From positions 248,001 through 312,000 of the IMG/VR virus record IMGVR_UViG_3300003322_000571: a stretch of 64,000 nt of DNA; one strand, written 5' to 3'. Source of the stretch: a virus. This document shows positions 1 through 64,000 of this stretch, one piece after another. The first letter of the stretch is position 1. Every line of letters starts with the position of its first letter. The translations under genes were made by a program, and so were the position numbers. A model generated the notes under the pieces. That model saw only the letters and a list, made by a program, of their open reading frames with translations, did not search any database and had not been told where the DNA came from.

Positions 1-733
1 TGATCGTGAAGCGATCAACAGAATTTGTCAGCTGCTTAAGCCCTTCAGACGTGCCGCCCATAGCATTAAACATCTGACGAGCACCGTTTGTGATGTTCGC
101 AAATGTCGTTGCATCAAGCTTAAACTTGAGAGCTTCGTTCTGCTGAGCAGCCATTGCATCAATCAAGTTCCCGGTACCTTCTACAAGACCACCGTTCGCT
201 TTATTTTGCGATAGAACTTGCTTGCCTGCTGTCGTTACGGCAGAGCCGAACCATGAAACGGCAAGGCTAGCCCAGTCAACATTCTTAACGAGGCCACTGA
301 ATGATTTGTTAACAGCGGTCGTTGCTGATTGCAGCCTCTGCGAAGCAGTGCGGTGTCTGTCAGCAGCATTAGTGACAGTACGGCCAAGACGCTCTAGTTC
401 ATCTGTAGGAGCGTTGTTTGCAATTGCAGCAGCTTGATCACGGTGAGCCTTTTCAAGAGCATGTGCCGCTTCAATCTCAGCCTTCTTTGCCTTGATTGCT
501 TCTTGGACAAGCTTTTCTTGCTGTTCGTTCAGTTTCCTACCAGCGCGCAATTGCTTCGAGAACTCAGCAAGGTCGTTTGTTGCGTCTTCACGCGCCCGAC
601 GTTGTGCTTCTTGTGCTCGAGCAATATTCGATTGACTTGCCAACAAACGTTCAATACCTTGAGTCAACAACTGCAGTTGTTGCGCGGTTGCTTGAAGCTG
701 TTGATTAAGTACTGTGGTGTTGACGTCTGCCAT
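1..733 (-). CDS. Probable tail tape-measure / baseplate hub-tail protein, N-terminal 244 residues (runs off the window)
   Basis: An uninterrupted minus-strand frame begins at ATG 733 and leaves the window at base 1. It begins MADVNTTVLNQQLQ, is rich in Gln, Ala, Lys and Glu, and is strongly helical and coiled-coil-like through about residue 140. A more hydrophobic alanine/glycine-rich stretch follows (around FSGLVKNVDWASLAVSW). This fits the N-terminus of a tape-measure protein, which sets tail length and is packed in the tail tube. It has its own late promoter (TCTAAATA at 754-761) and an AAAGGGG ribosome site. It lies head to head with the gp26-like assembly gene, and tape-measure genes commonly neighbour tail-assembly chaperones. 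No enzymatic domain is visible in this part. The role is inferred from composition and position. Confidence 0.55.
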   Translation of the reverse strand, partial: MADVNTTVLNQQLQATAQQLQLLTQGIERLLASQSNIARAQEAQRRAREDATNDLAEFSKQLRAGRKLNEQQEKLVQEAIKAKKAEIEAAHALEKAHRDQAAAIANNAPTDELERLGRTVTNAADRHRTASQRLQSATTAVNKSFSGLVKNVDWASLAVSWFGSAVTTAGKQVLSQNKANGGLVEGTGNLIDAMAAQQNEALKFKLDATTFANITNGARQMFNAMGGTSEGLKQLTNSVDRFTI

Positions 734-753
734 GGAAACCCCTTTTATCCAGG

Positions 754-761
754 TATTTAGA
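754..761 (-). promoter_or_regulatory. T4-type late promoter for the tape-measure gene
   Basis: The minus strand reads TCTAAATA about 20 bases upstream of ATG 733, followed by AAAGGGG. It is back to back with the plus-strand late promoter at 776-783, so both genes start from a roughly 30-base divergent control region. Confidence 0.6.
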
Positions 762-775
762 CGAAGGAACCGTTG

Positions 776-783
776 GCTAAATA
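776..783 (+). promoter_or_regulatory. T4-type late promoter for the gp26-like gene
   Basis: GCTAAATA lies 23 bases upstream of ATG 806. AAAGGAG at 794-800 is the ribosome site and decides the start at 806 rather than the in-frame codon at 773. Confidence 0.6.
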
Positions 784-805
784 CGCAGTACTAAAAGGAG
801 TCTAT

Positions 806-1612
806 ATGACAGAAACAACAAACCCACTGTTGAAACGTTTGCGCATTCCCGGTGCAACATTTAGATTGCCGTCTCAGGGAATCCTGTATACAAACGGTGA
901 ACTAGATCAGTCGGTTAAGAATGGTGAGGTTGAAGTAAATCCGTTGACGGCAATTGATGAAATTGCTCTCAGCTCGTCCGATAAACTAATTTCCGGTAAG
1001 GCTGTTACGGAAGTAATCTCACGTTGTATTCCTCAGGTTTTGAAGCCAGAACTACTGCTCAATACCGACGTTGAATTCTTGCTTGTTGCACTTCGCATTG
1101 TTACATTTGGCGATGTGATTGAAGTGCAGTACCAACATACATGCGATGGTGCAAAGGAACATACGTACAAGGTTAACTTGCAAGCCATGTCGGCACGTGC
1201 TCGTCCTCTTGATCCGACTGCGATCACAAAGGAATACACGATCACATTGCCTAATGAACAAGTCGTTGTTCTTCGCCCGCTGATCTTCTCTGATGTAATT
1301 GCACTTGTTCAGTCACATGCAGAACTCAGCGGTAAGGAACGGAACGAGATCCCAGTAGATCAGGAAGAGCTGATGCAATTTGCTAACAAGTCGATTGCAG
1401 CTATTGTGATGTCAGTTGATGGAATCACAAACCAGGAGCAGATTCGTGAATGGGTTTCCGCATTGCCACTGGGCTATAAGAGGCAAATTGAGCAAACTGC
1501 TCATGCGGTAACAAGGTGGGGTGTAGATACGACGAGTAAGCAGGTATGTGCTGATTGCAAAGCGAAAATCGATGTCCCAGTGATTGTCAATCCAGTAAGT
1601 TTTTTTACCTAA
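806..1612 (+). CDS. gp26-like baseplate hub / tail-assembly protein (zero-frame product)
   Basis: The protein is 268 residues, starting MTETTNPLLKRLRIPG after a strong AAAGGAG site. The N-terminal LRIPGATFRLPSQG stretch and a C-terminal Cys pair (CADCKAK) resemble the T4 gp26 baseplate-hub family, which acts in hub and tail assembly. The frame ends ...PVSFFT just after a run of seven T at 1600-1606. The heptamer T TTT TTT sits in the correct register for -1 slippage, and the -1 frame stays open for 77 codons. The gene is therefore probably expressed as a short and an extended product, like the G/GT tail-assembly chaperones of other tailed phages. Family assignment is moderate; the slip is inferred. 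Confidence 0.6.
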   Translation: MTETTNPLLKRLRIPGATFRLPSQGILYTNGELDQSVKNGEVEVNPLTAIDEIALSSSDKLISGKAVTEVISRCIPQVLKPELLLNTDVEFLLVALRIVTFGDVIEVQYQHTCDGAKEHTYKVNLQAMSARARPLDPTAITKEYTITLPNEQVVVLRPLIFSDVIALVQSHAELSGKERNEIPVDQEELMQFANKSIAAIVMSVDGITNQEQIREWVSALPLGYKRQIEQTAHAVTRWGVDTTSKQVCADCKAKIDVPVIVNPVSFFT

Positions 1613-1839
1613 CACTTAGGTCAGGCGATCTGGATAACATCCGAAAGATGTTCGCCAGCTTGAAACAAGACATCGACAATCTGATACTCAATATTACTGA
1701 GCTGACGTACTTCATGCGAGGTGCGATTCAATACGACGACATGTTTGACATGTGTTTCCTAGAGCGGCAGAAGGTGAGTGAATTCATCGAAAAACGCCTG
1801 GAAGTAGAGAAGAAGAAACCACCATCGCAGCAATATTGA
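1606..1839 (+). CDS. -1 frameshift extension of the gp26-like protein (gp51/GT-like C-terminal part)
   Basis: After -1 slippage on T7 (1600-1606) translation continues YLTLRSGDLDN... for 77 residues to TGA 1837-1839, giving a 344-residue fusion. No ribosome site or sensible start precedes this frame on its own. The only upstream ATG in frame, at 1555, lies deep in the zero-frame gene without a Shine-Dalgarno. The segment is helical with a pattern ITELTYFMRGAI...FLERQKVSEFIEKRLE that resembles C-terminal tail-chaperone segments. Its order after the gp26-like gene also recalls T4 genes 26 and 51. Independent initiation, for example at the in-frame ATG of MFASLKQ, cannot be excluded. Confidence 0.5.
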   Translation, partial: YLTLRSGDLDNIRKMFASLKQDIDNLILNITELTYFMRGAIQYDDMFDMCFLERQKVSEFIEKRLEVEKKKPPSQQY

Positions 1840-2252
1840 GCTGAACTAAGTGATCTAGTCCTGCATGCCGGCATTATCAGCTTCGCAGAACTCGTAGGAG
1901 CGCTTCGCTTATCCTACGAGTTCTCGTTTCGTTTGAAGTACCTAGCGGAAATAAACGGGAAGCAATCACAATCCCTCCCCCGCATTTTCGTAGCTGACTG
2001 GAAGAACCTCACGGCCTGGGCGATACAGGCTTGCACTGATAGCGCAGCCCACGCTGGTCAACTTTTGCGGACTTCATACCGCGGGCTCGTTAGCTGTCGC
2101 TCTGTTCCCACTCCCGGACGAGTAAGGGTCTACGTCCGTGCGTTTCTACTTTAGCAGCTTGTTCCTGCTTGATTTGGAATTGTGTCGTCTAGAGTGCCGC
2201 GAAGGCAATTGAGGCTGTTATAACAACAGCTCTGATATGTCTGTGTAGAGTC
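1840..2252. other. 413-base gap without a convincing gene; hairpin-rich, possible structured RNA
   Basis: The region looks more GC-rich than its surroundings and holds many inverted repeats. There is a perfect 12-bp stem at 1888-1899/1912-1923 with a 12-base loop. Others are at 2014-2018/2026-2030 (5 bp), 2115-2120/2133-2138 (6 bp) and 2216-2221/2227-2232 (6 bp). The same frame as the frameshift extension stays open past TGA 1837 to 2154 (105 codons), but it has no credible start and its codons (CGG, AGG, CCC, CTA) are unlike neighbouring genes. The last hairpin may terminate the converging resolvase and hub genes. I could not match the region to a known RNA family. Confidence 0.4.
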
Positions 2253-2732
2253 TTAGGATTTGAACAAAGCCAGCCAATAGGCGTCGGTGACGTCGGCTAA
2301 CCCTGAAGATTTTTTCAATTTAGCGGTAACAAATTTGTCCATTACGTTCTGTGGTACGGCTGTGATCATTGCTGCCTTATCGGACTTCCCAGTCCCTGTG
2401 GCGAACTTCTTAAGTGAAGTTGGTGCAATGATTTTGACGACCGTGCTTGGGTGTTTGACTTTCAAACGTGTGATCACAACAAATTGCAATCCTGCCAAGT
2501 CACGCGTTGCATCTCCTCGAATACCAAATGCAAGACCTTCAATGCGGACATCCTTGATTGAGTACTGTGTAACGAGATCCTCAATGAAGTCTGCGAGCTC
2601 AATTGCTCGCTCGTAGACGTCTTTGTCTTTCGTAGTCTTGAACGTGCCAAACTTGTGAATTACGTTGCTTTCGTCAACGATCACGTAGCCAGTGCACGTA
2701 TATGATTGGTCGATACCGAGAGTATATTGCAT
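2253..2732 (-). CDS. RuvC-like Holliday junction resolvase
   Basis: The protein is 159 residues with a RuvC/RNase H-fold nuclease pattern: LGIDQS with Asp8, RIEGLAFG with Glu65, and a C-terminal DVTDAYWLAL with Asp147 and Asp150. These are the four acidic metal ligands expected of RuvC. The length matches bacterial RuvC (about 160-170). Such an enzyme would cut four-way junctions during recombination-dependent replication or before packaging. In T4 this job is done by the unrelated gp49, so this is a different solution within a T4-like gene set. ATG 2732 follows TATAGGAGACC, a strong ribosome site. It lies downstream of the gp55-gp47-gp46 group on the same strand. Confidence 0.8.
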   Translation of the reverse strand: MQYTLGIDQSYTCTGYVIVDESNVIHKFGTFKTTKDKDVYERAIELADFIEDLVTQYSIKDVRIEGLAFGIRGDATRDLAGLQFVVITRLKVKHPSTVVKIIAPTSLKKFATGTGKSDKAAMITAVPQNVMDKFVTAKLKKSSGLADVTDAYWLALFKS

Positions 2733-2797
2733 GGGGTCTCCTATACCTATATAGGCAAGAAGACGCCCCGGGTGACAATGTTAGATGATCATATGGG

Positions 2798-3118
2798 TTA
2801 AATGGTCAGTTGATGGTCTTGTAGCTGCTCTAGAGTATATGTCTCATCACTGTTCGGCAAGAACCAAGTCCATACATCATGCCTGTCGCGGTACCACTCT
2901 TGAACAGTCCAGTACCAACCACGGCGAATTTCCCGAACAAATGTGTGTGGATTCGTGTACACCACATAATGGTGGAAAGTATTATGACGAACCATCTCAA
3001 CTCGTCGTTGTTTCTGTTTGTTAACTCGAATGATCACTTCAATTTCTGGATCACGGTAAAACTCTACGGGAAATGCCTCACCTTCCTCCAGTTCGATTTC
3101 AATTACGCTCAGCGTCAT
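2798..3118 (-). CDS. Hypothetical protein, 106 residues
   Basis: Start ATG 3118 lies inside the 3' end of the gp46 gene (20-base overlap) and is preceded by CAAGGAGAGCAAG, so it is translationally linked to gp46. The protein has an acidic N-terminus (IEIELEEGEAFPVEF), a basic middle (KQKQRRVEMVRH) and an aromatic-rich C-terminal half (RRGWYWTVQEWY, VWTWFLP). No known domain was recognised and no membrane segment is seen. Its position points to early expression with the recombination nuclease. Confidence 0.65.
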   Translation of the reverse strand: MTLSVIEIELEEGEAFPVEFYRDPEIEVIIRVNKQKQRRVEMVRHNTFHHYVVYTNPHTFVREIRRGWYWTVQEWYRDRHDVWTWFLPNSDETYTLEQLQDHQLTI

Positions 3119-4892
3119 CTTGCTCTCCTTGTTCGTCCTTGATATAACTGAACCCCTTTTCCATTTGAATCTTTAGGGTGTTCTTAAAAATACTGCCTAC
3201 TTCATCACGGTGTGATACGATGTACATCGACAAACCGTCAGTTTGAGCTTTCAGTTTCAGTAACTTTGCAGCAGCCTGAACACCAACAGCATCGAGACCG
3301 TGATCGAGCACTTCATCCAACATACACACGTTAACGCGATTACTCATACGTTCGCGAACGTCCTTAAAAGCGAGCGACAAGGCAATGTTGACGCGTGCTC
3401 GTTGACCAGCTGACAAGTTACCGAAATCTAGTTCTCGGCCAAACTGTGAAATTTTCGCTGTCATTTCATGTGTGAACTCAACGACATGCGGCAACCCTAG
3501 TTGCGACAAGTTTTCTCGAAGGTTCTTGTTCAGAACAGGGAGCTTTTGGTTGAGCAGTTCTTTACGAACAAAACTGTCCTTCTTCGTCAACAGCTTCAGC
3601 AGGAACTTTTGGTGTTCAATTTCACGCGTTGCCGTATTGACTTCGTCGTAATTGATTGGTTCCAGCTCAGCGTTCAGCAGTTCTTCATAAGGTTCGACAA
3701 ACGGATTGATCGCGTTTTCTTGCTCAACGATCTTTGCTCGGATGTTTTCCGTTTGGTTCTTGATGTTTTGTAGTTCTTCAAGGTCGTGTACAGTAACCTT
3801 TTCACGGACTTCACTAATCTTCGCACGTAGTTCCTCGAGTCGTTCCGCAGCTTTTTCAATCAACGGCTGTAGTTCTTCGATCTTTGTGAACAAAGAATCG
3901 TTCTCTGCGATCAAACCGTCGATCTTACCGGCTGCTTCTGCATAGTCCTGCAAGCAATACGGACACTTAGCATCACGCAAGTGTGACAACTGACTTTCGT
4001 TGTCTTGGTACTGCTTCATCAACTCTTTCATTAGACGTTGGTCAGCCTTCAGCTGTTCACTGAATGTATTGCGTTCTTCGGTCAAAGCTGAAAGCTCTGT
4101 GTGGAGAGCACGCTCGACATCGAAGTCGATTTGTTCAACACGATTCAGCTTGTCTTTCAGATTTTCAATCTGCTCGGTGTTCTGACGAATCCAAGAAGCT
4201 ACACGTGCTTTCGCGCTTTCAACCAGTGTCAAATGACGCGCGTGTTCCTTCTCAAGCAGTGCGACCTTCTCCTTCTTCATTTGAAGCGAGAGTTCCCAGT
4301 CCTTTGTTTCCTTCTTGAGTAGTTCAGCCTTTGCAGACAGTTCCGTAAGGCCAAATAGCTCTTCGATGATGTCTTTTTGGTTGGGGGCGGTTGCGTGCGT
4401 CTGAGGAAGATCAAGGAACGGTGTATGAGAAGCACTGAATACGACGATACGAACAAACAGCTCGTACGGAATACCAATTGTGTTTTCAATCAGCTTGTTC
4501 GTGCCAGCACTGTCAACCGTTTTATCTTCACCATTGACGTAGAAGTACGTGTTGTTGCCAGCTGCGCCGGCCTTTGTCTTGCGTTCACGAATGATCTTAT
4601 ACAGGTTGCCATCACCCGTTGAAAATTCAAGAGTGACAACCATGTTCTTCCCGTTAATGTTGTTAACGAGATTGTCCTTGGAAATTTTGCTGATCGGCTT
4701 GTCGTAGATAGCGTAAGTGAGTGCGTTAATCAACGCACTCTTACCTACACCGTTCGCACCAATACCCTCAGCAGTCTTGTCGAGATCCTCACCTACGATC
4801 AACGTAGTGCCGGGACGCTCGAGTTCGAAAATTGTAGTGTTGTTACCGTAGCTGAGGAAGTTCCTCAGCGTCAGTGTATGGAAACGAATCAT
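3099..4892 (-). CDS. 46: gp46-like recombination nuclease subunit (Rad50/SbcC family ATPase)
   Basis: The protein is 597 residues. The N-terminus carries the Walker A loop GANGVGKSALINAL. A long coiled coil is broken in the middle by the zinc-hook motif CPYC (RDAKCPYCLQDY). The C-terminus has the ABC signature LSAGQRARV and a Walker B/D-loop region CMLDEVLDHGLDAVG, then SHRDE. This is the classic Rad50/gp46 layout; T4 gp46 is about 560 residues. With gp47 it resects DNA ends to feed recombination-dependent replication. ATG 4892 overlaps the gp47 stop (ATGA), as expected for a stoichiometric complex. Confidence 0.95.
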   Translation of the reverse strand: MIRFHTLTLRNFLSYGNNTTIFELERPGTTLIVGEDLDKTAEGIGANGVGKSALINALTYAIYDKPISKISKDNLVNNINGKNMVVTLEFSTGDGNLYKIIRERKTKAGAAGNNTYFYVNGEDKTVDSAGTNKLIENTIGIPYELFVRIVVFSASHTPFLDLPQTHATAPNQKDIIEELFGLTELSAKAELLKKETKDWELSLQMKKEKVALLEKEHARHLTLVESAKARVASWIRQNTEQIENLKDKLNRVEQIDFDVERALHTELSALTEERNTFSEQLKADQRLMKELMKQYQDNESQLSHLRDAKCPYCLQDYAEAAGKIDGLIAENDSLFTKIEELQPLIEKAAERLEELRAKISEVREKVTVHDLEELQNIKNQTENIRAKIVEQENAINPFVEPYEELLNAELEPINYDEVNTATREIEHQKFLLKLLTKKDSFVRKELLNQKLPVLNKNLRENLSQLGLPHVVEFTHEMTAKISQFGRELDFGNLSAGQRARVNIALSLAFKDVRERMSNRVNVCMLDEVLDHGLDAVGVQAAAKLLKLKAQTDGLSMYIVSHRDEVGSIFKNTLKIQMEKGFSYIKDEQGEQDDAERN

Positions 4893-6031
4893 GAGATTGT
4901 AAGGCGTTTGTATTGTTCAATCAGCAAATTGTTGTCGATGTGATCACTTTTGATTTCCTGGAGCATTTTGATCACCAAGTCATCAACGGTGCTGATTTCT
5001 TCGTCTTTGTTAGCGACCTCTTCCTTAGTCTCTTCGGAGACTTCAGTGCTGGTCAGCGCTTCATTTAGTTGTTGTGTTTCTTCGAGCGCGAACTCACGAA
5101 GCTTATACGCATCCATCATCTGCTGACGGATCAATGTACTTTCCTCGAAGGTAATAGGAACGTCAACCAAGCATTTTACACGTGCATTACGGTACATCGT
5201 CACTTTATCATCAAGTAGCTGTGACAGCTTAATCTTGAGGTACTTTGGACAGTCTGGCCAGTCGATGAACGTCATATCATCGTCGATGTGATCGTACGTC
5301 ATCATTCCGCGATTGAAGTCGCCAGCATCGCCAAAGTCCATTGGAAACGTGTTTCCCATGTAGACGATATTATCTTGCTCTTGTCGCTTGTGAAAGTGAC
5401 CGGATACGATATGCTTAGGACCTTTAAAGTCGGAAGCTGCAGGGCCAGTAGGCATTTTGACGTTGTAACCAGTAACGATAAAGCCCTGGAATTCAAAGTG
5501 ACCAGCCCAGAACGGAATCTTCAAGTACTCCTGAAGACCAGGGTACTCGTCGTGGAACATATAAGGGCTAAACAACGCTCCACCCTCAATCTGATCAATA
5601 ATTTTAGGTTCATCGATAACAACGAAATTGCTGAACTCTTTGAATGTAACGATCGAATGAATTTCACGCGAGTTGCGATGGTATAGGTCGTGGTTACCAA
5701 CAACGAAGAACACCGGCAAACCGAGATTGTTCAACATTGATGCGCCTTCGTGTGAACTATTCAACGTAGCAATGTTGATTGAACTACGGTTCTCGTTCCA
5801 GTCTCCTAGAAAACCAATGTAGTCAATCGTTGGATCTGCCTGTACTTGTTCGCAAAACCATGCGAGAAAGTCGAGGCAGTCTTGATTATGAATTGGTGAA
5901 TTGGACTTTTTACCGAAGTGGATATCGGTGAAAAAAGCTCCTTTACGGAGCTTCTTTGTCGATCGCTTTGGTGTGTAGGTGCAAGTATTATCTGGCACCA
6001 GACTAACACCGGGACTAACTAGGTTCGCCAT
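4889..6031 (-). CDS. 47: gp47-like recombination nuclease subunit (Mre11/SbcD family phosphoesterase)
   Basis: The protein is 380 residues with the metallophosphoesterase motifs in order: FFTDIHFGKK, GFLGDWNENRS, VVGNHDLYHR and VSGHFHKRQ. The Asp, His and Asn residues form the two-metal site. The C-terminal part is helical and acidic, and probably binds gp46. The gene begins at ATG 6031 as TAATG, overlapping the gp55 stop, and ends overlapping gp46. The gene order 55-47-46 and pairing match T4. The protein is about 40 residues longer than T4 gp47, mostly in the acidic C-terminus. Confidence 0.95.
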   Translation of the reverse strand: MANLVSPGVSLVPDNTCTYTPKRSTKKLRKGAFFTDIHFGKKSNSPIHNQDCLDFLAWFCEQVQADPTIDYIGFLGDWNENRSSINIATLNSSHEGASMLNNLGLPVFFVVGNHDLYHRNSREIHSIVTFKEFSNFVVIDEPKIIDQIEGGALFSPYMFHDEYPGLQEYLKIPFWAGHFEFQGFIVTGYNVKMPTGPAASDFKGPKHIVSGHFHKRQEQDNIVYMGNTFPMDFGDAGDFNRGMMTYDHIDDDMTFIDWPDCPKYLKIKLSQLLDDKVTMYRNARVKCLVDVPITFEESTLIRQQMMDAYKLREFALEETQQLNEALTSTEVSEETKEEVANKDEEISTVDDLVIKMLQEIKSDHIDNNLLIEQYKRLTIS

Positions 6032-6630
6032 TATTGTTCTTCTTGTTGTTCGGCAGGTTCTTCAGGAACAGGATCTTCTTCAACGGGGATAGGAGTGATC
6101 TCAACACCCTTTTCGTCGCGTTCGATTGGACCATCCACGAAACGACCAGAAGACAAGGAGTCAGCTGTGCTGCGAATTGTGTCGAAGTCTTGTTCGTCTT
6201 CAATGCCACGTGGGCCATCGTTACCGTCATCGTAACCAAACGAAGGGTTGAAACCTTGGTCTACTAGGAGAGCGTCGCGAACGTCACGTTGGCGCTTCTC
6301 GTGGTTAAGGTACTGGATAAACGAGTGCTTAATACACTGCGTAAAGAAAGCGAATGGATTGTTACTCTTGGCGGGATCGAAACTTTTCCAAGTTCGTACA
6401 AGCATCATAAGTGCGTATGCTTGCATATCCTCGTTGTACGAATAATTGACGAAGTTACCTTTCTTCGCATAATTCGAACACAGTAGCATCAACATTTTGG
6501 CTAGCGTCGGCGTCATTTCGCCTTTCGCTTTCGATGTGATTACTTCTGGCAAGAGATCCTTGTTGTTCAGGTAGAATACTTTACCTGCAACTGTAACGGA
6601 ATGCTTTGTTCTTGTTCTTGTTGTTGCCAT
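6031..6630 (-). CDS. 55: gp55-like late-transcription sigma factor
   Basis: The protein is 199 residues. Its core (YLNNKDLLPEVI, LAKMLMLLCSNYAKKGNF, then YALMMLVRTWKSFDP and NPFAFFTQCIKHSFIQYLN) follows T4 gp55 closely. This is the divergent sigma-2-like domain that directs host RNA polymerase to late TATAAATA promoters, many of which are seen in this window. T4 gp55 ends in a hydrophobic peptide that binds the sliding clamp. This protein instead ends in a Pro/Glu/Gln-rich tail (VEEDPVPEEPAEQQEEQ) with no such motif. A good sigma70 promoter precedes the gene at 6667-6695. Confidence 0.9.
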   Translation of the reverse strand: MATTRTRTKHSVTVAGKVFYLNNKDLLPEVITSKAKGEMTPTLAKMLMLLCSNYAKKGNFVNYSYNEDMQAYALMMLVRTWKSFDPAKSNNPFAFFTQCIKHSFIQYLNHEKRQRDVRDALLVDQGFNPSFGYDDGNDGPRGIEDEQDFDTIRSTADSLSSGRFVDGPIERDEKGVEITPIPVEEDPVPEEPAEQQEEQ

Positions 6631-6666
6631 TTGTTTTACTACACCTTCTTGATGAGGTTTGGGTTA

Positions 6667-6695
6667 ATAGTACACGAATTTTTGAACGATGTCAA
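6667..6695 (-). promoter_or_regulatory. Near-consensus sigma70 promoter for gp55-gp47-gp46
   Basis: The minus strand has TTGACA (6690-6695), a 17-base spacer and TACTAT (6667-6672). The start point would fall about 25-30 bases before ATG 6630. This is the best host-type promoter noticed in the window and sits back to back with a late promoter (6699-6706), so the gap is an early/late divergent switch. Confidence 0.8.
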
Positions 6696-6698
6696 CAC

Positions 6699-6706
6699 AC
6701 TAAATA
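6699..6706 (+). promoter_or_regulatory. Late promoter of the baseplate operon
   Basis: ACTAAATA is followed by CCTGACTTAAGG, a small inverted repeat, and ATG 6727. It is the first of the late promoters serving the 6.7-28.6 kb structural region. Confidence 0.6.
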
Positions 6707-6726
6707 CCTGACTTAAGGTCGAAAAT

Positions 6727-7515
6727 ATGGCAACAAACCTACAAAATGCGTACAAAGTACGTCTGATTCCTATCTCTAGCCTTGTCGGTGGAGGGGATCC
6801 AGACACGATTCGTAACAGTCAAGTAACGTTTGACGTCACTCCTACGTTTGTTGAATCGGGTTCAGTTGAATATACACCTGTCACGCCCGTCCATATGCCC
6901 GGATCAATGCAAGTGTACAAGCATACAAATTCTCGTACGTTTGAAATCACAGCACATTTGATCACACGCAATACTTCTGATGCGCTAAAGAACATGAAAT
7001 ATCTTCAGCGTCTTCGTGGTTGGAGGATGCCATACTTCGGACAATCAGATACACTGACGGATGCAAATCGTCAAGCTCGTAGTGAATCACAGCAGGCACG
7101 TGCGAATCAAGCTGGCACACCAACAGCTACGTTGTCTGATGCGGAACGCGATGCTGCAGTGCGTCAGCGTGTTCAAGATGAAGGGGTTCAATTGCGGGGC
7201 GCACCGCCTGACGTCCTTTATTTGTATGCGTATTCGAATGATCAGATCGATCAACGTAACAACACAGGTGGAATCTTCACGCCAGTCAACATCAACCGTG
7301 TTCCTGTCGTATTGACAAATCTGTCGATCACATTTCCCGAGGATGTTGACTACATTCCTGTATATGACCCTGCGAACAGTCCTGATGCGACGTTTACGCA
7401 GCCTTGGCCGGTCAAAGTTGATGTGGCAATTTCTCTGGTGGAGACCCATTCACCAAGTGAGTTCGAAAGGTTTGACCTTGCGGCGTACAAAAACGGTAAC
7501 CTTGCAATGTTCTGA
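6727..7515 (+). CDS. Baseplate tube-type protein (gp48/gp54-like)
   Basis: The protein is 262 residues. The N-terminal half has TFDVTPTFVESGSVEYTPV, HMPGSMQVYKHTNSRTFEI and a stretch LKNMKYLQRLRGWRMPYFG. The C-terminus has VVLTNLSITFPEDVDYIP and PWPVKVDVAISLVETHSPSE. Mixed beta strands with a terminal ILxxxE-like edge are typical of the tail-tube-fold proteins that cap the baseplate and start tube assembly (T4 gp48/gp54). A Gln/Ala-rich insertion of about 40 residues interrupts the middle. It is the first gene after the late promoter at 6699 and is followed 11 bases later by the gp53-like gene. The family is inferred from layout more than from a strict motif. Confidence 0.5.
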   Translation: MATNLQNAYKVRLIPISSLVGGGDPDTIRNSQVTFDVTPTFVESGSVEYTPVTPVHMPGSMQVYKHTNSRTFEITAHLITRNTSDALKNMKYLQRLRGWRMPYFGQSDTLTDANRQARSESQQARANQAGTPTATLSDAERDAAVRQRVQDEGVQLRGAPPDVLYLYAYSNDQIDQRNNTGGIFTPVNINRVPVVLTNLSITFPEDVDYIPVYDPANSPDATFTQPWPVKVDVAISLVETHSPSEFERFDLAAYKNGNLAMF

Positions 7516-7526
7516 GGTGTTTATAT

Positions 7527-7853
7527 ATGGCTACTCAAATGCGATCTGACCAACAACAAGGTGGTCGTTACGTTCAAGGTGGTGAAGTGACTGTTATTGG
7601 TGGTAACAGACTAGGCTGGTGGGAACGTAAGATTTTTACAAAGTCCTCGTCCGACATTGCGTTCACGATCACTCCAAAATACGCTAACCGACCAGATCGT
7701 CTCGCATATGACCTGTACGGTCGTGCAAACCTTCAATGGTTCATTCTTCAATACAACAATGTGACTGATCTGTTCACTGACTTTGCAGTTGGTAAGCAGA
7801 TTGTTGTTCCTACAAAGTCGCGCCTATTCACAGAATTGCTCTCCAGGAGCTAA
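7527..7853 (+). CDS. 53: gp53-like baseplate wedge protein
   Basis: The protein is 108 residues. The core reads YANRPDRLAYDLYGRANLQWFILQYN, then VTDLFTDFAVGKQIVVPTKS. This is the pattern of the T4 gp53/LysM-like wedge domain, in which the phrase LAYxLYGxxxLxWxIxxxN recurs. The protein links baseplate wedges around the hub. The first 30 residues are Gln- and Gly-rich and may be flexible. The gene sits between the tube-cap-like and hub genes. Confidence 0.75.
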   Translation: MATQMRSDQQQGGRYVQGGEVTVIGGNRLGWWERKIFTKSSSDIAFTITPKYANRPDRLAYDLYGRANLQWFILQYNNVTDLFTDFAVGKQIVVPTKSRLFTELLSRS

Positions 7854-7861
7854 TACTTTAT

Positions 7862-10834
7862 ATGTCAAATCCGTCAAACAGACTGGCGAAATTTCGCTCG
7901 TACAGCTATTACCATGTTCTTGCAATGTGTGATTGCAGCGCTACTGCAGACACACTTGCACTCAGTCAAGAATTGAATGTTTGGGATCACGCAACGCCTG
8001 AAACAGCTGTTCAGGATGATCGCGCTCAGTCAAAGAATCTTGGTAAGTATGCACCAAAACGACTTGAAGGATCTGGCAAGTACATCATTCTGATTAACGG
8101 TGCTACAGACGCTGCATACACTATTACCGAAGCAAAGTGGACATCTGCTACGGCTGCTAACGCTGTACAGGGTGATCGCGGTACGTCGATTGCAATCGAA
8201 GGATCACTACGTGTATCGGAACCGAAGGGTATTGCATTCCTGGACCAGGTTGTCCAGTGCAGTGTTGCACTTGGAGTCGATGCATCGCAAGTTGTTTTTG
8301 TTCTTAAGACTTTCTTCGTAGGACATGCTTACGATCCTGCACGTGGCGATTATCAAGATCATATTGTCGATGTTCCGCCAATTAACTTCATTGCATACGA
8401 TGTTACAGGTTCGTTTACAGAACAAGGCGGTGAGTATCAGATTCAGTTTGTGGCAGCTGGACATGGTGCTGCTCGCTTGCCGCAATATGGTAAGGCTGTT
8501 AATGCAATGAGCATTACCGCTGGTGATAGTCTTGAAGCTACATTGCGTAAGCTGCAAGACAACATCAATGAGAGTTACGATCTATACTTCGACTGTGTCT
8601 ACGAACAGATTCAATCGACAAACGGAACTGAAAAAGAAGAATTGCTTCGCTCTCTGCGCCGTGTTAACTATGTAATTGAGGTTGGACCGGATTATAAAGC
8701 GTCAAACGGCCAAGTAGCATATACTGTTACAAACCAGCCACAGCAATACAAAAATACTGCTGGTTGTAGTGACACAGCTCAAATCACATTCCCTGCTTCA
8801 TCCAGCATTGAGAGCGCAATCAACACAATTATGTTGATGAGCCCTCAAGTACAAGCCGATATGGCTAAGGGTGATACTGCATCTGGTGCGAAGTACGAAT
8901 ATAAGATTCATACCGCACTTGAATCAAAGCCCGTTGATGGCGCAAATGAAGATACGTTGGAATACACTGTATATTACCGTGTAGAACGATTTCTCGTTCC
9001 TAAGACAATCGCATACGATCCTGCGTTTCAAGCACTCGCACAAGATGACGAACAACTCAAGGCGGATCCACGTTACGATCAGATTCGTCGTAATCTGATC
9101 GAGTTTGACTACATCTATACCGGCAAGAACATCGATATTCTCGAGTTCGACATGAAGGTAAACATGGGTTTGGCGTATCTCCAAACCGCTACATTAGCAA
9201 ATACGTTTAAGAGCCAATTGGAACGTAGTGCAAACCGCCAGATGCAAGCGTCAACGCAAGACGTTAATACTCAAGGCGTTCGTTTTGGTGGCGCTCTCGT
9301 TCAAACGCCGGTGTTCTTTGGTTCACAGGTGAGAGTTCCGAACCTAATTAACCAGCAAAACGCTGGTAATGCTATTCAGTCGGCATATACATTGACAAAG
9401 CATGCTTCTTTGGAAGTTGCTGAAGCGTCTATGCGTATCATCGGTAATGAACAACTGCTGGGTTCAACGAATAGGACATCATCACCAGCGAATGTTATCG
9501 CATCTGCGTCACGTAGTCAGACGACAAATACGCCTGATTCCGCTGATTTTAAAGATTGGACACTTGTTCCTGCGTTTGTCAAAGTTAATATCAAGATGCC
9601 TCGTGATAATGACGATTTTAACTTATTCACGGGTTCATCGAAAACTGGAAATCCTAACGACGCTGGTGCAACTGATTACGCGCGTGATTTCTGGTTTGAT
9701 GGATACTATTACGTGTACGGAATCGAACATGCGTTTGAAAATGGAGAATTCACACAGAATCTCCAAATGATCGGTATTCCGAAGAAATCTGCGTTTGATG
9801 CAACGAAGAACAATTCCAGCCGTGAAGTTAACATTACACAAGACGTAGGTCGTTGCTTTGACAACCAAGTGGGATGTGGTACAGCAGGTTCTTCATCTGC
9901 AGCTGGTGGAAGCACTACAGCTCCGCATACAGCTGTTCCTGAAATGCCACCTTCTGGTACTACCGCCCCTACGAACACTGCCGACGCTAACACTTTGAAC
10001 CGTAGTGCTCGCGATCCTGCAAATGTACGTGGTTGGACTAATGCATCACCATCAGTCAAAGCTGCAATCATCGAAGCTTCTAACCGTTACGGTGTAGACA
10101 TCGTGATCATGGCGCAATTTGCTGCTAAGGAATCGTCGTTCAACCCTAAAGCACATCCACCAGGTTCTGCGTCGAGTGCTACAGGTTTGTACCAGTTCCT
10201 CAAAGCTACATGGAACGGACTTGTTAAACAAGGTAAGGTTCTTGGTTTGAACGCAACTGATGGTGTTGTTAACACTCCAGGCAAGACGCCTGCAGCAAAC
10301 GACCCTCGTTACAATGCTCAGTTGAATGCGTACGCTGGCGCTGCATTCTTGCGTGATAATGCAAGAGCGATTGGTTCGACGGATGCAGGTGATTTGTATC
10401 TCGCTCACTTCCTTGGCCCTGAAACGGCACGAAAAGTGATTGCAAGTTGCAACTCTAACGGAGGAAATAGTAAGCTGTCAGCTGTTCTTGGAACTCAACA
10501 AGCAGCGGACATTGCGGCTGCAAACCCAACGATTGTTAACGCTAACACTACATGTGCAAGTCTTCGTGCTTGGGCGGCGACATCAATGGCACGTTTGTTG
10601 ATTAATCAGACACAGACGGCTAAACAAACAGCTCCTGTCCAGTCAGTAGTTCCACCATCGCAAGCTGCTGGTGATGCTGCTCGTACGGCTCCAGCTACGG
10701 CACGAACAGCAGATAAGGCTGTTGCAGCTGTTCAAAACTGCAATACACAATCTGCTAAGAAGGATGTCAATCCTTGCGGACCTACAGCACAAACGACAAA
10801 TACAACGTCTAAGCCAACTGCGACAACACAATAA
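7862..10834 (+). CDS. Baseplate hub protein with a lytic transglycosylase domain
   Basis: The protein is 990 residues. The first 650 or so are beta-rich structural sequence consistent with a baseplate hub. From about residue 724 there is an SLT-type domain: VKAAIIEASNRYGVDIVIMAQFAAKESSFNP with putative catalytic Glu757, then SATGLYQFLKATWNGLV and DLYLAHFLGPETA. It would cut peptidoglycan as the tail enters the cell wall. The last 100 residues are Ala/Thr/Gln-rich linker. In T4 the tail lysozyme is part of gp5; here the spike gene next door has none, so the wall-cutting activity appears to have moved to this protein. A GGAG site lies about 12 bases before ATG 7862. Confidence 0.75.
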   Translation: MSNPSNRLAKFRSYSYYHVLAMCDCSATADTLALSQELNVWDHATPETAVQDDRAQSKNLGKYAPKRLEGSGKYIILINGATDAAYTITEAKWTSATAANAVQGDRGTSIAIEGSLRVSEPKGIAFLDQVVQCSVALGVDASQVVFVLKTFFVGHAYDPARGDYQDHIVDVPPINFIAYDVTGSFTEQGGEYQIQFVAAGHGAARLPQYGKAVNAMSITAGDSLEATLRKLQDNINESYDLYFDCVYEQIQSTNGTEKEELLRSLRRVNYVIEVGPDYKASNGQVAYTVTNQPQQYKNTAGCSDTAQITFPASSSIESAINTIMLMSPQVQADMAKGDTASGAKYEYKIHTALESKPVDGANEDTLEYTVYYRVERFLVPKTIAYDPAFQALAQDDEQLKADPRYDQIRRNLIEFDYIYTGKNIDILEFDMKVNMGLAYLQTATLANTFKSQLERSANRQMQASTQDVNTQGVRFGGALVQTPVFFGSQVRVPNLINQQNAGNAIQSAYTLTKHASLEVAEASMRIIGNEQLLGSTNRTSSPANVIASASRSQTTNTPDSADFKDWTLVPAFVKVNIKMPRDNDDFNLFTGSSKTGNPNDAGATDYARDFWFDGYYYVYGIEHAFENGEFTQNLQMIGIPKKSAFDATKNNSSREVNITQDVGRCFDNQVGCGTAGSSSAAGGSTTAPHTAVPEMPPSGTTAPTNTADANTLNRSARDPANVRGWTNASPSVKAAIIEASNRYGVDIVIMAQFAAKESSFNPKAHPPGSASSATGLYQFLKATWNGLVKQGKVLGLNATDGVVNTPGKTPAANDPRYNAQLNAYAGAAFLRDNARAIGSTDAGDLYLAHFLGPETARKVIASCNSNGGNSKLSAVLGTQQAADIAAANPTIVNANTTCASLRAWAATSMARLLINQTQTAKQTAPVQSVVPPSQAAGDAARTAPATARTADKAVAAVQNCNTQSAKKDVNPCGPTAQTTNTTSKPTATTQ

Positions 10835-10849
10835 CAATAAGGTCAGAAT

Positions 10850-12397
10850 ATGGTAATGCAAACACGAATGAGGGAGTTGTTTGACCGTACAGGTACGGCT
10901 CCTGAAACAATCCCGTTCGTAACAATTGGTCTTGTAGCAGATACAAACGATCCTCAGCAAATGGGTCGTCTTCGTGTCATCTGTCCTCAATGGGGAGACT
11001 CGATGCACTCTAATGTCGAAGACCTTCCTTGGGCTATCTACATGACGCCGTTTGGCGGTCAACAGCAAGTTGGCACGCGTGGTCCTGGTATTCAGACATC
11101 TGAAGGTAGTGTTGCGTACGGTCTATGGGCTATTCCAAAGGTTGGCTCGCAAGTTGTATTGATGTGTGTCGACGGAAATCCAATGGCTCGTATTTGGATT
11201 GGCTGTGTATACGATCAATTCACGCCGCACACAATGCCTCACGGTCGTTTCATGTATGACGATCACCCTGAGCTTGAAAAGAGTGGAGCTACACCTGCAC
11301 CGTACGGTCCGTATACATCGTCAGAGAAGTATATTCAGCCGCTTGCAGACAACTTGAAGCAACAATTTGGCAATACTGGAGAGCCAAATTACGAATTCCG
11401 CAGTCGCGGTGCAGATTATTCTGTATCAGGCGTCAATGTCGATCAACTCAATCAAACATATAGCAGGGCTGCTGATGATAGTGGTGTAACACATGATAAT
11501 TGGACGAGCACCCAAGGTTATCAAGCAAGCCGCACGGATCCGTTTGCTTCTTCGTCGTTGACCGACAAAAACTATGATTCGTTGACAGTCGCATTGACGT
11601 CTCCAGGATTCCATGCAATTTCTCTTGATGACCGTCAAGAAAATTGCCGCGTTCGTTTCCGTACAACGTCGGGCCATCAAATCTTGATGGACGATACAAA
11701 CGAGCGTATCTACATTGCGACAGCTCAAGGAAATAACTGGATTGAGCTTGATCAGAACGGTAACGTTGATGTGTATAGTGCAAACACTGTTAACGTCCAT
11801 TCTGCGAAGGATATGAACTTTACTTCCGATCAATCGATCCGCATGTTTGCCAAAGACGGTATTCACATGCATTCAGGAAACGAAATTCGGATTAATGCTG
11901 CCAATGATATTCACGTGAAGTCAGGCGCTAATCTGCGTTTGCATTCTGCTGCTTCTACGTATCTGCAGAGTGATGCTGAAATCAATTACAAGGCGGGATC
12001 TGTTGTCAGTATTACAGCTGGATCAACTTTGAATTTGAAATCTGGCGCAAATACAAACGTCGATGCAGGTGGCACGTTAAATCTGAAAGCAGGAGGAACA
12101 GTCGCCGCTCAAGCAGGAAGTACATTTGGTATTACGGGCGGAGATGTCAAGGTAACTGGTGGCCGTATCGACTTGAATGGACCGTCTGCACCTAGTGCTG
12201 GCTCAGCTGCGGATGCAAACGATGCGAACGAAAAACCTGCATTCTTCACAAGTCGCGTACCTGATCACGAACCATGGGCTCGTACGATGACGAAGAGTGA
12301 TGATTCTCATGCTCCGGAGTTTGGATACAACGATTCCAATGTTAACCGTGTCGAACGCGGTCAACCAATTGTTCGCGGCCAATTCTGGCGTCGTTGA
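10850..12397 (+). CDS. 5: gp5-like baseplate central spike (OB fold plus beta-helix)
   Basis: The protein is 515 residues. Residues 20-110 have the gp5/VgrG OB-fold pattern (VGLVADTNDPQQMGRLRVICP, then WAIYMTPFGG). After a linker, residues about 300-450 form a repeating beta-helix: VNVHSAKDMNF, IHMHSGNEIRI, IHVKSGANLRL, LNLKSGANTNV and LNLKAGGTVAA, the style of the T4 gp5 C-terminal needle. No lysozyme domain is seen between them, unlike T4 gp5. It should form the trimeric spike that punctures the outer membrane, tipped by the PAAR-like protein at 29182. Confidence 0.85.
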   Translation: MVMQTRMRELFDRTGTAPETIPFVTIGLVADTNDPQQMGRLRVICPQWGDSMHSNVEDLPWAIYMTPFGGQQQVGTRGPGIQTSEGSVAYGLWAIPKVGSQVVLMCVDGNPMARIWIGCVYDQFTPHTMPHGRFMYDDHPELEKSGATPAPYGPYTSSEKYIQPLADNLKQQFGNTGEPNYEFRSRGADYSVSGVNVDQLNQTYSRAADDSGVTHDNWTSTQGYQASRTDPFASSSLTDKNYDSLTVALTSPGFHAISLDDRQENCRVRFRTTSGHQILMDDTNERIYIATAQGNNWIELDQNGNVDVYSANTVNVHSAKDMNFTSDQSIRMFAKDGIHMHSGNEIRINAANDIHVKSGANLRLHSAASTYLQSDAEINYKAGSVVSITAGSTLNLKSGANTNVDAGGTLNLKAGGTVAAQAGSTFGITGGDVKVTGGRIDLNGPSAPSAGSAADANDANEKPAFFTSRVPDHEPWARTMTKSDDSHAPEFGYNDSNVNRVERGQPIVRGQFWRR

Positions 12398-12412
12398 CAC
12401 AGGGTTGCTTCT

Positions 12413-12420
12413 GATAAATA
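12413..12420 (+). promoter_or_regulatory. Late promoter for gp25
   Basis: GATAAATA lies 25 bases before ATG 12445. It is embedded in an inverted repeat TTCTGATAAATATCAGAA (12410-12427), so the promoter core itself forms the loop side of a palindrome. Confidence 0.6.
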
Positions 12421-12444
12421 TCAGAAAACAATGGAACTGTCGCT

Positions 12445-12822
12445 ATGAAAAAGGGATTGTACCGTGGTTACTCATCATATGAGTACCAACGTGCGAAATC
12501 GTTTAGTATTTCTGACGTCGAGCTAGTAAAGCTTGATTTGCTAAATCACATTTTCACTCGTAGGGGTGAACGTGTGATGATGCCTACGTTTGGCACACGA
12601 ATCCCTGATCTCGCTTTCGAACCGTTGGACGACATCACTCTTCAAGTGCTCGAGGAAGACCTTCGAGCTGTGTTTGCGTTTGATCCACGTGTAGAGCTAG
12701 TTACTCTTGTCATCACACCGTCGTATGATACGAACTCTGTGACGGCTGCTGCTCGCCTGTACTACATTGAACTGGATCTAACAGGCAACATCGACATCAA
12801 TATCGTATTCGAAGGATCATAA
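12445..12822 (+). CDS. 25: gp25-like baseplate wedge protein
   Basis: The protein is 125 residues, close to T4 gp25 (132). The pattern LDLLNHIFTRRGERVMMPTFGTRIPDLAFEPLDD with ILEEDLRAVFAFDPRVEL is diagnostic of the gp25/VCA0109 lysozyme-like wedge family (GPW/gp25), also found in type VI secretion baseplates. It connects the wedge to the sheath. The stop overlaps the gp6 start (TAATG at 12820-12824), indicating coupled synthesis. Confidence 0.9.
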   Translation: MKKGLYRGYSSYEYQRAKSFSISDVELVKLDLLNHIFTRRGERVMMPTFGTRIPDLAFEPLDDITLQVLEEDLRAVFAFDPRVELVTLVITPSYDTNSVTAAARLYYIELDLTGNIDINIVFEGS

Positions 12823-15800
12823 TGAGCAGACTAGTTGCCCGTGCAGAAACATGGGAACGCGCGTATGAAGCGTTCCAAAATATCAACTTTGCTGCGTTTG
12901 ACTACGATACAGTTAAACGCAGCTTGATTGATTACATCAAGCTGTACTTCCCAGAAACATTCAACGACTTTATTGAGTCGTCTGAATTCGTTGCAGTTAT
13001 TGAAGTATTTGCATACATCGCTGAAATCATGGCGTATCGCCTTGATGTCAATGCGCATGAAAACTTCATTTCAACAGCTCAGCGTAAGGATTCGATCCTA
13101 CGCTTGGCTAAACTCGTCTCTTATTCAGCATCACGTCCACTTCCTTCTCGCGGTCTTGTCAAACTTCAGTCAGTTTCAACGACTGAATCTGTAGTTGATA
13201 CAAACGGTCTTGATCTTGCTGGTCGTACAATCCGTTGGAATGACGTTAGCAATGCCTCATGGAAAGATCAATTCATCCTTGTGATGAACCGCGTTATGGA
13301 ACAGCAGTTTGGTTCTGTTGGTCCTACCGATCGTTTCCAGATTCAAGACGTTTTGTTTGAACTGTACTCGTGGAACCTTGTTCCGCTTGCTACTGGTGTA
13401 TTCCCGTTCAATGCAAACGTCAGCGGTCAGTCACTGCCTATGGAACTTGTTTCCACGGCGTATGACACCTCTAACGGAATTATCGAGCGCCGTCCACAAA
13501 ACAATTCAAACTTCACGTTCCTGTATGGTCAAGACGGTCTTGGAGACGCTTCTGCGACAACAGGTTTCTTCTGCTATGCAAAGCAAGGCCAGTTGCAACG
13601 TTTCCGTACTACGTTTGACGGCGTAACACCAAATCAAACGTATGATATCGGTGCACAGAATGTAAACGAAACGGATATCTGGTTGAACAATGTGGATCCT
13701 ACAACGGGAGCCACACTTGATCAGCCTTCTGTTCTGCCGTACCGCAACTCAAAGCTTGGAAAATCGGGTGAATGGGTTCAGGTAGACGTAGCACACTCGC
13801 AAAACGTTATTTTCAACACGAACCCTCGTCGCAACAAGTACGAAGTAGAAACTCGCGATGAAAACCGTGCTAGGTTGATCTTCGGCGACGGTGAGTTCGC
13901 TGACATTCCGTCGGGTGCATTTGACATTTGGGCACGTACGTCTGTAGATCAAGACATTGTTATCCCTCAGTCGGCTGTATCAAATCAAACATCTTCGTTT
14001 ACGTACGTTGATTCGTTTGGTCGTACGCAGACGTTCACGTTCACATATTCACTTGTTAACACGCTGCAGAACGGTTCTGCAGCTGAGGATATCGAACACA
14101 TTCGCAACGTAGCTCCAGGCACGTATTCAACACAGGACCGTATGGTTAACGGCCCAGACTACAATACGTATCCGCTGCAAGATCCTTCGATCATGAAGCT
14201 GCGTGCAATTAACCGTACGTTCGCTGGCGAGTCGAAGTATATTACGTGGCATGACTCTTCTGGTACGTACGAAAACGTCAAGATTTTCAGTGACGATGGC
14301 GTATTGTACTTTAAACAACGACAAGACGTAACAACGACGCCGGTTGTTGATACAAACGTGCTGATTTCTTCATACATTCAGCCGTTGTTGTCAACACCTG
14401 AGTTGTACATGAACATCATCAGCGCTGGTGTGCCAATTGGCAATTACCGTCGTCAGTTCAACACAGATGAAATCGATCGTATCACAACAGAGATCACGAC
14501 GAACATGGCTCCTGTGATGATTTTGATGTACTACAACACGGCGACGTTTGAATGGTACGCTATCAAAAACAGTGACGATCCAGCTGTCAAGTTTACAGGT
14601 TGGCCTAACAACTACATCACAACTCCTCTGATCTCTATTGAACAGACGAGCATCTTCGAGACTTCGTATTACGTAACTCGTAATACGAAGGAATTCATGA
14701 TGTACAGTGAGACAACAGAATTCTGGAATACGAATGATGGTCAAACTGTGATTGACTACGATACGTTGAATTCTGACAGTGACAAGATTGTTGTACTTCA
14801 GGCGAACACAAACTACAACCGTAACGCTATTTTGACTTCGAACGTCGAATTCAACGTTGTGTCGCTTGGTACAGTTGAATCTGGAACTGATGTTGGTTTG
14901 CCAGATACGTCAAACGTAATCATTGTTCCAACGGATACAAACGGAGACGGTGTTCCTGACAACTTGTCGATTGAAACTTGGAACAATCCTCAAGGGATTG
15001 CTGACATCGTTAAGCCAAAGATCATTGCTGACGTTAGTGCAGGTAATCAGTCTGCGTTCGATCCGTTGTCTGCAGGTATTGAGATTACATTGCCTGTGTA
15101 CTACGTTGTCGATCCGTCACTTGTAACATCAACAGCCATTGGCAACACAGTATACAAAACGAACGACGTTGAAGTATATGCGCCGGCACCTGACTACGGT
15201 AGCCTAATGAAGCAGGCAGGAGATTCTTCGTCTCCAAACTGGTCCGACTGGGCAACGATTACAAACGACGGTTCATATGTGTCAAACAAGATCCGTGTGT
15301 TGAACAACCGTACGAATACGTCTCTTGGTAGTAGTGTTAACGTGTTGACTGAGCTTGTCAAGGTTAAAGAATATGTGTACTTCACGCGTGAAACGAAACT
15401 CGATCCTTGGGTATTGTCACCGACGACACCTCAAACGCTAGCTTCGTTTGTGACAGACGTTAATTCGTTCCTTGTTCCTGATCCTTCGTCTAGCTCTGGT
15501 TACCGTCCTTTGACGATTGCAGAAGCTGATGCAGGTACGAATACAGACTACGAAAACGCTCGTACAATTAAGCGTTACGAAGGTCGTGGTGGTTTGAACT
15601 TCGCGTGGTTCCACTTCTCTCCACGTTACTACTTGGTTGATCCTTCGCCAACGAATATTATTGACATGTACGTAATTACAAAGGGTTACTACATCTCGTT
15701 GAAGCGTTGGTTGGAAGATCCGTTGGCCGCCGCTCCGTCGCTTCCTACGCCGTTGGATCTTCGTACGTCATACAACTACATGCTTGACAACAAAATGATC

Positions 15801-16205
15801 TCTGATACGGTGATCTTGCATCCAGGCAAAGTCAAGTTGTTGTTCGGAACGAAAGCAGCAGCTCCGTTGCAAATGACGTTCAAGGTTGTTCGTTCGCAAG
15901 GCAGTACGATGACCGACAATCAGATCAAGACGCAGATTGTGTCTACGATTCGCAACTTCTTTGATATGTCGTACTGGGAGTTTGGTGAAACGTTCTATTT
16001 CGTTGAAATGGCAACAGCGATTATGGATACTCTGCAAGGCCAATTGAGCTCGATTGTTCCTGTACCAACATACGCGAATAATCAGTTTGGTGATGGCTTC
16101 CAGGTATTTGCTCGTGAAGACGAGATTTTGTATCCTGACATCACAGTTGACAACATCGAGATTGTTGAAAGTTACACAACGACGAATCTCCGTATGAACG
16201 GGTAA
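12822..16205 (+). CDS. 6: gp6-like baseplate wedge protein
   Basis: The protein is 1127 residues, versus 660 in T4. The N-terminus (YDTVKRSLIDYIKLYFPETFNDF, FIESSEFVAVIEVFAYIAEIMAYRLD, ENFISTAQRKDSILRLAKL) is the classic gp6/gpJ baseplate core motif. The C-terminus, with IVSTIRNFFDMSYWEFGETFYF, is the gp6 dimer-forming end. The middle holds extra beta-rich domains that account for the added length. gp6 forms the continuous ring of the baseplate. Its position directly after gp25 fits the T4 and type VI pattern. Confidence 0.85.
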   Translation: MSRLVARAETWERAYEAFQNINFAAFDYDTVKRSLIDYIKLYFPETFNDFIESSEFVAVIEVFAYIAEIMAYRLDVNAHENFISTAQRKDSILRLAKLVSYSASRPLPSRGLVKLQSVSTTESVVDTNGLDLAGRTIRWNDVSNASWKDQFILVMNRVMEQQFGSVGPTDRFQIQDVLFELYSWNLVPLATGVFPFNANVSGQSLPMELVSTAYDTSNGIIERRPQNNSNFTFLYGQDGLGDASATTGFFCYAKQGQLQRFRTTFDGVTPNQTYDIGAQNVNETDIWLNNVDPTTGATLDQPSVLPYRNSKLGKSGEWVQVDVAHSQNVIFNTNPRRNKYEVETRDENRARLIFGDGEFADIPSGAFDIWARTSVDQDIVIPQSAVSNQTSSFTYVDSFGRTQTFTFTYSLVNTLQNGSAAEDIEHIRNVAPGTYSTQDRMVNGPDYNTYPLQDPSIMKLRAINRTFAGESKYITWHDSSGTYENVKIFSDDGVLYFKQRQDVTTTPVVDTNVLISSYIQPLLSTPELYMNIISAGVPIGNYRRQFNTDEIDRITTEITTNMAPVMILMYYNTATFEWYAIKNSDDPAVKFTGWPNNYITTPLISIEQTSIFETSYYVTRNTKEFMMYSETTEFWNTNDGQTVIDYDTLNSDSDKIVVLQANTNYNRNAILTSNVEFNVVSLGTVESGTDVGLPDTSNVIIVPTDTNGDGVPDNLSIETWNNPQGIADIVKPKIIADVSAGNQSAFDPLSAGIEITLPVYYVVDPSLVTSTAIGNTVYKTNDVEVYAPAPDYGSLMKQAGDSSSPNWSDWATITNDGSYVSNKIRVLNNRTNTSLGSSVNVLTELVKVKEYVYFTRETKLDPWVLSPTTPQTLASFVTDVNSFLVPDPSSSSGYRPLTIAEADAGTNTDYENARTIKRYEGRGGLNFAWFHFSPRYYLVDPSPTNIIDMYVITKGYYISLKRWLEDPLAAAPSLPTPLDLRTSYNYMLDNKMISDTVILHPGKVKLLFGTKAAAPLQMTFKVVRSQGSTMTDNQIKTQIVSTIRNFFDMSYWEFGETFYFVEMATAIMDTLQGQLSSIVPVPTYANNQFGDGFQVFAREDEILYPDITVDNIEIVESYTTTNLRMNG

Positions 16206-16236
16206 AACATCGCGAAAAATTGGACGGGAACCTTCA

Positions 16237-16244
16237 TATAAATA
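16237..16244 (+). promoter_or_regulatory. Perfect T4-type late promoter for the giant baseplate gene
   Basis: TATAAATA matches the T4 late consensus exactly. It runs straight into an inverted repeat (AATATCTG, loop ACA, CAGATATT) and then the GAGGG ribosome site of the GTG start at 16274. Confidence 0.8.
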
Positions 16245-16273
16245 TCTGACACAGATATTACAGAGGGTTTCCC

Positions 16274-19200
16274 GTGGCAAATTTCAGCGACAACAAAAAA
16301 CCAGCGCTTACCGTTTCTAACCTCCTTCCTGAAGTCAATAGGTCGGATGTTAACGGTTCCGTCTTTAGCACAGCGTTTGATCGTCTGCTTACTAAAGACG
16401 ACTCTGCTCGCGTTGCTGGTTATATCGGCCAGGGCAACCCTAACGCCGTAATCAATCGTCAGATCAAAGAAGCTACGCCTCACCGTCAAGCCTATCAGTT
16501 GGCACCTACAATGGTGACGACTGTAGGTACAGAAACTTCTGCGCTTTCCTTCGAAGCATTCAACAGCCAACTGGAATTGATGGGTGTTGACATTGACCGC
16601 TACAAGAAGTGGGGTTCTACGCTTCAGTTCAACTGGGTTCCTCCAGTGAACATCGACATGCTCGTCAACTATTCTGACTACTACTGGGTTCCTGCAACTC
16701 GCGGTGATGGTCAGCAATATTTGACGATTGAAAGCCCATGCACGAAAGCACAGAGCGCGAAACAAACGTTCATGGCTGTCGTTGAAGCTCGTGGCTCAGA
16801 ATTCCCTCTCAAGTCGATCAACTACGTTGAAAACCAGTTTGTGATCGAATCACAGATGGCTGACATTTTCAAGACGGGATTTGTGTTCCAAACGACGAAT
16901 ACATCCGCTGTTAGCCTGAACAATAAGGACTGGACTGTAGATACGTCTTCGTACGATTTCCAGACGAATTTGACAACGATCACAGTGATCGAACCGATCA
17001 GCATTGTTCAAAACATTGCTCCTGTCGCTTCGTTCGTGGGCCAGTGGTGGTACAACACGACTGATAATCAACTGTATCAATGGACTGGTGCAGCATGGGT
17101 GATCGTGTCTAAGGTTCAAGTCGCTGACTTGTCTCTTGCTGCAACAATTGCTTTGTTCCAGAAAGCGGCAAACTGTGCTTGCTATGGTAGCGAAGGTTGG
17201 GATACAGGTCCTTGGGACATTGATGAATGGGATTCCACTTCTACGTGTGACATTCCACTACCATCACCATGGGCTGATCAGAACCGTTGGGTTCACAAAT
17301 CACAAGTCCAGTCGTCAGCTACTGCAAAGCGTGCTACACTTCCAATCCTTGAGTACGGTAGTTTCGTTGAACTCAATACATGGGTTCAACGCGATCGTCA
17401 ATGGAAGTACCGCTCGAGCACGTTGAAGACATTTGCCGCGACAGATGCAGCACCAACGCGCTTCGAACTTGAACCAATCAAGGGATATGCTGTTGCTAAC
17501 GTCAACGGGCAGTGGAACATCTACCTGTTCTCAAAAAGCCAAACGGTTAACCGTGACATCGACCACACAGCGACGTTTGTGCCAGGTTACAAGTTTGCGA
17601 TCAAAGATGACACAGGTTCTGCAGCAATCTACACTGTTTTGCGTTCCGAATATCGTGAATTGAACGGTACAGATCAAGCGTTTATTAATGCTGTTGTTGG
17701 TACTGGTTGGATGTGCACAGTAGTTATTCTTGAAGAATCAACTTTCTCGTCCGCTGTTCAAAGTGGTGGTATCAATAACATCCGTATTGAGCCGTTGAAG
17801 ACGAGTCAAGGAGACACGTGGAACGGTTACCATGCCCACTGGTTGCTTGACGTAGAAGCTACGACAACGGTTGCAACAGCAAACCACGCACCAACAGTTT
17901 ACGGTGAGCGTGACATTGAAGACCCTGCGGTGTATTCTATTCCGCCTGTCGGTTTCTCACCACAAGTTAGTGTGATCGCAATTGGTAATACGTATCAAGA
18001 GTTCACAGCAAACTTCGCTGGAATCACACATATTGATCTCGCCGACAAGTTTAAGTATGACCCAGCTAATCCTACCGTGTATGCAACACCTGGTAGTGAT
18101 GAACTTCGTCTATACATCAACGGTCAACGTCAGTATCTAAACTACACGGAAGTAGTTGCTACAGGTAGCCCTAACTATACAGTTGTCGGTAATGCTGTTC
18201 AGACATCACAGACAATCAGCTATGTCACGGGAATTGATCTTTCTGTCGCGCTCAATTTGAACGACGTTGTTCGTATTGAAGTTGGCCCGGCAGCGTACGA
18301 AGATATGGGCTGGTATGCTGTTCCTGTTCGTACAGTTGAAGATGAAGCTGCGTTCATTGTTGCTACTGCTGCAGGTACACAACCAGCTTATGTTAGCTTG
18401 ACGCAGTACGGTCTGCAGGAACAACAGAAGGTTGCTATCAACCAGTATCCACAGTTCAACATGTACGATGTTGTTACAGGGGAAGTTGTTGGTGCGTCTC
18501 CGTTGTTTGCATTCCAGGAAGGCAGTGACTATCCAATCACTCCTGCAATCCAACGCCGTATCGTCAAAGATGCAACTGGCAAAGAGTTCGGGTTCGAACA
18601 GTTCCTTGTTGATCGTTCGAACAACATCATGTATGCATATCGCAACACGTCAGTACAACTTCCTTACTGGTTTAACACGACTGATCAAAAAGTGTATCAG
18701 TGGAATAACCGTGCTTGGACAGATCAATTCTTGATGGAACTTCCATCAGGAGCTATTGTCGCTCGTACTGCAGTTGCAGCAGCAATCGACCCTGTTGAGT
18801 TGCATGACGTTGATCGTGCTTTGTGGTATGATACAACGAACGAAAAGTTGTTCTACCGTAATGTAGCGACAACAGCGTGGGTTGAAATTACGGGTGTTAC
18901 GTCAGCGTCTGCTGACCCAACACTAATGACTGTATGGCGTCACGGTAAGACGGATCAACAGGCTGTCCCGCAATATGTTGATAAGAATCGTAATCCAATT
19001 ACTGTCGGTAGTCCGGACGGTAGCTGGGGCGTCGTCGACCAATGGATGTACAACAGCGAGCACAAGAACTACAAGGACATTACGTACTCGCAGCTTGTAA
19101 CGCACTTCTCATCGATTATCAACGCTCAGCCAGCAGTTCCCGGTTTGCCGGGGAACGGTGCGTTCACTCTGTTGCAATCGAATTACGATTACGGTCTTGG

Positions 19201-22200
19201 CGGTACGATCAAAGAACATAACGACAGTTTCGATACATTGATCTCAGCTGTCAATGTAACAAATGTCTCCCCGATTGGTGTCATTGAATTTGCCGCTCGT
19301 GAATACGCAAACAGCTTGTTGACTCTGCGTGACAGCTTTAACAAGTTGCTCCCTTCGATGTTGACAACAGTAACGAGTAGTTCGTTGATCGACTTGACCA
19401 GCTACGTCGCTGACGCTCTGATTGACAATTATGAAAATAATGATTATACAGCACAGTTGTATGGTGATACATCTGCGTATGATCCTGTAACCAAGAAGGG
19501 CGTACGTAACTGGATCGCTACAGCTCCGATGTTTGGTTTGACACCACTGTACCGTCCACATCTGAATGTTGATGGTAACTTTGTTGAAGTGTTTAACCAT
19601 GACGGACACCGTACGAACATTTCTTTCAGCGCAGCAGAACAAGATCGTGTTGCACGTCTCGTAATCAACGCAACAGATAACCGTACGTTGAACGGCAAGT
19701 TTGGTAAGACGGGCTCGGGTTCGTTTGTCACGACAGTTCCAGCATTCCTTACAACATACGGTTCCTTCCGTACGAACGTGTACTGGTACAAGGTAGTATC
19801 TGGTACGCGTACGTTGTACCGTTTCCAGCCATACGCAATCATCGACAACGATCCTTCGTTCTACGACGCTGATGGCAACGAACTACCTGACGGTATCAAG
19901 TACTACAATACAGTCGTTAAGGCAGTGTTTGAAAAGACTGGTCTTGCGTGGAATCAGATTACTGTAACAGGTGCAGAAGACATCGCTCCTTTGTGGGAAG
20001 TTGTCGATCTTCAGCTGCTGCTTGGTAATTTGTACCTTGAAATCGATCAGCGTTTGTTTGAAGTCACGCCTATCATGCGTGAAGTATTCGACTATGGTTC
20101 CTTGGTTGTTGACAGCCAAGACCAGCTGTTGTATGAATCCCTCAACGCTCAAAGGTTTGCTGCATACGTAACGGAAAATGATATCCGTACACCGTTTGTT
20201 AACGATACGTACAACGCTTCAAACCCGTTCTCGTGGAATTACAAGCGTTCGATCTCATTGCTTCCACCTGCAGCTTTGTCGGTTGTTCCTGCTGCTTCGT
20301 GGCAAGAGCAGTACAGCCGTTGGTACAACACACCGTACCCACATCTTGAACCTTGGAAGATGCAAGGGTATACAGACAAGCCAACGTGGTGGGACGAAGA
20401 GTATAAGGACACAACTGGCACACGTTTGTGGACAGCCCAAATGTGGACAAACTTGTTTGGACGTATTGTCCCAGCAGGCCGCTTGCTGCCGTCTGGAGTT
20501 GTAAGCGTCGGTTCTCTTGATCCGACGATGACGCTGTACACGTACTTTAGTGTTGATACTACGACAGATCAGTTGTTGCCTCCGTATTTCTCTACATCGA
20601 GCACGACAGATCGTTCGTTGTTTACTGATTACGCCAACGAAATCATTGCTCCTGATGCGGACTACATGTTTGGTGATGTTGGTCCGGATGAATGGAACTG
20701 GACAATTTCGTCGCAACATCCGTACGACAATGCTGTAATTGCATTCCAGATGCAACCAGCTAAGTTCTTGCATGCAGCTTTCGGTCCGAAGTTTGTTGAA
20801 GTTGACAAGCTACAAGTTGAGACAATCTTCAAGCAAGTTTACAGCCACGAAGATGCAATGTTCCATGGCGATATCTACGACACTAACAAGTCGTACTATG
20901 TCCGTGGTTTGAATCAATGGTATGTTAACTACAACCGTTACACAGGATACGACACAAACGGTGAATTCCGTCAGCTGTGGGCGGGTTGGGATCCAAAGAT
21001 GACGCACCAATTTGGTGGAATCATCGACACGAGCTCGTTCGAAATTACGAACAGGAATTTCGAACTGATCAACTCCGACTACCGGATCATTCTTGCGAAC
21101 AGTGGCGTTGTCGGTGATTCGTGGGTTGATGCATTCGAAGTCAGCTTGATCAACATTCCTCCAGCTATCGTTCAGTACAACAACCAAGCTGCATGGAGGC
21201 TTGAAGTTGATAGCCTCGCAGCTGTTCCTCGTACAATTAACTATTACGGCGTTAAGGCTTACCCGTTCAGTGCTAATCCGGCTACGGACGACTTTAAGGC
21301 GTTCAACTACGTAATCGTCGGTGCTGATAGTGCAGCAAAGCGTTTCTATGTTTCTGGTGATCAGACAGATACGTTCAATATTGGCCGTAATTTCACTGTT
21401 TCGTTGTCTTCAACGAACAACGGTGTATACACAGTTACATCTTCTGTTTACGAACCAACTACTGGCCGTACGCGTATTAACGTTCAGCAAACATTGAACA
21501 GTTCGACTGTTGATGGTGAAATCGACATTACGGACATTACTCTGCCGTGGACAACCGGCGATCAGATCGTTCTCGGCAGCACGATGTTCTTGCCTTCGCC
21601 GCTTGTGCCAGATACACCGTACTTCTATATCAAGACGGGTGATCGTACATTCCGTCTTGCGGAAACGATCGGTGATGCTTTTGCTGACAATCATATTGAC
21701 GTGATTTCTCGTGGTAACGGCACACACACTGTCGCTCAACTTGACAGTTCGTTCTTTGTGTTTGGTGGTAACGGCAATTCCGGTGAACGTTGGTATCACT
21801 ACGCTCTCGATAAGAACGTGGTTCGTACGTTCACACCTCCACTCGCTGTTCTTGGAATGCAGTCATTCATCAATTTGATGGACGGATACGCTTCGTACCA
21901 ACAAGACAATCATGACGTGTTGTTCGGTCAATCTGAATTCGGTGAGACGGATCCTGACACAGGTCGCCCTGTTGATTGGGCTGTTGAAACTGAACGCTTC
22001 ATCAACTGGGCTTATGGCCTCCGTCAGAACCGTCAGTTCATTAACGATTCGTACAATGTTAGTGTTGACGACATCACTAACGTATTGACGTTCAGTGACA
22101 TGGTTCCAATGTGGCGTACGGGTACAATGGTCGGTGTTCGTTCGACGGGCACATTGCCTGTTCCGTTGCTTGACGGCGCACCTTACTACGTCGTTACAAC

Positions 22201-25200
22201 AGGAACGGCAAACCAGATTCGTTTGTCAGTTTCACCAAATGGTGCTGATACATCTGCATGGATTGACTTCACGACAGCTGGTAGTGGTAACATCACTATC
22301 GGTTTGTTTGACAAACAACGTGCTTACCCACGTTTTGAGTTGAATGCAAACCGCAACAACATCTACGTCAAGACGCCCGTTGGTGTGATTGCCGATGTGA
22401 TTGAAGGACCGTACTCTGATATTCGTATCCAGCAAACGATCTTTGACCAATACAACCGTCCGTTGACGGCTAACCAAATCGCTACTTACCGTCAAGACGA
22501 GCGTACGCGAATTTCCGTTATGCCTGAGCTGGAAAATGATATCGACATCATTTATGTTGGCGATCCGTATAACTACATCCACATCGGTGGTGCTCACCTG
22601 TTCGTTGAAGGGTATGAGCATTACCTGATTCTCAACGACTACACTGTAGGCGGTGCATTGTTGTACGATCAGTTCTACGGCTTGTGGACGAAGAAGTTCG
22701 ATGTTGACTACTTTGAGAAAGAGGATTACACACTGCGTCCAACGCTCGGAGGTTACTACCTCGTCGATGGTCAGTTCCAGCGTAACATTGAAGGTTCCGT
22801 CGTTGACATGTCGGAATACTACGATACAAACGAACTGTCAGAGACTACAGAGATTGCTCGTTACGCTCGCAACTTGCTCGGTTACAAGGGCAAGGAACAA
22901 TATTTGAATCAACTTGGAGTCAACGCTAAGTCACAATTCTTGTTCTACAAGGGAATGATCCAGACAAAGGGTTCGATCAACTCAGTCACAGCTTACACAA
23001 ATAGCCGCCGTTTCCTTGATGCAAAGATCGACGAATTCTGGGCTTGGAAGCTCGCTGATTTCGGTGATCGCCGTGTTAAGACGTATCCTGAAGTGAAACT
23101 GTTTGCGTCAGATGGCGCGTTCGATGACGTTCGTCTTGAATTCTTGTCGTCGAGCGATCAGAAGACAGATCCAGAGTTTGTTGAAGACGTTAACAAGGGA
23201 TTCCAGCTCGTGTCGTTTGCAGACGATTCCCGTTGGAACAATTTCCCTGAGCAACGTGCAGAAATCCGTTCACCGTTGTTCCTGGATTCTCAAGTTTCGT
23301 CAACGACAGCAATTTACTCAGGCATTGCTCCACCACCGGCTGGCGCAGAGGATTCAATCGACTACTGGGTTGATACAACGAATCCTGCAGCACCGGTTGC
23401 TAAGGCGTTTAATGGCAATCAATGGGTTGCTACAAACGAACTGCGTATCGCGTTGTTTACGGTTGGTTCTACGTCTCAGTTGTATGTCGAGCATGGTACT
23501 TTTAGCGATACTGTTCGTGTATTGCGTCGAACGCTTGCAGTCAATGAGTTTGATGCAGATGTCGTCACAGGACCACAGCGTCTTCGTATCGCTGGCGATG
23601 TGTCTGGTAATTTCTCTTCTGGTATTGCCTTCACGTTCGTTCCTTTGAACGAGCAAGTTGTTGTATTAACAACTGCTTCTGTCAATTTCGACGGAACGAA
23701 TACGTACGTCACTACTGTTGAGCCATTCACATTCAGCGCAACGTCTGGTGTTGCTAACGTTCGTAGCTTCTCTGATTACACAACAGAAGTTATTAACGCT
23801 GGTTCTGGTGTTGACGAATTCACAAAGGTTAACTCCGAAAGCGTACGCTTTAACTTGGCTGGTTTCCGTGATTTGATGGTGATCTTCACTATCAATCCGT
23901 CGAAAGCCAAGAACAATCCAGCAAAACTGGTTGACTTGAAAGCAGGCGCCGTCGTCCAGCAAATGCCATTGTGGCACCCAGCGCTTGGTTATCATTCGCC
24001 AACTGCAATTCACAATGTGACGTTGCAGCATGGTGGTGATCCAGCACGTTATCAGTTTACGCCTAACCCGCTTGCTGACAACAACTCTGGTAATTTCTGG
24101 AATCAGAACGAAATTGGTACAGTGTGGCTTGATACATCGTATCTCGGCTACGTACCGTATTACGACGATGTGATTTACAGTGATGTGAATCAGCGCTTGT
24201 ATTCATGGGGTCGTTTGGCTCCGTGGGGTGACATTCGTGTTTATCAGTGGGTTGAGTCAACTGTTCCACCAGAGCAGTGGGATCAGGCTGTGATCGAACA
24301 GACGAACGATCCAACGATTGCTCAGAACGACAAAGCAACTGGTACGCCATACATGATTACAAGCAAGCGTACACGTACGTCTTACAATGCTTCTGTGATT
24401 AACAACACGACGATCCAAGGTCCTGCAGGTGTATTTGCTACAGGAGATGTTGTATTGTTCACATCTACAGGCTCATTGCCAAGTGGACTGGTTACCGGAA
24501 CGAAGTATGCGATCGATACATTGACGGTTGGTGGTGCAATTACTCTGATTGACATTGCTACTGAAGAACCTATTGAAGTTGGTTCAGGTGCAACGGGTCA
24601 GTTGAGTATTGTCCCAGCGTTTGAGGCTAACGATTGGGTTGAAAGCGTATTGACGCGTGATCGTATGACAGCTCCTGTAGCTGTTCAACAAGCTCGTCAA
24701 TTCGCTGGCACGACAGGTGCAATCAACTGGCCAGTTACTTTGCCGCAGAGTAGATTCGTTTGGACGCCAAGTGACTACACGTTGTGGGATCCGCAGGTTG
24801 GTTCGACATTCAACGCAGCACCTGACGTTGTTGATGTCTATGTTAACGGTGTTCTCACCGTGACAGGACGTGTTGTCAACGTTGCGACAACGCCTTCGTC
24901 GACGTCTCAGTTCTATGTTGCAACAGACGCGCCACTCGTGTTGAACGAATACGACATTATTGATGTTGTACGTCCTGTTCACACGTTGACGGAAGAGGAA
25001 GCTGCATTTGATCCAGACTCGTCAGACGATGGTTCGTTGATGGTTCAGTGGAAGCGCGACTATCAGTACTCTGTTCGTACAGCTACGACTGGTAGTGAAA
25101 CTGCCGGCTACGTAACGACAACGTACTATTACTTCTGGGTACAGCATTTGACGTCCCGTAAGACGAACGTCAACGCTAGCTTGTCAACGCTTGAAATCGA

Positions 25201-25993
25201 ACAGCAACTGGAAACAATTCCAACGTCATACTTTGTTGTACAAAAACCAAAGGATGATCCGTATCTTCTTGAAAAGTATGGATATGGCATTATTCCTTAC
25301 GGTTCTGTATGGAGTCTTGGTGTGTTGACAGAAGCTGCTTATGAGATCCCAGTTCAATATCGTCAAGCTATTATTCGTAAAGTTGCTAGCTACTTGACGG
25401 ACGACAACAGGTTTATCGCTCGATTCACACGTGATTGGACTTTGCGTGATAGCTTGACCGCTAATGGCAAGCAATTTAACTTGAAGGACAAGCATTCTCA
25501 GTGGTTGATGTTCCGTCGTGAACAACCTGGTCGTGTTCCAGCTGAACTGTGGGAGCGTTTGACGGAGTCGGTCGTCGGATACAAGGTAACGAACGGTACT
25601 CAAGTTCGTGTCCCTGCAATCGATCGTGAATTGTACGATGCTCAGTACGGTACCGATACACGTTTCGGTCTCGGTGAAGACCAAGCGTTTGTTGATCGTA
25701 CGTATGCTCTCGATTCGATTGTGTCGTATTTGGAAGATCCTTCTAAGGACTTCTGGCCGCTCAATATCGACTCGTTCTTCGAAGATAACAACTTCGATAC
25801 GCCGGAAGGTATTCGTGCAGCGATGGACGAGATTTACGCGACGTTCCCGTACGAACACGTTAACGGAATCTGGTTTGAGACACTGTCAGACGCGTTCGCT
25901 ACGAAGGCTAAATACAAGGAACTGATGAAGACTTCTTGGATTGCCTTGCATGGCGTACGAATCCTTGATGTTAATGGATTGTTTGACGACTAA
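16274..25993 (+). CDS. Giant structural protein, 3239 residues (probable baseplate component, gp7-like position)
   Basis: This is the largest gene in the window and starts with GTG after CAGAGGG. The protein is a long string of beta-rich modules with no transmembrane segment and no recognised enzyme motif. A short module recurs with variations: WYNTTDNQLYQWTGAAWV near residue 257, YWFNTTDQKVYQWNNRAW near 798, LWYDTTNEKLFYRN near 852 and YWVDTTNPAAPVAKAFNGNQWV near 2365. It follows gp6, where T4 has gp7 (1032 residues). Very large structural proteins at this position are known in some large T4-like phages. The C-terminus is helical (FATKAKYKELMKTSWIALHG). The baseplate role is inferred from position. 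Confidence 0.6.
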   Translation: MANFSDNKKPALTVSNLLPEVNRSDVNGSVFSTAFDRLLTKDDSARVAGYIGQGNPNAVINRQIKEATPHRQAYQLAPTMVTTVGTETSALSFEAFNSQLELMGVDIDRYKKWGSTLQFNWVPPVNIDMLVNYSDYYWVPATRGDGQQYLTIESPCTKAQSAKQTFMAVVEARGSEFPLKSINYVENQFVIESQMADIFKTGFVFQTTNTSAVSLNNKDWTVDTSSYDFQTNLTTITVIEPISIVQNIAPVASFVGQWWYNTTDNQLYQWTGAAWVIVSKVQVADLSLAATIALFQKAANCACYGSEGWDTGPWDIDEWDSTSTCDIPLPSPWADQNRWVHKSQVQSSATAKRATLPILEYGSFVELNTWVQRDRQWKYRSSTLKTFAATDAAPTRFELEPIKGYAVANVNGQWNIYLFSKSQTVNRDIDHTATFVPGYKFAIKDDTGSAAIYTVLRSEYRELNGTDQAFINAVVGTGWMCTVVILEESTFSSAVQSGGINNIRIEPLKTSQGDTWNGYHAHWLLDVEATTTVATANHAPTVYGERDIEDPAVYSIPPVGFSPQVSVIAIGNTYQEFTANFAGITHIDLADKFKYDPANPTVYATPGSDELRLYINGQRQYLNYTEVVATGSPNYTVVGNAVQTSQTISYVTGIDLSVALNLNDVVRIEVGPAAYEDMGWYAVPVRTVEDEAAFIVATAAGTQPAYVSLTQYGLQEQQKVAINQYPQFNMYDVVTGEVVGASPLFAFQEGSDYPITPAIQRRIVKDATGKEFGFEQFLVDRSNNIMYAYRNTSVQLPYWFNTTDQKVYQWNNRAWTDQFLMELPSGAIVARTAVAAAIDPVELHDVDRALWYDTTNEKLFYRNVATTAWVEITGVTSASADPTLMTVWRHGKTDQQAVPQYVDKNRNPITVGSPDGSWGVVDQWMYNSEHKNYKDITYSQLVTHFSSIINAQPAVPGLPGNGAFTLLQSNYDYGLGGTIKEHNDSFDTLISAVNVTNVSPIGVIEFAAREYANSLLTLRDSFNKLLPSMLTTVTSSSLIDLTSYVADALIDNYENNDYTAQLYGDTSAYDPVTKKGVRNWIATAPMFGLTPLYRPHLNVDGNFVEVFNHDGHRTNISFSAAEQDRVARLVINATDNRTLNGKFGKTGSGSFVTTVPAFLTTYGSFRTNVYWYKVVSGTRTLYRFQPYAIIDNDPSFYDADGNELPDGIKYYNTVVKAVFEKTGLAWNQITVTGAEDIAPLWEVVDLQLLLGNLYLEIDQRLFEVTPIMREVFDYGSLVVDSQDQLLYESLNAQRFAAYVTENDIRTPFVNDTYNASNPFSWNYKRSISLLPPAALSVVPAASWQEQYSRWYNTPYPHLEPWKMQGYTDKPTWWDEEYKDTTGTRLWTAQMWTNLFGRIVPAGRLLPSGVVSVGSLDPTMTLYTYFSVDTTTDQLLPPYFSTSSTTDRSLFTDYANEIIAPDADYMFGDVGPDEWNWTISSQHPYDNAVIAFQMQPAKFLHAAFGPKFVEVDKLQVETIFKQVYSHEDAMFHGDIYDTNKSYYVRGLNQWYVNYNRYTGYDTNGEFRQLWAGWDPKMTHQFGGIIDTSSFEITNRNFELINSDYRIILANSGVVGDSWVDAFEVSLINIPPAIVQYNNQAAWRLEVDSLAAVPRTINYYGVKAYPFSANPATDDFKAFNYVIVGADSAAKRFYVSGDQTDTFNIGRNFTVSLSSTNNGVYTVTSSVYEPTTGRTRINVQQTLNSSTVDGEIDITDITLPWTTGDQIVLGSTMFLPSPLVPDTPYFYIKTGDRTFRLAETIGDAFADNHIDVISRGNGTHTVAQLDSSFFVFGGNGNSGERWYHYALDKNVVRTFTPPLAVLGMQSFINLMDGYASYQQDNHDVLFGQSEFGETDPDTGRPVDWAVETERFINWAYGLRQNRQFINDSYNVSVDDITNVLTFSDMVPMWRTGTMVGVRSTGTLPVPLLDGAPYYVVTTGTANQIRLSVSPNGADTSAWIDFTTAGSGNITIGLFDKQRAYPRFELNANRNNIYVKTPVGVIADVIEGPYSDIRIQQTIFDQYNRPLTANQIATYRQDERTRISVMPELENDIDIIYVGDPYNYIHIGGAHLFVEGYEHYLILNDYTVGGALLYDQFYGLWTKKFDVDYFEKEDYTLRPTLGGYYLVDGQFQRNIEGSVVDMSEYYDTNELSETTEIARYARNLLGYKGKEQYLNQLGVNAKSQFLFYKGMIQTKGSINSVTAYTNSRRFLDAKIDEFWAWKLADFGDRRVKTYPEVKLFASDGAFDDVRLEFLSSSDQKTDPEFVEDVNKGFQLVSFADDSRWNNFPEQRAEIRSPLFLDSQVSSTTAIYSGIAPPPAGAEDSIDYWVDTTNPAAPVAKAFNGNQWVATNELRIALFTVGSTSQLYVEHGTFSDTVRVLRRTLAVNEFDADVVTGPQRLRIAGDVSGNFSSGIAFTFVPLNEQVVVLTTASVNFDGTNTYVTTVEPFTFSATSGVANVRSFSDYTTEVINAGSGVDEFTKVNSESVRFNLAGFRDLMVIFTINPSKAKNNPAKLVDLKAGAVVQQMPLWHPALGYHSPTAIHNVTLQHGGDPARYQFTPNPLADNNSGNFWNQNEIGTVWLDTSYLGYVPYYDDVIYSDVNQRLYSWGRLAPWGDIRVYQWVESTVPPEQWDQAVIEQTNDPTIAQNDKATGTPYMITSKRTRTSYNASVINNTTIQGPAGVFATGDVVLFTSTGSLPSGLVTGTKYAIDTLTVGGAITLIDIATEEPIEVGSGATGQLSIVPAFEANDWVESVLTRDRMTAPVAVQQARQFAGTTGAINWPVTLPQSRFVWTPSDYTLWDPQVGSTFNAAPDVVDVYVNGVLTVTGRVVNVATTPSSTSQFYVATDAPLVLNEYDIIDVVRPVHTLTEEEAAFDPDSSDDGSLMVQWKRDYQYSVRTATTGSETAGYVTTTYYYFWVQHLTSRKTNVNASLSTLEIEQQLETIPTSYFVVQKPKDDPYLLEKYGYGIIPYGSVWSLGVLTEAAYEIPVQYRQAIIRKVASYLTDDNRFIARFTRDWTLRDSLTANGKQFNLKDKHSQWLMFRREQPGRVPAELWERLTESVVGYKVTNGTQVRVPAIDRELYDAQYGTDTRFGLGEDQAFVDRTYALDSIVSYLEDPSKDFWPLNIDSFFEDNNFDTPEGIRAAMDEIYATFPYEHVNGIWFETLSDAFATKAKYKELMKTSWIALHGVRILDVNGLFDD

Positions 25994-25994
25994 A

Positions 25995-27146
25995 ATGGCA
26001 ATTACTCAACCAACGACACAAATCGATGCAACTAGTGGTTTGATCGCTTATGTACAGGCGATCAAACCATATCATTCCAAGATTCTTGATGTCTTGGTTG
26101 AGTATGTTGTTCAAGATGATGTAAACGTAACCGTCCTCGAAGACGTCGATCTTCAAATTGAACTGCGCAATGTTGAAGGCGACGTCATTTACACATGCGG
26201 CTACGGGTTTGTGTGGAATCCTTACAGCGGAACAGCTGTAGGTGATTTGCCGTCTGCATCGATTGTAAGTATTGCCGGTGATCCCGTCAATCAATTTGTC
26301 GTTTCAATGCCGGCTCAACCGCAACGCAGTGTTGTCGTTAGTAGTGTTAAAGCGAACCAGTTGACGTTTGTAACCCCATACAACATCGTTACTACATCAC
26401 CAACAAGCCAGCAATGGGTAGTATCCGGGAATGTGACATCTTTGGCGCCGAACGGGTCTGTTTTCTACATTAGCTCAAATAGTACTGCAGCTAACGGCAA
26501 GTACACTGTTGCAAGTTCTTCGTACAATTCCGGTACAAATCGCACTACAGTTACGACCGTTGAACCAATTTCTCTGCTCGCCGTCAACTCAGGCAAGTTC
26601 AACATTCCCCTTGAACCAGATGATGTCCCGTACATCCCACCTGGTGCGGCGATCAAGTTTAGTACAACAGGTCAAATGCCTGCACCGTTAGACAATACAA
26701 CGACATACTACTATTCACCGTCAAAGAAGTACGGCGTGTTTAATCTGTCTAAAGTTCGTTATCCAGAAGACTATACGGATTTGGTTGACGTTACGGATAA
26801 TGGTGTCGGTGAGTTGACAATGCAGCGTTCTGAGCCGTTCGTACCCGGTGAATATTTGACGGTTACTGGTACAGCAGACAATAACGGTCAGTATGCTGTT
26901 AAGGAGATTGAACAGTCTGGTTCAAACTTCATTATCACTGTATACCAGCGAGTACCAATGGATCAGGCGTCAGCTGGTGGTACGATCCAGTATCAGGGCT
27001 CTTACGGCGATCCGTACTGTGCTGTTGCTCATTCTCCACCGCTGCATAGCGAAACGTACATTTACGAACGACTTCAGTTTGATTTTGGTCCTCTTCCAAG
27101 CAATCCAACTATCGATCCACCGCAGTACGACGTCGACTTCATTTAA
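25995..27146 (+). CDS. Structural protein, probable baseplate component (383 residues)
   Basis: ATG 25995 starts one base after the stop of the giant gene, so the two are co-transcribed and probably coupled. The N-terminus (TSGLIAYVQAIKPYHSKILDVLVEYV) is helical and charged, and the rest is beta-rich with small domains (TTGQMPAPLDNTTTYYYSPSK, YLTVTGTADNNGQYAVKEI). The TGxLPxPLxxxTxYY phrase also occurs repeatedly in the giant protein (for example LPVPLLDGAPYYV), suggesting shared domains and a shared location. No exact T4 counterpart was recognised; gp8 is a positional possibility only. Confidence 0.55.
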   Translation: MAITQPTTQIDATSGLIAYVQAIKPYHSKILDVLVEYVVQDDVNVTVLEDVDLQIELRNVEGDVIYTCGYGFVWNPYSGTAVGDLPSASIVSIAGDPVNQFVVSMPAQPQRSVVVSSVKANQLTFVTPYNIVTTSPTSQQWVVSGNVTSLAPNGSVFYISSNSTAANGKYTVASSSYNSGTNRTTVTTVEPISLLAVNSGKFNIPLEPDDVPYIPPGAAIKFSTTGQMPAPLDNTTTYYYSPSKKYGVFNLSKVRYPEDYTDLVDVTDNGVGELTMQRSEPFVPGEYLTVTGTADNNGQYAVKEIEQSGSNFIITVYQRVPMDQASAGGTIQYQGSYGDPYCAVAHSPPLHSETYIYERLQFDFGPLPSNPTIDPPQYDVDFI

Positions 27147-27188
27147 CCTTATTGCCGGTATGCCGCTGAATCCCGCAGCGTACCGGTC

Positions 27189-27196
27189 GATAAATA
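27189..27196 (+). promoter_or_regulatory. Late promoter
   Basis: GATAAATA lies 29 bases before ATG 27225, with AGAAAGG as the ribosome site. Confidence 0.6.
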
Positions 27197-27224
27197 CGCA
27201 AATACATTATAGAAAGGTTGCATT

Positions 27225-27452
27225 ATGCACGAATACAAGACTTCAGACATCGTTCTCGCTTCTTATTTGAAGTTGCAGGGATGCCAGATGCTAGGAATTG
27301 AAAAGCAAGGTCAAAAGGGAACGTTCGTTTTCGATAACGTTCCGTCAGAATATATCAAGACGTATGATCTTGGTAAGGCTCAAGTTGAACCTGTCGCTTT
27401 CAACAACGCGATCAAGCAACTAACCACGTCTGTACGTCGAATCGTCTCGTGA
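27225..27452 (+). CDS. DUF5659-like small protein (75 residues)
   Basis: The sequence TSDIVLASYLKLQGCQML, TFVFDN and then AFNNAIKQLTTSVRR matches the layout of DUF5659, a small domain found in many phages. In that layout TSDxxLAxxL is followed by FxF and a C-terminal helix. Its function is unknown. Here it is read from its own late promoter, and its stop overlaps the next late promoter (27451-27458). That suggests production with virion proteins, as a minor structural or assembly factor. Confidence 0.65.
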   Translation: MHEYKTSDIVLASYLKLQGCQMLGIEKQGQKGTFVFDNVPSEYIKTYDLGKAQVEPVAFNNAIKQLTTSVRRIVS

Positions 27453-27458
27453 TAAATA
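27451..27458 (+). promoter_or_regulatory. Late promoter
   Basis: GATAAATA overlaps the stop of the DUF5659-like gene and is followed by ACAGGAGAG and ATG 27481. Confidence 0.6.
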
Positions 27459-27480
27459 TTCGACTACAGGAGAGTCATTA

Positions 27481-28656
27481 ATGATTACACATCTGCCAGT
27501 TTTTGTCGATGGACACGTTCATGCTGCTTATGCAGATAACGGAGAAGTCCTCGTCGACAAGCATAACGCTGTTCACCCGCAGAACATGGCGCGAATCTTC
27601 GCACGTGCGTTGGCTGGGGAGAGCAACAGCTCGATCTACCGCATGGCGTTTGGCGATGGTGGTACAACGATTGACGCTGCTCTTCAGGTTTCGTATAAGA
27701 CGCCTAACGATGGTCAACCACCTGATGTTGCCACATGGGACAGTCGCATTTATCATGAAACGTATTCTGAAATTTGCAACAACGGTATCTTCAGCAATAA
27801 CCCGTTGATTGGTACAGACCCAGGTTCTGCTGACCAAAACACAGGTCAACGTTCCGGTGGCGGTGCTGTTCCTTCTGGGGACACGCAACCTAATAGTGTA
27901 CGTTCGAACGAAGTAGGATTGATTTCGCAAGTGATCATTCAAGTAACGCTGAACGGCGGTGAACCGTTGACGCAAGCTGCAGGAGATGATACACCTACAG
28001 AGCTGAATGATTTCTCGTTTGACGAAATTGGGCTGTATACTAGTGGAGCTCAAGCTCTCCCGACGTCCGGATATCAAAATATCAACGTTGGCACGCGTGT
28101 TTCGACGGATGATTCAGGTCTCGTTCCTGGTACGACATACTCGTTCAACCTAGCGGTTGATGGAGGTATGGTTCAAACGATCACTTTCACGTGTCCTGTC
28201 GCAGGTGGATCTGGTTCGAGTAATGAAATCTTGTATGGTGATTTGTGTGAAGCACTGAATACAGGTGATCCTTCATGGTCAATTACACCTGCTGCACCGA
28301 TTGCTACGTTGTCGATTACTGACACAACGGGTGGTTCGTTCCCTACAATTACAGGCGCACAGACGTATGGATTCTTGAGGTTCGAAAGTCCAACAACAGG
28401 TGCAAGCTCTGCTGTTAGTTTGGCTGGTGCAAACACGAACGCTTGGTTGAATGCTTTGAATCCACCGCTCGGTGGCACACTGGAGACGGCTGTTGCAGGT
28501 ACTGTAGCAGGTGTGCAAAATGATCCTACGGATCCTGATGCAGAGCGTGAGCGTCTGTTGACGCACGTGATCTTCTCACCTGTAACAAAAGCTGCAAACC
28601 GCACGCTCGTTGTTACATACACGTTGTCAATCTCTGTAGCCCGTTCAGAGCATTAA
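27481..28656 (+). CDS. Virion structural protein, 391 residues
   Basis: The N-terminal region (FVDGHVHAAYADNGEVLVDKHNAVHPQNMARIFARALAGE then IYRMAFGDGGTTIDAALQVSYKTPNDG) is a type seen in structural proteins of large T4-like phages. The remainder is Gly/Ser/Thr-rich and beta-prone. No enzyme motif or membrane segment is present. It has its own late promoter and a strong terminator after it (28674-28698), and so closes the plus-strand structural block. The exact place in the virion is not evident. Confidence 0.6.
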   Translation: MITHLPVFVDGHVHAAYADNGEVLVDKHNAVHPQNMARIFARALAGESNSSIYRMAFGDGGTTIDAALQVSYKTPNDGQPPDVATWDSRIYHETYSEICNNGIFSNNPLIGTDPGSADQNTGQRSGGGAVPSGDTQPNSVRSNEVGLISQVIIQVTLNGGEPLTQAAGDDTPTELNDFSFDEIGLYTSGAQALPTSGYQNINVGTRVSTDDSGLVPGTTYSFNLAVDGGMVQTITFTCPVAGGSGSSNEILYGDLCEALNTGDPSWSITPAAPIATLSITDTTGGSFPTITGAQTYGFLRFESPTTGASSAVSLAGANTNAWLNALNPPLGGTLETAVAGTVAGVQNDPTDPDAERERLLTHVIFSPVTKAANRTLVVTYTLSISVARSEH

Positions 28657-28673
28657 ACTGAAACGCTCAAAGA

Positions 28674-28698
28674 AAAAGCCCGTCGACGACGGGCTTTT
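28674..28698. terminator. Bidirectional terminator hairpin
   Basis: An 11-bp stem (AAAAGCCCGTC/GACGGGCTTTT) with loop GAC lies between convergent genes and is flanked by A-rich and T-rich tracts on both sides, so it can serve both strands. Confidence 0.85.
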
Positions 28699-28715
28699 GT
28701 TTTATCTAAGTCAGA

Positions 28716-29090
28716 TTATTGAGCGTTTGTGTTGACAGTACCTGTTACACCACCCATTTGACCTTGACGTGGGTCCATGATGCGGCCGTTAGGAGTCAAT
28801 TGACGAACGAGCTGGTTGAAGTACTCAAGTGCATTGACGCCGTTACCGAGCGTCTTGTTCAACATCAAGTCCCACAATTCCATATTACGAGCATTACGAT
28901 CCATCAGGATCTGTGCCAGACGACGCTTATCGATTTCGTCGAGGTCGTTTGTCTTGAAGAACAAAATGTTACCGTACACGTCGCGCTTCATAACTGCGCA
29001 CTCGTGCAGGATACCATCACCGTTCAGTTCAATCCATTCGACGTGTGGATATTGTCCTTGTTGTGACTTGTAAGATGTTTTTACGGCCAT
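28716..29090 (-). CDS. Hypothetical late protein, 124 residues
   Basis: The sequence begins MAVKTSYKSQQGQYPHVEWIE and contains DVYGNILFFKTNDLDEIDKRRLAQILMDRNA and ALEYFNQLV. Overall it has a mixed alpha/beta fold followed by a Gly/Gln/Asn-rich tail (DPRQGQMGGVTGTVNTN). No known family was recognised. It is preceded by a late promoter (29128-29135) and AAGGAG, so it is probably virion-associated. It lies between tail genes and the PAAR-type tip gene. Confidence 0.6.
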   Translation of the reverse strand: MAVKTSYKSQQGQYPHVEWIELNGDGILHECAVMKRDVYGNILFFKTNDLDEIDKRRLAQILMDRNARNMELWDLMLNKTLGNGVNALEYFNQLVRQLTPNGRIMDPRQGQMGGVTGTVNTNAQ

Positions 29091-29127
29091 GATGATTCTC
29101 CTTGTGGGTTTGGTTATTCCGTGAAAA

Positions 29128-29135
29128 TATTTAGA
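29128..29135 (-). promoter_or_regulatory. Late promoter
   Basis: The minus strand reads TCTAAATA, 38 bases before ATG 29090. Confidence 0.55.
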
Positions 29136-29181
29136 TTCACAAGAAAACGGGAGACCTATCCGCTAAACATCGGTACCATTA

Positions 29182-29427
29182 TCACCCTGCGTCAACATTG
29201 GAGCTACCGCCTACTTGAGTATCTCCGCTAGAGTCAGTATCTCCAATTCTGTATACAGCACGATTGTTAACAAACACAGAACTACTTGAGGCAATCTTTG
29301 TATTGCCTCGCGAGTCAGTATCTCCGTTGCGTGCAGCGCCTACATTGTTAACGAATACGTCACTGCTTCCTGTTACAATCGCGTCGTTACGTGTGTCCCT
29401 ATCACCAATTCTTGATACACCTGCCAT
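29182..29427 (-). CDS. PAAR-like spike-tip protein (81 residues)
   Basis: The whole protein is built of a repeating unit: RIGDRDTRND, then GSSDVFVNN, then ARNGDTDSRGN, SSSVFVNN and YRIGDTDSSGD. The R-x-GD-x-D and GS(S)xVFVNN repeats are characteristic of PAAR-type proteins, which form a small cone that caps the gp5/VgrG spike (T4 gp5.4). The size fits. It has a late promoter (29445-29452) and a strong AAAGGAGG site. The gene is separated from the spike gene by about 17 kb, but expression from late promoters is shared. Confidence 0.8.
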   Translation of the reverse strand: MAGVSRIGDRDTRNDAIVTGSSDVFVNNVGAARNGDTDSRGNTKIASSSSVFVNNRAVYRIGDTDSSGDTQVGGSSNVDAG

Positions 29428-29444
29428 ACACAGTCCTCCTTTGT

Positions 29445-29452
29445 TATTTACG
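29445..29452 (-). promoter_or_regulatory. Late promoter for the PAAR-like gene
   Basis: The minus strand reads CGTAAATA about 20 bases before ATG 29427. It is back to back with the plus-strand late promoter at 29460-29467. Confidence 0.55.
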
Positions 29453-29459
29453 ATGTCCC

Positions 29460-29467
29460 GATAAATA
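29460..29467 (+). promoter_or_regulatory. Late promoter for the membrane protein gene
   Basis: GATAAATA is followed by CCCTATAAGAAAGGG (a small inverted repeat that includes the ribosome site) and ATG 29489. Confidence 0.6.
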
Positions 29468-29488
29468 CCCTATAAGAAAGGGACTATC

Positions 29489-29881
29489 ATGTTTGATGCA
29501 ATTACAGCGTTCTTTGCAGCGCTTCCGTTCACAAAAGCAACGTGGTTTACGCTAGGCACGTTGCTTTTCTTTGTTTGGCTGTTCGCTAAGGCTAGCCGAG
29601 ATCCGTTGAATCCAATCAAATGGGAACATTTGATCATGGACGGATTTAACAATCGTGCTTCACCGTATAAGCTCGGTTATTTGATTGGGTTGATCGTCGG
29701 TACTTGGATTGTCCTTCGCATGTCGGACAACGACAAATTGACATACGACATCTTCGGTATGTACTTGACATACTTGCTTGGTGGTGCTGGCGTTAACAGC
29801 TTTGCAAAAAGTAAAGCTGCGAGCCAAGAGGCAACGCAGCTTCGTGCACAAACAGATGACGATCAGATCCCTAAGCCGTAA
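29489..29881 (+). CDS. Membrane protein, 130 residues (holin candidate)
   Basis: Three hydrophobic segments are visible, around residues 15-33 (TWFTLGTLLFFVWLFAK), 60-78 (LGYLIGLIVGTWIVLRM) and 88-105 (IFGMYLTYLLGGAGVNSFA). A short polar, Gln-rich C-terminus follows. A late promoter and the small size with multiple membrane segments fit a holin or another inner-membrane virion protein. No classical holin motif is present, so the lysis role is inference. The end overlaps the converging minus-strand gene by 19 bases. Confidence 0.6.
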   Translation: MFDAITAFFAALPFTKATWFTLGTLLFFVWLFAKASRDPLNPIKWEHLIMDGFNNRASPYKLGYLIGLIVGTWIVLRMSDNDKLTYDIFGMYLTYLLGGAGVNSFAKSKAASQEATQLRAQTDDDQIPKP

Positions 29882-30267
29882 GCACAAACATTTCTGTCTT
29901 CAATGTAAACCCTGTCAGCTTTAGCGACAGGGTTTTTCGTTTCCACTTCAACAAAACTGTCGTACAGATACGGATTGTACGTCACTTTAGTTCCACCGAC
30001 GTCATGGAGTTCAATTTGATCAAATTGAACTCCATCTTTCCTAGGTTCATACCAGCGACAACCAACAATCTCTCCGACAATTCCAGCATGAACGTTCTTC
30101 GTTTGCTGTTCCAGCACTCTTTGCCTACCAGCTTCGCTGACGTAAAACGAAGCATCTTTTACTTCGATTACAGGGGCGTAACCTACGATTAACCCCTTGT
30201 GTTCGCCTTCCAAAGCTCTAATTGAATAGATCCTTCGGTTGATGTTCCGGTAGATGAAGCACTTCAT
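29863..30267 (-). CDS. Conserved phage protein with a SEAGRQRVL/KNVHA motif, 134 residues
   Basis: The protein starts MKCFIYRNINRRIYSIRALEG and contains VSEAGRQRVLEQQTKNVHAGIVGEIVG. Small phage proteins with a YRNLN start and a SEAGRQRVL...KNVHA core form a widespread family of unknown function. The C-terminal part (QIELHDVGGTKVTYNPYLYDSFVEV) is an extension with beta character. The start overlaps the RNase H stop (ATGA), so it is co-translated with replication genes. Confidence 0.65.
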   Translation of the reverse strand: MKCFIYRNINRRIYSIRALEGEHKGLIVGYAPVIEVKDASFYVSEAGRQRVLEQQTKNVHAGIVGEIVGCRWYEPRKDGVQFDQIELHDVGGTKVTYNPYLYDSFVEVETKNPVAKADRVYIEDRNVCAYGLGI

Positions 30268-31208
30268 TTGCTTAGCAGTGGAATGTACTGATCAATGCTT
30301 TCTTTGATCTTGTTCAGCTTCAGTTTTCCGATGAACTTCAAGATGAAGAACATCGAGAATGTCCGCTTCTTAGCGATCGCTTCTCTAACAGACTTCTCAA
30401 TCAGCTCACGAATTACAGGAGGCTGCATGGTCAAGTCAATCAGCAACTGGTTCTCTTCGAACAGGTCCTCCACCTTGAATTCAACTTGTTCGTGAACTGT
30501 CTCGCCGTCCTTTTCAACTGCGATCATTCCCTTCCAAGTCTCTTTCATTAGCTGAACACGCTCGAACGGATCAGTGTACGCTTTCTTGATACGTGTAGAG
30601 CGAACTCGCGGATACGCTGATTGAACATTGTCAGTGCTGTCTCCACGAAGGCACTTCTGGAACACATAGTACGCAGCATCACCGTCATAATCTTCAAGTG
30701 ATTGTTCTTTGTCAGTTGCAGGACTGATAACACGAACGTTACTTTGCGTGCACAACTGCAGCAAGTCACTGTCAGTGCTGATGATAATGATCTCGTCATC
30801 TTCACTAGTGTTAACCTGACAGAAACCAGCAATCAGATCGTCCGCTTCGAGGTTGTCTTCAACGAGTGAAATGATTGTTGTGTATTCGAAGATCAGCTTC
30901 TCGAACTCTTTCATGTGGTTCATGAAACGCTGGTACTTCTCCTTCTGCGACTGCGTCATATCCTGACGTCGATTTCCCTTGTAAGGAAGCTTCGAAATGC
31001 AAGCATCGCTTGCAGTATACGTCTTACGCCAGCTACGGCGGTCAAACGCCATAACAACCTTGTCAGGCTTGAACATTTTGAAGTATTTGTTCAGTGTGAC
31101 AAGGCCTGTATGCGTCGCTAGACCGGCAATCGTTTCATCCGACTCATGCGTATGAGAGAAGAACGTGCGGTACAGCATGTTCGAGATGTCAAAAACGAGG
31201 TATCTCAT
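30264..31208 (-). CDS. rnh: RNase H / 5'-3' flap nuclease (T4 Rnh family)
   Basis: The protein is 314 residues, similar in length to T4 RNase H (305). It has the FEN/PIN layout: YLVFDISNMLYRTFF near the N-terminus, VVMAFDRRSWRK, NLEADDLIAGFC, IIISTDSDLLQL, and CLRGDSTDNVQSAYPRVRSTRIKKA, which parallels the T4 ILKGDKKDNVAS region. The acidic residues make the metal site. It removes RNA primers and flaps on the lagging strand. The first codon is taken as ATG 31208; a TTG directly precedes it. It sits in an operon below polymerase and clamp. Confidence 0.85.
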   Translation of the reverse strand: MRYLVFDISNMLYRTFFSHTHESDETIAGLATHTGLVTLNKYFKMFKPDKVVMAFDRRSWRKTYTASDACISKLPYKGNRRQDMTQSQKEKYQRFMNHMKEFEKLIFEYTTIISLVEDNLEADDLIAGFCQVNTSEDDEIIIISTDSDLLQLCTQSNVRVISPATDKEQSLEDYDGDAAYYVFQKCLRGDSTDNVQSAYPRVRSTRIKKAYTDPFERVQLMKETWKGMIAVEKDGETVHEQVEFKVEDLFEENQLLIDLTMQPPVIRELIEKSVREAIAKKRTFSMFFILKFIGKLKLNKIKESIDQYIPLLSK

Positions 31209-31224
31209 CAATTCTGCTTTGTAG

Positions 31225-31686
31225 TTATTCGAAGTCGTTAATCATCTGACGGTCGGAGTTCTCAATCACTTCTTGTTCGAGACGGTCCATCAAGTTTTTG
31301 TACAGCGATAGAAGCCATTTTTGAACAACACCTTCGTCATCACGCGCGACGATTCCGTTGTCGCGCAAGTATTGAACAAATGCATCGTTCCAATCAAGCT
31401 CAATTTGAATGCCGCGTGTATCACTAACTTCAGCACTCTTAATCTCAACCCATGGTTCATTGCTATTGCGACGTGCTTCATCAGCTGCGTCTTGTTCACG
31501 CCGGAATTCGAGTTCCTTATTGGCTTCTTCCAGCTGTTGGACGATAGCCTCTTTTTGAGCTTCGATTTCGTGCTTTTCTTGTTGAATCTGGGCGATTCCC
31601 TTAGTCAATTCATCGAACTTTGCGTTGATACGCTCACGTTCGATTTTGTCACGATTCCACCAGTTAGAGAGTGCTTGAAACATCAT
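31225..31686 (-). CDS. Hypothetical coiled-coil protein downstream of the clamp, 153 residues
   Basis: Residues 15-75 form a strong coiled coil (RINAKFDELTKGIAQIQQEKHEIE...). After it comes a compact C-terminal region, IQIELDWNDAFVQYLRDNGI, then VVQKWLLSLYKNLMDRLEQEVIE. Its start overlaps the clamp stop (TTAATGATG), so synthesis is coupled to gp45. No known family was recognised. A replication- or transcription-associated role is suggested only by its place between clamp and RNase H. Confidence 0.65.
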   Translation of the reverse strand: MMFQALSNWWNRDKIERERINAKFDELTKGIAQIQQEKHEIEAQKEAIVQQLEEANKELEFRREQDAADEARRNSNEPWVEIKSAEVSDTRGIQIELDWNDAFVQYLRDNGIVARDDEGVVQKWLLSLYKNLMDRLEQEVIENSDRQMINDFE

Positions 31687-32405
31687 TAAGTCCTTGGTAC
31701 GACAAGAATGTCGAGGTTGTTGACCACGATCTTCAACATACCACGGGATGTGACGTAGAAGTTACCGTCTGGATTCGCCTTGAACAGTGTCGTGACCGTT
31801 TTAATAGGGTACTTATGGACAAAATTTGCCGGCTCACCATCGTCGTCATCCGTGTTTTCAATCGTGTCTGCGAATGAATATGTCAGCTTATCACTGTTGA
31901 TGTCAGCGATTTCAAACGAGACGCCCTTGTCTGTTCCGATGAATGTGATTTCATCAGCCTTCATCGCAGAAGTTCCCTGTTGCATTAGCAACACAGCTTC
32001 AGGCGTCATACGGATTTTGTGCTTAACGGCGTCGTTCAAAGACTTAGGCGCTTGAATAGTCTTCGGGTTAGCACACCGGTAGTCAACCTTGAATCCTTTG
32101 CCTTTCATGTTGATTGCACGTGCGAACGATTCTTCTGTGCCTTCACCTTCAACAGTGACATCCATCTCGAAGTTCGACATTCCGCGTGCGATATTGAATC
32201 GAGACATGAATACGTCGATACGGTTCAATCCAATCGATCCGAAAGGCAGATCAGGAACTCCCTTGTCGTGATAGAGAACAACAGTACGATCTTCGTCGAT
32301 TGCTCGAACCTTCCCAGGTTCAATGATGATGCTACCAATCTTGGCGAGCTCTGCTGTTTGCACTACATTCTGAATGTATGCCAGCGATGCTTGATCCATT
32401 TTCAT
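31686..32405 (-). CDS. 45: Sliding clamp (gp45-like)
   Basis: The protein is 239 residues (T4 gp45 is 228). It shows the clamp pattern of repeated beta-alpha-beta units: LAYIQNVVQTAELAKIGSIIIEPGKVRAID, IGLNRIDVFMSRFNIARG, and a C-terminal FYVTSRGMLKIVVNNLDILVVP. It forms the trimeric ring that tethers the polymerase and, in T4, activates late transcription through gp55/gp33. It lies between polymerase and RNase H. Loader genes (gp44/62) are not in this window. The leader shares a 20-base sequence with another gene at 43100. Confidence 0.85.
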   Translation of the reverse strand: MKMDQASLAYIQNVVQTAELAKIGSIIIEPGKVRAIDEDRTVVLYHDKGVPDLPFGSIGLNRIDVFMSRFNIARGMSNFEMDVTVEGEGTEESFARAINMKGKGFKVDYRCANPKTIQAPKSLNDAVKHKIRMTPEAVLLMQQGTSAMKADEITFIGTDKGVSFEIADINSDKLTYSFADTIENTDDDDGEPANFVHKYPIKTVTTLFKANPDGNFYVTSRGMLKIVVNNLDILVVPRT

Positions 32406-32468
32406 GGGTGTAAATCCTTGTTATAGTTATGTTGTCATGTTACTTGAGTTCGAGTTGTTGATCAACTG

Positions 32469-32488
32469 AAAGGGGCTGAAGCCCCTTT
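32469..32488. terminator. Terminator-like hairpin after the polymerase gene
   Basis: A 9-bp stem (AAAGGGGCT/AGCCCCTTT) with a 2-base loop lies directly downstream of the polymerase stop at 32490. On the minus strand it is followed by TTTCAGTTG, so the U-tract is weak and read-through into the clamp gene is likely. Confidence 0.6.
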
Positions 32489-32489
32489 C

Positions 32490-35336
32490 TCAGAACTCAA
32501 ACAAACTGTCTACAAACAGACTTTGTTTAGAAGGTGGTTCTTTGCCAATAGCCTTCAAGATATTCCCTAGCGGATTGTCGACCAGTCGTTCGATGTGAGC
32601 TTTCTTGTCGATCTTGAAGTTATCAAGGAACCACTGAGGGACGAAGTCAGCATCAACAGGCAAAGCCAAGCTCTTGAACTTGCCGTGATTACCGAGTAGG
32701 TAGTAGACACGAATCTTCATACCAGAAGAAATCTGCGGACTGACTTTGTCTTTGTACTGCTTAAGCATCAAGTTGTAGTAGATTGACGCTGCAACGTGAC
32801 CTGGAAGACGTGCGCTAGCACCTTCATCTTCATACTTTGACGTGTAGTCTTCAAGTCCCTTAACGCCCTTCGGTAGACCAATTGTACGTACGTCAGGTGC
32901 ATTGAGCAATTCGTCCTTGTACTCAACAATCGATACTGAGACAGATTCCCATGTTTCACCTTTCAAGAACCGTTCGATAAAGCCGTTCAGCTTCTTCGAC
33001 ACATGGACAGGAAGTGTTGTCTTCTTCGTGTCCAGTCCCATCACTTTCATCTTGTCGACAGGATCGCCGTCAAGGTTGATCAAGTGCAAGATGTAACGCT
33101 TCTTTTCAACGAAGATTCCGCGGTCGGAAACGATTTCACGTCCCGCCTTGATGATATTGTCATATCCGGCTGTGCATAGGAACGATTCACGCATGAACTC
33201 AGGGAACGATGCGTTGACAATGTCAGCAACACCGTCAGCAATTTCAATTGCTTCGTCAGCAGTACGACCGTGCGTCTTGAAATACGTTGAGTCAGTATCA
33301 CCGTAGATGATGTGGGTCGCTGGATGCTTACCGTTGAACTTCGGACCATGTAGAGAGATCAGCTCAGCTTCCTTCTCAGTATAGCCGGATTCCATCGCAT
33401 CTTTGACAGTCTCATACAGAGGGAAGTCAACGTTATACGATCCACCAAGCGTCTCGTTCGTCTTACGGCACTGATGACGGAGAATCATACGGCCTGTACC
33501 GGTTGTTGATTCACCAAGACGCAGGTCAAAGAACCGGAAGTACAAGTTCGTCAAAGCGCCGTAAAGGCTGTTCAGCTTAATTTTGTACACGTACTGAAGA
33601 CGGTCATAGTAACCAGCCTTCAACGCATCGCCAGCAGCCTTAGACTCACCCTTCAACTTCTGATACTTCTTACGAAGATCGTACCACTCAGCAAGCAACG
33701 CCGGAATGAAACCTTGTTTCGTTTGATCGAACACAGTTCCGTACCCAGACACAGCCCACTTACGTTCCGCGAAGTATTCACGCCATTCGGTCGCAGGCAT
33801 CGTCAGCTCCTTGCTTGAAGGACCGCGATAACTGTCTTCAAACACGAAAGTCAAGTTATCAAACGAGCCGTCTGCGAGTTTCTGAGCATCGGCTGCATAT
33901 CCCTTGAATTGTCCTCGAATAGTCTCAGGAGAGATGTTCAGAGAACGAATAGCAGATGGATACAGCGAGTTGATGTCAATCGACCCAATGAAATCATGAA
34001 GACCGACCTGTGGATACAGAACAAGAGCACCGTCAATTTGACGATCTTCCAAAGGTTGTGTTACGTTCTTTACGACTCTCCGAAGCGTATGATGGCAGTA
34101 GTTAATCAACGCCAGTTCGGCAAGCTTCAAAGTGCCGTTTACATGCGAAAACAACGCGGTTGAGAGGTGAACGTTAACGTTTGCAATGCCAACGTAGCCG
34201 AGTTTGTCTTCGAATCCGTTCAGAATCTCAGTATCTCGCAAGTTGTACCGGCTGAAGAACGCGTAGTTGTTACGGTACAAATCAGCAAGCGTACCTTCGT
34301 ACTCCAACTTAGGAAGAAGAGGTTGCTTTGTTTTGTCGTCGACCAGAACGTCAGCTGCAATTGCAGCAAGGGCGTACGAAGGCTTTTCACCAGGTTCGTA
34401 CTTCTTAACGAGGTTCATGTAGTCGATCTTAACACGCCCGACAGTATCAATCGTGTTGCCCATTAGCTTACCGTTTGTCGGATTCGGCACAGGACGGAAC
34501 GACACGTTGCCGAATGTTGGGAAGTCGAGTTGACGGAGGAACCTGAACTTGCCAGGATGCTGCTTGATCTTTGGATTCGGATTGTCGGTATAGACGAGAG
34601 TTGGCTTACCACTTGGTGTTTCAGCTAGTTCACTGCCAAGAGATAGAGGTTGCCGGTCAAGTACACGTGCAACGCGTTGTGCGATGTACGGCATATCAAA
34701 GAAGTCACTGTTCCAGCCAGACACAACGTCACTATCGCGCAATTCCTGCAGCAACAATAGCAAAAGCTCTTGCTCATCGTAGCAGATATGAATTTTCAGA
34801 CGGTAGTCAGTAGGGATCGGTGCATCAGGAGCGCATTCATTCATCTCACGACGAAGGCGTTCTTCAGTCCATCCCTCTTCAGGAGGGACAGTGAGAAGAA
34901 CGTATTCACGCTTCCAGCGATGATACAAAGCAACAGAGTTGATTGGTGCATACGGATTCGTAGCAACCATGTCAATAACTTGAACACCTAGTTCAGGATC
35001 GTAGTCAACTTCGATGTCGAGGAACGTAACATGAAGCTGAGGTGCTTCGATGCCGTAGTAGTGATTGGATAGGACGCGAATGTCAGGTGTGATATCGCTT
35101 TCCCACATCTGAATACCGCGATCATCGTATTCTTTGCGAGCCCGGCGATATTCACTGTTCTTTTTGAATTCTACTTTCGACACACGGTTGCCGTAGACGG
35201 TTTGGTAATCGCCGTCAGGATCATCGATGTAGAAGTAGTACGGAGCTGGGTAATCCTTAACGACGCGGTCGCCATCTTGATTTCGCTCCCAGACGATAAC
35301 TTGATCGTCTGTATGGATAGCAGAAATGTATGCCAT
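32490..35336 (-). CDS. 43: Family B DNA polymerase (gp43-like)
   Basis: The protein is 948 residues. The 3'-5' exonuclease motifs are FLDIEVD (Asp107, Glu109), VSGWNSDFFDMPYI and YNLRDTEI. The polymerase motifs are DINSLYPSAI (motif A), KLNSLYGAL (motif B), and YGDTDSTYF (motif C) with KKRYIL. It is slightly longer than T4 gp43 (898). The C-terminal SLFVDSLFEF resembles a clamp-binding peptide. It is the replicative polymerase with proofreading. A sigma70-like promoter lies at 35375-35403 and the leader AATAAGGAAAACAATAA precedes ATG. Confidence 0.97.
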   Translation of the reverse strand: MAYISAIHTDDQVIVWERNQDGDRVVKDYPAPYYFYIDDPDGDYQTVYGNRVSKVEFKKNSEYRRARKEYDDRGIQMWESDITPDIRVLSNHYYGIEAPQLHVTFLDIEVDYDPELGVQVIDMVATNPYAPINSVALYHRWKREYVLLTVPPEEGWTEERLRREMNECAPDAPIPTDYRLKIHICYDEQELLLLLLQELRDSDVVSGWNSDFFDMPYIAQRVARVLDRQPLSLGSELAETPSGKPTLVYTDNPNPKIKQHPGKFRFLRQLDFPTFGNVSFRPVPNPTNGKLMGNTIDTVGRVKIDYMNLVKKYEPGEKPSYALAAIAADVLVDDKTKQPLLPKLEYEGTLADLYRNNYAFFSRYNLRDTEILNGFEDKLGYVGIANVNVHLSTALFSHVNGTLKLAELALINYCHHTLRRVVKNVTQPLEDRQIDGALVLYPQVGLHDFIGSIDINSLYPSAIRSLNISPETIRGQFKGYAADAQKLADGSFDNLTFVFEDSYRGPSSKELTMPATEWREYFAERKWAVSGYGTVFDQTKQGFIPALLAEWYDLRKKYQKLKGESKAAGDALKAGYYDRLQYVYKIKLNSLYGALTNLYFRFFDLRLGESTTGTGRMILRHQCRKTNETLGGSYNVDFPLYETVKDAMESGYTEKEAELISLHGPKFNGKHPATHIIYGDTDSTYFKTHGRTADEAIEIADGVADIVNASFPEFMRESFLCTAGYDNIIKAGREIVSDRGIFVEKKRYILHLINLDGDPVDKMKVMGLDTKKTTLPVHVSKKLNGFIERFLKGETWESVSVSIVEYKDELLNAPDVRTIGLPKGVKGLEDYTSKYEDEGASARLPGHVAASIYYNLMLKQYKDKVSPQISSGMKIRVYYLLGNHGKFKSLALPVDADFVPQWFLDNFKIDKKAHIERLVDNPLGNILKAIGKEPPSKQSLFVDSLFEF

Positions 35337-35374
35337 TTATTGTTTTCCTTATTTGACACAGATTGTGCACGATT

Positions 35375-35403
35375 ACTTTAGACGTACCCGATAGAGACAT
35401 CAA
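35375..35403 (-). promoter_or_regulatory. Sigma70-like promoter for the polymerase gene
   Basis: The minus strand has TTGATG (35398-35403), a 17-base spacer and TAAAGT (35375-35380), about 40 bases before ATG 35336. It is weaker than the gp55 promoter but has ideal spacing. Confidence 0.5.
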
Positions 35404-35420
35404 CATTTTGTACCCTTTTG

Positions 35421-35428
35421 GATAAATA
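35421..35428 (+). promoter_or_regulatory. Late promoter of the fibre gene
   Basis: GATAAATA is followed by AAAGGAG and ATG 35456. It forms a divergent early/late pair with the polymerase promoter. Confidence 0.65.
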
Positions 35429-35455
35429 TTGAGAACATCCTAAAGGAGTTATGTT

Positions 35456-37843
35456 ATGTCTACATCTTTGCCGATCAAGGGCGATAACGACAAGAAGATT
35501 GGTGCCTACGGTGCGCCGCTTCAGGTCACAGCTCAAGACCAGCCAACGATGACTGTAAAGGTCCGCGCTGGTTCATTCTTCAATAGTCAAAACAATCTCG
35601 TCGAATACGCTGGTGGTACGACACCTATCATCTCTGCTCCTGTTTCAGGCGCAAAGTGGGTTCTCGTAACGCTGTCGGATACAGGTTCGCTGGCTCTCGT
35701 TAACGGAGCAAACCAATCTGCTCCAAACCTTCCAGCCGTCCCAGCTGGTGCGATTCCTCTTGCTGCGATTTACGTCACGTCGACAACGATCGCAATTACG
35801 CCTAACTTGATTCAGGATATTCGTCCATTCCTGCGTGCTGTTAACTCGGTTCCTGATGTTGCTGCAGAACTCGCTGATCGTCCAACGTTTACAGACGTTG
35901 ACAACGATCTCGCTTTGAAGGCTGACGTTGACGGTACGGCTAACACGACATTCGCTTTGAATAAGACATTCGTTGCTGGTTCGCCAAACTCCGACGCTTC
36001 GTTCGCAGTTAAGCGCGGTAACGCACCTGAGGTTGCTATCCGCTGGAACGAGTCGATCGATCAGTGGGAATTCACGAACGATGGTGTTACGTACAGTCAG
36101 TTTGCAGCAACGAGCGGTACTTATGCTCCTCTCGTTCACTATCACGTAGCTGCTGACGTTACGGACTTCAACCCAACTGTTAATGCATTGATTGCAGCAG
36201 CTCCAATTGCTCAATCGCAAGTGACAGGTTTGTCTACAACGCTCGCAACGAAGACGGATCAGGTCAACTTCCTCGCTCACGCAAACGATACATCAATTCA
36301 CCACACATTGCCACTTCCACAGTCAGCAATCACAGGTTTGACAGCTGCTCTTGCTGCTAAGGCTGACTCAACAGGCGGTACCTTCACTGGTGATATCACT
36401 GTTCAAGAAGGCACGAACCAGCCAATCGCGCTCGTAAGCGATGCAGGTAGTTCTGGTTTGACGGTTGACCGTGGTGTTAACCCTGACGCTAAGCTCGAAT
36501 GGGATGCGTCCAGCCAGACATGGATGTGCGGTACTGTCGGTTCGATGAACACAATTTTGACAGCAAATGCTGTTGCACTTGTTTCGTCTGTCAACGGTCA
36601 GCAAGGTGTTGTTGTTCTCGATGCAGCCGATGTAGGTGCAGCTCCAACAGTGCACACACACGTTGCCGCTGATATTACAGACTTCACGGCAGCTGTGACT
36701 GCTTTGATTCCAGCTGATGCTGTAACGTCCGTCAATGGTGATACAGGTGCGGTTGTGTTGACAGCAGCTGATGTAGGTGCAGCTCCAACTGTCCACACTC
36801 ACGTAGCTGCTGACATTACGAACTTCACTGCTGCAGTTACAGCTTTGATCCCTGTGACATCCGTCAATGGTGACACTGGTGCAGTCGTATTGACGGCTGC
36901 TGATGTAGGTGCGGCACCAACCGTTCATACTCACGTTGTTGCTGATGTAACAGACTATGTGACAGCTACCGATGCACGTATTGCAGCGGCCTCGATTGCT
37001 CAGTCACAAGTCACTGGTCTTGCAGCATCGTTCGCAGGTAAAGCAAATACAGTTCACACTCATGTCGCAGCTGATGTTACTGACTTTGCAACCGCAGTCG
37101 TCGCTGCTGCTCCTGTAGCATCTGTCAACGGTGACACAGGCGCTGTTGTATTGACAGCGGCAGATGTTGGTGCGGCTGCTACAGTTCACACGCATACTGC
37201 TTCTCAAATCACTGACTTTAACACAGCTGCTGATGCTCGTATTGCTGCTGCTACGATTACACAATCGCAAGTAACAGGTTTGACAACTGCGTTGGCTGGC
37301 AAGGCAAATACGGTTCACACGCACGTAGCTGCTGACGTCACTGACTTCACATCGGCAGTGAACGCTTTGATCCCTGTAACATCCGTCAACGGTGATACGG
37401 GTGCGGTTGTGTTGACAGCAGCTGATGTAGGTGCAGCTCCAACTGTCCACATTCACACATCTGCGGCAATCACTGACTTCAATACGGCTGTTGATGCTCG
37501 TATTGCTGCGGCTGATCCAACAAGCACGGTTGCAACTACTGATGCTACGCCAACACAAATCGTTGCTGTACCAACAACGACGGATAGTGTCGCGGCTGTA
37601 GAAGTAGTCGCTTCGGCGTTTGAATCAGCTACAGGTGATGCTAAGAGCGTTCGCGTATTCGCAATGGTTAAAAACATTGCTGGTACGGTGACGGTTGGTA
37701 CGCCAGATGTTACAACATCCGAAGACGCTGGTGCAGCTGCTTGGACTGTTACACTCGTTGTATCAGGTACGAACGTTGCTGTTACCGTCACAGGTGAAGC
37801 TGCTAAGAACATCGCTTGGAAGGCGAAGGTATCAGTAGCTTAA
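35456..37843 (+). CDS. Repeat-built tail fibre or collar-type protein, 795 residues
   Basis: The N-terminal 140 residues form an attachment-like domain (KVRAGSFFNSQNNLVEYAGG, LIQDIRPFLRA). Residues about 380-690 contain five copies of SVNGDTGAVVLTAADVGAA followed by PTVHTH and ADVTDF, alternating with TQSQVTGL units. These units are common in phage fibres and fold as trimeric shafts with metal-binding HxH. The C-terminus (SVAAVEVVASAFES...NIAWKAKVSVA) is a small beta domain. There is no obvious adhesin tip or chaperone motif, so it may be a partner fibre. A strong terminator follows. Confidence 0.7.
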   Translation: MSTSLPIKGDNDKKIGAYGAPLQVTAQDQPTMTVKVRAGSFFNSQNNLVEYAGGTTPIISAPVSGAKWVLVTLSDTGSLALVNGANQSAPNLPAVPAGAIPLAAIYVTSTTIAITPNLIQDIRPFLRAVNSVPDVAAELADRPTFTDVDNDLALKADVDGTANTTFALNKTFVAGSPNSDASFAVKRGNAPEVAIRWNESIDQWEFTNDGVTYSQFAATSGTYAPLVHYHVAADVTDFNPTVNALIAAAPIAQSQVTGLSTTLATKTDQVNFLAHANDTSIHHTLPLPQSAITGLTAALAAKADSTGGTFTGDITVQEGTNQPIALVSDAGSSGLTVDRGVNPDAKLEWDASSQTWMCGTVGSMNTILTANAVALVSSVNGQQGVVVLDAADVGAAPTVHTHVAADITDFTAAVTALIPADAVTSVNGDTGAVVLTAADVGAAPTVHTHVAADITNFTAAVTALIPVTSVNGDTGAVVLTAADVGAAPTVHTHVVADVTDYVTATDARIAAASIAQSQVTGLAASFAGKANTVHTHVAADVTDFATAVVAAAPVASVNGDTGAVVLTAADVGAAATVHTHTASQITDFNTAADARIAAATITQSQVTGLTTALAGKANTVHTHVAADVTDFTSAVNALIPVTSVNGDTGAVVLTAADVGAAPTVHIHTSAAITDFNTAVDARIAAADPTSTVATTDATPTQIVAVPTTTDSVAAVEVVASAFESATGDAKSVRVFAMVKNIAGTVTVGTPDVTTSEDAGAAAWTVTLVVSGTNVAVTVTGEAAKNIAWKAKVSVA
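36570..37470 (+). repeat. In-gene tandem fibre repeats (five SVNGDTGAVVLTAADVGAA-type units)
   Basis: Five units begin near bases 36585, 36728, 36859, 37120 and 37381. They are very similar at the DNA level as well (for example GATGTAGGTGCAGCTCCAAC recurs). Unequal recombination between units could change fibre length. Confidence 0.75.
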
Positions 37844-37860
37844 CTAGCGACTAGCCAATA

Positions 37861-37886
37861 AAAAAGCCCACCTAGGTGGGCTTTTT
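37861..37886. terminator. Bidirectional terminator (copy 1)
   Basis: A 12-bp stem (AAAAAGCCCACC/GGTGGGCTTTTT) with loop TA lies between the convergent fibre and DsbA-like genes. The same 26 bases recur at 48246-48271. Confidence 0.85.
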
Positions 37887-37889
37887 GTT

Positions 37890-38252
37890 TTAGAACGGGC
37901 TATCGCCGTCGTCTTCATCCTGCTTATCGAGTGGATCGCTAGAAGCATCCGGATCGCGAAGACCACCTTCAACGATTGTTTCGTACAGGGTTTCGAAGTG
38001 ACGATTTTCTTCAAGCAGTGAGCCGTAGTTGTGCTTGTACATCGTAGCTGCGATCTTGCGAACGAGCTTCTTGTCAACGCCGTACTCAGCGGAAAGAGCG
38101 GCAATGGTTTCGCTCATCCCTTCCTTGATGTCGTCAATTTGCTGGAAGTAGTGAGTAACCGTAGCGAGAGCCGATTTGAACTTCTTACGAATTTCCGGAT
38201 CAGCCAACAGATTACCCTTCGATTCCTTTTCCTTCTTTGCAAACTTAGCCAT
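37890..38252 (-). CDS. dsbA: DsbA-like double-stranded DNA-binding protein (late transcription)
   Basis: The protein is 120 residues. The segment IKEGMSETIAALSAEYGVDKKLVRKIAATMYKHNYGSLLEEN, then LYETIV, parallels the T4 DsbA region (ELGVDGKMFNRLLALYHKD...VVELYDTVF). It keeps the G-V-D-x-K and LY-x-T-V features. T4 DsbA binds dsDNA near late promoters. The N-terminus is lysine-rich and the C-terminus is an acidic Asp/Glu tail not present in T4. The leader AATAAGGAGAACAATAA is nearly identical to that of the polymerase gene, suggesting the same expression class. Family assignment is by eye. Confidence 0.55.
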   Translation of the reverse strand: MAKFAKKEKESKGNLLADPEIRKKFKSALATVTHYFQQIDDIKEGMSETIAALSAEYGVDKKLVRKIAATMYKHNYGSLLEENRHFETLYETIVEGGLRDPDASSDPLDKQDEDDGDSPF

Positions 38253-38298
38253 TTATTGTTCTCCTTATTAGGCTTTTTATATGCGTATGTTACGGTGT

Positions 38299-39009
38299 TT
38301 AATACCGTTGCGTCAACTGTAACCCGTTGTTGCGGTTAAATTGACGCACCACAGTTTCGAGTTTACGCTTGACCTCTTGGACATAGCCATACTCACTGTG
38401 ATTGTCGATCTTTTGTGCACCACCGATTCCCATGTTGTATGCGGCAACAGCTCGGTTCCAGTCACCGCCCGACAACTGCATGTACAGTTTGAAGTGATAC
38501 GCTGCGATACGAACGTTTGCTTCGTCGTTTGACAACAACAAGGCGATGATTTCTTCGTCCATCAAAGAGCCGTATTTGCGGCCTTCGAAGTACTTGTCAA
38601 GTAGAACTGGAAACCGTTCAAGGACCGATCGTGCAGCAACAACTTGAACTTGCATCAAGCCGTAAGAACGCTTGCCAATCGGTGCATTCTTGTTGCCAAT
38701 TCGTTCCGAACGTCCACCGTTCGTTTCTTGCATCAGAATCGCTTGAAGCGTTTCTGGATTGCCGACTTCACGACCAACCATGAACACAGTCTTCAGGTGG
38801 TCTGTCATACCTTCCGGTACATCGACAGATGGTTGCACGGTTTGTTCAACGACTTGAATAGGTCGTGTGAACTCCGACGCTGCGCGGAGCCTTGAAGAAG
38901 GGTCCGTGAAAGTAACTTGCCCAGTTGCTGTTGCAAAACCACACAGCAACAATACTGCCAGGAATGTCAAAACCGCAGCGACTGAGGTGAATTGCAGACG
39001 ATTGCTCAT
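38299..39009 (-). CDS. Secreted lytic transglycosylase
   Basis: ATG 39009 follows AAAGGAGAACCAGAG, which decides it over the in-frame codon at 39045. The protein is 236 residues. The N-terminus is a signal or signal-anchor segment (FTSVAAVLTFLAVLLLCGFATATG). The catalytic domain follows: LQAILMQETNGGRSER with the putative catalytic Glu, then RSYGLMQVQVVAARSVL and AVAAYNMGIGGAQKI, the three SLT motifs. It would degrade peptidoglycan from the periplasm, either as an endolysin that is exported without a holin or at DNA entry. No other endolysin was recognised in this window. Confidence 0.8.
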   Translation of the reverse strand: MSNRLQFTSVAAVLTFLAVLLLCGFATATGQVTFTDPSSRLRAASEFTRPIQVVEQTVQPSVDVPEGMTDHLKTVFMVGREVGNPETLQAILMQETNGGRSERIGNKNAPIGKRSYGLMQVQVVAARSVLERFPVLLDKYFEGRKYGSLMDEEIIALLLSNDEANVRIAAYHFKLYMQLSGGDWNRAVAAYNMGIGGAQKIDNHSEYGYVQEVKRKLETVVRQFNRNNGLQLTQRY

Positions 39010-39117
39010 CTCTGGTTCTCCTTTTGTCAGTGAAAGAATATCCATTAGGTGTTAACAAAAACACCATGCAGGATATGACAGCCTTGGAAAATAGAAAACG
39101 GGTCAGCTTGAAAAGCG

Positions 39118-39732
39118 TTATTGCCCGAACCAAGACAGATAGTTACCCTGAAACTTCGTAGGATCATACAGATATGGCACCTTTGCGCAAATCTGAATGC
39201 GTGCTTGATATGCGTCTCCGACGTGTACAAGCGAAGTCAGGTTGATAAAGTGCGGATCGCTTGGAAAAACGATCAGCGTCCCACGTTGCGGATTAAATCC
39301 GAAACGGTGCTGGGGGAATTCGAGTTTCCCACCATACACTTCATACTCCGAATCAAACGGAGGCTGTTCTTGATAATCATTGAGGAAAAGGACGGCAGTC
39401 AAATCGCGTTGATGAATGCGAGCCCACTTTCCTGAAACATACATTGAGTTTTCTGCCTGAGGAGCACTGCTGCTACCTTCAGGAAACCACTCAAAACGAA
39501 TTCGTTCTGTTCCTTTGTACTCCAAACCGTAGTAATGTTCGAGAGTAGGAATCAGTTGCTGTAGACGGCGATATACGATGTCTTGAGCGAGGTCGTGTGT
39601 CTTAACTGTCTTGACTTCGTCACCATCTTTGTTCTTGTCAGGCACTGTAAAATCACAAGTGTCAATCAGATCCTCGCACATCAACGGCGACATGAAATCT
39701 TCAACAACAAGAAATGGTGACTTAACCGACAT
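39118..39732 (-). CDS. 2-oxoglutarate/Fe(II)-dependent oxygenase-like protein
   Basis: The protein is 204 residues. It starts FLVVEDFMSPLMCEDLIDTC and has WARIHQRDLTAVLFLNDYQ, YGGKLEFP, PQRGTLIVFPSDPHF and SLVHVGDAYQARIQI. This is the prolyl-4-hydroxylase-type cupin layout: iron ligands near HxxD and a distal His, and a C-terminal Arg for 2-oxoglutarate. The first ligand pair is H-x-x-D rather than the usual H-x-D, so the exact metal residues are uncertain. Such enzymes are frequent in T4-like phages, with mostly unknown substrates. ATG 39732 follows AAGGA. Confidence 0.65.
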   Translation of the reverse strand: MSVKSPFLVVEDFMSPLMCEDLIDTCDFTVPDKNKDGDEVKTVKTHDLAQDIVYRRLQQLIPTLEHYYGLEYKGTERIRFEWFPEGSSSAPQAENSMYVSGKWARIHQRDLTAVLFLNDYQEQPPFDSEYEVYGGKLEFPQHRFGFNPQRGTLIVFPSDPHFINLTSLVHVGDAYQARIQICAKVPYLYDPTKFQGNYLSWFGQ

Positions 39733-39733
39733 T

Positions 39734-40282
39734 TTAATCCTTAATTTCGTTTACTGCTAGGGTACGAAGATATGTAACTAGATCACTCAATGTTACGCCA
39801 TTTTCCACTAGCACTGCAACAGCTTCGAGTACCTTCTTGTCGTCACGAAGATGTGTCACTGCTTCTGTCACGTCTGCACTCGAATGTTCCTTCTCACTTC
39901 GAGAGGGGTCAATGATGAATCCCGCGTCCTGTAGAATATTTTGTCCGATTAGAACATGGCTATCCATACCGCTACGGTCGTTCAAATTGAATGATGCGTT
40001 GCGAATCAACTTGCCGTCAACTTCTACGTCGAGTGTGACGATTGGACGTGTAACACCACCAGCATCTGCAGAGTGAACTTCTTGAGATCCGTCGAGTGGC
40101 AATGTCAGATAGTTGTCTGACAGCATAGGACAGCGAAACCGTACTTGACCTCGCCCTTGCTGAATATCTTCAGCGTGCAGAGACGACGTTGTTGCACCTG
40201 TGTCAACTTTGCCCTCCACACCACGTCCACCAAGTGACAAGAACGTCACTTGTGCTGTGTTTCCGATTACTTTCTTGTCCAT
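39734..40282 (-). CDS. Retropepsin-like protease (PF05618 'ATP-dependent zinc protease' family)
   Basis: The protein is 182 residues. GVEGKVDTGATTSSLHAED (Asp27-Thr-Gly-Ala) with a later DSHVLIGQNILQDAGFIIDPS and RPIVTLDVEVDGK is the layout of this family, in which D-T-G-A is the retropepsin-type aspartate motif. Most members are bacterial proteins next to RimK-type ligases. A phage copy with its own late promoter (40311-40318) suggests a virion or late processing role, for example head protein cleavage, but that is inference. A C-terminal helical region of about 50 residues is extra. Confidence 0.65.
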   Translation of the reverse strand: MDKKVIGNTAQVTFLSLGGRGVEGKVDTGATTSSLHAEDIQQGRGQVRFRCPMLSDNYLTLPLDGSQEVHSADAGGVTRPIVTLDVEVDGKLIRNASFNLNDRSGMDSHVLIGQNILQDAGFIIDPSRSEKEHSSADVTEAVTHLRDDKKVLEAVAVLVENGVTLSDLVTYLRTLAVNEIKD

Positions 40283-40950
40283 TATTTCACTCCAAATTTG
40301 CGGTGATACGTATTTATGCGCTCTAGAAGCGGACGGACGTAAGGTTCCACCGGTTGTTTGAAGATCAATGGGACGGCACCCTTCTCACTAGACATCAAGA
40401 TAACAATATTGTCAATCTTGATTCCGTACCTCTCTTCACACATCAAAGCATAAGCAGTCGTCTGAAGATAGTAGTCACCAATCTTATCAGACGACTTGTC
40501 ATTTGTAGAGGTTTTGAAGTCGATGATCGACAGCTTACCGTCGTATTCGCCGATGCAGTCAACACGACCTGCAACACGCATAACGTCACTCCACAGAGCC
40601 GTTTCTTGCGTGACAATGTTGTTGACTTTGCGTAGAGGGAGGCGAAGCTGATTGAAACCGACGATGTGTTCTGGTTTGTGCCCAGCTGTCGGCTTCGGAT
40701 CATTGTTGAGGAGGTTCTCGATCATCGCATGAATCGCTGTGCCTCGATCGGCAGCACGTTTCATTTCCTTATCAGCGCGATCCGCACCAAGCGAATTACG
40801 CCAATCAGTTAACCATGGTTTCTCTTCGGAACCTAGAATTGTCGTGATCGAAGGATACTTGTTCCCTTCCGGGGTTACATAGAAGCGACCTTTAGGTCCT
40901 TCGATCGTCTTGAGTTCTACAGGATTTACGTTATTCAGGTGTACGTACAC
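40282..40950 (-). CDS. RecB-type PD-(D/E)XK exonuclease
   Basis: The protein is 222 residues. The nuclease core is AGRVDCIGEYDGKLSIIDFKTSTN (D...DxK) followed by YLQTTAYALMCEERYG (motif QxxxY), as in RecB/Cas4-family nucleases. The N-terminal half has ATAIHAMIEN-like packing (RGTAIHAMIENLLN). The start is GTG 40950 with AAGG upstream. It probably acts in DNA degradation or recombination. The family is common in T4-like phages of many hosts. Confidence 0.75.
   Translation of the reverse strand: MYVHLNNVNPVELKTIEGPKGRFYVTPEGNKYPSITTILGSEEKPWLTDWRNSLGADRADKEMKRAADRGTAIHAMIENLLNNDPKPTAGHKPEHIVGFNQLRLPLRKVNNIVTQETALWSDVMRVAGRVDCIGEYDGKLSIIDFKTSTNDKSSDKIGDYYLQTTAYALMCEERYGIKIDNIVILMSSEKGAVPLIFKQPVEPYVRPLLERINTYHRKFGVK
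40311..40318 (-). promoter_or_regulatory. Late promoter for the PF05618-type protease gene
   Basis: The minus strand reads CATAAATA inside the 3' end of the exonuclease gene, 29 bases before ATG 40282. Confidence 0.55.
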
Positions 40951-40958
40951 AGCAAGCC

Positions 40959-41288
40959 TTATTGAGTCTGCGAAGCAGAACCAGGCGTTGCAGCACCGGC
41001 GCTACCCGGTGTCGTAGTTTGGTTGTTAGCTTGCATCTGCTGACCTTGTTGAGCCTGCGGATTAGCTTGTGTACCTGCCTTCTTCTGTTCTGCTTGTAGT
41101 TGTTCTTGTTTTTGAGCAAGCATTGTCTGAAGCTGCTGTTTACGAGCGAGAAGCGGCTTGTTTTGCTGTGCAATACGTGCATCCAAAGCACTGATTTGCG
41201 CTTGCAAATTCTGCACGTCTGCCGCTGTATCTTCAACCAATGGTTTATTTACAATACCCAAGTATTGCTTAAATGTCAACTTGTTCAT
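40959..41288 (-). CDS. Hypothetical Gln-rich coiled-coil protein, 109 residues
   Basis: The N-terminus is MNKLTFKQYLGIVNKPLVED. A coiled coil follows (VQNLQAQISALDARIAQQ, LLARKQQLQTMLAQKQEQLQ), then a low-complexity tail of Gln, Ala, Gly, Ser and Thr. It directly follows the 387-codon-frame gene above and is read with it from the late promoter at 42441. The N-terminal KLTFKQYL peptide is a short motif seen at the start of some late phage proteins, sometimes as a head-targeting peptide; that meaning is not established here. Confidence 0.6.
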   Translation of the reverse strand: MNKLTFKQYLGIVNKPLVEDTAADVQNLQAQISALDARIAQQNKPLLARKQQLQTMLAQKQEQLQAEQKKAGTQANPQAQQGQQMQANNQTTTPGSAGAATPGSASQTQ

Positions 41289-41290
41289 GG

Positions 41291-42409
41291 TTACTTCACT
41301 CGGTTAAGGATGTAGCTCGCAATCTCGTGTGGATGAACTTTGCCACGAATAGGAGGAACTTTCTTTGGGGTGTGTTGAACGGGTGCTGACCTAACACGTG
41401 GTTGAGGCATCGGCACTTCTTCATCTTCTTGATCAACTGACAGACTACGCTTTTCAGTAACTTCAAAGTCGTCATCATTGTCGTGACCCATTTCGCTACG
41501 GAACTTGGACAACTGAGCAAGACGCTTGACTTCGCGTTCTTCTTCTTTCTTAGCCTTGTTGTACTGCTCCATGTCAAGCAGTTGTTCTTCCTGCTTTACT
41601 TTCAGGGAAGCACGGCGGGCGATCGAATCTGCTTCCTTCGTCTTAGCTTCAGCTTCACGAGCGCGGGCATCAGCTGTACGCGCTTCAGCGTCAGCCATCA
41701 TCATGTCGATTACTTTGTTGAGCAGAGACTTCGCGTCTTCATCGTCACCTGTATCGGCTGGGAGTTCCGCATCAACATCGTCCATTCCTTCCATGTCGCC
41801 TTCAGGCGGAACTTCACCGTCTGCACCTTGCAAGTCGACGTTTTCTTCTTCGTCTTCTTGAACTTCAGGCCATTGAACGTCGACGATGTCGAAACGGTCC
41901 TTCAGCTTGAACAACACTTCAGCAATTTCAGGTGGTGCTTCATCTTCTTCGACGTCAGCCAAAAATGCTTGGAGTGCTTTTTCGAAGTCTTCAGCTTGTT
42001 CGTGCTTAACGACAACACGAACAAGACCACGTTCGTCATCTTCCAAACCGAACGTGACTGTATCACGATGATCTTGCTCTTCGCGGCTTTCTAGGCCTTT
42101 CAGCTTTGCAATAACACCTGCTGTGTCAAAAGTCTTGTTACCGCCGTACGTATTACCTTGGCCTTCTCCGTCTTGCGAGAATTCGACCAGTTTAGCATAC
42201 TGTTCTTTGAGCGACTTCTTTTTTGTAGCCTTGGAAGTCTCTTCTTCGTCACCGACGAACGTTTCTTCCTTGTCGGCTTGAGGCTTTGTACGCTTTACCA
42301 GAACGGAGAAAAGCGGCATGGCCATTCCTCCAGCCATACCGCCTGCGCCTACAGCTCCGCCAGCTGCGTCTTCTTTGACAAGCGCGTTGATCTTTTTGAT
42401 TAGTTCCAT
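41291..42409 (-). CDS. Acidic coiled-coil late protein, 372 residues (prohead/internal protein candidate)
   Basis: The start is ATG 42409 (MELIKKINALVKED), 32 bases below a late promoter; the frame opens earlier but has no ribosome site. Residues 170-240 are very acidic (EDEEENVDLQGADGEV, GMDDVDAELPADTGDDED). Residues 250-310 form a charged coiled coil (ARTADARAREAEAKTKEA...). The C-terminus is Pro/Arg-rich and ends PHEIASYILNRVK. The composition resembles scaffolding or prohead core proteins of T4-like phages, which are acidic, helical and made late. No sequence family was recognised. Confidence 0.6.
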   Translation of the reverse strand: MELIKKINALVKEDAAGGAVGAGGMAGGMAMPLFSVLVKRTKPQADKEETFVGDEEETSKATKKKSLKEQYAKLVEFSQDGEGQGNTYGGNKTFDTAGVIAKLKGLESREEQDHRDTVTFGLEDDERGLVRVVVKHEQAEDFEKALQAFLADVEEDEAPPEIAEVLFKLKDRFDIVDVQWPEVQEDEEENVDLQGADGEVPPEGDMEGMDDVDAELPADTGDDEDAKSLLNKVIDMMMADAEARTADARAREAEAKTKEADSIARRASLKVKQEEQLLDMEQYNKAKKEEEREVKRLAQLSKFRSEMGHDNDDDFEVTEKRSLSVDQEDEEVPMPQPRVRSAPVQHTPKKVPPIRGKVHPHEIASYILNRVK

Positions 42410-42440
42410 TGTTGTCCCAATCCTAGGTGATTTTGCTAGG

Positions 42441-42448
42441 TATTTATG
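42441..42448 (-). promoter_or_regulatory. Late promoter with a downstream inverted repeat
   Basis: The minus strand reads CATAAATA, then CCTAG-CAAAATCAC-CTAGG, a 5-bp inverted repeat right after the promoter core. Confidence 0.6.
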
Positions 42449-42481
42449 GAACAACTACGGAAAGCAACGCGCTACGTGTGG

Positions 42482-42775
42482 TTACTTCAGTCCGGCTACC
42501 TTGAAAGTACGCCACTTCAAATCATAACTGACGCCCTGAGTATGTTCGAGCCAGTCTTCGAAGTTGAACATGCGATTGACGAACGATTCCTTGTATTCAG
42601 CGTATTCCTTATACAAAGCTGCGATTTCTTGTCGTTCAGCAGGTTCGAGTTCAGTAACATCGATCGCCTTCACGGCGTCTGTTGGTACGTATGTGGGAAT
42701 AATTACACGATCAGAAGTTTCAGACGTGCTCTTTTCATATACGACAGGCGTAACGGTTGCTTCAACTAGTTTCAT
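42482..42775 (-). CDS. Hypothetical protein, 97 residues
   Basis: GAAGGAGAGTGAT before ATG 42775 fixes the start (MKLVEATVTPVVYE). The protein contains IIPTYVPTDAVKAIDVTELEP and FNFEDWLEHTQG, then a basic WRTFKVAGLK end. The IPTYVP...AIDVT...FNFEDWLEHT pattern looks like a conserved small phage protein, but I know no function. It starts one base after the stop of the next upstream gene (42777), so it is in the helicase operon. Confidence 0.6.
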   Translation of the reverse strand: MKLVEATVTPVVYEKSTSETSDRVIIPTYVPTDAVKAIDVTELEPAERQEIAALYKEYAEYKESFVNRMFNFEDWLEHTQGVSYDLKWRTFKVAGLK

Positions 42776-42776
42776 A

Positions 42777-43100
42777 TCACTCTCCTTCAGGAGTCTTGCT
42801 TTCATTCAGGAACTTTTCGACGTCGATTTCTGTTGGTGCCTGAGGTGCCTTAGGCAGCAAACCAAGAGCTTCTGCTGCCTTAACAGCGGCTTCGCGTTCC
42901 TTTGAGATCGTTTGGACCAGTTCGTTTTGCAAGTGCTTGAGAGCAGCTTGGACGAGCAACAGTTCAGAACTAGCATCAAACTCACGCTCACGCCATCGGT
43001 CGAAGTGAGAAATCATTGCTTTGACTTCATCACTCATCTTTTCGACTTCAAACACATTTCCGTCAATGGTAATAGTCGTAGTGGGAACTACTTTGGACAT
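42777..43100 (-). CDS. Hypothetical protein, 107 residues
   Basis: The N-terminus is beta-prone (TTTITIDGNVFEVEKMSDEVK), followed by a helical region (LLLVQAALKHLQNELVQTISKEREAAVKAAEAL). The first 20 residues resemble small phage proteins that start with TITIDGxxYxVEKLS. The leader contains a 20-base block also found upstream of the clamp gene, with AAGGAG as the ribosome site. The function is unknown; it is downstream of the gp41-like helicase. Confidence 0.6.
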   Translation of the reverse strand: MSKVVPTTTITIDGNVFEVEKMSDEVKAMISHFDRWREREFDASSELLLVQAALKHLQNELVQTISKEREAAVKAAEALGLLPKAPQAPTEIDVEKFLNESKTPEGE

Positions 43101-43133
43101 TCAAAATTCTCCTTGTTATAGTTATGTTGATGA

Positions 43134-44462
43134 TTAATCATCCATATCCATTAGATCGAGAACGGATTTAGGCCTATTCTTTCCCGCTTTAACAGCTTGG
43201 ATCTTTTGGGTGATAACTCCGTCGTCGTCAACGTCTTCATTATCCTTGTTATCTAGGTTCTCAATCAACAGCCTGTTGTTATTCCATTTAAGGTATGCCG
43301 TCTTACCCACACCGTCGCTGCTACGAGTCTTAAGGAAGACAAACCCGATTTCCCCTGCAGCCTTCATAGTTGGTGACAAAACAATCGAAACGTACCAGTC
43401 GACAGTGTTAACCTTTGTCAAACCACCTGCGATGTGCCCTTGGTTGAGTTCCTTCGCTTCGATAGCACTGCGGTTTTGCTGAGAAGCAGTAGCAATGTAC
43501 ATATTGTAGTCAAAACCAATGTCACGAAGCTGTTCTGCAGCGCGTTTATCCTTCTCGGAGATGTTATCAGCGGAAACTGATTCGTTAGATCCCATGATGT
43601 CCAGGTAGTCAACAATCAACAAGTCCGGCACAAAACCGTACTTCAGTTCAAATTCTTTGATGTACGCACGAATTTGGTTTGCTGTTGTTCCGGAGTTCAT
43701 CCGTTTAATAAACAGCTTGCCAGTCTTCTTGCCGATGTTCTTAACAGCTGTTGCGATCTCACGGTAGTTTTGCTGCCAAGCAACAGTTGGCACACCCGTG
43801 ATCATTGTGTCAAACCGTTGACCAACGAGTTCTTCAGACAGTTCAAGCGAAATGTACAAGACATTCAACCCTTGCTGCGTGAAATTCAAACCCAAGTTGG
43901 CAAGAGCAATCGATTTACCACCACCCGAATTGGCACTGAACAGAATCATTTCTGTGCGGGCAAGACCTCCGTTGAGAAGGCTATCAACATCGCGCCACAG
44001 TGTTGGTGTACGCTGTGGAGTTTCGGCCATTTTCTCAAGACGCTTGAGAGGATCGGAGAAGTAGTCAAGACCGAGGTCGCGGTTAAGCGACACAAGCATT
44101 GCGTCCTTAATCAGCGTTTCAATTCCACCGTCTTTTCCCTCTGCAAGCAGTTTGCTAGATTTGACAATCGCCTGTTCCATTGCCTTTTTGCGGCAGAACT
44201 GTTCGATTTCGTTTGAGCAATACGAAATCTGATCGCGCGTAACCTGATGTGTCTTGAGTTTGACATCAGTTTCCGCTTCGATCTGATCAGTAGACGGAGT
44301 GGTGTTGTATTTGTCGTAGTACTCGTTAATGAAGCCAACCGTCTGCCTAAATTCTGGGTTGAAGTATTCAGGCTTGACGATTGACTTACACAGAGCAAAT
44401 GTATCAGCGGACGAGATTAGATACTCGATCAGCAATTGTTGTTTTTTATCGTTGTTATTCAA
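43134..44462 (-). CDS. 41: Replicative DNA helicase (gp41-like, DnaB family)
   Basis: The protein is about 442 residues. The RecA-type core is SANSGGGKSIALANLG (Walker A), LLIVDYLDIMG (Walker B) and YIATASQQNRSAIEAK with GLTKVNTVDWYVSIVLSP. An N-terminal helical domain (YLISSADTFALCKSIVKPEYF...) follows the DnaB/gp41 style. The start is TTG: AGGAG (44469-44473) is 6 bases from TTG 44462, while the in-frame TTG at 44468 directly abuts it. It unwinds the fork with the primase. The late virion-type gene at 44502 lies upstream. Confidence 0.88.
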   Translation of the reverse strand: MNNNDKKQQLLIEYLISSADTFALCKSIVKPEYFNPEFRQTVGFINEYYDKYNTTPSTDQIEAETDVKLKTHQVTRDQISYCSNEIEQFCRKKAMEQAIVKSSKLLAEGKDGGIETLIKDAMLVSLNRDLGLDYFSDPLKRLEKMAETPQRTPTLWRDVDSLLNGGLARTEMILFSANSGGGKSIALANLGLNFTQQGLNVLYISLELSEELVGQRFDTMITGVPTVAWQQNYREIATAVKNIGKKTGKLFIKRMNSGTTANQIRAYIKEFELKYGFVPDLLIVDYLDIMGSNESVSADNISEKDKRAAEQLRDIGFDYNMYIATASQQNRSAIEAKELNQGHIAGGLTKVNTVDWYVSIVLSPTMKAAGEIGFVFLKTRSSDGVGKTAYLKWNNNRLLIENLDNKDNEDVDDDGVITQKIQAVKAGKNRPKSVLDLMDMDD

Positions 44463-44501
44463 TTGCAACTCCTATTGCAAGGAGCATACGATCGAAACTG
44501 A

Positions 44502-45497
44502 TTAACCAACAACTAGAATCTGTGGATACGTTGTCTTTACTGCGGACGGGCTTACAAACCCCTTCCCGCCTGTGATATACGTCTGTGGAGACGTCTTATC
44601 AACGTAGTACGCATCGACATACCTGTCGTAGATGCGGTCGACTGAGGCGAAAGGAGATGTTCCTAGAACATAAAGCACTCGTCCTGGCGTTAATGGTTGA
44701 GTACTAATTGCACTCAAGTAGAACCCAGCTCCGTTGGGAATAATTCCCTGTGAGAAATACGGAGGTGCTAACGGAGACGTCAGTAGGTTGAAACTACGCA
44801 GTGTGTACATCTTGCCATTGATGATCGCTTTCTGAGCGTTGACCCACGGAGAGTCTACCGATACAACGTTGTCAATATTGATGTAATCGACAATCACGTC
44901 GCCTTGTGGCGACAAATAGGTGATTGTGATGCCAACGGTTGTAGAGGAATCCAATGTTGCAATTGTTACTTCACCATTATCGCTAGACAATTGCAGAACA
45001 TCGGCTGGAACGGCAGCAGGATTAATGCTGTCAGCATTCGTTGTATTCTGAGAAGCAAGTGAAATACACTGAGCTGTACCTGAATATGCTGTACGGAACG
45101 TCAGCAGTGTCGTATTCAGGTCGATAGTTTCGATCGACAACGGTTCCTCCGTTACAAGAACAGATTCTCCGTCAATCACTTTGTATACGTATGCGTGAAT
45201 TACTGGCTTGTTTGCCAGGTCGTGCTTGATCAGCCATTGGCTGTCAGCAATTGTTTGGTTGTATGTGAAGAGAACTCGTCGCTGAATCCAATCTTCAATA
45301 CCAGCAATCTCCGGCGGATTTGCTGGCGTGTTATTGATGTCACGAATCAATGTGACGCGACGAAGCTTCCCGAGGCAACCAAGGGTGATGTTGCAGTTTG
45401 GTAGAACATCGAGCCCCTGTTTATTCTCAGGCACGCGATTTCGACGGTTGCACGTATCACATTCGTATACGTGTTCACCCCTGGTTGTCGTAGCCAT
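44502..45497 (-). CDS. Probable virion protein with an N-terminal zinc-ribbon, 331 residues
   Basis: Residues 10-45 hold four cysteines (YECDTCNRRNRVP, LPNCNITLGCLGKL) in a zinc-ribbon arrangement. The rest is beta-rich (VTIATLDSSTTVGITITYLSPQGDVIVDYINI), with no enzyme motif, and ends YITGGKGFVSPSAVKTTYPQILVVG. The start overlaps the stop of the LSm-like gene (TAATG). It belongs to the late unit that starts at 46425, hence a structural role is likely. No family was recognised. Confidence 0.55.
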   Translation of the reverse strand: MATTTRGEHVYECDTCNRRNRVPENKQGLDVLPNCNITLGCLGKLRRVTLIRDINNTPANPPEIAGIEDWIQRRVLFTYNQTIADSQWLIKHDLANKPVIHAYVYKVIDGESVLVTEEPLSIETIDLNTTLLTFRTAYSGTAQCISLASQNTTNADSINPAAVPADVLQLSSDNGEVTIATLDSSTTVGITITYLSPQGDVIVDYINIDNVVSVDSPWVNAQKAIINGKMYTLRSFNLLTSPLAPPYFSQGIIPNGAGFYLSAISTQPLTPGRVLYVLGTSPFASVDRIYDRYVDAYYVDKTSPQTYITGGKGFVSPSAVKTTYPQILVVG

Positions 45498-45811
45498 TAG
45501 TTCAGTTTACCTTCCCATTCGTTCAGAGTCTGAGCGATGATGATACTAGATGTGCGTTCTTGGTATGCCTTAGCGAGTTGCTCAGGCACATCAACAGATT
45601 GACTAACAATCTGTGCGCGGAAGAATTTATGTTCGCCTTCTGGATTTGCAAGGCTATGCGGGAACAGGTCAAGTGCATATTCGCCGTTCTGACGTTGAAT
45701 CGGACGAATAACAAGTGGATGTTCCACAACGATAAAGTTAGCGTCATGTGCGACAACTTTAGCAATAAGTTCAGCGCCTCCCGGCAGGCTGAATAGAATC
45801 TGATCAGTCAT
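45497..45811 (-). CDS. LSm/Hfq-like fold protein, 104 residues
   Basis: ATG 45811 follows AACTATAAGGAAAACC; the longer frame to 45838 has no ribosome site. LPGGAELIAKVVAHDANFIVVEHPLVIRPIQ and then FFRAQIVSQSVDVPEQLAKAYQERTSSI follow the layout of small phage proteins with an Sm-like five-strand barrel. In that layout GxExIAKV, a strand with EHP, and a C-terminal helix appear in order. A role in RNA binding or in virion assembly is possible; neither is shown. It lies between two late genes. Confidence 0.5.
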   Translation of the reverse strand: MTDQILFSLPGGAELIAKVVAHDANFIVVEHPLVIRPIQRQNGEYALDLFPHSLANPEGEHKFFRAQIVSQSVDVPEQLAKAYQERTSSIIIAQTLNEWEGKLN

Positions 45812-45834
45812 GGTTTTCCTTATAGTTCTTTTTA

Positions 45835-46404
45835 TCACACGTCGAACAGAGACGTGTAACCATTTACAGCAGTTGCTTTGACTGCATAATAGTACGGGAT
45901 TCCGTACAAAATTACTTCAGCGTGAGATTCAATTCCCTCGCGAAGGTTTGTTGAAGAATATGTGTACTTCAACATGTCAGTAACAACTTCAGATGCCTTT
46001 AGGCTGTCTCCGAAGTGTTCAAACAAAGTATCGACGACACGTCGGTAGTCGTGACTCGAATTCGTCACTTCCTTGCTATACAGGAAGTGGTATCCATTGA
46101 TCGGGAACACGTAGAACAACTCTTGTTGTGATTCTACGAGCGGGGGCTGCGTATATGTAAACACAGCCCGCTGACGAAGGTTAGTGAACTTCTCACGAAA
46201 CGCTTCGTTGAAAATCTCACCTACGACGTCATTTCGCTTTTGTTGGCGAACTTTAACCTTCTGGAAAGGAAGGTATGTCGAAGGGAGTGGCTTTAAAAGC
46301 GGCAAGCCCGCAGACTCTTTCAAGAACTGCGAGCATTCCGCTTTGATCAACGATGATTCACGAGTGCCAAAACTAGGCGTGCCAATGATGTCTTCAAATA
46401 GCAT
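45835..46404 (-). CDS. Hypothetical late protein, 189 residues
   Basis: The sequence begins MLFEDIIGTPSFGTRE and contains FQKVKVRQQKRNDVVGEIFNEAFREKF, LFYVFPINGYHFLYS and VVDTLFEHFGDSLKASEVVTDMLKYTY. It ends TSLFDV. It is the first gene after the late promoter at 46425 (CATAAATA with a hairpin), so it is made late with the LSm-like and zinc-ribbon genes. No known motif was recognised. Confidence 0.6.
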   Translation of the reverse strand: MLFEDIIGTPSFGTRESSLIKAECSQFLKESAGLPLLKPLPSTYLPFQKVKVRQQKRNDVVGEIFNEAFREKFTNLRQRAVFTYTQPPLVESQQELFYVFPINGYHFLYSKEVTNSSHDYRRVVDTLFEHFGDSLKASEVVTDMLKYTYSSTNLREGIESHAEVILYGIPYYYAVKATAVNGYTSLFDV

Positions 46405-46424
46405 GCAATACCTCTTTTCAGAGG

Positions 46425-46432
46425 TATTTATG
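46425..46432 (-). promoter_or_regulatory. Late promoter with a downstream hairpin
   Basis: The minus strand reads CATAAATA. It is followed at once by an inverted repeat AATACCTC-TGAAAA-GAGGTATT that shares bases with the promoter core, then ATG 46404. Confidence 0.65.
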
Positions 46433-46451
46433 GCGGACTCAATCGTTGGAT

Positions 46452-46721
46452 TTACGCCTGAGGTTGTTCACCCTGTGACAGGTCTTGAACGACTCGGTCG
46501 ATGAACTCATTGCATTCTGCAATGTTGCGTTGCAGGACGCAACGCGGACCTTGCACGACTTCGTTCAGCAGATATGCGAACTCGGTTTGCAGGACGTAGG
46601 CGTAGTTGGGGCCGTTCTTGCCGCGATGTGCACGCTCGAGACGAGCGGTTGCTTGGTTGAACGTGGAGGAGAGATAGCGGACGATCTGACCGATGTCCTT
46701 TTCGTTACGAACTTCTGCCAT
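46452..46721 (-). CDS. Hypothetical helical protein, 89 residues
   Basis: ATG 46721 (MAEVRNEKDIGQIVRYL) follows CAAGGAACC; the frame's earlier start at 46766 is inside a hairpin and unlikely. It is helical throughout (TARLERAHRGKNGPNYAYVLQTEFAYLLNEVVQGP, AECNEFIDRVVQDLSQ). The function is unknown. It faces the dCMP deaminase gene divergently. Confidence 0.6.
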   Translation of the reverse strand: MAEVRNEKDIGQIVRYLSSTFNQATARLERAHRGKNGPNYAYVLQTEFAYLLNEVVQGPRCVLQRNIAECNEFIDRVVQDLSQGEQPQA

Positions 46722-46864
46722 AATGGTTCCTTGAGGCAGTTGATGAAATCGCTTTGTTTGTTTCAAAGCGGGCTTAACATGTAGCTCACTTTACTGATAT
46801 TCTTTTTACCTTCAACGTTGTTGACCCTACCTGTTTTTAAGACAATGTGCGTCAAGGAGCTTAC

Positions 46865-47314
46865 ATGAAACTAAGACAAATTATCGCTCATATGGATGCA
46901 GCTCATGTATACGCAGGGCTATCGTATTGTAATCGACGTAAGGTCGGTTCTGTCATCGTCAAAGATAACCGAATCATCTCTATCGGCTACAATGGTACAC
47001 CACCCGGTGCATGTAACTGCTGTGAAGGTGAGGACGGCAAAACACTACCAAATGTGATTCACGCTGAGGACAATGCGATCCGCAAGCTGAAGAATTCGCC
47101 TGAAACAGGCGTTGGTGCTACGATGTTCATCACAACAGCACCGTGTGAACCATGCGCTCAAATGATTATTGACGCTGGGATTGTTCACGTTGTTTACGAC
47201 CAAAGTTATACGAATGACCACGGTATTGTCTTCCTACGCGAACGAGGCGTAACTGTTGACAATATTACCCAATTAGTGGATAGTGCTCTCATTGATAACA
47301 AGGAACAACAATGA
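46865..47314 (+). CDS. cd: dCMP deaminase
   Basis: ATG 46865 follows CAAGGAG. The protein is 149 residues. It has the cytidine/dCMP deaminase zinc motifs HAEDNAI (His and catalytic Glu) and APCEPCAQMI (two Cys). CNRRKVGSVIV and SIGYNGTPPGACNCCEGE at the front are typical of T4-type dCMP deaminase. It converts dCMP to dUMP for thymidylate supply and works alongside the ribonucleotide reductase and DHFR in this window. It is the first of three coupled genes. Confidence 0.92.
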   Translation: MKLRQIIAHMDAAHVYAGLSYCNRRKVGSVIVKDNRIISIGYNGTPPGACNCCEGEDGKTLPNVIHAEDNAIRKLKNSPETGVGATMFITTAPCEPCAQMIIDAGIVHVVYDQSYTNDHGIVFLRERGVTVDNITQLVDSALIDNKEQQ

Positions 47315-47826
47315 CACAATTGATTTTGCCGGAACAATACGAAATCAACGTTGACTTAGACGGCGTTCTCGTTGACTTCCAAGCAAAGGCGTTCGAAATC
47401 GCTGGCTTGCGTCCGTCTGATGATCCTGCTGACAAGCAACTCCGTCGTGACTTCTGGAAGAGGATCGAAATGCATGTCCGTAAGGGCGGCTCGTTCTTCG
47501 AAGACATGAAGCCGATGGTTGATGCTTTTGTCTTGTGGGACTACATCAAGCACCGTAGTCCGACGATTTGTTCTGCGACCGGCCACGTTGTCGGTGCAGC
47601 GCAGGAAAAGCGCAACTGGGTTCGTCGCCATCTTGGCGTTGAAACCGCTAACTCTGCTCGGTTTGTTCGTGATGGCCGCATGAAGGCTCAATACGCACAT
47701 CCGCTCGCAATCCTGATCGATGACCGCAAGAAGGTTCTCGATCCGTGGATTGAAGCTGGTGGTATTGGTATTCTTCATACGTCTGCTGACCGTACGATCG
47801 CACAACTTAAGGAGATGGGTCTGTGA
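47311..47826 (+). CDS. HAD-family phosphatase
   Basis: The protein is 171 residues and its ATG overlaps the deaminase stop (ATGA). HAD motif I is NVDLDGVLVDFQ (Asp15 nucleophile, Asp17). ICSATGHVVGAAQEKRNWVRRHLG contains the motif II and cap region, and ILIDDRKKVLDPWIEAGGIGILH is motif III/IV. The layout resembles phage 5'-nucleotidase-like HAD proteins that act on nucleotides or on phosphorylated nucleic acid ends. The neighbouring deaminase suggests nucleotide metabolism, while the neighbouring 2H-type gene suggests RNA end repair. The substrate is unknown. Confidence 0.75.
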   Translation: MTQLILPEQYEINVDLDGVLVDFQAKAFEIAGLRPSDDPADKQLRRDFWKRIEMHVRKGGSFFEDMKPMVDAFVLWDYIKHRSPTICSATGHVVGAAQEKRNWVRRHLGVETANSARFVRDGRMKAQYAHPLAILIDDRKKVLDPWIEAGGIGILHTSADRTIAQLKEMGL

Positions 47827-48230
47827 CCTATGAAGCATTCGTCCTGACGCCCGAATCACGGGCACAAATCCTCGCTCACTACCCCCCGAAGCATCCGAAC
47901 GTCATCGCTCACCATGTGACGCATGCGTTCGGTGTCAAGGAAGGGCACAGCGTAGGCACGCTGATCAACAAGATCAAGTTGGAATACGGTCTGTTGTACA
48001 CACCGATCAAAGTGCTCGGTCATGTGTTCAACGGAGGTGTTCAGGCAGTAATTGTTGAAGTCGTCGGTGCTGAACGTCGTCCTGACGGTAAGCGCTACCA
48101 CATCACGATTTCCATTGATCAAGATCGTGGCTACAAGCCAGCCGACTCGAATAAACTGATCGCAGACGTTGGCGAGAACTTTGAACGCGAAGATCAAACG
48201 TTCGTCGCGGGTACCTTCGAGTACATTTGA
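47823..48230 (+). CDS. 2H-phosphoesterase-like protein ('Swiss army knife' RNA repair-like)
   Basis: The protein is 135 residues and overlaps the HAD gene by ATGA-type coupling. FPPKHP-like YPPKHPNVIAHHVTHAFG gives a first H-x-T(H) element and KRYHITISIDQDRGYKPADSN gives a second H-x-T element. Paired HxT motifs mark the 2H phosphoesterase superfamily. The IAHHxTHxFG and GYKPxDSN phrases resemble the small RNA-repair-like family often found in phages. The activity is not proven. Coupling to a HAD phosphatase supports an RNA-end function by inference. Confidence 0.6.
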   Translation: MTYEAFVLTPESRAQILAHYPPKHPNVIAHHVTHAFGVKEGHSVGTLINKIKLEYGLLYTPIKVLGHVFNGGVQAVIVEVVGAERRPDGKRYHITISIDQDRGYKPADSNKLIADVGENFEREDQTFVAGTFEYI

Positions 48231-48245
48231 CAGCGACAGCTAAAC

Positions 48246-48271
48246 AAAAAGCCCACCTAGGTGGGCTTTTT
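48246..48271. terminator. Bidirectional terminator (copy 2)
   Basis: These 26 bases are identical to the terminator at 37861-37886 (12-bp stem, loop TA). It separates the convergent 2H-like and membrane protein genes. Confidence 0.85.
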
Positions 48272-48565
48272 TCATTGGACAATTATCGTGATCTCAATTG
48301 GCTTTTCACACACTTGATACCAGTACGTGAATAGTTGACGATGTTTACCGGACCTCTTTTGGTATGATCTCCATCCCGGAGTATATCCCTGCGCCTTACA
48401 GTCGTTGACAAACTTTTGTTGTGCTTCAAGTTCAGCTAATCGTCGCCGTTCCATTGCCGGTTTGACGTTGTACTCATGATTGTACCACATCCATCCAAAC
48501 AGGACGCCGATCACTAGAAGTATTGAACCAAACAAGAACAGGATGTCGTAGTCGGCTTCGTCCAT
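48272..48565 (-). CDS. Small membrane protein, 97 residues
   Basis: ATG 48565 lies one base after the upstream gene's stop. There is one transmembrane segment at residues 8-28 (ILFLFGSILLVIGVLFGWMWY) after a short acidic N-terminus. A cytoplasm- or periplasm-facing basic helical part follows (MERRRLAELEAQQKFVNDC). Its function is unknown. It is coupled with another one-pass membrane protein and the AAA+ ATPase gene. Confidence 0.6.
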   Translation of the reverse strand: MDEADYDILFLFGSILLVIGVLFGWMWYNHEYNVKPAMERRRLAELEAQQKFVNDCKAQGYTPGWRSYQKRSGKHRQLFTYWYQVCEKPIEITIIVQ

Positions 48566-48566
48566 A

Positions 48567-48743
48567 TTAGAACCAATCATCGGCGTGGCGATCGAGCATG
48601 TCTTGGTATTCTTCTGGCGTTAACGCCCATTGAAGCCACAAGTCATTGAGGATCAAGTAGGCGAATAGGCCTATGATGCATAGCAAACATGCGCCTATTA
48701 CCTTAGCGAACTCCAATACCTGAGACCAATCGATATCAATCAC
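48567..48743 (-). CDS. Small membrane protein, 58 residues, GTG start
   Basis: This short gene fills the gap between the AAA+ ATPase and the next membrane protein. GTG 48743 overlaps the ATPase stop (GTGATTGA) and the TAA lies one base before the next ATG. The product (start IDIDWSQVLEFAK) has one hydrophobic segment, VIGACLLCIIGLFAYLIL, then an amphipathic WLQWALTPEEYQDMLDRH end. Tight spacing on both sides supports it as real. No family was recognised. Confidence 0.55.
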   Translation of the reverse strand: MIDIDWSQVLEFAKVIGACLLCIIGLFAYLILNDLWLQWALTPEEYQDMLDRHADDWF

Positions 48744-49740
48744 GGGTGAATCCTATACCGCGGCCGAACGCTTCACTGGAATTCGGACGTGCATCCATCA
48801 TCGTTTTGAGACGAGTGACTGCATCTTCGAGCGGGACATCGAATACTTCGACTGACACAATCAGTTCCTTCAGATGTGCAATTGAGAAGTTCTTCGTTTT
48901 CGCCACCCATTCTTCCAATTCAGCTGGGTCATCGGCGAGGCGAACGTTCTTTGCCAGCAAGTACGTCTTGCGTGCACGTTCGTCAGGCATCCCGATCTTC
49001 TTGACAATGTCAAAACGGCTAGGACGGTTGATAAACCGCTTGTCGAGACGTTCAGGATAGTTTGTCGTTGCAACGAACACGACATTGTCGATCTGAAGCT
49101 CGCCGTCCATGATTGCGAGCAAGTCGCTCTCGCCATACACGTCAATGATCGAGTCAATGTCTTCGAGCATGACGATCAACGGACGAGTGGGTTCTACTTG
49201 ACGAAGCAGTTTGAGACCACGTGCGGCGCGCCCTGGATGATCGACATACAGTGAGATCCCACCGTGACTAATCACTTTTTGAGAGATCACTTGTAGTGTA
49301 GACGTTTTGCCGGAACCCGGAGGACCCCACATCAACACACCACGCTTCCACAGAAAACCGAACTTACGGAAGTGTTGTTCCTTCGTCCAAAACGTCTCAA
49401 TTTCGCCGATCACTTGCTCCGACACGGAGTCGGGTAGATCAATCAAATCATCAAGATTGATGTCGGTTTTTTGGAAGAACAACCCAAGTTGTTCACTAAC
49501 TTGGATCGTATATTGACCAGGCGGTAGAATAGGAACGGACTTTTCGCACGCGCTGTAGTTGCGATCCCCGTAAACAGCCCACATCTGAGCGTTGACTGCG
49601 GGAGCTGTTGATTTAGTTGGACTTGATTCGCTAGCGTCTTCGTACGCTGGCTTAGCAGGAATCGCACGCGAAACTTTATTTGAATCAGATCCGCCAGCAA
49701 CGCGGTCGTTAAACTCTTGCAAGTCTTCAATGTCGCTCAT
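48736..49740 (-). CDS. AAA+ ATPase
   Basis: The protein is 334 residues. It has Walker A GPPGSGKTSTLQV, Walker B PLIVMLEDIDSI, sensor ATTNYPERLD and an arginine-finger region FINRPSRFDIV, so it is a classical AAA (BCS1/spastin-like) module. The N-terminal 100 residues are low-complexity followed by a small domain. Similar stand-alone AAA proteins occur in large T4-like phages with unknown clients. A remodelling role is likely. It is not a Clp-type ATPase and no ClpP-docking loop was recognised. The start is ATG 49740; a TTG precedes it. Confidence 0.8.
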   Translation of the reverse strand: MSDIEDLQEFNDRVAGGSDSNKVSRAIPAKPAYEDASESSPTKSTAPAVNAQMWAVYGDRNYSACEKSVPILPPGQYTIQVSEQLGLFFQKTDINLDDLIDLPDSVSEQVIGEIETFWTKEQHFRKFGFLWKRGVLMWGPPGSGKTSTLQVISQKVISHGGISLYVDHPGRAARGLKLLRQVEPTRPLIVMLEDIDSIIDVYGESDLLAIMDGELQIDNVVFVATTNYPERLDKRFINRPSRFDIVKKIGMPDERARKTYLLAKNVRLADDPAELEEWVAKTKNFSIAHLKELIVSVEVFDVPLEDAVTRLKTMMDARPNSSEAFGRGIGFTRD

Positions 49741-49760
49741 CAATATCTTTCTGATATGGT

Positions 49761-50030
49761 TTAATATCCACCGTCGTCGTACTTCGACTTCTTACCCATC
49801 TTCGACCAACAGCCGTACTGGTCTTCGTCGTCTTGTTCGTCCATCGCTCTAGCCCATTCGACTAGCGATGAATAAAATTGCTTCTCTACTGGATCGTAGA
49901 CACGTCCGTCTGTACGGATCTGGATTCCGTAAAACTCTTCCAGCTCTTCAGCTGTCATTTCTTCTACGTCATCAATGACTCTGTGGTTGTGCATTTCTTT
50001 CTGGGTAAGATAACATTGGTAGGTGATCAT
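49761..50030 (-). CDS. Hypothetical acidic protein, 89 residues
   Basis: The sequence contains VIDDVEEMTAEELEEFYGIQI, then a DGRVYDPVEKQFYSSLVEW segment and an acidic tail. ATG 50030 is chosen after GGAACA. It is transcribed with the topoisomerase genes above. No motif was recognised. Confidence 0.55.
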   Translation of the reverse strand: MITYQCYLTQKEMHNHRVIDDVEEMTAEELEEFYGIQIRTDGRVYDPVEKQFYSSLVEWARAMDEQDDEDQYGCWSKMGKKSKYDDGGY

Positions 50031-50064
50031 CAATGTTCCATGATCACCCCAATTTAGTCAACAA

Positions 50065-51417
50065 TTAGTCGTCGTAAGCGCCCTTCTTGTACTTCTGGAG
50101 GATCGCTTGTAGCTCCGTAATGTACACTTTCTTTCGCAGGTCTTCCGAACCGATCAGAGCTTCGTATTCGGCAAGCTGTTCAAGTGCTTCCTTGATACGT
50201 TGTTCGTTCTTCGTATACTCTTCTTCTGTGAATCTGTAGACGGGTAGATCGGCGATGTAGTCCGTATAAACAATACTGATCGTATCCAAAAACTCACGCA
50301 GTTCGCTACGAGAGGCCGTCTTCTTGGCAACACCGCCAACGTTGTTCTTAATTGCTGTACGAATGTCGTAGTAACGCTGAAGGTCGACCTTCAGCAGGTC
50401 ACGAAGTCGTTCGTAACGCTTAACATACCATGTGAGGCGCCAATCAGTGAAATCTTTGATCAGTTCTGATGGAGATTGTGTGTACGACTTGACGTACTGA
50501 CCATCGATACTGAGCACGTTTAGGTTCTCAATATGACGGACAGCAAGACCTGTCAATTCAAGCAACTCATCTTGTTCAACAGTCGCCAAGAAACCGCGTT
50601 TGAACTTCAGTGTGATCGAGATGACATCCTTGGAATCGTCGACGTATCCCGTCAATGTTCCGCTTTCAACTAGAGCGTCAAGCTTTGCGATTACCTTGTC
50701 GTGACTTTGTCCGAAAGGTAGACGCGTAATTTCAGCAGTCGTAGTATTCTTGATGTCAATTTCGCCGTTGAAGTAGTACGCAATTCCGCGGGCGGTTTCT
50801 TCTTTTGCGTGTGATGCTGATTCAATCGGATGGAAGATTGGCATCGGATCTTCGATCTTTTTGACGCCCTTCAGATGATTGATCTGGCATGTAATCACAT
50901 CAGCAAGATCGCGCGGAAGGATGTTCGTTGCATAACCAATCGCCACACCTTCTGCAGGGTTCAGCAATACTGTCGGAACGATTGGCAGGAAGTGGACAGG
51001 TTCTTCAAGAGTACCGTCGTAGTTTTCTTGCATCGGTACGATTTCGATGTCGGCATACATCACATCTTTCGTGAACGCTGACGCACTGACAGTCGTATAA
51101 CGACTTGCGGAGTATTCGTTTGGCTTAAGCAATGTACCGAACGCACTATCTCCCTTGAAATACGGAAGGTTGTTCCCGTACTGTGCCGTCAGCGTATCAA
51201 TTGCACCTTCTGGAGCTCCGTGCGGATGGATAGGCATCGTTGCACCAGCGAGTGTTGCAGCTTTGTACTTCTTACCGTCGCGTGCCGTCCATAGAACACG
51301 GCGACCGCCCGACTTCATACCGTCAGTTAGTGCTGGAATCGCACGCATGCGAATCACATAGAGGGAATACTCTCGTCGTTGGTCGTTAATATATTGTGTC
51401 GATTCTGCTTTTTTCAT
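50065..51417 (-). CDS. 52: Type II topoisomerase, GyrA/ParC-type subunit (gp52-like)
   Basis: The protein is 450 residues (T4 gp52 is 442). Near the N-terminus are the winged-helix/CAP motifs RAIPALTDGMKSGGRRVL and a PHGAPEGAIDTLTAQYGNNLPYF loop. SASRYTT carries the catalytic tyrosine. GVAIGYATNILPRDLADVI and a C-terminal coiled-coil tower (YTKNEQRIKEALEQLAEYEAL) follow. With gp39 it makes the phage topoisomerase that breaks and rejoins DNA during replication. The start overlaps the upstream phosphoesterase stop. Confidence 0.93.
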   Translation of the reverse strand: MKKAESTQYINDQRREYSLYVIRMRAIPALTDGMKSGGRRVLWTARDGKKYKAATLAGATMPIHPHGAPEGAIDTLTAQYGNNLPYFKGDSAFGTLLKPNEYSASRYTTVSASAFTKDVMYADIEIVPMQENYDGTLEEPVHFLPIVPTVLLNPAEGVAIGYATNILPRDLADVITCQINHLKGVKKIEDPMPIFHPIESASHAKEETARGIAYYFNGEIDIKNTTTAEITRLPFGQSHDKVIAKLDALVESGTLTGYVDDSKDVISITLKFKRGFLATVEQDELLELTGLAVRHIENLNVLSIDGQYVKSYTQSPSELIKDFTDWRLTWYVKRYERLRDLLKVDLQRYYDIRTAIKNNVGGVAKKTASRSELREFLDTISIVYTDYIADLPVYRFTEEEYTKNEQRIKEALEQLAEYEALIGSEDLRKKVYITELQAILQKYKKGAYDD

Positions 51418-52079
51418 TGGGACAACATCAATTCACGAAGATTAATAGGTGCGTAATTTGTATGTTCAACACAGATGTTGACATGCCCTTTTGAAGGAGC
51501 TGGGTGCTGGTGGATATGTCCGTGAACATTCCAACAGTTATCCGGCACGCGGTCAAGAGGGTAGTGTGTGAACAACAATTGTGTACCGTTCCAGTCAACG
51601 ATCTTACAAAGATGGCGTTCGTTGAAAGCCAAACTAAGCAGGTTGCCTCGACGATCGATGTCGTGATTGCCAATGATTTGGATCTTGTAACCGGGAAGCA
51701 GATTGAGGATATCGTTTGTTTCGTTGACGTTCATGAACGTAATATCGCCTCCGAAAATGACGATGTCACGGTCCTTGACAACATTAAGATAGTTGCCAAT
51801 CAAACAGTCATTCATCAGCGATGCTGAAGGATAAGGACGACCCGAATACTTCATGATGTTTTTGTGGCCGAAGTGAATGTCACTCCACACCCACACATCG
51901 CGAGAGTAGTCGTCTAGGTCGATCTCAATCAGAGGGTCGCCTGTTAGCGATTCGCTCGTTAGGATTGCTTTCCAGTGTTCGATGTTGCGGACTTTCAACG
52001 CACGATTGTGCGTTGGGTCGCCTGTAAATTCTAAGTCATGCAAATAATGCTGACGGAAAGATTCAGATGTAAATTTCAT
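51414..52079 (-). CDS. Calcineurin-like metallophosphoesterase
   Basis: The protein is 221 residues. The motifs are WVWSDIHFGHKNIM, IVIFGGDITFMN, QIIGNHDIDRRG, LLFTHYPLDR and NVHGHIHQHP, the complete two-metal phosphoesterase set. The family is frequent in phages as a stand-alone phosphodiesterase of unknown substrate. It sits between the two topoisomerase subunits, and ATG 52079 overlaps the gp39 stop (ATGA). The upstream in-frame ATG at 52094 is also possible. Confidence 0.85.
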   Translation of the reverse strand: MKFTSESFRQHYLHDLEFTGDPTHNRALKVRNIEHWKAILTSESLTGDPLIEIDLDDYSRDVWVWSDIHFGHKNIMKYSGRPYPSASLMNDCLIGNYLNVVKDRDIVIFGGDITFMNVNETNDILNLLPGYKIQIIGNHDIDRRGNLLSLAFNERHLCKIVDWNGTQLLFTHYPLDRVPDNCWNVHGHIHQHPAPSKGHVNICVEHTNYAPINLRELMLSQ

Positions 52080-53974
52080 TTTGCTGTCAGCCATTCTTTA
52101 CGAGCGTCAGAGTCGTTGCCGAATAGCAGTTCCATAACTTGTTTTGTGTCCTCGTCTGCGACAATCGGGATCATTGTGTCAGTTTCACCGGACAAGCACA
52201 TATCCCAATCTTCCTTGCTCATAGAGCCCAGACCCTTGTAATATCGTACTTCATAACCCTTGTACTTGTCTTTGACTTTTTCGTAATCGGCACGGCGTGG
52301 GAAATGGACGCGTGTTTTCCCTTTAACCAAGCAGACGTTAGGAGCAATCATTCGGAACAAGAACGGTGGCTGTTTTGGATCGAGCAGTTCAGGCCAGAAC
52401 TTGTAGAATAGGTTTGTCAACAATGTGAAGATGTCGGAGCCGTCGTAGTCAGCGTCGGTTGCGATGATCACTTGACCGAAGTTGAGTTCACTACGAACAG
52501 CTTTCTTACCAGGGATCAGTCCAATCGCTTGCAACATGTCCTTGACTTTGACCATCTTCAGTACTTGCGCAGGAGTAGCGTCGTACACGTTGTTGATCTT
52601 ACCAGTCAATGCAAACGCAGCCGTTGTTTTTGGATCGCGAGACATCGAGATCTGTCCTGCAGCAGAATTACCTTCTGTGATCAGAACGCGACATTCTGCA
52701 CGGTTCGTGCTCGTTGCATCGAGCAGACCGTCAACCTTCTTACCGATTTTTTTCGCGTGTTCCTTTTGTGCATCAGCATCTGCTTGAGCGTGGTGGCGGT
52801 TGTTGGCACGGAACAGAATATCTTCAAGCCACAACTCCGAACGCTTAGCGAACATCTTCCACTGAGCGTCGATCATTCCCGTCATTTCCTTGCGGAGATC
52901 GGGACCTGTCAGGCGGGTTTTAGCTTGACTATCGTATTCTGGATTACGGACTTTAAGGTTTGCAAGAACAAGCAATCCACGACGAATGTCGTTGTTTGTA
53001 ATCTCGGACTTAGTCTTCTTAGCAGCTTTTTCCAGGTGATTTTGTACACGGCTATACAGTGCGTTGAGGAACTGCGTGTTGCATTTACCGCCGTCAAACA
53101 ACAACGAACTGTTGACCCAAGTGAACATCTGTTCGTCGATACCGTCATGTGCATTAAGGACAACAAACACTTCGCCAACGAGTGTTGGCTCGTTGACTTC
53201 AAAGCAGTAGAACTGTTTATCGCCAGCGATCTGAGCGACGAGGTCAAGCAGTCCCTTCTTGAACCTGTACTTTTCACCGTTATATTCAACAGTGACATCC
53301 GGGTTTGTCATCGCAATTTCGATAGCGCGATTGCGGACAAGTTCGTCAGGAAGGGTTACATTCTTGAATACGAGCGGATCGAGCTGGAATGATACCTGTG
53401 TCCCGGAAGGTGTATTGTCAGGAACAGAAGTGATTTTTGGTGATGAGGCCTTATCAGCACCGTCAACGAATCGCTGAACGTACTTTTTGCCGTCGCGGTG
53501 AATGACAACGTCAAATTCACTCGAGCAATAGTTAGTACATGCTGCGCCAACACCGTTTTGACCGATGACGCCGACTTCCTTATCATCAGTGAAGTTGCGT
53601 CCGGCTTTCAAGCTACCGAGAGCGACTTCTGGTGTGCGCTTCCCTGTAGCGTGCATATCAATCGGAATGCCGCGGCCGTTATCGCCAACAGAATACCAGC
53701 CAATGTCTGGCTTAGCGTCAAACTTGAGTAGTTTGATTCGAGATGTTGTTTGGGAGAATTCGTCGAGCGCGTTATCAACGACTTCGTTGATAGCTTTGAA
53801 TACAGACGGGATGAATTCGACTTCGCGAATTTCTAGTTTATCCGCCGTAAGCAGTGGAATTCGATAGGTGGTGGGGTTCATGTTCCCCAGGTAGATCTGA
53901 GTTCGTAGACGAACGTGATCCCTATCCGACAATGCAACGATGTCATTGCCGGTGTAGTTCTTGTCCTTAGCCAT
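52076..53974 (-). CDS. 39: Type II topoisomerase, GyrB/ParE-type subunit (gp39-like, unsplit)
   Basis: The protein is 632 residues. The ATPase domain has NEVVDNALDEF, GYSVGDNGRGIPID-type and GVIGQNGVGAACTNY motifs. The TOPRIM domain has LITEGNSAAGQI and ATDADYDGSDIF. T4 splits this subunit into gp39 and gp60; here both parts are in one frame. The ATP-binding GHKL and TOPRIM motifs are complete, so it should be active. It forms the topoisomerase with gp52. Confidence 0.93.
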   Translation of the reverse strand: MAKDKNYTGNDIVALSDRDHVRLRTQIYLGNMNPTTYRIPLLTADKLEIREVEFIPSVFKAINEVVDNALDEFSQTTSRIKLLKFDAKPDIGWYSVGDNGRGIPIDMHATGKRTPEVALGSLKAGRNFTDDKEVGVIGQNGVGAACTNYCSSEFDVVIHRDGKKYVQRFVDGADKASSPKITSVPDNTPSGTQVSFQLDPLVFKNVTLPDELVRNRAIEIAMTNPDVTVEYNGEKYRFKKGLLDLVAQIAGDKQFYCFEVNEPTLVGEVFVVLNAHDGIDEQMFTWVNSSLLFDGGKCNTQFLNALYSRVQNHLEKAAKKTKSEITNNDIRRGLLVLANLKVRNPEYDSQAKTRLTGPDLRKEMTGMIDAQWKMFAKRSELWLEDILFRANNRHHAQADADAQKEHAKKIGKKVDGLLDATSTNRAECRVLITEGNSAAGQISMSRDPKTTAAFALTGKINNVYDATPAQVLKMVKVKDMLQAIGLIPGKKAVRSELNFGQVIIATDADYDGSDIFTLLTNLFYKFWPELLDPKQPPFLFRMIAPNVCLVKGKTRVHFPRRADYEKVKDKYKGYEVRYYKGLGSMSKEDWDMCLSGETDTMIPIVADEDTKQVMELLFGNDSDARKEWLTAK

Positions 53975-53979
53975 TCTAG

Positions 53980-54231
53980 TTAGTCTTTCTTCTTTTTGTT
54001 CGAAGTTGCCTGATTGATCAGTTCTGTTAGTACGTCTGAAGCGTGTTGTAGTGCTGCGTGCATCCCTGCCATGCTTTCAACTGCAAAGCCGCCTGAGCGC
54101 ATAGACGCAACGGCATTGATTCTGTTCAACACAAGAGCTTGTTGGTTCAACAGTTCATGGAGGTTCATGTCTTGCCACAAATCTGATCGAATTGCGGTCT
54201 CTGGATTGGTATCGTCAGGATAGATGTTCAT
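53980..54231 (-). CDS. Hypothetical protein, 83 residues
   Basis: The start is taken as ATG 54231 (MNIYPDDTNPETAIRSDLW), since this Met follows the SprT stop at 54239 closely. It is helical (MNLHELLNQQALVLNRINAVASM, MHAALQHASDVLTELINQAT) with a lysine tail. It is in the operon between the SprT-like and topoisomerase genes. The function is unknown. Confidence 0.55.
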   Translation of the reverse strand: MNIYPDDTNPETAIRSDLWQDMNLHELLNQQALVLNRINAVASMRSGGFAVESMAGMHAALQHASDVLTELINQATSNKKKKD

Positions 54232-54238
54232 TTTGTTA

Positions 54239-54553
54239 TCAGTATTCTTCCCGCAGCGGGAGGCCCGTTGCTTCAAAAATCCTTGGTTGCCAAGAATGAA
54301 AACGTTTTCCGTGTCCCATTCGTCCGTATGCTTGGTATTCCCAAGCATGAACCATTTCGTGTACTAGTACAGTCAAAAATAGTCGCCTAGACTCATAGAA
54401 CGGTTGCATCGACAGGTCGACTTTCTTCCCTGTCGTAGCTCCGAAAGCCCAAGCATGTTCGTGTTCGTGTTCAACGAATTTGACACTGCCAGGCGTAGGA
54501 AGAATGTCGTTGAAAATAGCTACATTCAACGTATTCCACCAGTATTTAACCAT
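54239..54553 (-). CDS. SprT-like zinc metalloprotease
   Basis: The protein is about 104 residues from ATG 54553, preceded by NTLNVAIFNDILP, typical of the family's first helix. The zinc motif is VLVHEMVHAWEYQ (HExxH), with a third ligand likely in GHGKRFHSW. SprT-like proteins bind or cut proteins on DNA. The frame opens further upstream inside the primase gene (GTG 54679), but that would add an unrelated basic leader; an intermediate GTG near 54640 cannot be ruled out. Confidence 0.65.
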   Translation of the reverse strand: MVKYWWNTLNVAIFNDILPTPGSVKFVEHEHEHAWAFGATTGKKVDLSMQPFYESRRLFLTVLVHEMVHAWEYQAYGRMGHGKRFHSWQPRIFEATGLPLREEY

Positions 54554-54587
54554 TTTTGACGACAGGGTTACCGATTGATGTCCGTAC

Positions 54588-55634
54588 TTACGAATGTGCT
54601 TTTTTATTCTTCTTTGCGCTTTGCTTGCCGTAATCTTCACAGTAAATCCCAAGCTGTGAGCGGGCGTAAAAACCGTCACAAGTGTTTTCCTTTACTGTCA
54701 TCAACGTATACATTTCACCGTACTTCAATACAGCTGCATTAATGTCCTTACAAGATCCAATATCTGGATAGCTTACAGACCAACCGAGCTCAAGAGCTTG
54801 CTCAGCCAACAGAAATCCTTCACCGAACTTGTCAGGTATGACGACCTTTTGTCTGGGTGATTGATTAATCCATTTCGTTTGAGCAGGCGTCATCTTGCTA
54901 CCAAAGATAGCAACACCGTTCAAATGGTACGCATCAAACCACCCTTCGGTAATATATAGTGGTTCGTCTGTGTACCGTGAAATCTCGGAATATCCGCTTA
55001 ACACTGCATCTTTGATTATGCTTGGGCTCAGGTACTTCTTGACCATTGAGTCAGTCAAGTCTCTCCCTTGCCAAAACACAACATTGCCATCCTTGTATGT
55101 TGGGATGATTAGACGTCCATACCACCTTGCATTATCCGGATGATCCGCTTTTCTGACAAGATGGAACGGATGTTTCTTCCAGTCGATCTTACGACTTGTT
55201 AGGTAGTAGATCGCTTCTTCGGCCCATACATCGTTTGGATCGTCCGTCAACGGATAAAAGTAGTCCGGCATCTGAAGGACAGGTGGTTCGATACTCTTAA
55301 ATTCTTCTTTGAGAGCTCGTTCTTGTTCGTTCGATAGCATTGCATCAAACAACACAGGACCCCAGTCCACTTCCTGAACACCAAAGCTATCGAGGACAAC
55401 AACCATGTCCTTAGGCATCGTCTTATGTTTGTATGGATCAAACCCAGCACTATGGCCGCAGTTAAAGCAGTTATATCCTACTGCTTTTCCTTCGAACTTG
55501 AATCCGGCTCGCGGTCCTTTCTTGCCGTGGTCATTACACACTTTACACAAGACGGAGAAAAACCCGCGACTATTAGGCCGCGGGTTCAACGAAATGTGCT
55601 GTCGAATGACTTGCTCAAGAGTTGGTGCGTTCAT
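54588..55634 (-). CDS. 61: DNA primase (gp61-like)
   Basis: The protein is 348 residues. The N-terminal zinc finger is CKVCNDHG...YNCFNCGHSAGF. The TOPRIM catalytic core includes LYITEGWFDAYHLNG and VVIPDKFGEGFLLAEQALELGWSVSYPDIG. T4 gp61 is 342 residues and has the same order. It makes RNA primers and works with the gp41-like helicase. A sigma70-like promoter ends only 8 bases before ATG 55634, so the transcript may be nearly leaderless. Confidence 0.88.
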   Translation of the reverse strand: MNAPTLEQVIRQHISLNPRPNSRGFFSVLCKVCNDHGKKGPRAGFKFEGKAVGYNCFNCGHSAGFDPYKHKTMPKDMVVVLDSFGVQEVDWGPVLFDAMLSNEQERALKEEFKSIEPPVLQMPDYFYPLTDDPNDVWAEEAIYYLTSRKIDWKKHPFHLVRKADHPDNARWYGRLIIPTYKDGNVVFWQGRDLTDSMVKKYLSPSIIKDAVLSGYSEISRYTDEPLYITEGWFDAYHLNGVAIFGSKMTPAQTKWINQSPRQKVVIPDKFGEGFLLAEQALELGWSVSYPDIGSCKDINAAVLKYGEMYTLMTVKENTCDGFYARSQLGIYCEDYGKQSAKKNKKAHS

Positions 55635-55642
55635 ACACCAAC

Positions 55643-55671
55643 ACTATACGAGGGTTAATCCGTACCTTCAA
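55643..55671 (-). promoter_or_regulatory. Sigma70-like promoter of the primase gene
   Basis: The minus strand has TTGAAG (55666-55671), a 17-base spacer and TATAGT (55643-55648), within the last codons and stop of the ClpP-like gene. Only GTTGGTGT separates the -10 element from ATG 55634. Confidence 0.55.
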
Positions 55672-56455
55672 CTTCCTTCTTTACACGTGGACGACGTGGA
55701 GCAGCTTTCTTAGCTGGCTTGCGGGGTGTACGTTTTGGTTTAACCTCGACTTCAACTTCTTGCTCCGCGGCATCTGCTGCGATTGCTTGTTCAATTGCTT
55801 TTTCGATCGCCTTTTCCTGCTTTTCGATTTCTGCAATCATGTTTTGCAAGCGAGTACGAATCTCAGGCGATTGCATCCAGAAGTCTTCTCCCTTAGCGAT
55901 TCGAGTGAATTCTTCTTCTGAAATGAACGGAACATAAATGTCGCGTGCAAGGGATGCGAACCACTTGATAGTAGCTTCGAGTTCCGACACAAGTTCGTTG
56001 CCCTTACCGATCAGACCACCGTTAAAGTTGTGGAACATCATCATGCAGTTGTCGTTGACGACCATCTCATCACCAGCCAAGAAGATTAGCGTTCCGAGAG
56101 AGTATGCACTACCTTCAAGGATTGTAACAATCTTCGCTTGGGAATTCTGCATTGCATTGACGATTTGCACGCCAGTATCAAGTTGACCGCCGGGTGTATT
56201 CAGGTGAATGAAAATTGTATCAGACGGTCCAGCGCACGTGATGCGGTAGATCATGTCTGTGTAATCACCAGGAGCGCCAATACTTTCGCTGATGTAGTAG
56301 TGGACGTGCTGTGCCGTAAATGTCTGAGCGTACTCTTTGTACGGCTTCTTGTTCATGGCGATAAGCGGAAGCCCTGTTTGGTCCTCGCCGCTCTCTTCTT
56401 CATCGTTTGCACGCTTAGGTGCGAGTTTCGACTTATACGTGTACGAGTATACCAT
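55655..56455 (-). CDS. ClpP-like serine protease with a basic C-terminal tail
   Basis: The protein is 266 residues. The ClpP fold motifs are IFIHLNTPGGQLDTGVQIVNAM, ILEGSAYSLGTLIFLAGDE with nucleophile Ser119, MMMFHNFNGG with His142, and GEDFWMQSPEI with Asp191. The catalytic triad spacing (23 and 49 residues) matches bacterial ClpP (25 and 49). Residues 1-35 and 200-266 are extra. The tail is a coiled coil (EKQEKAIEKAIEQAIA) followed by Lys/Arg/Pro-rich sequence. It lies directly downstream of the tmRNA gene, with its own late promoter (56482-56489). It may degrade tagged proteins or act as a prohead-type protease; either is inference. Confidence 0.8.
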   Translation of the reverse strand: MVYSYTYKSKLAPKRANDEEESGEDQTGLPLIAMNKKPYKEYAQTFTAQHVHYYISESIGAPGDYTDMIYRITCAGPSDTIFIHLNTPGGQLDTGVQIVNAMQNSQAKIVTILEGSAYSLGTLIFLAGDEMVVNDNCMMMFHNFNGGLIGKGNELVSELEATIKWFASLARDIYVPFISEEEFTRIAKGEDFWMQSPEIRTRLQNMIAEIEKQEKAIEKAIEQAIAADAAEQEVEVEVKPKRTPRKPAKKAAPRRPRVKKEVEGTD

Positions 56456-56481
56456 TGGTTCTCCTTTGCTCTGTACGAAAC

Positions 56482-56489
56482 TATTTACG
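56482..56489 (-). promoter_or_regulatory. Late promoter of the ClpP-like gene
   Basis: The minus strand reads CGTAAATA between the tmRNA terminator and ATG 56455, followed by AAAGGAG. Confidence 0.55.
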
Positions 56490-56540
56490 CTGGAGAAATA
56501 GCAGTGATCTTTACCCGTATACCCAGGGACCGGAAATGAA

Positions 56541-56562
56541 GGAAGGCGCCGAAGCGCCTTCC
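56541..56562 (-). terminator. Terminator of the tmRNA gene
   Basis: On the minus strand GGAAGGCGC-TTCG-GCGCCTTCC is followed by TTCATTTCC: a 9-bp stem with a stable UUCG loop downstream of the tmRNA coding piece. Confidence 0.8.
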
Positions 56563-56605
56563 TATGATACTGTTGTTATCGGGGTATCATGCCCTCAGTC
56601 AAGCA

Positions 56606-56638
56606 TTAAGCTGCGAGACGGAAGTTACCTTCATTTGC
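56606..56638 (-). other. tmRNA tag reading frame, ANEGNFRLAA
   Basis: Resume codon GCA at 56636-56638 begins Ala-Asn-Glu-Gly-Asn-Phe-Arg-Leu-Ala-Ala and ends TAA 56606-56608. The form matches proteobacterial tags (AND/E...LAA) and keeps the C-terminal Leu-Ala-Ala that ClpX recognises. Upstream AACCTAAAT resembles the A-rich stretch before tag frames. Confidence 0.9.
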
Positions 56639-56723
56639 ATTTAGGTTGTTTTCTTGAGTTACGGTCTTCGCCACCGGCATGCGCCATCCATCTCAGTAAC
56701 TCTGTCGAAACCAGGGCAGGCCC

Positions 56724-56803
56724 ATGACAGAAGATTCAACGCTACGTTACTTTTCGAGGGCCTAGGTTCCCTTTAACCGTTTCACGCAGCACTAAACCTT
56801 CTG
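56724..56803 (-). other. Intervening segment of the permuted tmRNA precursor
   Basis: About 80 bases lie between the CCA end and the 5' G of the coding piece. Its outer parts are complementary (CAGAAG at the start and CTTCTG near the end), forming a stem stacked on the acceptor helix. It is expected to be removed by tRNA-type processing, leaving two RNAs held by base pairing. Confidence 0.75.
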
Positions 56804-56890
56804 TGGTGGACCTGGCGGGAATCGAACCCGCGTCCAAAATCCTTCAACATCAGTCGAATTACATGCTTCATCTGCTTGCGCAGATACGTC

Positions 56891-56898
56891 TATTTAAG
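56891..56898 (-). promoter_or_regulatory. Candidate late promoter for the tmRNA gene
   Basis: The minus strand reads CTTAAATA just upstream of the acceptor-piece hairpin. The core resembles other late promoters of the window, but the first two bases are atypical. Nearby ATGCTT and AAGCAT can pair, so the sequence may instead be RNA structure. Confidence 0.3.
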
Positions 56899-56916
56899 CA
56901 TAGAACCCTAAAACTA

Positions 56917-57129
56917 TCAACACGTGCAGTTCAACGACTCACGTTTGACCATTTTCCATCCAGGCTCGTTGTTGTCATTGCAAAATTGGTAGTGCATTCG
57001 AACGACACCAAAGCAAACAGGGCACATCTTCGGCCGTGTCTCGATGTCTCCGACCTTGTTCTGGTATGTTCGTCGGAGGATTTGACCATTCAAATGCGTC
57101 TCTTGCACCCAATCAATCGTCGTTTCCAT
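56917..57129 (-). CDS. Small zinc-ribbon-like protein, 70 residues
   Basis: The protein begins METTIDWVQETHLNGQILRRTYQNK and has KMCPVCFGVV and a second Cys pair at the end (LNCTC). Four cysteines could bind one zinc. The start overlaps the preceding gene by 17 bases. It is the gene directly upstream of the tmRNA acceptor piece, so a common transcript is likely. The function is unknown. Confidence 0.55.
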   Translation of the reverse strand: METTIDWVQETHLNGQILRRTYQNKVGDIETRPKMCPVCFGVVRMHYQFCNDNNEPGWKMVKRESLNCTC

Positions 57130-57301
57130 TTAGTTGTTCCTGTACTTGGCGTTTACCTAGCGTTCTGTCGTGTTTGTGAATGAAACGTTTAAGTTGTCTG
57201 CGTGCTTCTCGAATCTCTTTGCGGTTCGATGCTGTTTCAGCGTCAGCAAGGAGTTCAAATTGTTCCTTAAGCAGTGCGTCCGTCTTGTCCTTTGGCTTCA
57301 T
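57113..57301 (-). CDS. Hypothetical basic protein, 62 residues
   Basis: The start is taken as ATG 57301 (MKPKDKTDALLKEQFELLADAE), inside the end of the previous small gene. It is helical and charged with a basic stretch RKEIREARRQLKRFIHKHDR. The frame opens further upstream, but that part overlaps the better-supported neighbour. No motif was recognised. Confidence 0.45.
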   Translation of the reverse strand: MKPKDKTDALLKEQFELLADAETASNRKEIREARRQLKRFIHKHDRTLGKRQVQEQLNGNDD

Positions 57302-57461
57302 CAGTTTTCTCCCATCCAAATACTTCAGCAAGGCATTTGTGCAGCCTTGCTTTACTTTCCTCAGTCCAAGGAGGAATGTCAGCAGGGTCACATGACCAAA
57401 CGCTGATTTCTCCTCGTTCATATGCAGCCATCATTTGTTGTCGGATAGATTCTTCTGTCAT
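57267..57461 (-). CDS. Hypothetical protein, 64 residues
   Basis: The start is ATG 57461 (MTEESIRQQMMAAYERGEISVWSC), just below the NrdA terminator, which makes the longer frame to 57584 implausible because it would run through NrdA. It contains DPADIPPWTEESKARLHKCLAEVFGW. It is the first of three small overlapping genes that lead into the tmRNA. The function is unknown. Confidence 0.45.
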   Translation of the reverse strand: MTEESIRQQMMAAYERGEISVWSCDPADIPPWTEESKARLHKCLAEVFGWEKTDEAKGQDGRTA

Positions 57462-57480
57462 TTCATTCTCGTATATAGAA

Positions 57481-57500
57481 AGAGACGCCGAAGCGTCTCT
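57481..57500 (-). terminator. Terminator after nrdA
   Basis: The stem AGAGACGC/GCGTCTCT with a UUCG loop on the minus strand, followed by TTTCTATATA, lies 8 bases beyond the nrdA stop. Confidence 0.8.
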
Positions 57501-57507
57501 CTTTACC

Positions 57508-59205
57508 TTATTGACATGCGACGCATTCGTCTTTGTCTTTGGAAGCCTGAACACCAGCCTTACTGTACACGTAGTACAAACCAAGAATGTCGTCGTTCAG
57601 GATCGCTTCGCGGTGAACATCGTTGATGTACGATTCATCTTCACCAGCAGAGAAGAACACATTCAAACTCTGCCATTGATCGATGTATTTACCGCGCGTA
57701 GCTGCCATGCGAATAACTGCATGCTGATTGATTTCGAAAGCAGTTTTGAACACGTCTTTCTCGTGATCAGTCAGCCAGCTAACGCCCTGGACAGAGCCCA
57801 TTGCATCGCGCACTTCTTCGATATTCTTCTTGTTGTACACGCCCTTCTTCTTCATCAAGTCGAGCAAGAACGGGTTGACACGGTCAACTTCACCGCCAGC
57901 TGTACGTTGTGTGAACACCATAGCCGTATCAGGATTGATACCTTCTGAGTAACCACCCATAATCAGAGCAGTACTCTTTGTCGGCGCAACTGCCAGCAAG
58001 TGGCTATTTGCACGACCGTATCCCTTCAACCATTCTGGTTCGCCCCACCATTCAGCGAGCTTCTTCGTTGCGATCTCAGCTTCCGAGCGCATGTGCTTGA
58101 AGATTTCTGCGTTTAGCAGGCTGGCATCAAGCGACTCGAACGGCATCATTTCCTTTTGGAACAGCGAATGCAATCCAAGCAAACCAAGGCCGAGAGCACG
58201 TGACTTCTTCGTGAATGCAACAGCACGTTCAAGACCACGAATGTTCTTAGCACGTTCAATGAATTCCTGTGCGACAGCGTCAAGGAACACAATACCGACT
58301 TGAACCAAGTCCGTATCCTTCCAGTCGTGGTAGAATACTGCATTGACGCTAGCGAGGACGCACGTATATGTGTAGTCTACGCTGGAATGCAATGTAATTT
58401 CGTTACACAGCTGGGCAGCCTTAACATCGAGTCCGTGGTCAAGATACCACTGAGGACGCTTTGCGTTGACCTTGTCAGGGAAGAAGAAGTAGCCCTTGCC
58501 GGTAACCATCTTCGTCTTCATCACTTTAGCGTAACGCTTCAGTGCTTCAGGATCGCGTGCCGTTAGACGTTCAATGAACTTGTTCGACAGGTTCCAACCA
58601 ATGTTGTTACCGTCTGGGTTTTGTTCAAGATACGTGACTACTTCGTAGAAGTCACCGTGATCGATTGGTACGTAGCCAGCCCAAGAACCACGACGTGCGG
58701 TACCTTGCGAAACATACTCCATGTCCTTCTGGAAACCTTCGATGATAGGAAGGATACCAGACGACTTGCCACCACCAAAGATTTCAGCACCGCGAGGACG
58801 AACGTCACCAAGATATCCAGAAGTTCCAAAGCCATACTTCGTCAGCATAGCTGTTTCAAGTTTAGCTTGGTAGATTCCGTAGATTGAATCGTCAACGTAC
58901 GTACCAGCACACGAAACAGGCAAACCTCGCGTCGTACCAACGTTAGCGAGAACAGGAGTAGAAGGGCTGAGCCAACCTTTCCACATTACGTCGAAGAACT
59001 TCTTCGTCCACAGTTCAGGATCCTTCGTATGCGTTGCCAAAGTACGTGCAATTCGCATGTATTGTTCGTACGGATTGGCAGCCTGGTACAGGTACTTTTC
59101 TTTGAAAAGCTGCCACCCACCTGTACTCCACCATTCAGGCATTAGACCTTCTGCCTGTAGTTTCTTTCGCTCCTCCGAGAGCTGACGGTAAATGTTATCA
59201 CTCAT
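57508..59205 (-). CDS. nrdA: Ribonucleotide reductase, large (R1) subunit, short form
   Basis: The protein is 565 residues against about 750 in T4 and E. coli. The barrel motifs are present: TPVLANVGTTRGLPVSCAG (first redox Cys), the NPDGNNIGWNLSNKF region, AQLCNEITLHSS (active-site Cys/Glu region), APTKSTALIMGGYSEGINP and a C-terminal CVACQ pair that shuttles reducing power. The N-terminal ATP-cone allosteric domain is missing. The residue two before the active-site Cys is Gln (QLC) where class I enzymes usually have Asn (NLC). It makes deoxynucleotides with NrdB; the nrdB-nrdA gap is 14 bases. Confidence 0.9.
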   Translation of the reverse strand: MSDNIYRQLSEERKKLQAEGLMPEWWSTGGWQLFKEKYLYQAANPYEQYMRIARTLATHTKDPELWTKKFFDVMWKGWLSPSTPVLANVGTTRGLPVSCAGTYVDDSIYGIYQAKLETAMLTKYGFGTSGYLGDVRPRGAEIFGGGKSSGILPIIEGFQKDMEYVSQGTARRGSWAGYVPIDHGDFYEVVTYLEQNPDGNNIGWNLSNKFIERLTARDPEALKRYAKVMKTKMVTGKGYFFFPDKVNAKRPQWYLDHGLDVKAAQLCNEITLHSSVDYTYTCVLASVNAVFYHDWKDTDLVQVGIVFLDAVAQEFIERAKNIRGLERAVAFTKKSRALGLGLLGLHSLFQKEMMPFESLDASLLNAEIFKHMRSEAEIATKKLAEWWGEPEWLKGYGRANSHLLAVAPTKSTALIMGGYSEGINPDTAMVFTQRTAGGEVDRVNPFLLDLMKKKGVYNKKNIEEVRDAMGSVQGVSWLTDHEKDVFKTAFEINQHAVIRMAATRGKYIDQWQSLNVFFSAGEDESYINDVHREAILNDDILGLYYVYSKAGVQASKDKDECVACQ

Positions 59206-59219
59206 TGTTGTTCTTGTTG

Positions 59220-60218
59220 TTAGAATGTGAACGCAGCTTCGTTCCAGTCGCGCTGGTATTGGTTACCTTGTGAGCTGAAGAAGTCTTGCATCTGGTAGCC
59301 GTTGATTCCCTTGTAGAACCATTCAGCAATTGGGTTGTATTCAACCTTGTACAGGTTCTCGTAGCCGAGGTTACGGAGGCACAGGTTGATACGTGATTGA
59401 ACGAAGTGTTCGAGTTGGACTTCTGTGATCGAAGCAATCTTGCCCTTCTCGAACAGCTTTTTGATGATCTGTACTTCGTGCTCAAACACCGTCTTAGCAG
59501 CAAGATAGATGTCAGCCTTCAGTGATTCTTGTTCTTCCTCAGACAAAAGTCCAAGTTCGATCAGTTCTTGCTTGAGTGTGCGGAATAGCCAACCTGCAGC
59601 TTCAGCATGGAGATTCTCGTCGCGCGATGAGAAATTAATGCCGCTGACGATGTTGAGGGCTTTGTTCTTACCTTGGCTCTGGAAGTGCTTGAGGAACGCG
59701 AAGCTGCTATACAAAATAGCACCCTCACCGAACGTGAATGCACCGAGAGCACGCAAGTCATCCTTGTTATCGAGGACAGAACGAAGGAAGTCAACACGGT
59801 CCTTTAGAACTGGATCGTTTGTGTATTCGTTATAGAAATCATCTGTTGCAAGGCCGAGTTCTTCGTTAATCTTCGAATAGAACTTAGCGTGTACTGCGAG
59901 TTCCATGGCAGCGAACAAAGCAGCCATAGGCTGAATGTCGGCAGCGCGGGGGAACTTCTTGAACACAAAGTTGAGCCAGAATTCATCACCGATGATCTGT
60001 TCGTACTTCGTGAATAGTTTGAGCGTCGTAATCGTCGCGTGACGCTCTGCTTCCGTCATGTTGACGAGAATGTCTTGTTTGTCCTTGTGGACCTTCACTT
60101 CTTTCCATGGCCAGAACACAGCTGCTTGTTGATCAGCGTATTCGCATGCTTCTGGATAGTCGACGGTGAATGTTGCTTTTGGTTGTTGAATCCTTGGGAG
60201 GATGGTTGAGGTAGTCAT
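59220..60218 (-). CDS. nrdB: Ribonucleotide reductase, small (R2) subunit
   Basis: The protein is 332 residues, within the range of class I R2 subunits. The diiron ligands are in GDEFWLNFVF, MELAVHAKFYS (ExxH) and SRDENLHAEAAGWLF (ExxH). The N-terminus DYPEACEYADQQAAVFWPWKEV and the C-terminal NQYQRDWNEAAFTF peptide for R1 binding are typical. It generates the radical used by NrdA. A perfect TATAAATA late promoter lies at 60306-60313, so expression may continue late. Confidence 0.93.
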   Translation of the reverse strand: MTTSTILPRIQQPKATFTVDYPEACEYADQQAAVFWPWKEVKVHKDKQDILVNMTEAERHATITTLKLFTKYEQIIGDEFWLNFVFKKFPRAADIQPMAALFAAMELAVHAKFYSKINEELGLATDDFYNEYTNDPVLKDRVDFLRSVLDNKDDLRALGAFTFGEGAILYSSFAFLKHFQSQGKNKALNIVSGINFSSRDENLHAEAAGWLFRTLKQELIELGLLSEEEQESLKADIYLAAKTVFEHEVQIIKKLFEKGKIASITEVQLEHFVQSRINLCLRNLGYENLYKVEYNPIAEWFYKGINGYQMQDFFSSQGNQYQRDWNEAAFTF

Positions 60219-60305
60219 GCTAACAGCGCAATCCTTGTAGTTATTTTTGTTTGGATCGCCGGAGGAACCGGGGACACTTGAGTGAAGATAATTGAGGCGA
60301 GCGGC

Positions 60306-60313
60306 TATTTATA
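60306..60313 (-). promoter_or_regulatory. Perfect T4-type late promoter upstream of nrdB
   Basis: The minus strand reads TATAAATA (plus TATTTATA), about 90 bases before ATG 60218. A late promoter on a nucleotide-synthesis gene is unusual. Confidence 0.65.
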
Positions 60314-60418
60314 ACCCGTCTTCAAGACCTCAAAAAAGGTTTAGTAACCCCTTGATCTTCAATGTGTCATTCTTATTGTTGTTCAATCTTACGTCAAAAT
60401 TGAACAACCTAAAACAGG

Positions 60419-60441
60419 AAAGGCCGCACAAGGCGGCCTTT
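60419..60441 (-). terminator. Terminator after the 117-residue protein gene
   Basis: The stem AAAGGCCGC/GCGGCCTTT with a 5-base loop is followed on the minus strand by CCTGTTTTAGG. Confidence 0.75.
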
Positions 60442-60480
60442 CGTTTATTAGTTGAGTTTCGCTCAACCGAATGTGTTTAA

Positions 60481-60834
60481 TTACTGAACGGTTGGTGGTT
60501 CACGTTCCGCGAGATCAGCGATTGCTGATGCAACAAAACCTTGCAGCTCATCTTCAGTCAGCTCGTGGACAGCTGGTGGGTGTCCAGCTAGCACTTCACC
60601 ATCAAGTCCGATAGAATACAGGCCACCGTCAGTAACTCTCTTCTTATCTTCTGACAAGTTAACGAGAACGAGATGTTGGAAAGTCAGTTCCGTGTAACGA
60701 TCGCCTTCAGGCACGGTAAACACTTGACCTTCTTCGGCTACCTTGTTTTGTTCGTCAAGAGGGAAGCAAGCAAATGAGATGTCGTGTCCGGCTTGTGTCG
60801 GAATGCGAAAGATAATTGAGTTTACTTGTGTCAT
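60481..60834 (-). CDS. Hypothetical protein, 117 residues
   Basis: The sequence begins MTQVNSIIFRIPTQAGHDISF and has VFTVPEGDRYTELTFQHLVLVNLSED, with an acidic C-terminal helix (LTEDELQGFVASAIADLAERE). It is mostly beta-prone. It follows the Acb1-like gene by 9 bases, so the two are co-transcribed. No motif was recognised. Confidence 0.55.
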   Translation of the reverse strand: MTQVNSIIFRIPTQAGHDISFACFPLDEQNKVAEEGQVFTVPEGDRYTELTFQHLVLVNLSEDKKRVTDGGLYSIGLDGEVLAGHPPAVHELTEDELQGFVASAIADLAEREPPTVQ

Positions 60835-60843
60835 ATTGTTTTC

Positions 60844-61374
60844 TTATTTGGTAGATTTGCTTGCCCAGTCAAGGTCTAAGTCTTCGCCGTATTCGTCTAC
60901 GATTTTGATCTCACCTAGAAACTTCGTAACATCCGGCAATTCCTTTTCATCAAGGTCGCCAATATCATATGATAGCGTGATGTGTGGCAAATAGTCTGGG
61001 AAGTCGTAAGATGCGTTGTGCTCATCCATTAATGATTTGTGACGGTCACTTAGTTCAGTGCACTTGTACTTCAAAACGAGACATCGTTTCTCAGGTTCGT
61101 CACGGTTCTTCCCTTTTGTTGGCCATACATCTAGCTCAGACGGTGTTCCAATCCACGGAGGACTGATTTTGCCTTGAGCTGTGTAGTCTGGACAATATTT
61201 CCGACTATACAACAACGTTGTGTGCATCTTCCCAGGTGCCACACCGTTTGGAATGTTGTTTTCGTGGATATAGTCCTGCAATGCATCGACAGTTGCTTTG
61301 TCGAATTTCACTGCTGCGTATGTTCCGCGTGTTTCTTCAGTTTGCTCTTTTTCGTATAGGTCAGACCACTTCAT
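60844..61374 (-). CDS. acb1: Acb1-like anti-CBASS 2H phosphodiesterase
   Basis: The protein is 176 residues. It has two H-x-T motifs: KMHTTLLYSRKY (His51, Thr53) and LPHITLSYD (His131, Thr133). The flanking TYAAVKFDKATVDALQDYIHENNIPN, DVWPTKGK and LMDEHNASYDFPDY match the T4 57B/Acb1 layout closely. Acb1 cleaves the cyclic nucleotide signals of the host CBASS defence. A late promoter with a 12-bp hairpin lies upstream (61471), although Acb1 would be useful early; an additional upstream promoter cannot be excluded. Confidence 0.8.
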   Translation of the reverse strand: MKWSDLYEKEQTEETRGTYAAVKFDKATVDALQDYIHENNIPNGVAPGKMHTTLLYSRKYCPDYTAQGKISPPWIGTPSELDVWPTKGKNRDEPEKRCLVLKYKCTELSDRHKSLMDEHNASYDFPDYLPHITLSYDIGDLDEKELPDVTKFLGEIKIVDEYGEDLDLDWASKSTK

Positions 61375-61451
61375 TCCTTTATTCTTTCGTGGTGTTACTG
61401 ACGTTTTTGTCAGTAAGGCCCTCGTTAAGAGTGTTGGGCACCACTAGATCA

Positions 61452-61478
61452 ACCTCGTACGAGGTTGATCTATTTACG
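61452..61478 (-). promoter_or_regulatory. Late promoter followed by a perfect palindrome
   Basis: The minus strand reads CGTAAATA (61471-61478), then GATCAACCTCGT/ACGAGGTTGATC, a perfect 24-base palindrome. A further hairpin TTACTGAC/GTCAGTAA (61395-61416) lies between it and the Acb1-like gene. Confidence 0.6.
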
Positions 61479-61483
61479 ACTGT

Positions 61484-62566
61484 TTAGTTGTCAACTTCGA
61501 ATCCCGTGAGGCCCTCTTTCAAGCCGTTTGGAATAACCTTTTGCCCCATCATCCAGTGTTGGGTCGTTTGAATATGATTAGCTCGGACGTATTTGCCAAC
61601 CATTGATTTGAACTGACTGTAGTGGAAAGGCTCGTCAACGCGTATGACGTAGCCTTCAATTTCGCCACCAGCAGCTTTTCGTTCTTTCTCGAGTTTGGCG
61701 TAGATACTTTCGATCTTTTGACGATCATATTCACCCCAGTAAATGACTGGGCACGGTTTAATACCCAGCAACTGGAACCATTCCAGTTGTTGAGTCCAAT
61801 CAAGCATCACATTCTTATCGTTCCATACGGCGAATCCGTATGCGTACGTTTCCAAATCTTCATACTTGATCGAATGCTTTGCGTACACGTTTTCAACGTT
61901 AATACGCCATCCTTCGGGAATATCTCCTTGAATCCGGCCGTGCAAGGCACGAACCCAGTTTCGAGAAGGATGCCCTCCAGATGTTACACTACGTGCATGA
62001 ATATGATCATTATACATCGTAGTGTTTTCACCATCAAGTTTCTCCATCACAACGACGCGTTTACCGTTGAAGACGTTAACATCAGGCATCATCCGGTCGT
62101 CACTGTGCATACCAGGACTCCACGGCAGATGATACGTCCGTGGGTACTTGACATGTTGGACGAACAGTCCAAGAACACCGCCCTTGTCGAGGATCTTTTG
62201 AACACTTTCGTCTTCAAACAGGTCACCACGGAGACGAGTTCCGTTATCCATGATAATATTACCCCACTTGTCATACACTTGATCCTCGTACAGATGAGGT
62301 GGCAAGACGGGTTTGGTAATACCAAGTAGTGCTCTGATATTTTCAACAGAGAACGTGTCATGAGTTGTCATTTCACATTCAAGATGATGTTCCTCGCAGA
62401 CGGAAGCACCATTGTTCAAATAGTAGCCGCCGTCAGGGAAGAGTCGTCGTTCGAGAATGTGATGTGCATCGACTGCAGGTTTATCGCAGAAGATGCAAGT
62501 GTGTTTGTCACGTGCGAACACACCTTCGCGGAATTGATCCCGCGTAAGGAGTTTTGTTCCATCCAT
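61484..62566 (-). CDS. HNH domain fused to RNA ligase
   Basis: The protein is 360 residues from ATG 62566, one base after the previous stop. Residues 20-65 form an HNH nuclease: CIFCDKPAVDAHHILERR, then NNGASVCEEHH, with Cys pairs at 24/27 and 57/64. Residues 165-335 form an RNA ligase core: VVVMEKLDGENTT with the adenylated Lys176 (KxDGE), RSVTSGGHPSRNW, YAYGFAVW (motif III-like), EGYVIRV (motif IV) and SMVGKYVR (motif V). The ligase part resembles stand-alone phage RNA ligases of the Rnl family. A protein with both a nuclease-like and a sealing domain suggests coupled cut-and-repair, but the HNH may only bind RNA. Confidence 0.85.
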   Translation of the reverse strand: MDGTKLLTRDQFREGVFARDKHTCIFCDKPAVDAHHILERRLFPDGGYYLNNGASVCEEHHLECEMTTHDTFSVENIRALLGITKPVLPPHLYEDQVYDKWGNIIMDNGTRLRGDLFEDESVQKILDKGGVLGLFVQHVKYPRTYHLPWSPGMHSDDRMMPDVNVFNGKRVVVMEKLDGENTTMYNDHIHARSVTSGGHPSRNWVRALHGRIQGDIPEGWRINVENVYAKHSIKYEDLETYAYGFAVWNDKNVMLDWTQQLEWFQLLGIKPCPVIYWGEYDRQKIESIYAKLEKERKAAGGEIEGYVIRVDEPFHYSQFKSMVGKYVRANHIQTTQHWMMGQKVIPNGLKEGLTGFEVDN

Positions 62567-62567
62567 T

Positions 62568-62777
62568 TTAGTAATCTCTATAGTCGTGCTCAGACGTACA
62601 GTTATTCTGTGCCTTAGCGTCGTTATATGCACAACTCCAAATTGAAGCAACTAGTACGCCGAGTATTACGAATGGCATGCTGTCTGACGCATAGACGCAT
62701 ACAGCAACGATCGCACCAATTATAATAGCCAGTACAATTAGATAAACTGTGGCTTGGACAGCAGCTTTTTTATCCAT
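62568..62777 (-). CDS. Small membrane protein, 69 residues
   Basis: ATG 62777 is preceded by TTGGAGGATGAAATGTG; a GTG one codon earlier is equally possible. There are two hydrophobic segments (ATVYLIVLAIIIGAIVAVCVY and FVILGVLVASIWSC) with a short polar C-terminal tail. TAA is separated from the next ATG by one base. The function is unknown; it could be a signal-anchored accessory or superinfection factor. Confidence 0.55.
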   Translation of the reverse strand: MDKKAAVQATVYLIVLAIIIGAIVAVCVYASDSMPFVILGVLVASIWSCAYNDAKAQNNCTSEHDYRDY

Positions 62778-62816
62778 CACATTTCATCCTCCAAATAGTG
62801 TCTTTAGTATTTCTTG

Positions 62817-62990
62817 TTAACCCAAATGCATACGTACGAAGATCCAGATTAATCCAAATACTGCTGCAAACATCAGTATAGCGAGTAACCACGGATATAG
62901 AACAGTAAGCATTGCCACACCTATGATCAAGGTAGCAAGAAGTCCCATGATGCCAAGCGTAATCAGTGTCGTCCGCAGGATGATGTTCAT
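62817..62990 (-). CDS. Small membrane protein, 57 residues
   Basis: ATG 62990 overlaps the DHFR stop (ATGA). The product is almost entirely hydrophobic, with segments TLITLGIMGLLATLIIGVAML and YPWLLAILMFAAVFGLIWIF and a short RMHLG end. Tight coupling to DHFR supports it as a gene. The function is unknown. Confidence 0.55.
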   Translation of the reverse strand: MNIILRTTLITLGIMGLLATLIIGVAMLTVLYPWLLAILMFAAVFGLIWIFVRMHLG

Positions 62991-63661
62991 CACTTTCTCT
63001 TCCAGACAGTGAATTTCAGGTCAGGAGCACCTTCGTGCTTGAACTCCTGAGTAATATCAAAGTGCTTCAGCGTGTAGGCAATCGGAAACTTACGATCGCC
63101 TTCAACGTCCTTGTTGACGACAGTGATGTACAGTGTGTCGCAATAAGCGATACCTTCACTGTAAATCCCTTCACCACCGCAAATAAACACCGTTTTCGTT
63201 TCACGTTCCTCGAACGACAGATGCTTCTCCAATTCGCCAAGGTTGGCGATCGCAATAGCGTTGTCCTTTTCAAGCGGGCGAGACGTAACAACGAAGCATT
63301 TACGTCCGGGAAGGACGCTCTTTGCAGCTTTGTCGCCGAGGTGATTTGTGATATCTTCGTACGTCGTGCGACCCATCACACAAATGTGACCTTGAGTCTT
63401 ACCTTGGAACCACTTGAAATCTTCAGGGTAATTCCACGGAATCTTGCCATCCTTAGCGAATGAACCAGCAAGGTCGACGGCAACAATTGCAGCGTACTTT
63501 GTCCGCGGCATATTGTTGATTTCGTTTTGTGTGACTTGTGCCCATCGTTGTGCGTCTTGCACCTTCCGTTGGAATTCAAGTTGTTCAGCGTGCACACGTT
63601 GCATGTACTCTTGGTACAACCGGTGCATTTCTGCTTCTTGTTGCTTTTGCTCGTCGTTCAT
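62990..63661 (-). CDS. Dihydrofolate reductase with an N-terminal helical extension
   Basis: The protein is 223 residues. The DHFR motifs are YAAIVAVDLAGSFAKDGKIPWNYPEDFKWF, ICVMGRTTYEDI and FICGGEGIYSEGI, giving folate and NADPH binding. The first about 50 residues (KQQEAEMHRLYQEYMQRVHAEQLEFQRKVQ) are an extra coiled-coil segment not found in usual DHFRs. It regenerates tetrahydrofolate for thymidylate synthesis; a thymidylate synthase gene is not in the window. The start overlaps the stop of the upstream gene (ATGA). Confidence 0.88.
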   Translation of the reverse strand: MNDEQKQQEAEMHRLYQEYMQRVHAEQLEFQRKVQDAQRWAQVTQNEINNMPRTKYAAIVAVDLAGSFAKDGKIPWNYPEDFKWFQGKTQGHICVMGRTTYEDITNHLGDKAAKSVLPGRKCFVVTSRPLEKDNAIAIANLGELEKHLSFEERETKTVFICGGEGIYSEGIAYCDTLYITVVNKDVEGDRKFPIAYTLKHFDITQEFKHEGAPDLKFTVWKRK

Positions 63662-63906
63662 TTCTTTTTGGGCTTAAGGATTCGAACAGTTCCGGTTTTA
63701 CCGTGGACGTTAACTTTGTACAGTTCGTACATTTCATTGAAATCGTTCCGCTTCAGCTGTTTTACTTCCAGCGTGAAGTTGCCGATCTCTTCAATGATTG
63801 CCTCACGCGACTTGCCTGCAGCAATCAGTTCACGTTTACGGCCTTCAACAATCACGCTGTACATGCTGCTGACGCCTTCGCCATAAACCATCATTTCGAA
63901 CACCAT
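63658..63906 (-). CDS. Hypothetical protein, about 82 residues
   Basis: It contains YSVIVEGRKRELIAAGKSREAIIEEIGNFTLEVKQL and ends GKTGTVRILKPKKK. The start is uncertain. ATG 63906 is the first ATG after the terminator, while ATG 63894 and 63891 also fit; a GTG at 63975 would start inside the terminator hairpin and is unlikely. It is coupled to DHFR by an ATGA overlap. No motif was recognised. Confidence 0.55.
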   Translation of the reverse strand: MVFEMMVYGEGVSSMYSVIVEGRKRELIAAGKSREAIIEEIGNFTLEVKQLKRNDFNEMYELYKVNVHGKTGTVRILKPKKK

Positions 63907-63964
63907 CAGTGAATTGATCTTGACGTGATTTTCGTCGAACAAAGCAACCGAATCAACAAATAAA

Positions 63965-63987
63965 AAAGGGGCCACGAAGGCCCCTTT
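63965..63987 (-). terminator. Terminator of the gene upstream (outside the window)
   Basis: On the minus strand AAAGGGGCC-TTCGT-GGCCCCTTT is followed by TTTATTTG: a strong stem and T-tract. Confidence 0.8.
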
Positions 63988-64000
63988 GATGAACAGGCAA

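What the first reader, a model, noticed from the sequence alone, without database searches (positions are those of the whole stretch)
56563..56880. A circularly permuted, two-piece tmRNA gene carried by a T4-like phage
The acceptor half with T-arm and CCA lies upstream of the half with the 5' end and tag frame. The acceptor stem pairs over 7 bp with the G-U third pair. The tag ANEGNFRLAA ends in LAA, and the segment between CCA and the 5' end has complementary ends. Permuted ssrA is known from alphaproteobacteria, some betaproteobacteria and cyanobacteria. I know of phage tmRNAs of the ordinary one-piece form, but not this layout in a T4-like phage. It gives the phage its own ribosome-rescue RNA with a distinct tag.
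Basis: partly seen in the sequence, partly recalled or inferred. Interest (0 to 1): 0.95.

Follow-up and report, generated by a model that had tools for sequence, protein, structure and literature searches.

The report
Permuted two-piece tmRNA in jumbo phage
A giant bacteria-infecting virus carries its own genuine, circularly permuted ribosome-rescue RNA; this kind of gene was already known in phages, but here it sits directly ahead of a phage protease gene in a whole group of related giant phages, which hints that the tag and the tag-destroying enzyme travel together.

Summary
Window 56906-56537 (minus strand) is a circularly permuted ssrA: beta_tmRNA RF01850 126.3 bits (E 4e-38) and tmRNA_permuted RF04321 112.5 bits. 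ARAGORN also calls a permuted tmRNA with tag ANEGNFRLAA. The carrier is a 350-kb T4-like jumbo phage (gp23 capsid E 7e-98; 56 tRNA genes outside the window).

The novelty claim fails. Two-piece phage tmRNAs were published in 2022 (PMC9004378). One strict pattern found permuted tmRNAs in 46 IMG/VR contigs, and copies exist in named phages XacN1, X1, Phosso and BUCT-ZZ01.

In 15 distinct loci, including this one, a permuted tmRNA lies 0.1-1.2 kb upstream of this clpP on the same strand, usually in the order tmRNA-clpP-primase-topoisomerase. The phage encodes neither SmpB nor a detected ClpX/ClpA-type unfoldase, so host partners must be borrowed. A shared tag-and-degrade role is plausible but not shown. 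I found no report of this linkage.

The parts
56804..56885 (-). acceptor (3') piece of the two-piece tmRNA: segment pairing with the coding piece, T-arm, acceptor 3' strand CAGGUCC, A, CCA (56806-56804); 5' limit approximate
   Evidence: RF01850 and RF04321 alignments; sequence
56724..56803 (-). intervening segment removed in maturation; folds as a long hairpin continuing the acceptor stem
   Evidence: fold z -5.8 alone, -6.4 with acceptor stem and T-arm
56540..56723 (-). coding (5') piece starting at G 56723 (GGGCCUG), with UGGUUUCGAC motif and tag region; 3' limit approximate
   Evidence: RF01850 alignment
56606..56638 (-). tag reading frame ANEGNFRLAA* with resume codon GCA
   Evidence: ARAGORN; direct translation
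56540..56563 (-). 3' stem-loop (10 bp, UUCG loop), terminator-like but without a good U-run
   Evidence: fold z -6.2; the terminator scan did not list it
56892..56920 (-). weak candidate promoter TTGATA-N17-TTAAAT; the same place in L051, L053, L054 reads TTGACN-N17-TATAAA(T), which also resembles the T4 late promoter TATAAATA
   Evidence: sequence only; below the threshold of the consensus scan
55655..56455 (-). ClpP-like serine protease gene directly downstream (266 aa; S119, H142, D191 conserved)
   Evidence: PF00574 E 9e-15; phrog_1827 E 3e-55; PDB ClpP matches; alignment A1

Best explanation
The element is a functional, phage-encoded, circularly permuted tmRNA of the two-piece proteobacterial kind. 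The precursor is transcribed from the minus strand. Host tRNA-processing enzymes (RNase P at the 5' G, a 3' tRNA endonuclease/exonuclease at CCA) cut out the 80-nt hairpin, leaving an acceptor piece and a coding piece held together by base pairing. Host AlaRS charges it through G3-U70. Host SmpB and EF-Tu bring it to ribosomes stalled on broken phage or host mRNAs during infection, and it adds ANEGNFRLAA, which frees the ribosome and marks the peptide for Clp proteolysis. Shown: the sequence, structure, pairing and conservation. Inferred: transcription, processing, charging, tagging and the benefit (keeping ribosomes free). A further inference, less certain, is that the neighbouring phage ClpP takes part in destroying tagged proteins, working with a host ClpX or ClpA.
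For: Two covariance families above gathering score, full length, and ARAGORN. In 61 phage permuted tmRNAs (46 from an IMG/VR pattern, 13 from the ClpP-linked clade including the window, XacN1, X1) the acceptor stem pairs at all seven positions in 58; the other three pair too when a one-base parsing offset is corrected. Pairs 4-6 change by compensation (pair 4 G-C 33/C-G 28; pair 5 five types), while G3-U70 never changes. Of those 61, 46 had U70 fixed by the search pattern; the 15 others did not. Tag frames stay open and mostly end in LAA or VAA although whole-tmRNA identity to the window's falls to 39-60%. The neighbouring clpP is conserved with its triad, and 15 distinct loci keep the tmRNA just upstream of it.
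Against: No expression or processing data. No SmpB in the 350-kb record or in 22 related records, and no AAA_2 unfoldase, so everything rests on host partners. Several relatives depart from the standard: L051 and L093 lack an encoded CCA, L097 has an acceptor mismatch and ends ACU, and the L050 tag ends LAL.
Confidence: 0.85

Rival explanations
1. The phage tmRNA is a modifier or decoy: it competes with host tmRNA for SmpB and EF-Tu and replaces or blunts the host tag, sparing phage proteins or changing which protease acts, rather than adding rescue capacity.
For: A tag-less phage tmRNA (DS6A) inhibits host tmRNA when expressed in E. coli (reported in PMC11915505 and PMC4131195). The tag here differs from the usual ANDENYALAA at several positions, and several clade members end RLAA, GVAA or LAL.
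Against: A complete open tag frame with a hydrophobic LAA end, and G3-U70, are kept, which a pure decoy would not need.
Confidence: 0.08
2. Tag and protease module (an extension of the best explanation, not exclusive of it): tmRNA and phage ClpP form a functional pair, the phage ClpP (with host ClpX or ClpA) degrading proteins carrying the phage tag, for example to recycle amino acids or remove broken phage proteins.
For: tmRNA directly upstream of clpP on the same strand in 15 distinct loci down to about 40% ClpP identity; triad conserved. A differently arranged contig, L013, has tmRNA about 1.4 kb upstream of another ClpP-like gene.
Against: Most of these loci share clpP-primase-topoisomerase order, so adjacency may be inherited once. 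Related phages keep clpP-primase with no tmRNA (RAS14) or a distant one (XacN1, L098), and L092 has clpP but no tmRNA found. No phage unfoldase found.
Confidence: 0.2
3. A host ssrA captured by accident, kept as a passive relic or recombination site.
For: Phages and islands often integrate at ssrA (general knowledge; also noted in PMC9004378).
Against: Complete gene; compensatory acceptor-stem changes and conserved tag frames across divergent relatives; same position kept next to clpP.
Confidence: 0.04

Closest known systems
Two-piece (circularly permuted) tmRNA of Betaproteobacteria, Rfam RF01850 / RF04321
   Same: Same permuted order, acceptor stem with G-U third pair, T-arm, tag frame, spacer between CCA and 5' end
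   Different: Phage-borne; two exact patterns built on its T-arm and acceptor string had no match in one genome each of 84,980 bacterial and archaeal species; tag ANEGNFRLAA; no cognate SmpB in the record
Two-piece tmRNA of Methylophilales phage Melnitz and other marine phages (PMC9004378)
   Same: Permuted ssrA in a myophage with T4-like genes
   Different: Melnitz tmRNA is alphaproteobacterial in type and linked to a glutamine riboswitch; here beta type by covariance score (126 against 40 bits for alpha) and next to clpP
tmRNA of jumbo phages: Sinorhizobium AP-J-162 (PMC11242549; tmRNA form not stated in the passages read), Phosso, XacN1
   Same: Jumbo phages with many tRNAs plus a tmRNA; XacN1 and Phosso copies are permuted
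   Different: In XacN1 the tmRNA lies far from clpP (37 kb against 86 kb in the record) and is present twice
Phage tmRNAs listed in PMC4131195 (mycobacteriophages Bxz1, Wildcat and others; Bacillus phage G)
   Same: Phage-encoded tmRNA
   Different: Ordinary one-piece gene order, from general knowledge; form not tested here

Membership tests
Permuted tmRNA (RF01850 / RF04321) | Full-length covariance match above the curated cut-off | tested here: met
   126.3 bits against 84; 112.5 bits against 47
Permuted tmRNA (RF01850 / RF04321) | Acceptor half upstream of coding half, seven-pair acceptor stem with G3-U70 and CCA | tested here: met
Permuted tmRNA (RF01850 / RF04321) | Tag reading frame with stop codon and hydrophobic C-terminal end | tested here: met
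   ANEGNFRLAA*
Permuted tmRNA (RF01850 / RF04321) | Processing into two RNAs, alanylation, trans-translation with SmpB | not testable with these tools
   No SmpB gene in the phage record; host SmpB presumed
T4-like phage | gp23-type major capsid protein and T4-type replication genes | tested here: met
   PF07068 E 6.6e-98 at G000 241133-242377; two-subunit topoisomerase II, primase, DnaB-like helicase, DNA polymerase
ClpP protease (neighbour gene) | ClpP domain with Ser-His-Asp triad | tested here: met
   PF00574 55.4 bits against cut-off 20.2; S119, H142, D191 invariant in 8 relatives. Structure model too poor to use (pLDDT 50)
ClpP protease (neighbour gene) | Works with a ClpX/ClpA unfoldase | tested here: inconclusive
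   No AAA_2 domain in the phage record; a host partner is possible

The most novel reading that the evidence does not exclude
A group of jumbo phages carries a paired module, its own tmRNA and its own ClpP, that writes a phage-specific degradation tag and supplies the peptidase that destroys tagged proteins, taking over the host's protein quality control during infection.
Probability: 0.2. Interest if true: 0.75.

Novelty: new member of a known kind. Interest (0 to 1): 0.4.

Why it matters
It adds a beta-type permuted tmRNA in a T4-like jumbo phage and shows that such genes are widespread and sometimes unannotated in phage genomes. The conserved tmRNA-clpP neighbourhood makes a testable case that some phages carry both the tagging RNA and a peptidase for tagged proteins, alongside a large tRNA set.

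Tried and rejected
Promoter/terminator scan: nothing above shuffles at the tmRNA. Bacterial source of this allele: two exact-pattern scans of 84,980 species genomes gave no match; this excludes only those exact strings. In-place swapping between alpha-like and beta-like tmRNAs in the clade: identities of tmRNA and ClpP correlate only weakly (Mantel r 0.27, p 0.08, 14 loci), so neither co-inheritance nor swapping is established. Recoding of TAG (two tRNAs with CUA anticodon): TAG still ends 10 of 246 long non-overlapping ORFs, and reading it as sense adds only about 5% ORF length, so recoding is not supported. Structure prediction of ClpP from a six-row alignment: mean pLDDT 50, not used.

Full report
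Observation. The interval holds a permuted tmRNA gene on the minus strand. cmscan of the whole window gave only two matches at gathering score, both here: RF01850 beta_tmRNA, 56906-56537, 126.3 bits, E 4.4e-38, and RF04321 tmRNA_permuted, 56866-56606, 112.5 bits. ARAGORN independently calls a permuted tmRNA with tag ANEGNFRLAA. From the sequence the acceptor strands GGGCCUG and CAGGUCC pair over seven positions with G3-U70, CCA is at 56806-56804, the 5' G is at 56723, and the tag frame is 56638-56606. The segment between CCA and the 5' end, 80 nt, folds as a long hairpin in line with the acceptor stem (z -6.4 with acceptor stem and T-arm, -5.8 alone).

Carrier. The window lies at 248001-312000 of a 350,089-base IMG/VR virus record. 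It is T4-like: a gp23-type capsid gene at E 6.6e-98, and T4-type topoisomerase subunits, primase, helicase and polymerase in the window. Outside the window it has 56 tRNA genes by ARAGORN. The nearest annotated records by topoisomerase and ClpP include jumbo phages of Xanthomonas, Stenotrophomonas, Agrobacterium and Sinorhizobium at about 33-36% protein identity. The host is unknown.

Is it under selection? I compared acceptor stems of 61 phage permuted tmRNAs: 46 from an IMG/VR pattern scan, 13 read by hand from the ClpP-linked clade including the window, and XacN1 and X1. In 58 all seven pairs form; the remaining three were parsed one base out of register and pair when shifted. Pairs 4, 5 and 6 switch between G-C, C-G, A-U and U-A types, while G3-U70 is constant. 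The pattern fixed U70 in 46 of them, so the unbiased count for U70 is 15 of 15. L097 was left out of this count; it has one mismatch (pair 6) and ends ACU instead of ACCA. This pattern is what alanine charging and folding would require.

Neighbourhood. The next gene downstream, 56455-55655, is ClpP-like (PF00574 55.4 bits; phrog_1827 E 2.6e-55; solved ClpP structures). Ser119, His142 and Asp191 are invariant in eight phage relatives. Of six close relatives found in IMG/VR, five have a permuted tmRNA upstream on the same strand and the sixth is cut by the contig end. A profile search raised this to 68 loci. Searching the contigs for RF04321 and RF01849/RF01850, scanning some of the remaining loci, and converting coordinates gives 15 distinct loci, identical alleles counted once, with tmRNA 0.1-1.2 kb upstream: the window, L050, L051, L053, L054, L081, L086, L088, L091, L093, L096 (cut by the contig start, partial alpha_tmRNA match of 31.4 bits, below gathering score), L097, L099, L103 and L106 (distances). 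Most continue clpP-primase-(sprT)-topoisomerase. Exceptions: L144 2.8 kb away; L098, L111 and XacN1 carry both genes far apart; RAS14 and L092 have clpP but no tmRNA found. The more distant ClpP relatives (about 29-35%) mostly lack a tmRNA on the contig held. These loci share ancestry, so the count is not 15 independent events. L013, with a different gene order, has tmRNA about 1.4 kb upstream of a ClpP-like gene.

Mechanism. Best supported: an ordinary two-piece tmRNA, processed and charged by host enzymes, acting with host SmpB to free stalled ribosomes during infection. SmpB is not found in the record nor in 22 related records, whereas 10 of 14 control genomes gave the expected match. An AAA_2 unfoldase is likewise not found. 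Whether the phage ClpP joins a host unfoldase to destroy tagged proteins is untested. Two tRNAs with a CUA anticodon are present (sequences). Stop-codon readthrough by suppressor tRNAs is known to generate tmRNA substrates (Ueda 2002, cited in PMC3985003), which offers one possible reason to carry a tmRNA. Upstream, L051, L053 and L054 carry TTGACN-N17-TATAAA(T) just before the gene, readable as a sigma-70 promoter or a T4 late promoter; the window's version is weaker and below the scan threshold.

Known or new? Two-piece phage tmRNAs are published: PMC9004378 counted 53 among 133 unique phage tmRNA structures and described one in Melnitz. PMC11915505 lists 79 unique bacteriophage tmRNA sequences, and PMC7162821 reports tmRNA and SmpB in huge phages. 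Here, permuted copies turned up in XacN1 (two), X1, Phosso and BUCT-ZZ01; those of XacN1 and X1 carry no annotation at the loci viewed. So this is a new member of a known kind. I found no paper reporting the tmRNA-clpP neighbourhood, but the library is limited to open-licence papers.

Verdict.

Noticed in passing
L066-L068, L075, L079, L080 (G000 outside the window): 56 tRNA genes by ARAGORN (including one with an undetermined, four-base anticodon), among them two with CUA anticodon (L080:2868-2944 and 14214-14286), suggesting amber suppressor tRNAs in the phage.
   Followed up: partly
XacN1 AP018399.1 37231-37530 and 356026-356325; X1 OQ427096.1 121009-121337; Phosso PV764938.1 349596-350198; BUCT-ZZ01 ON615601.1 116952-117248: Permuted tmRNA genes found by RF04321; no tmRNA feature is listed at the XacN1 and X1 loci viewed. 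The Phosso match spans 603 bases, so its spacer may be unusually long.
   Followed up: partly
L053, L054, L086: tmRNAs in the same position as the window's with tags ending in ...YGVAA and, in L053 and L054, alpha-like core motifs; unclear whether replaced or diverged.
   Followed up: partly
L051 and L093: The acceptor end is not encoded as CCA (reads ACAA), so CCA would have to be added after transcription.
   Followed up: no
G000:C1:66207-66860: A second gp23-like open frame (112 bits) in addition to the main capsid gene.
   Followed up: no
window 16274-25993 (+): A single open frame of 3239 aa, unusually long; not examined.
   Followed up: no
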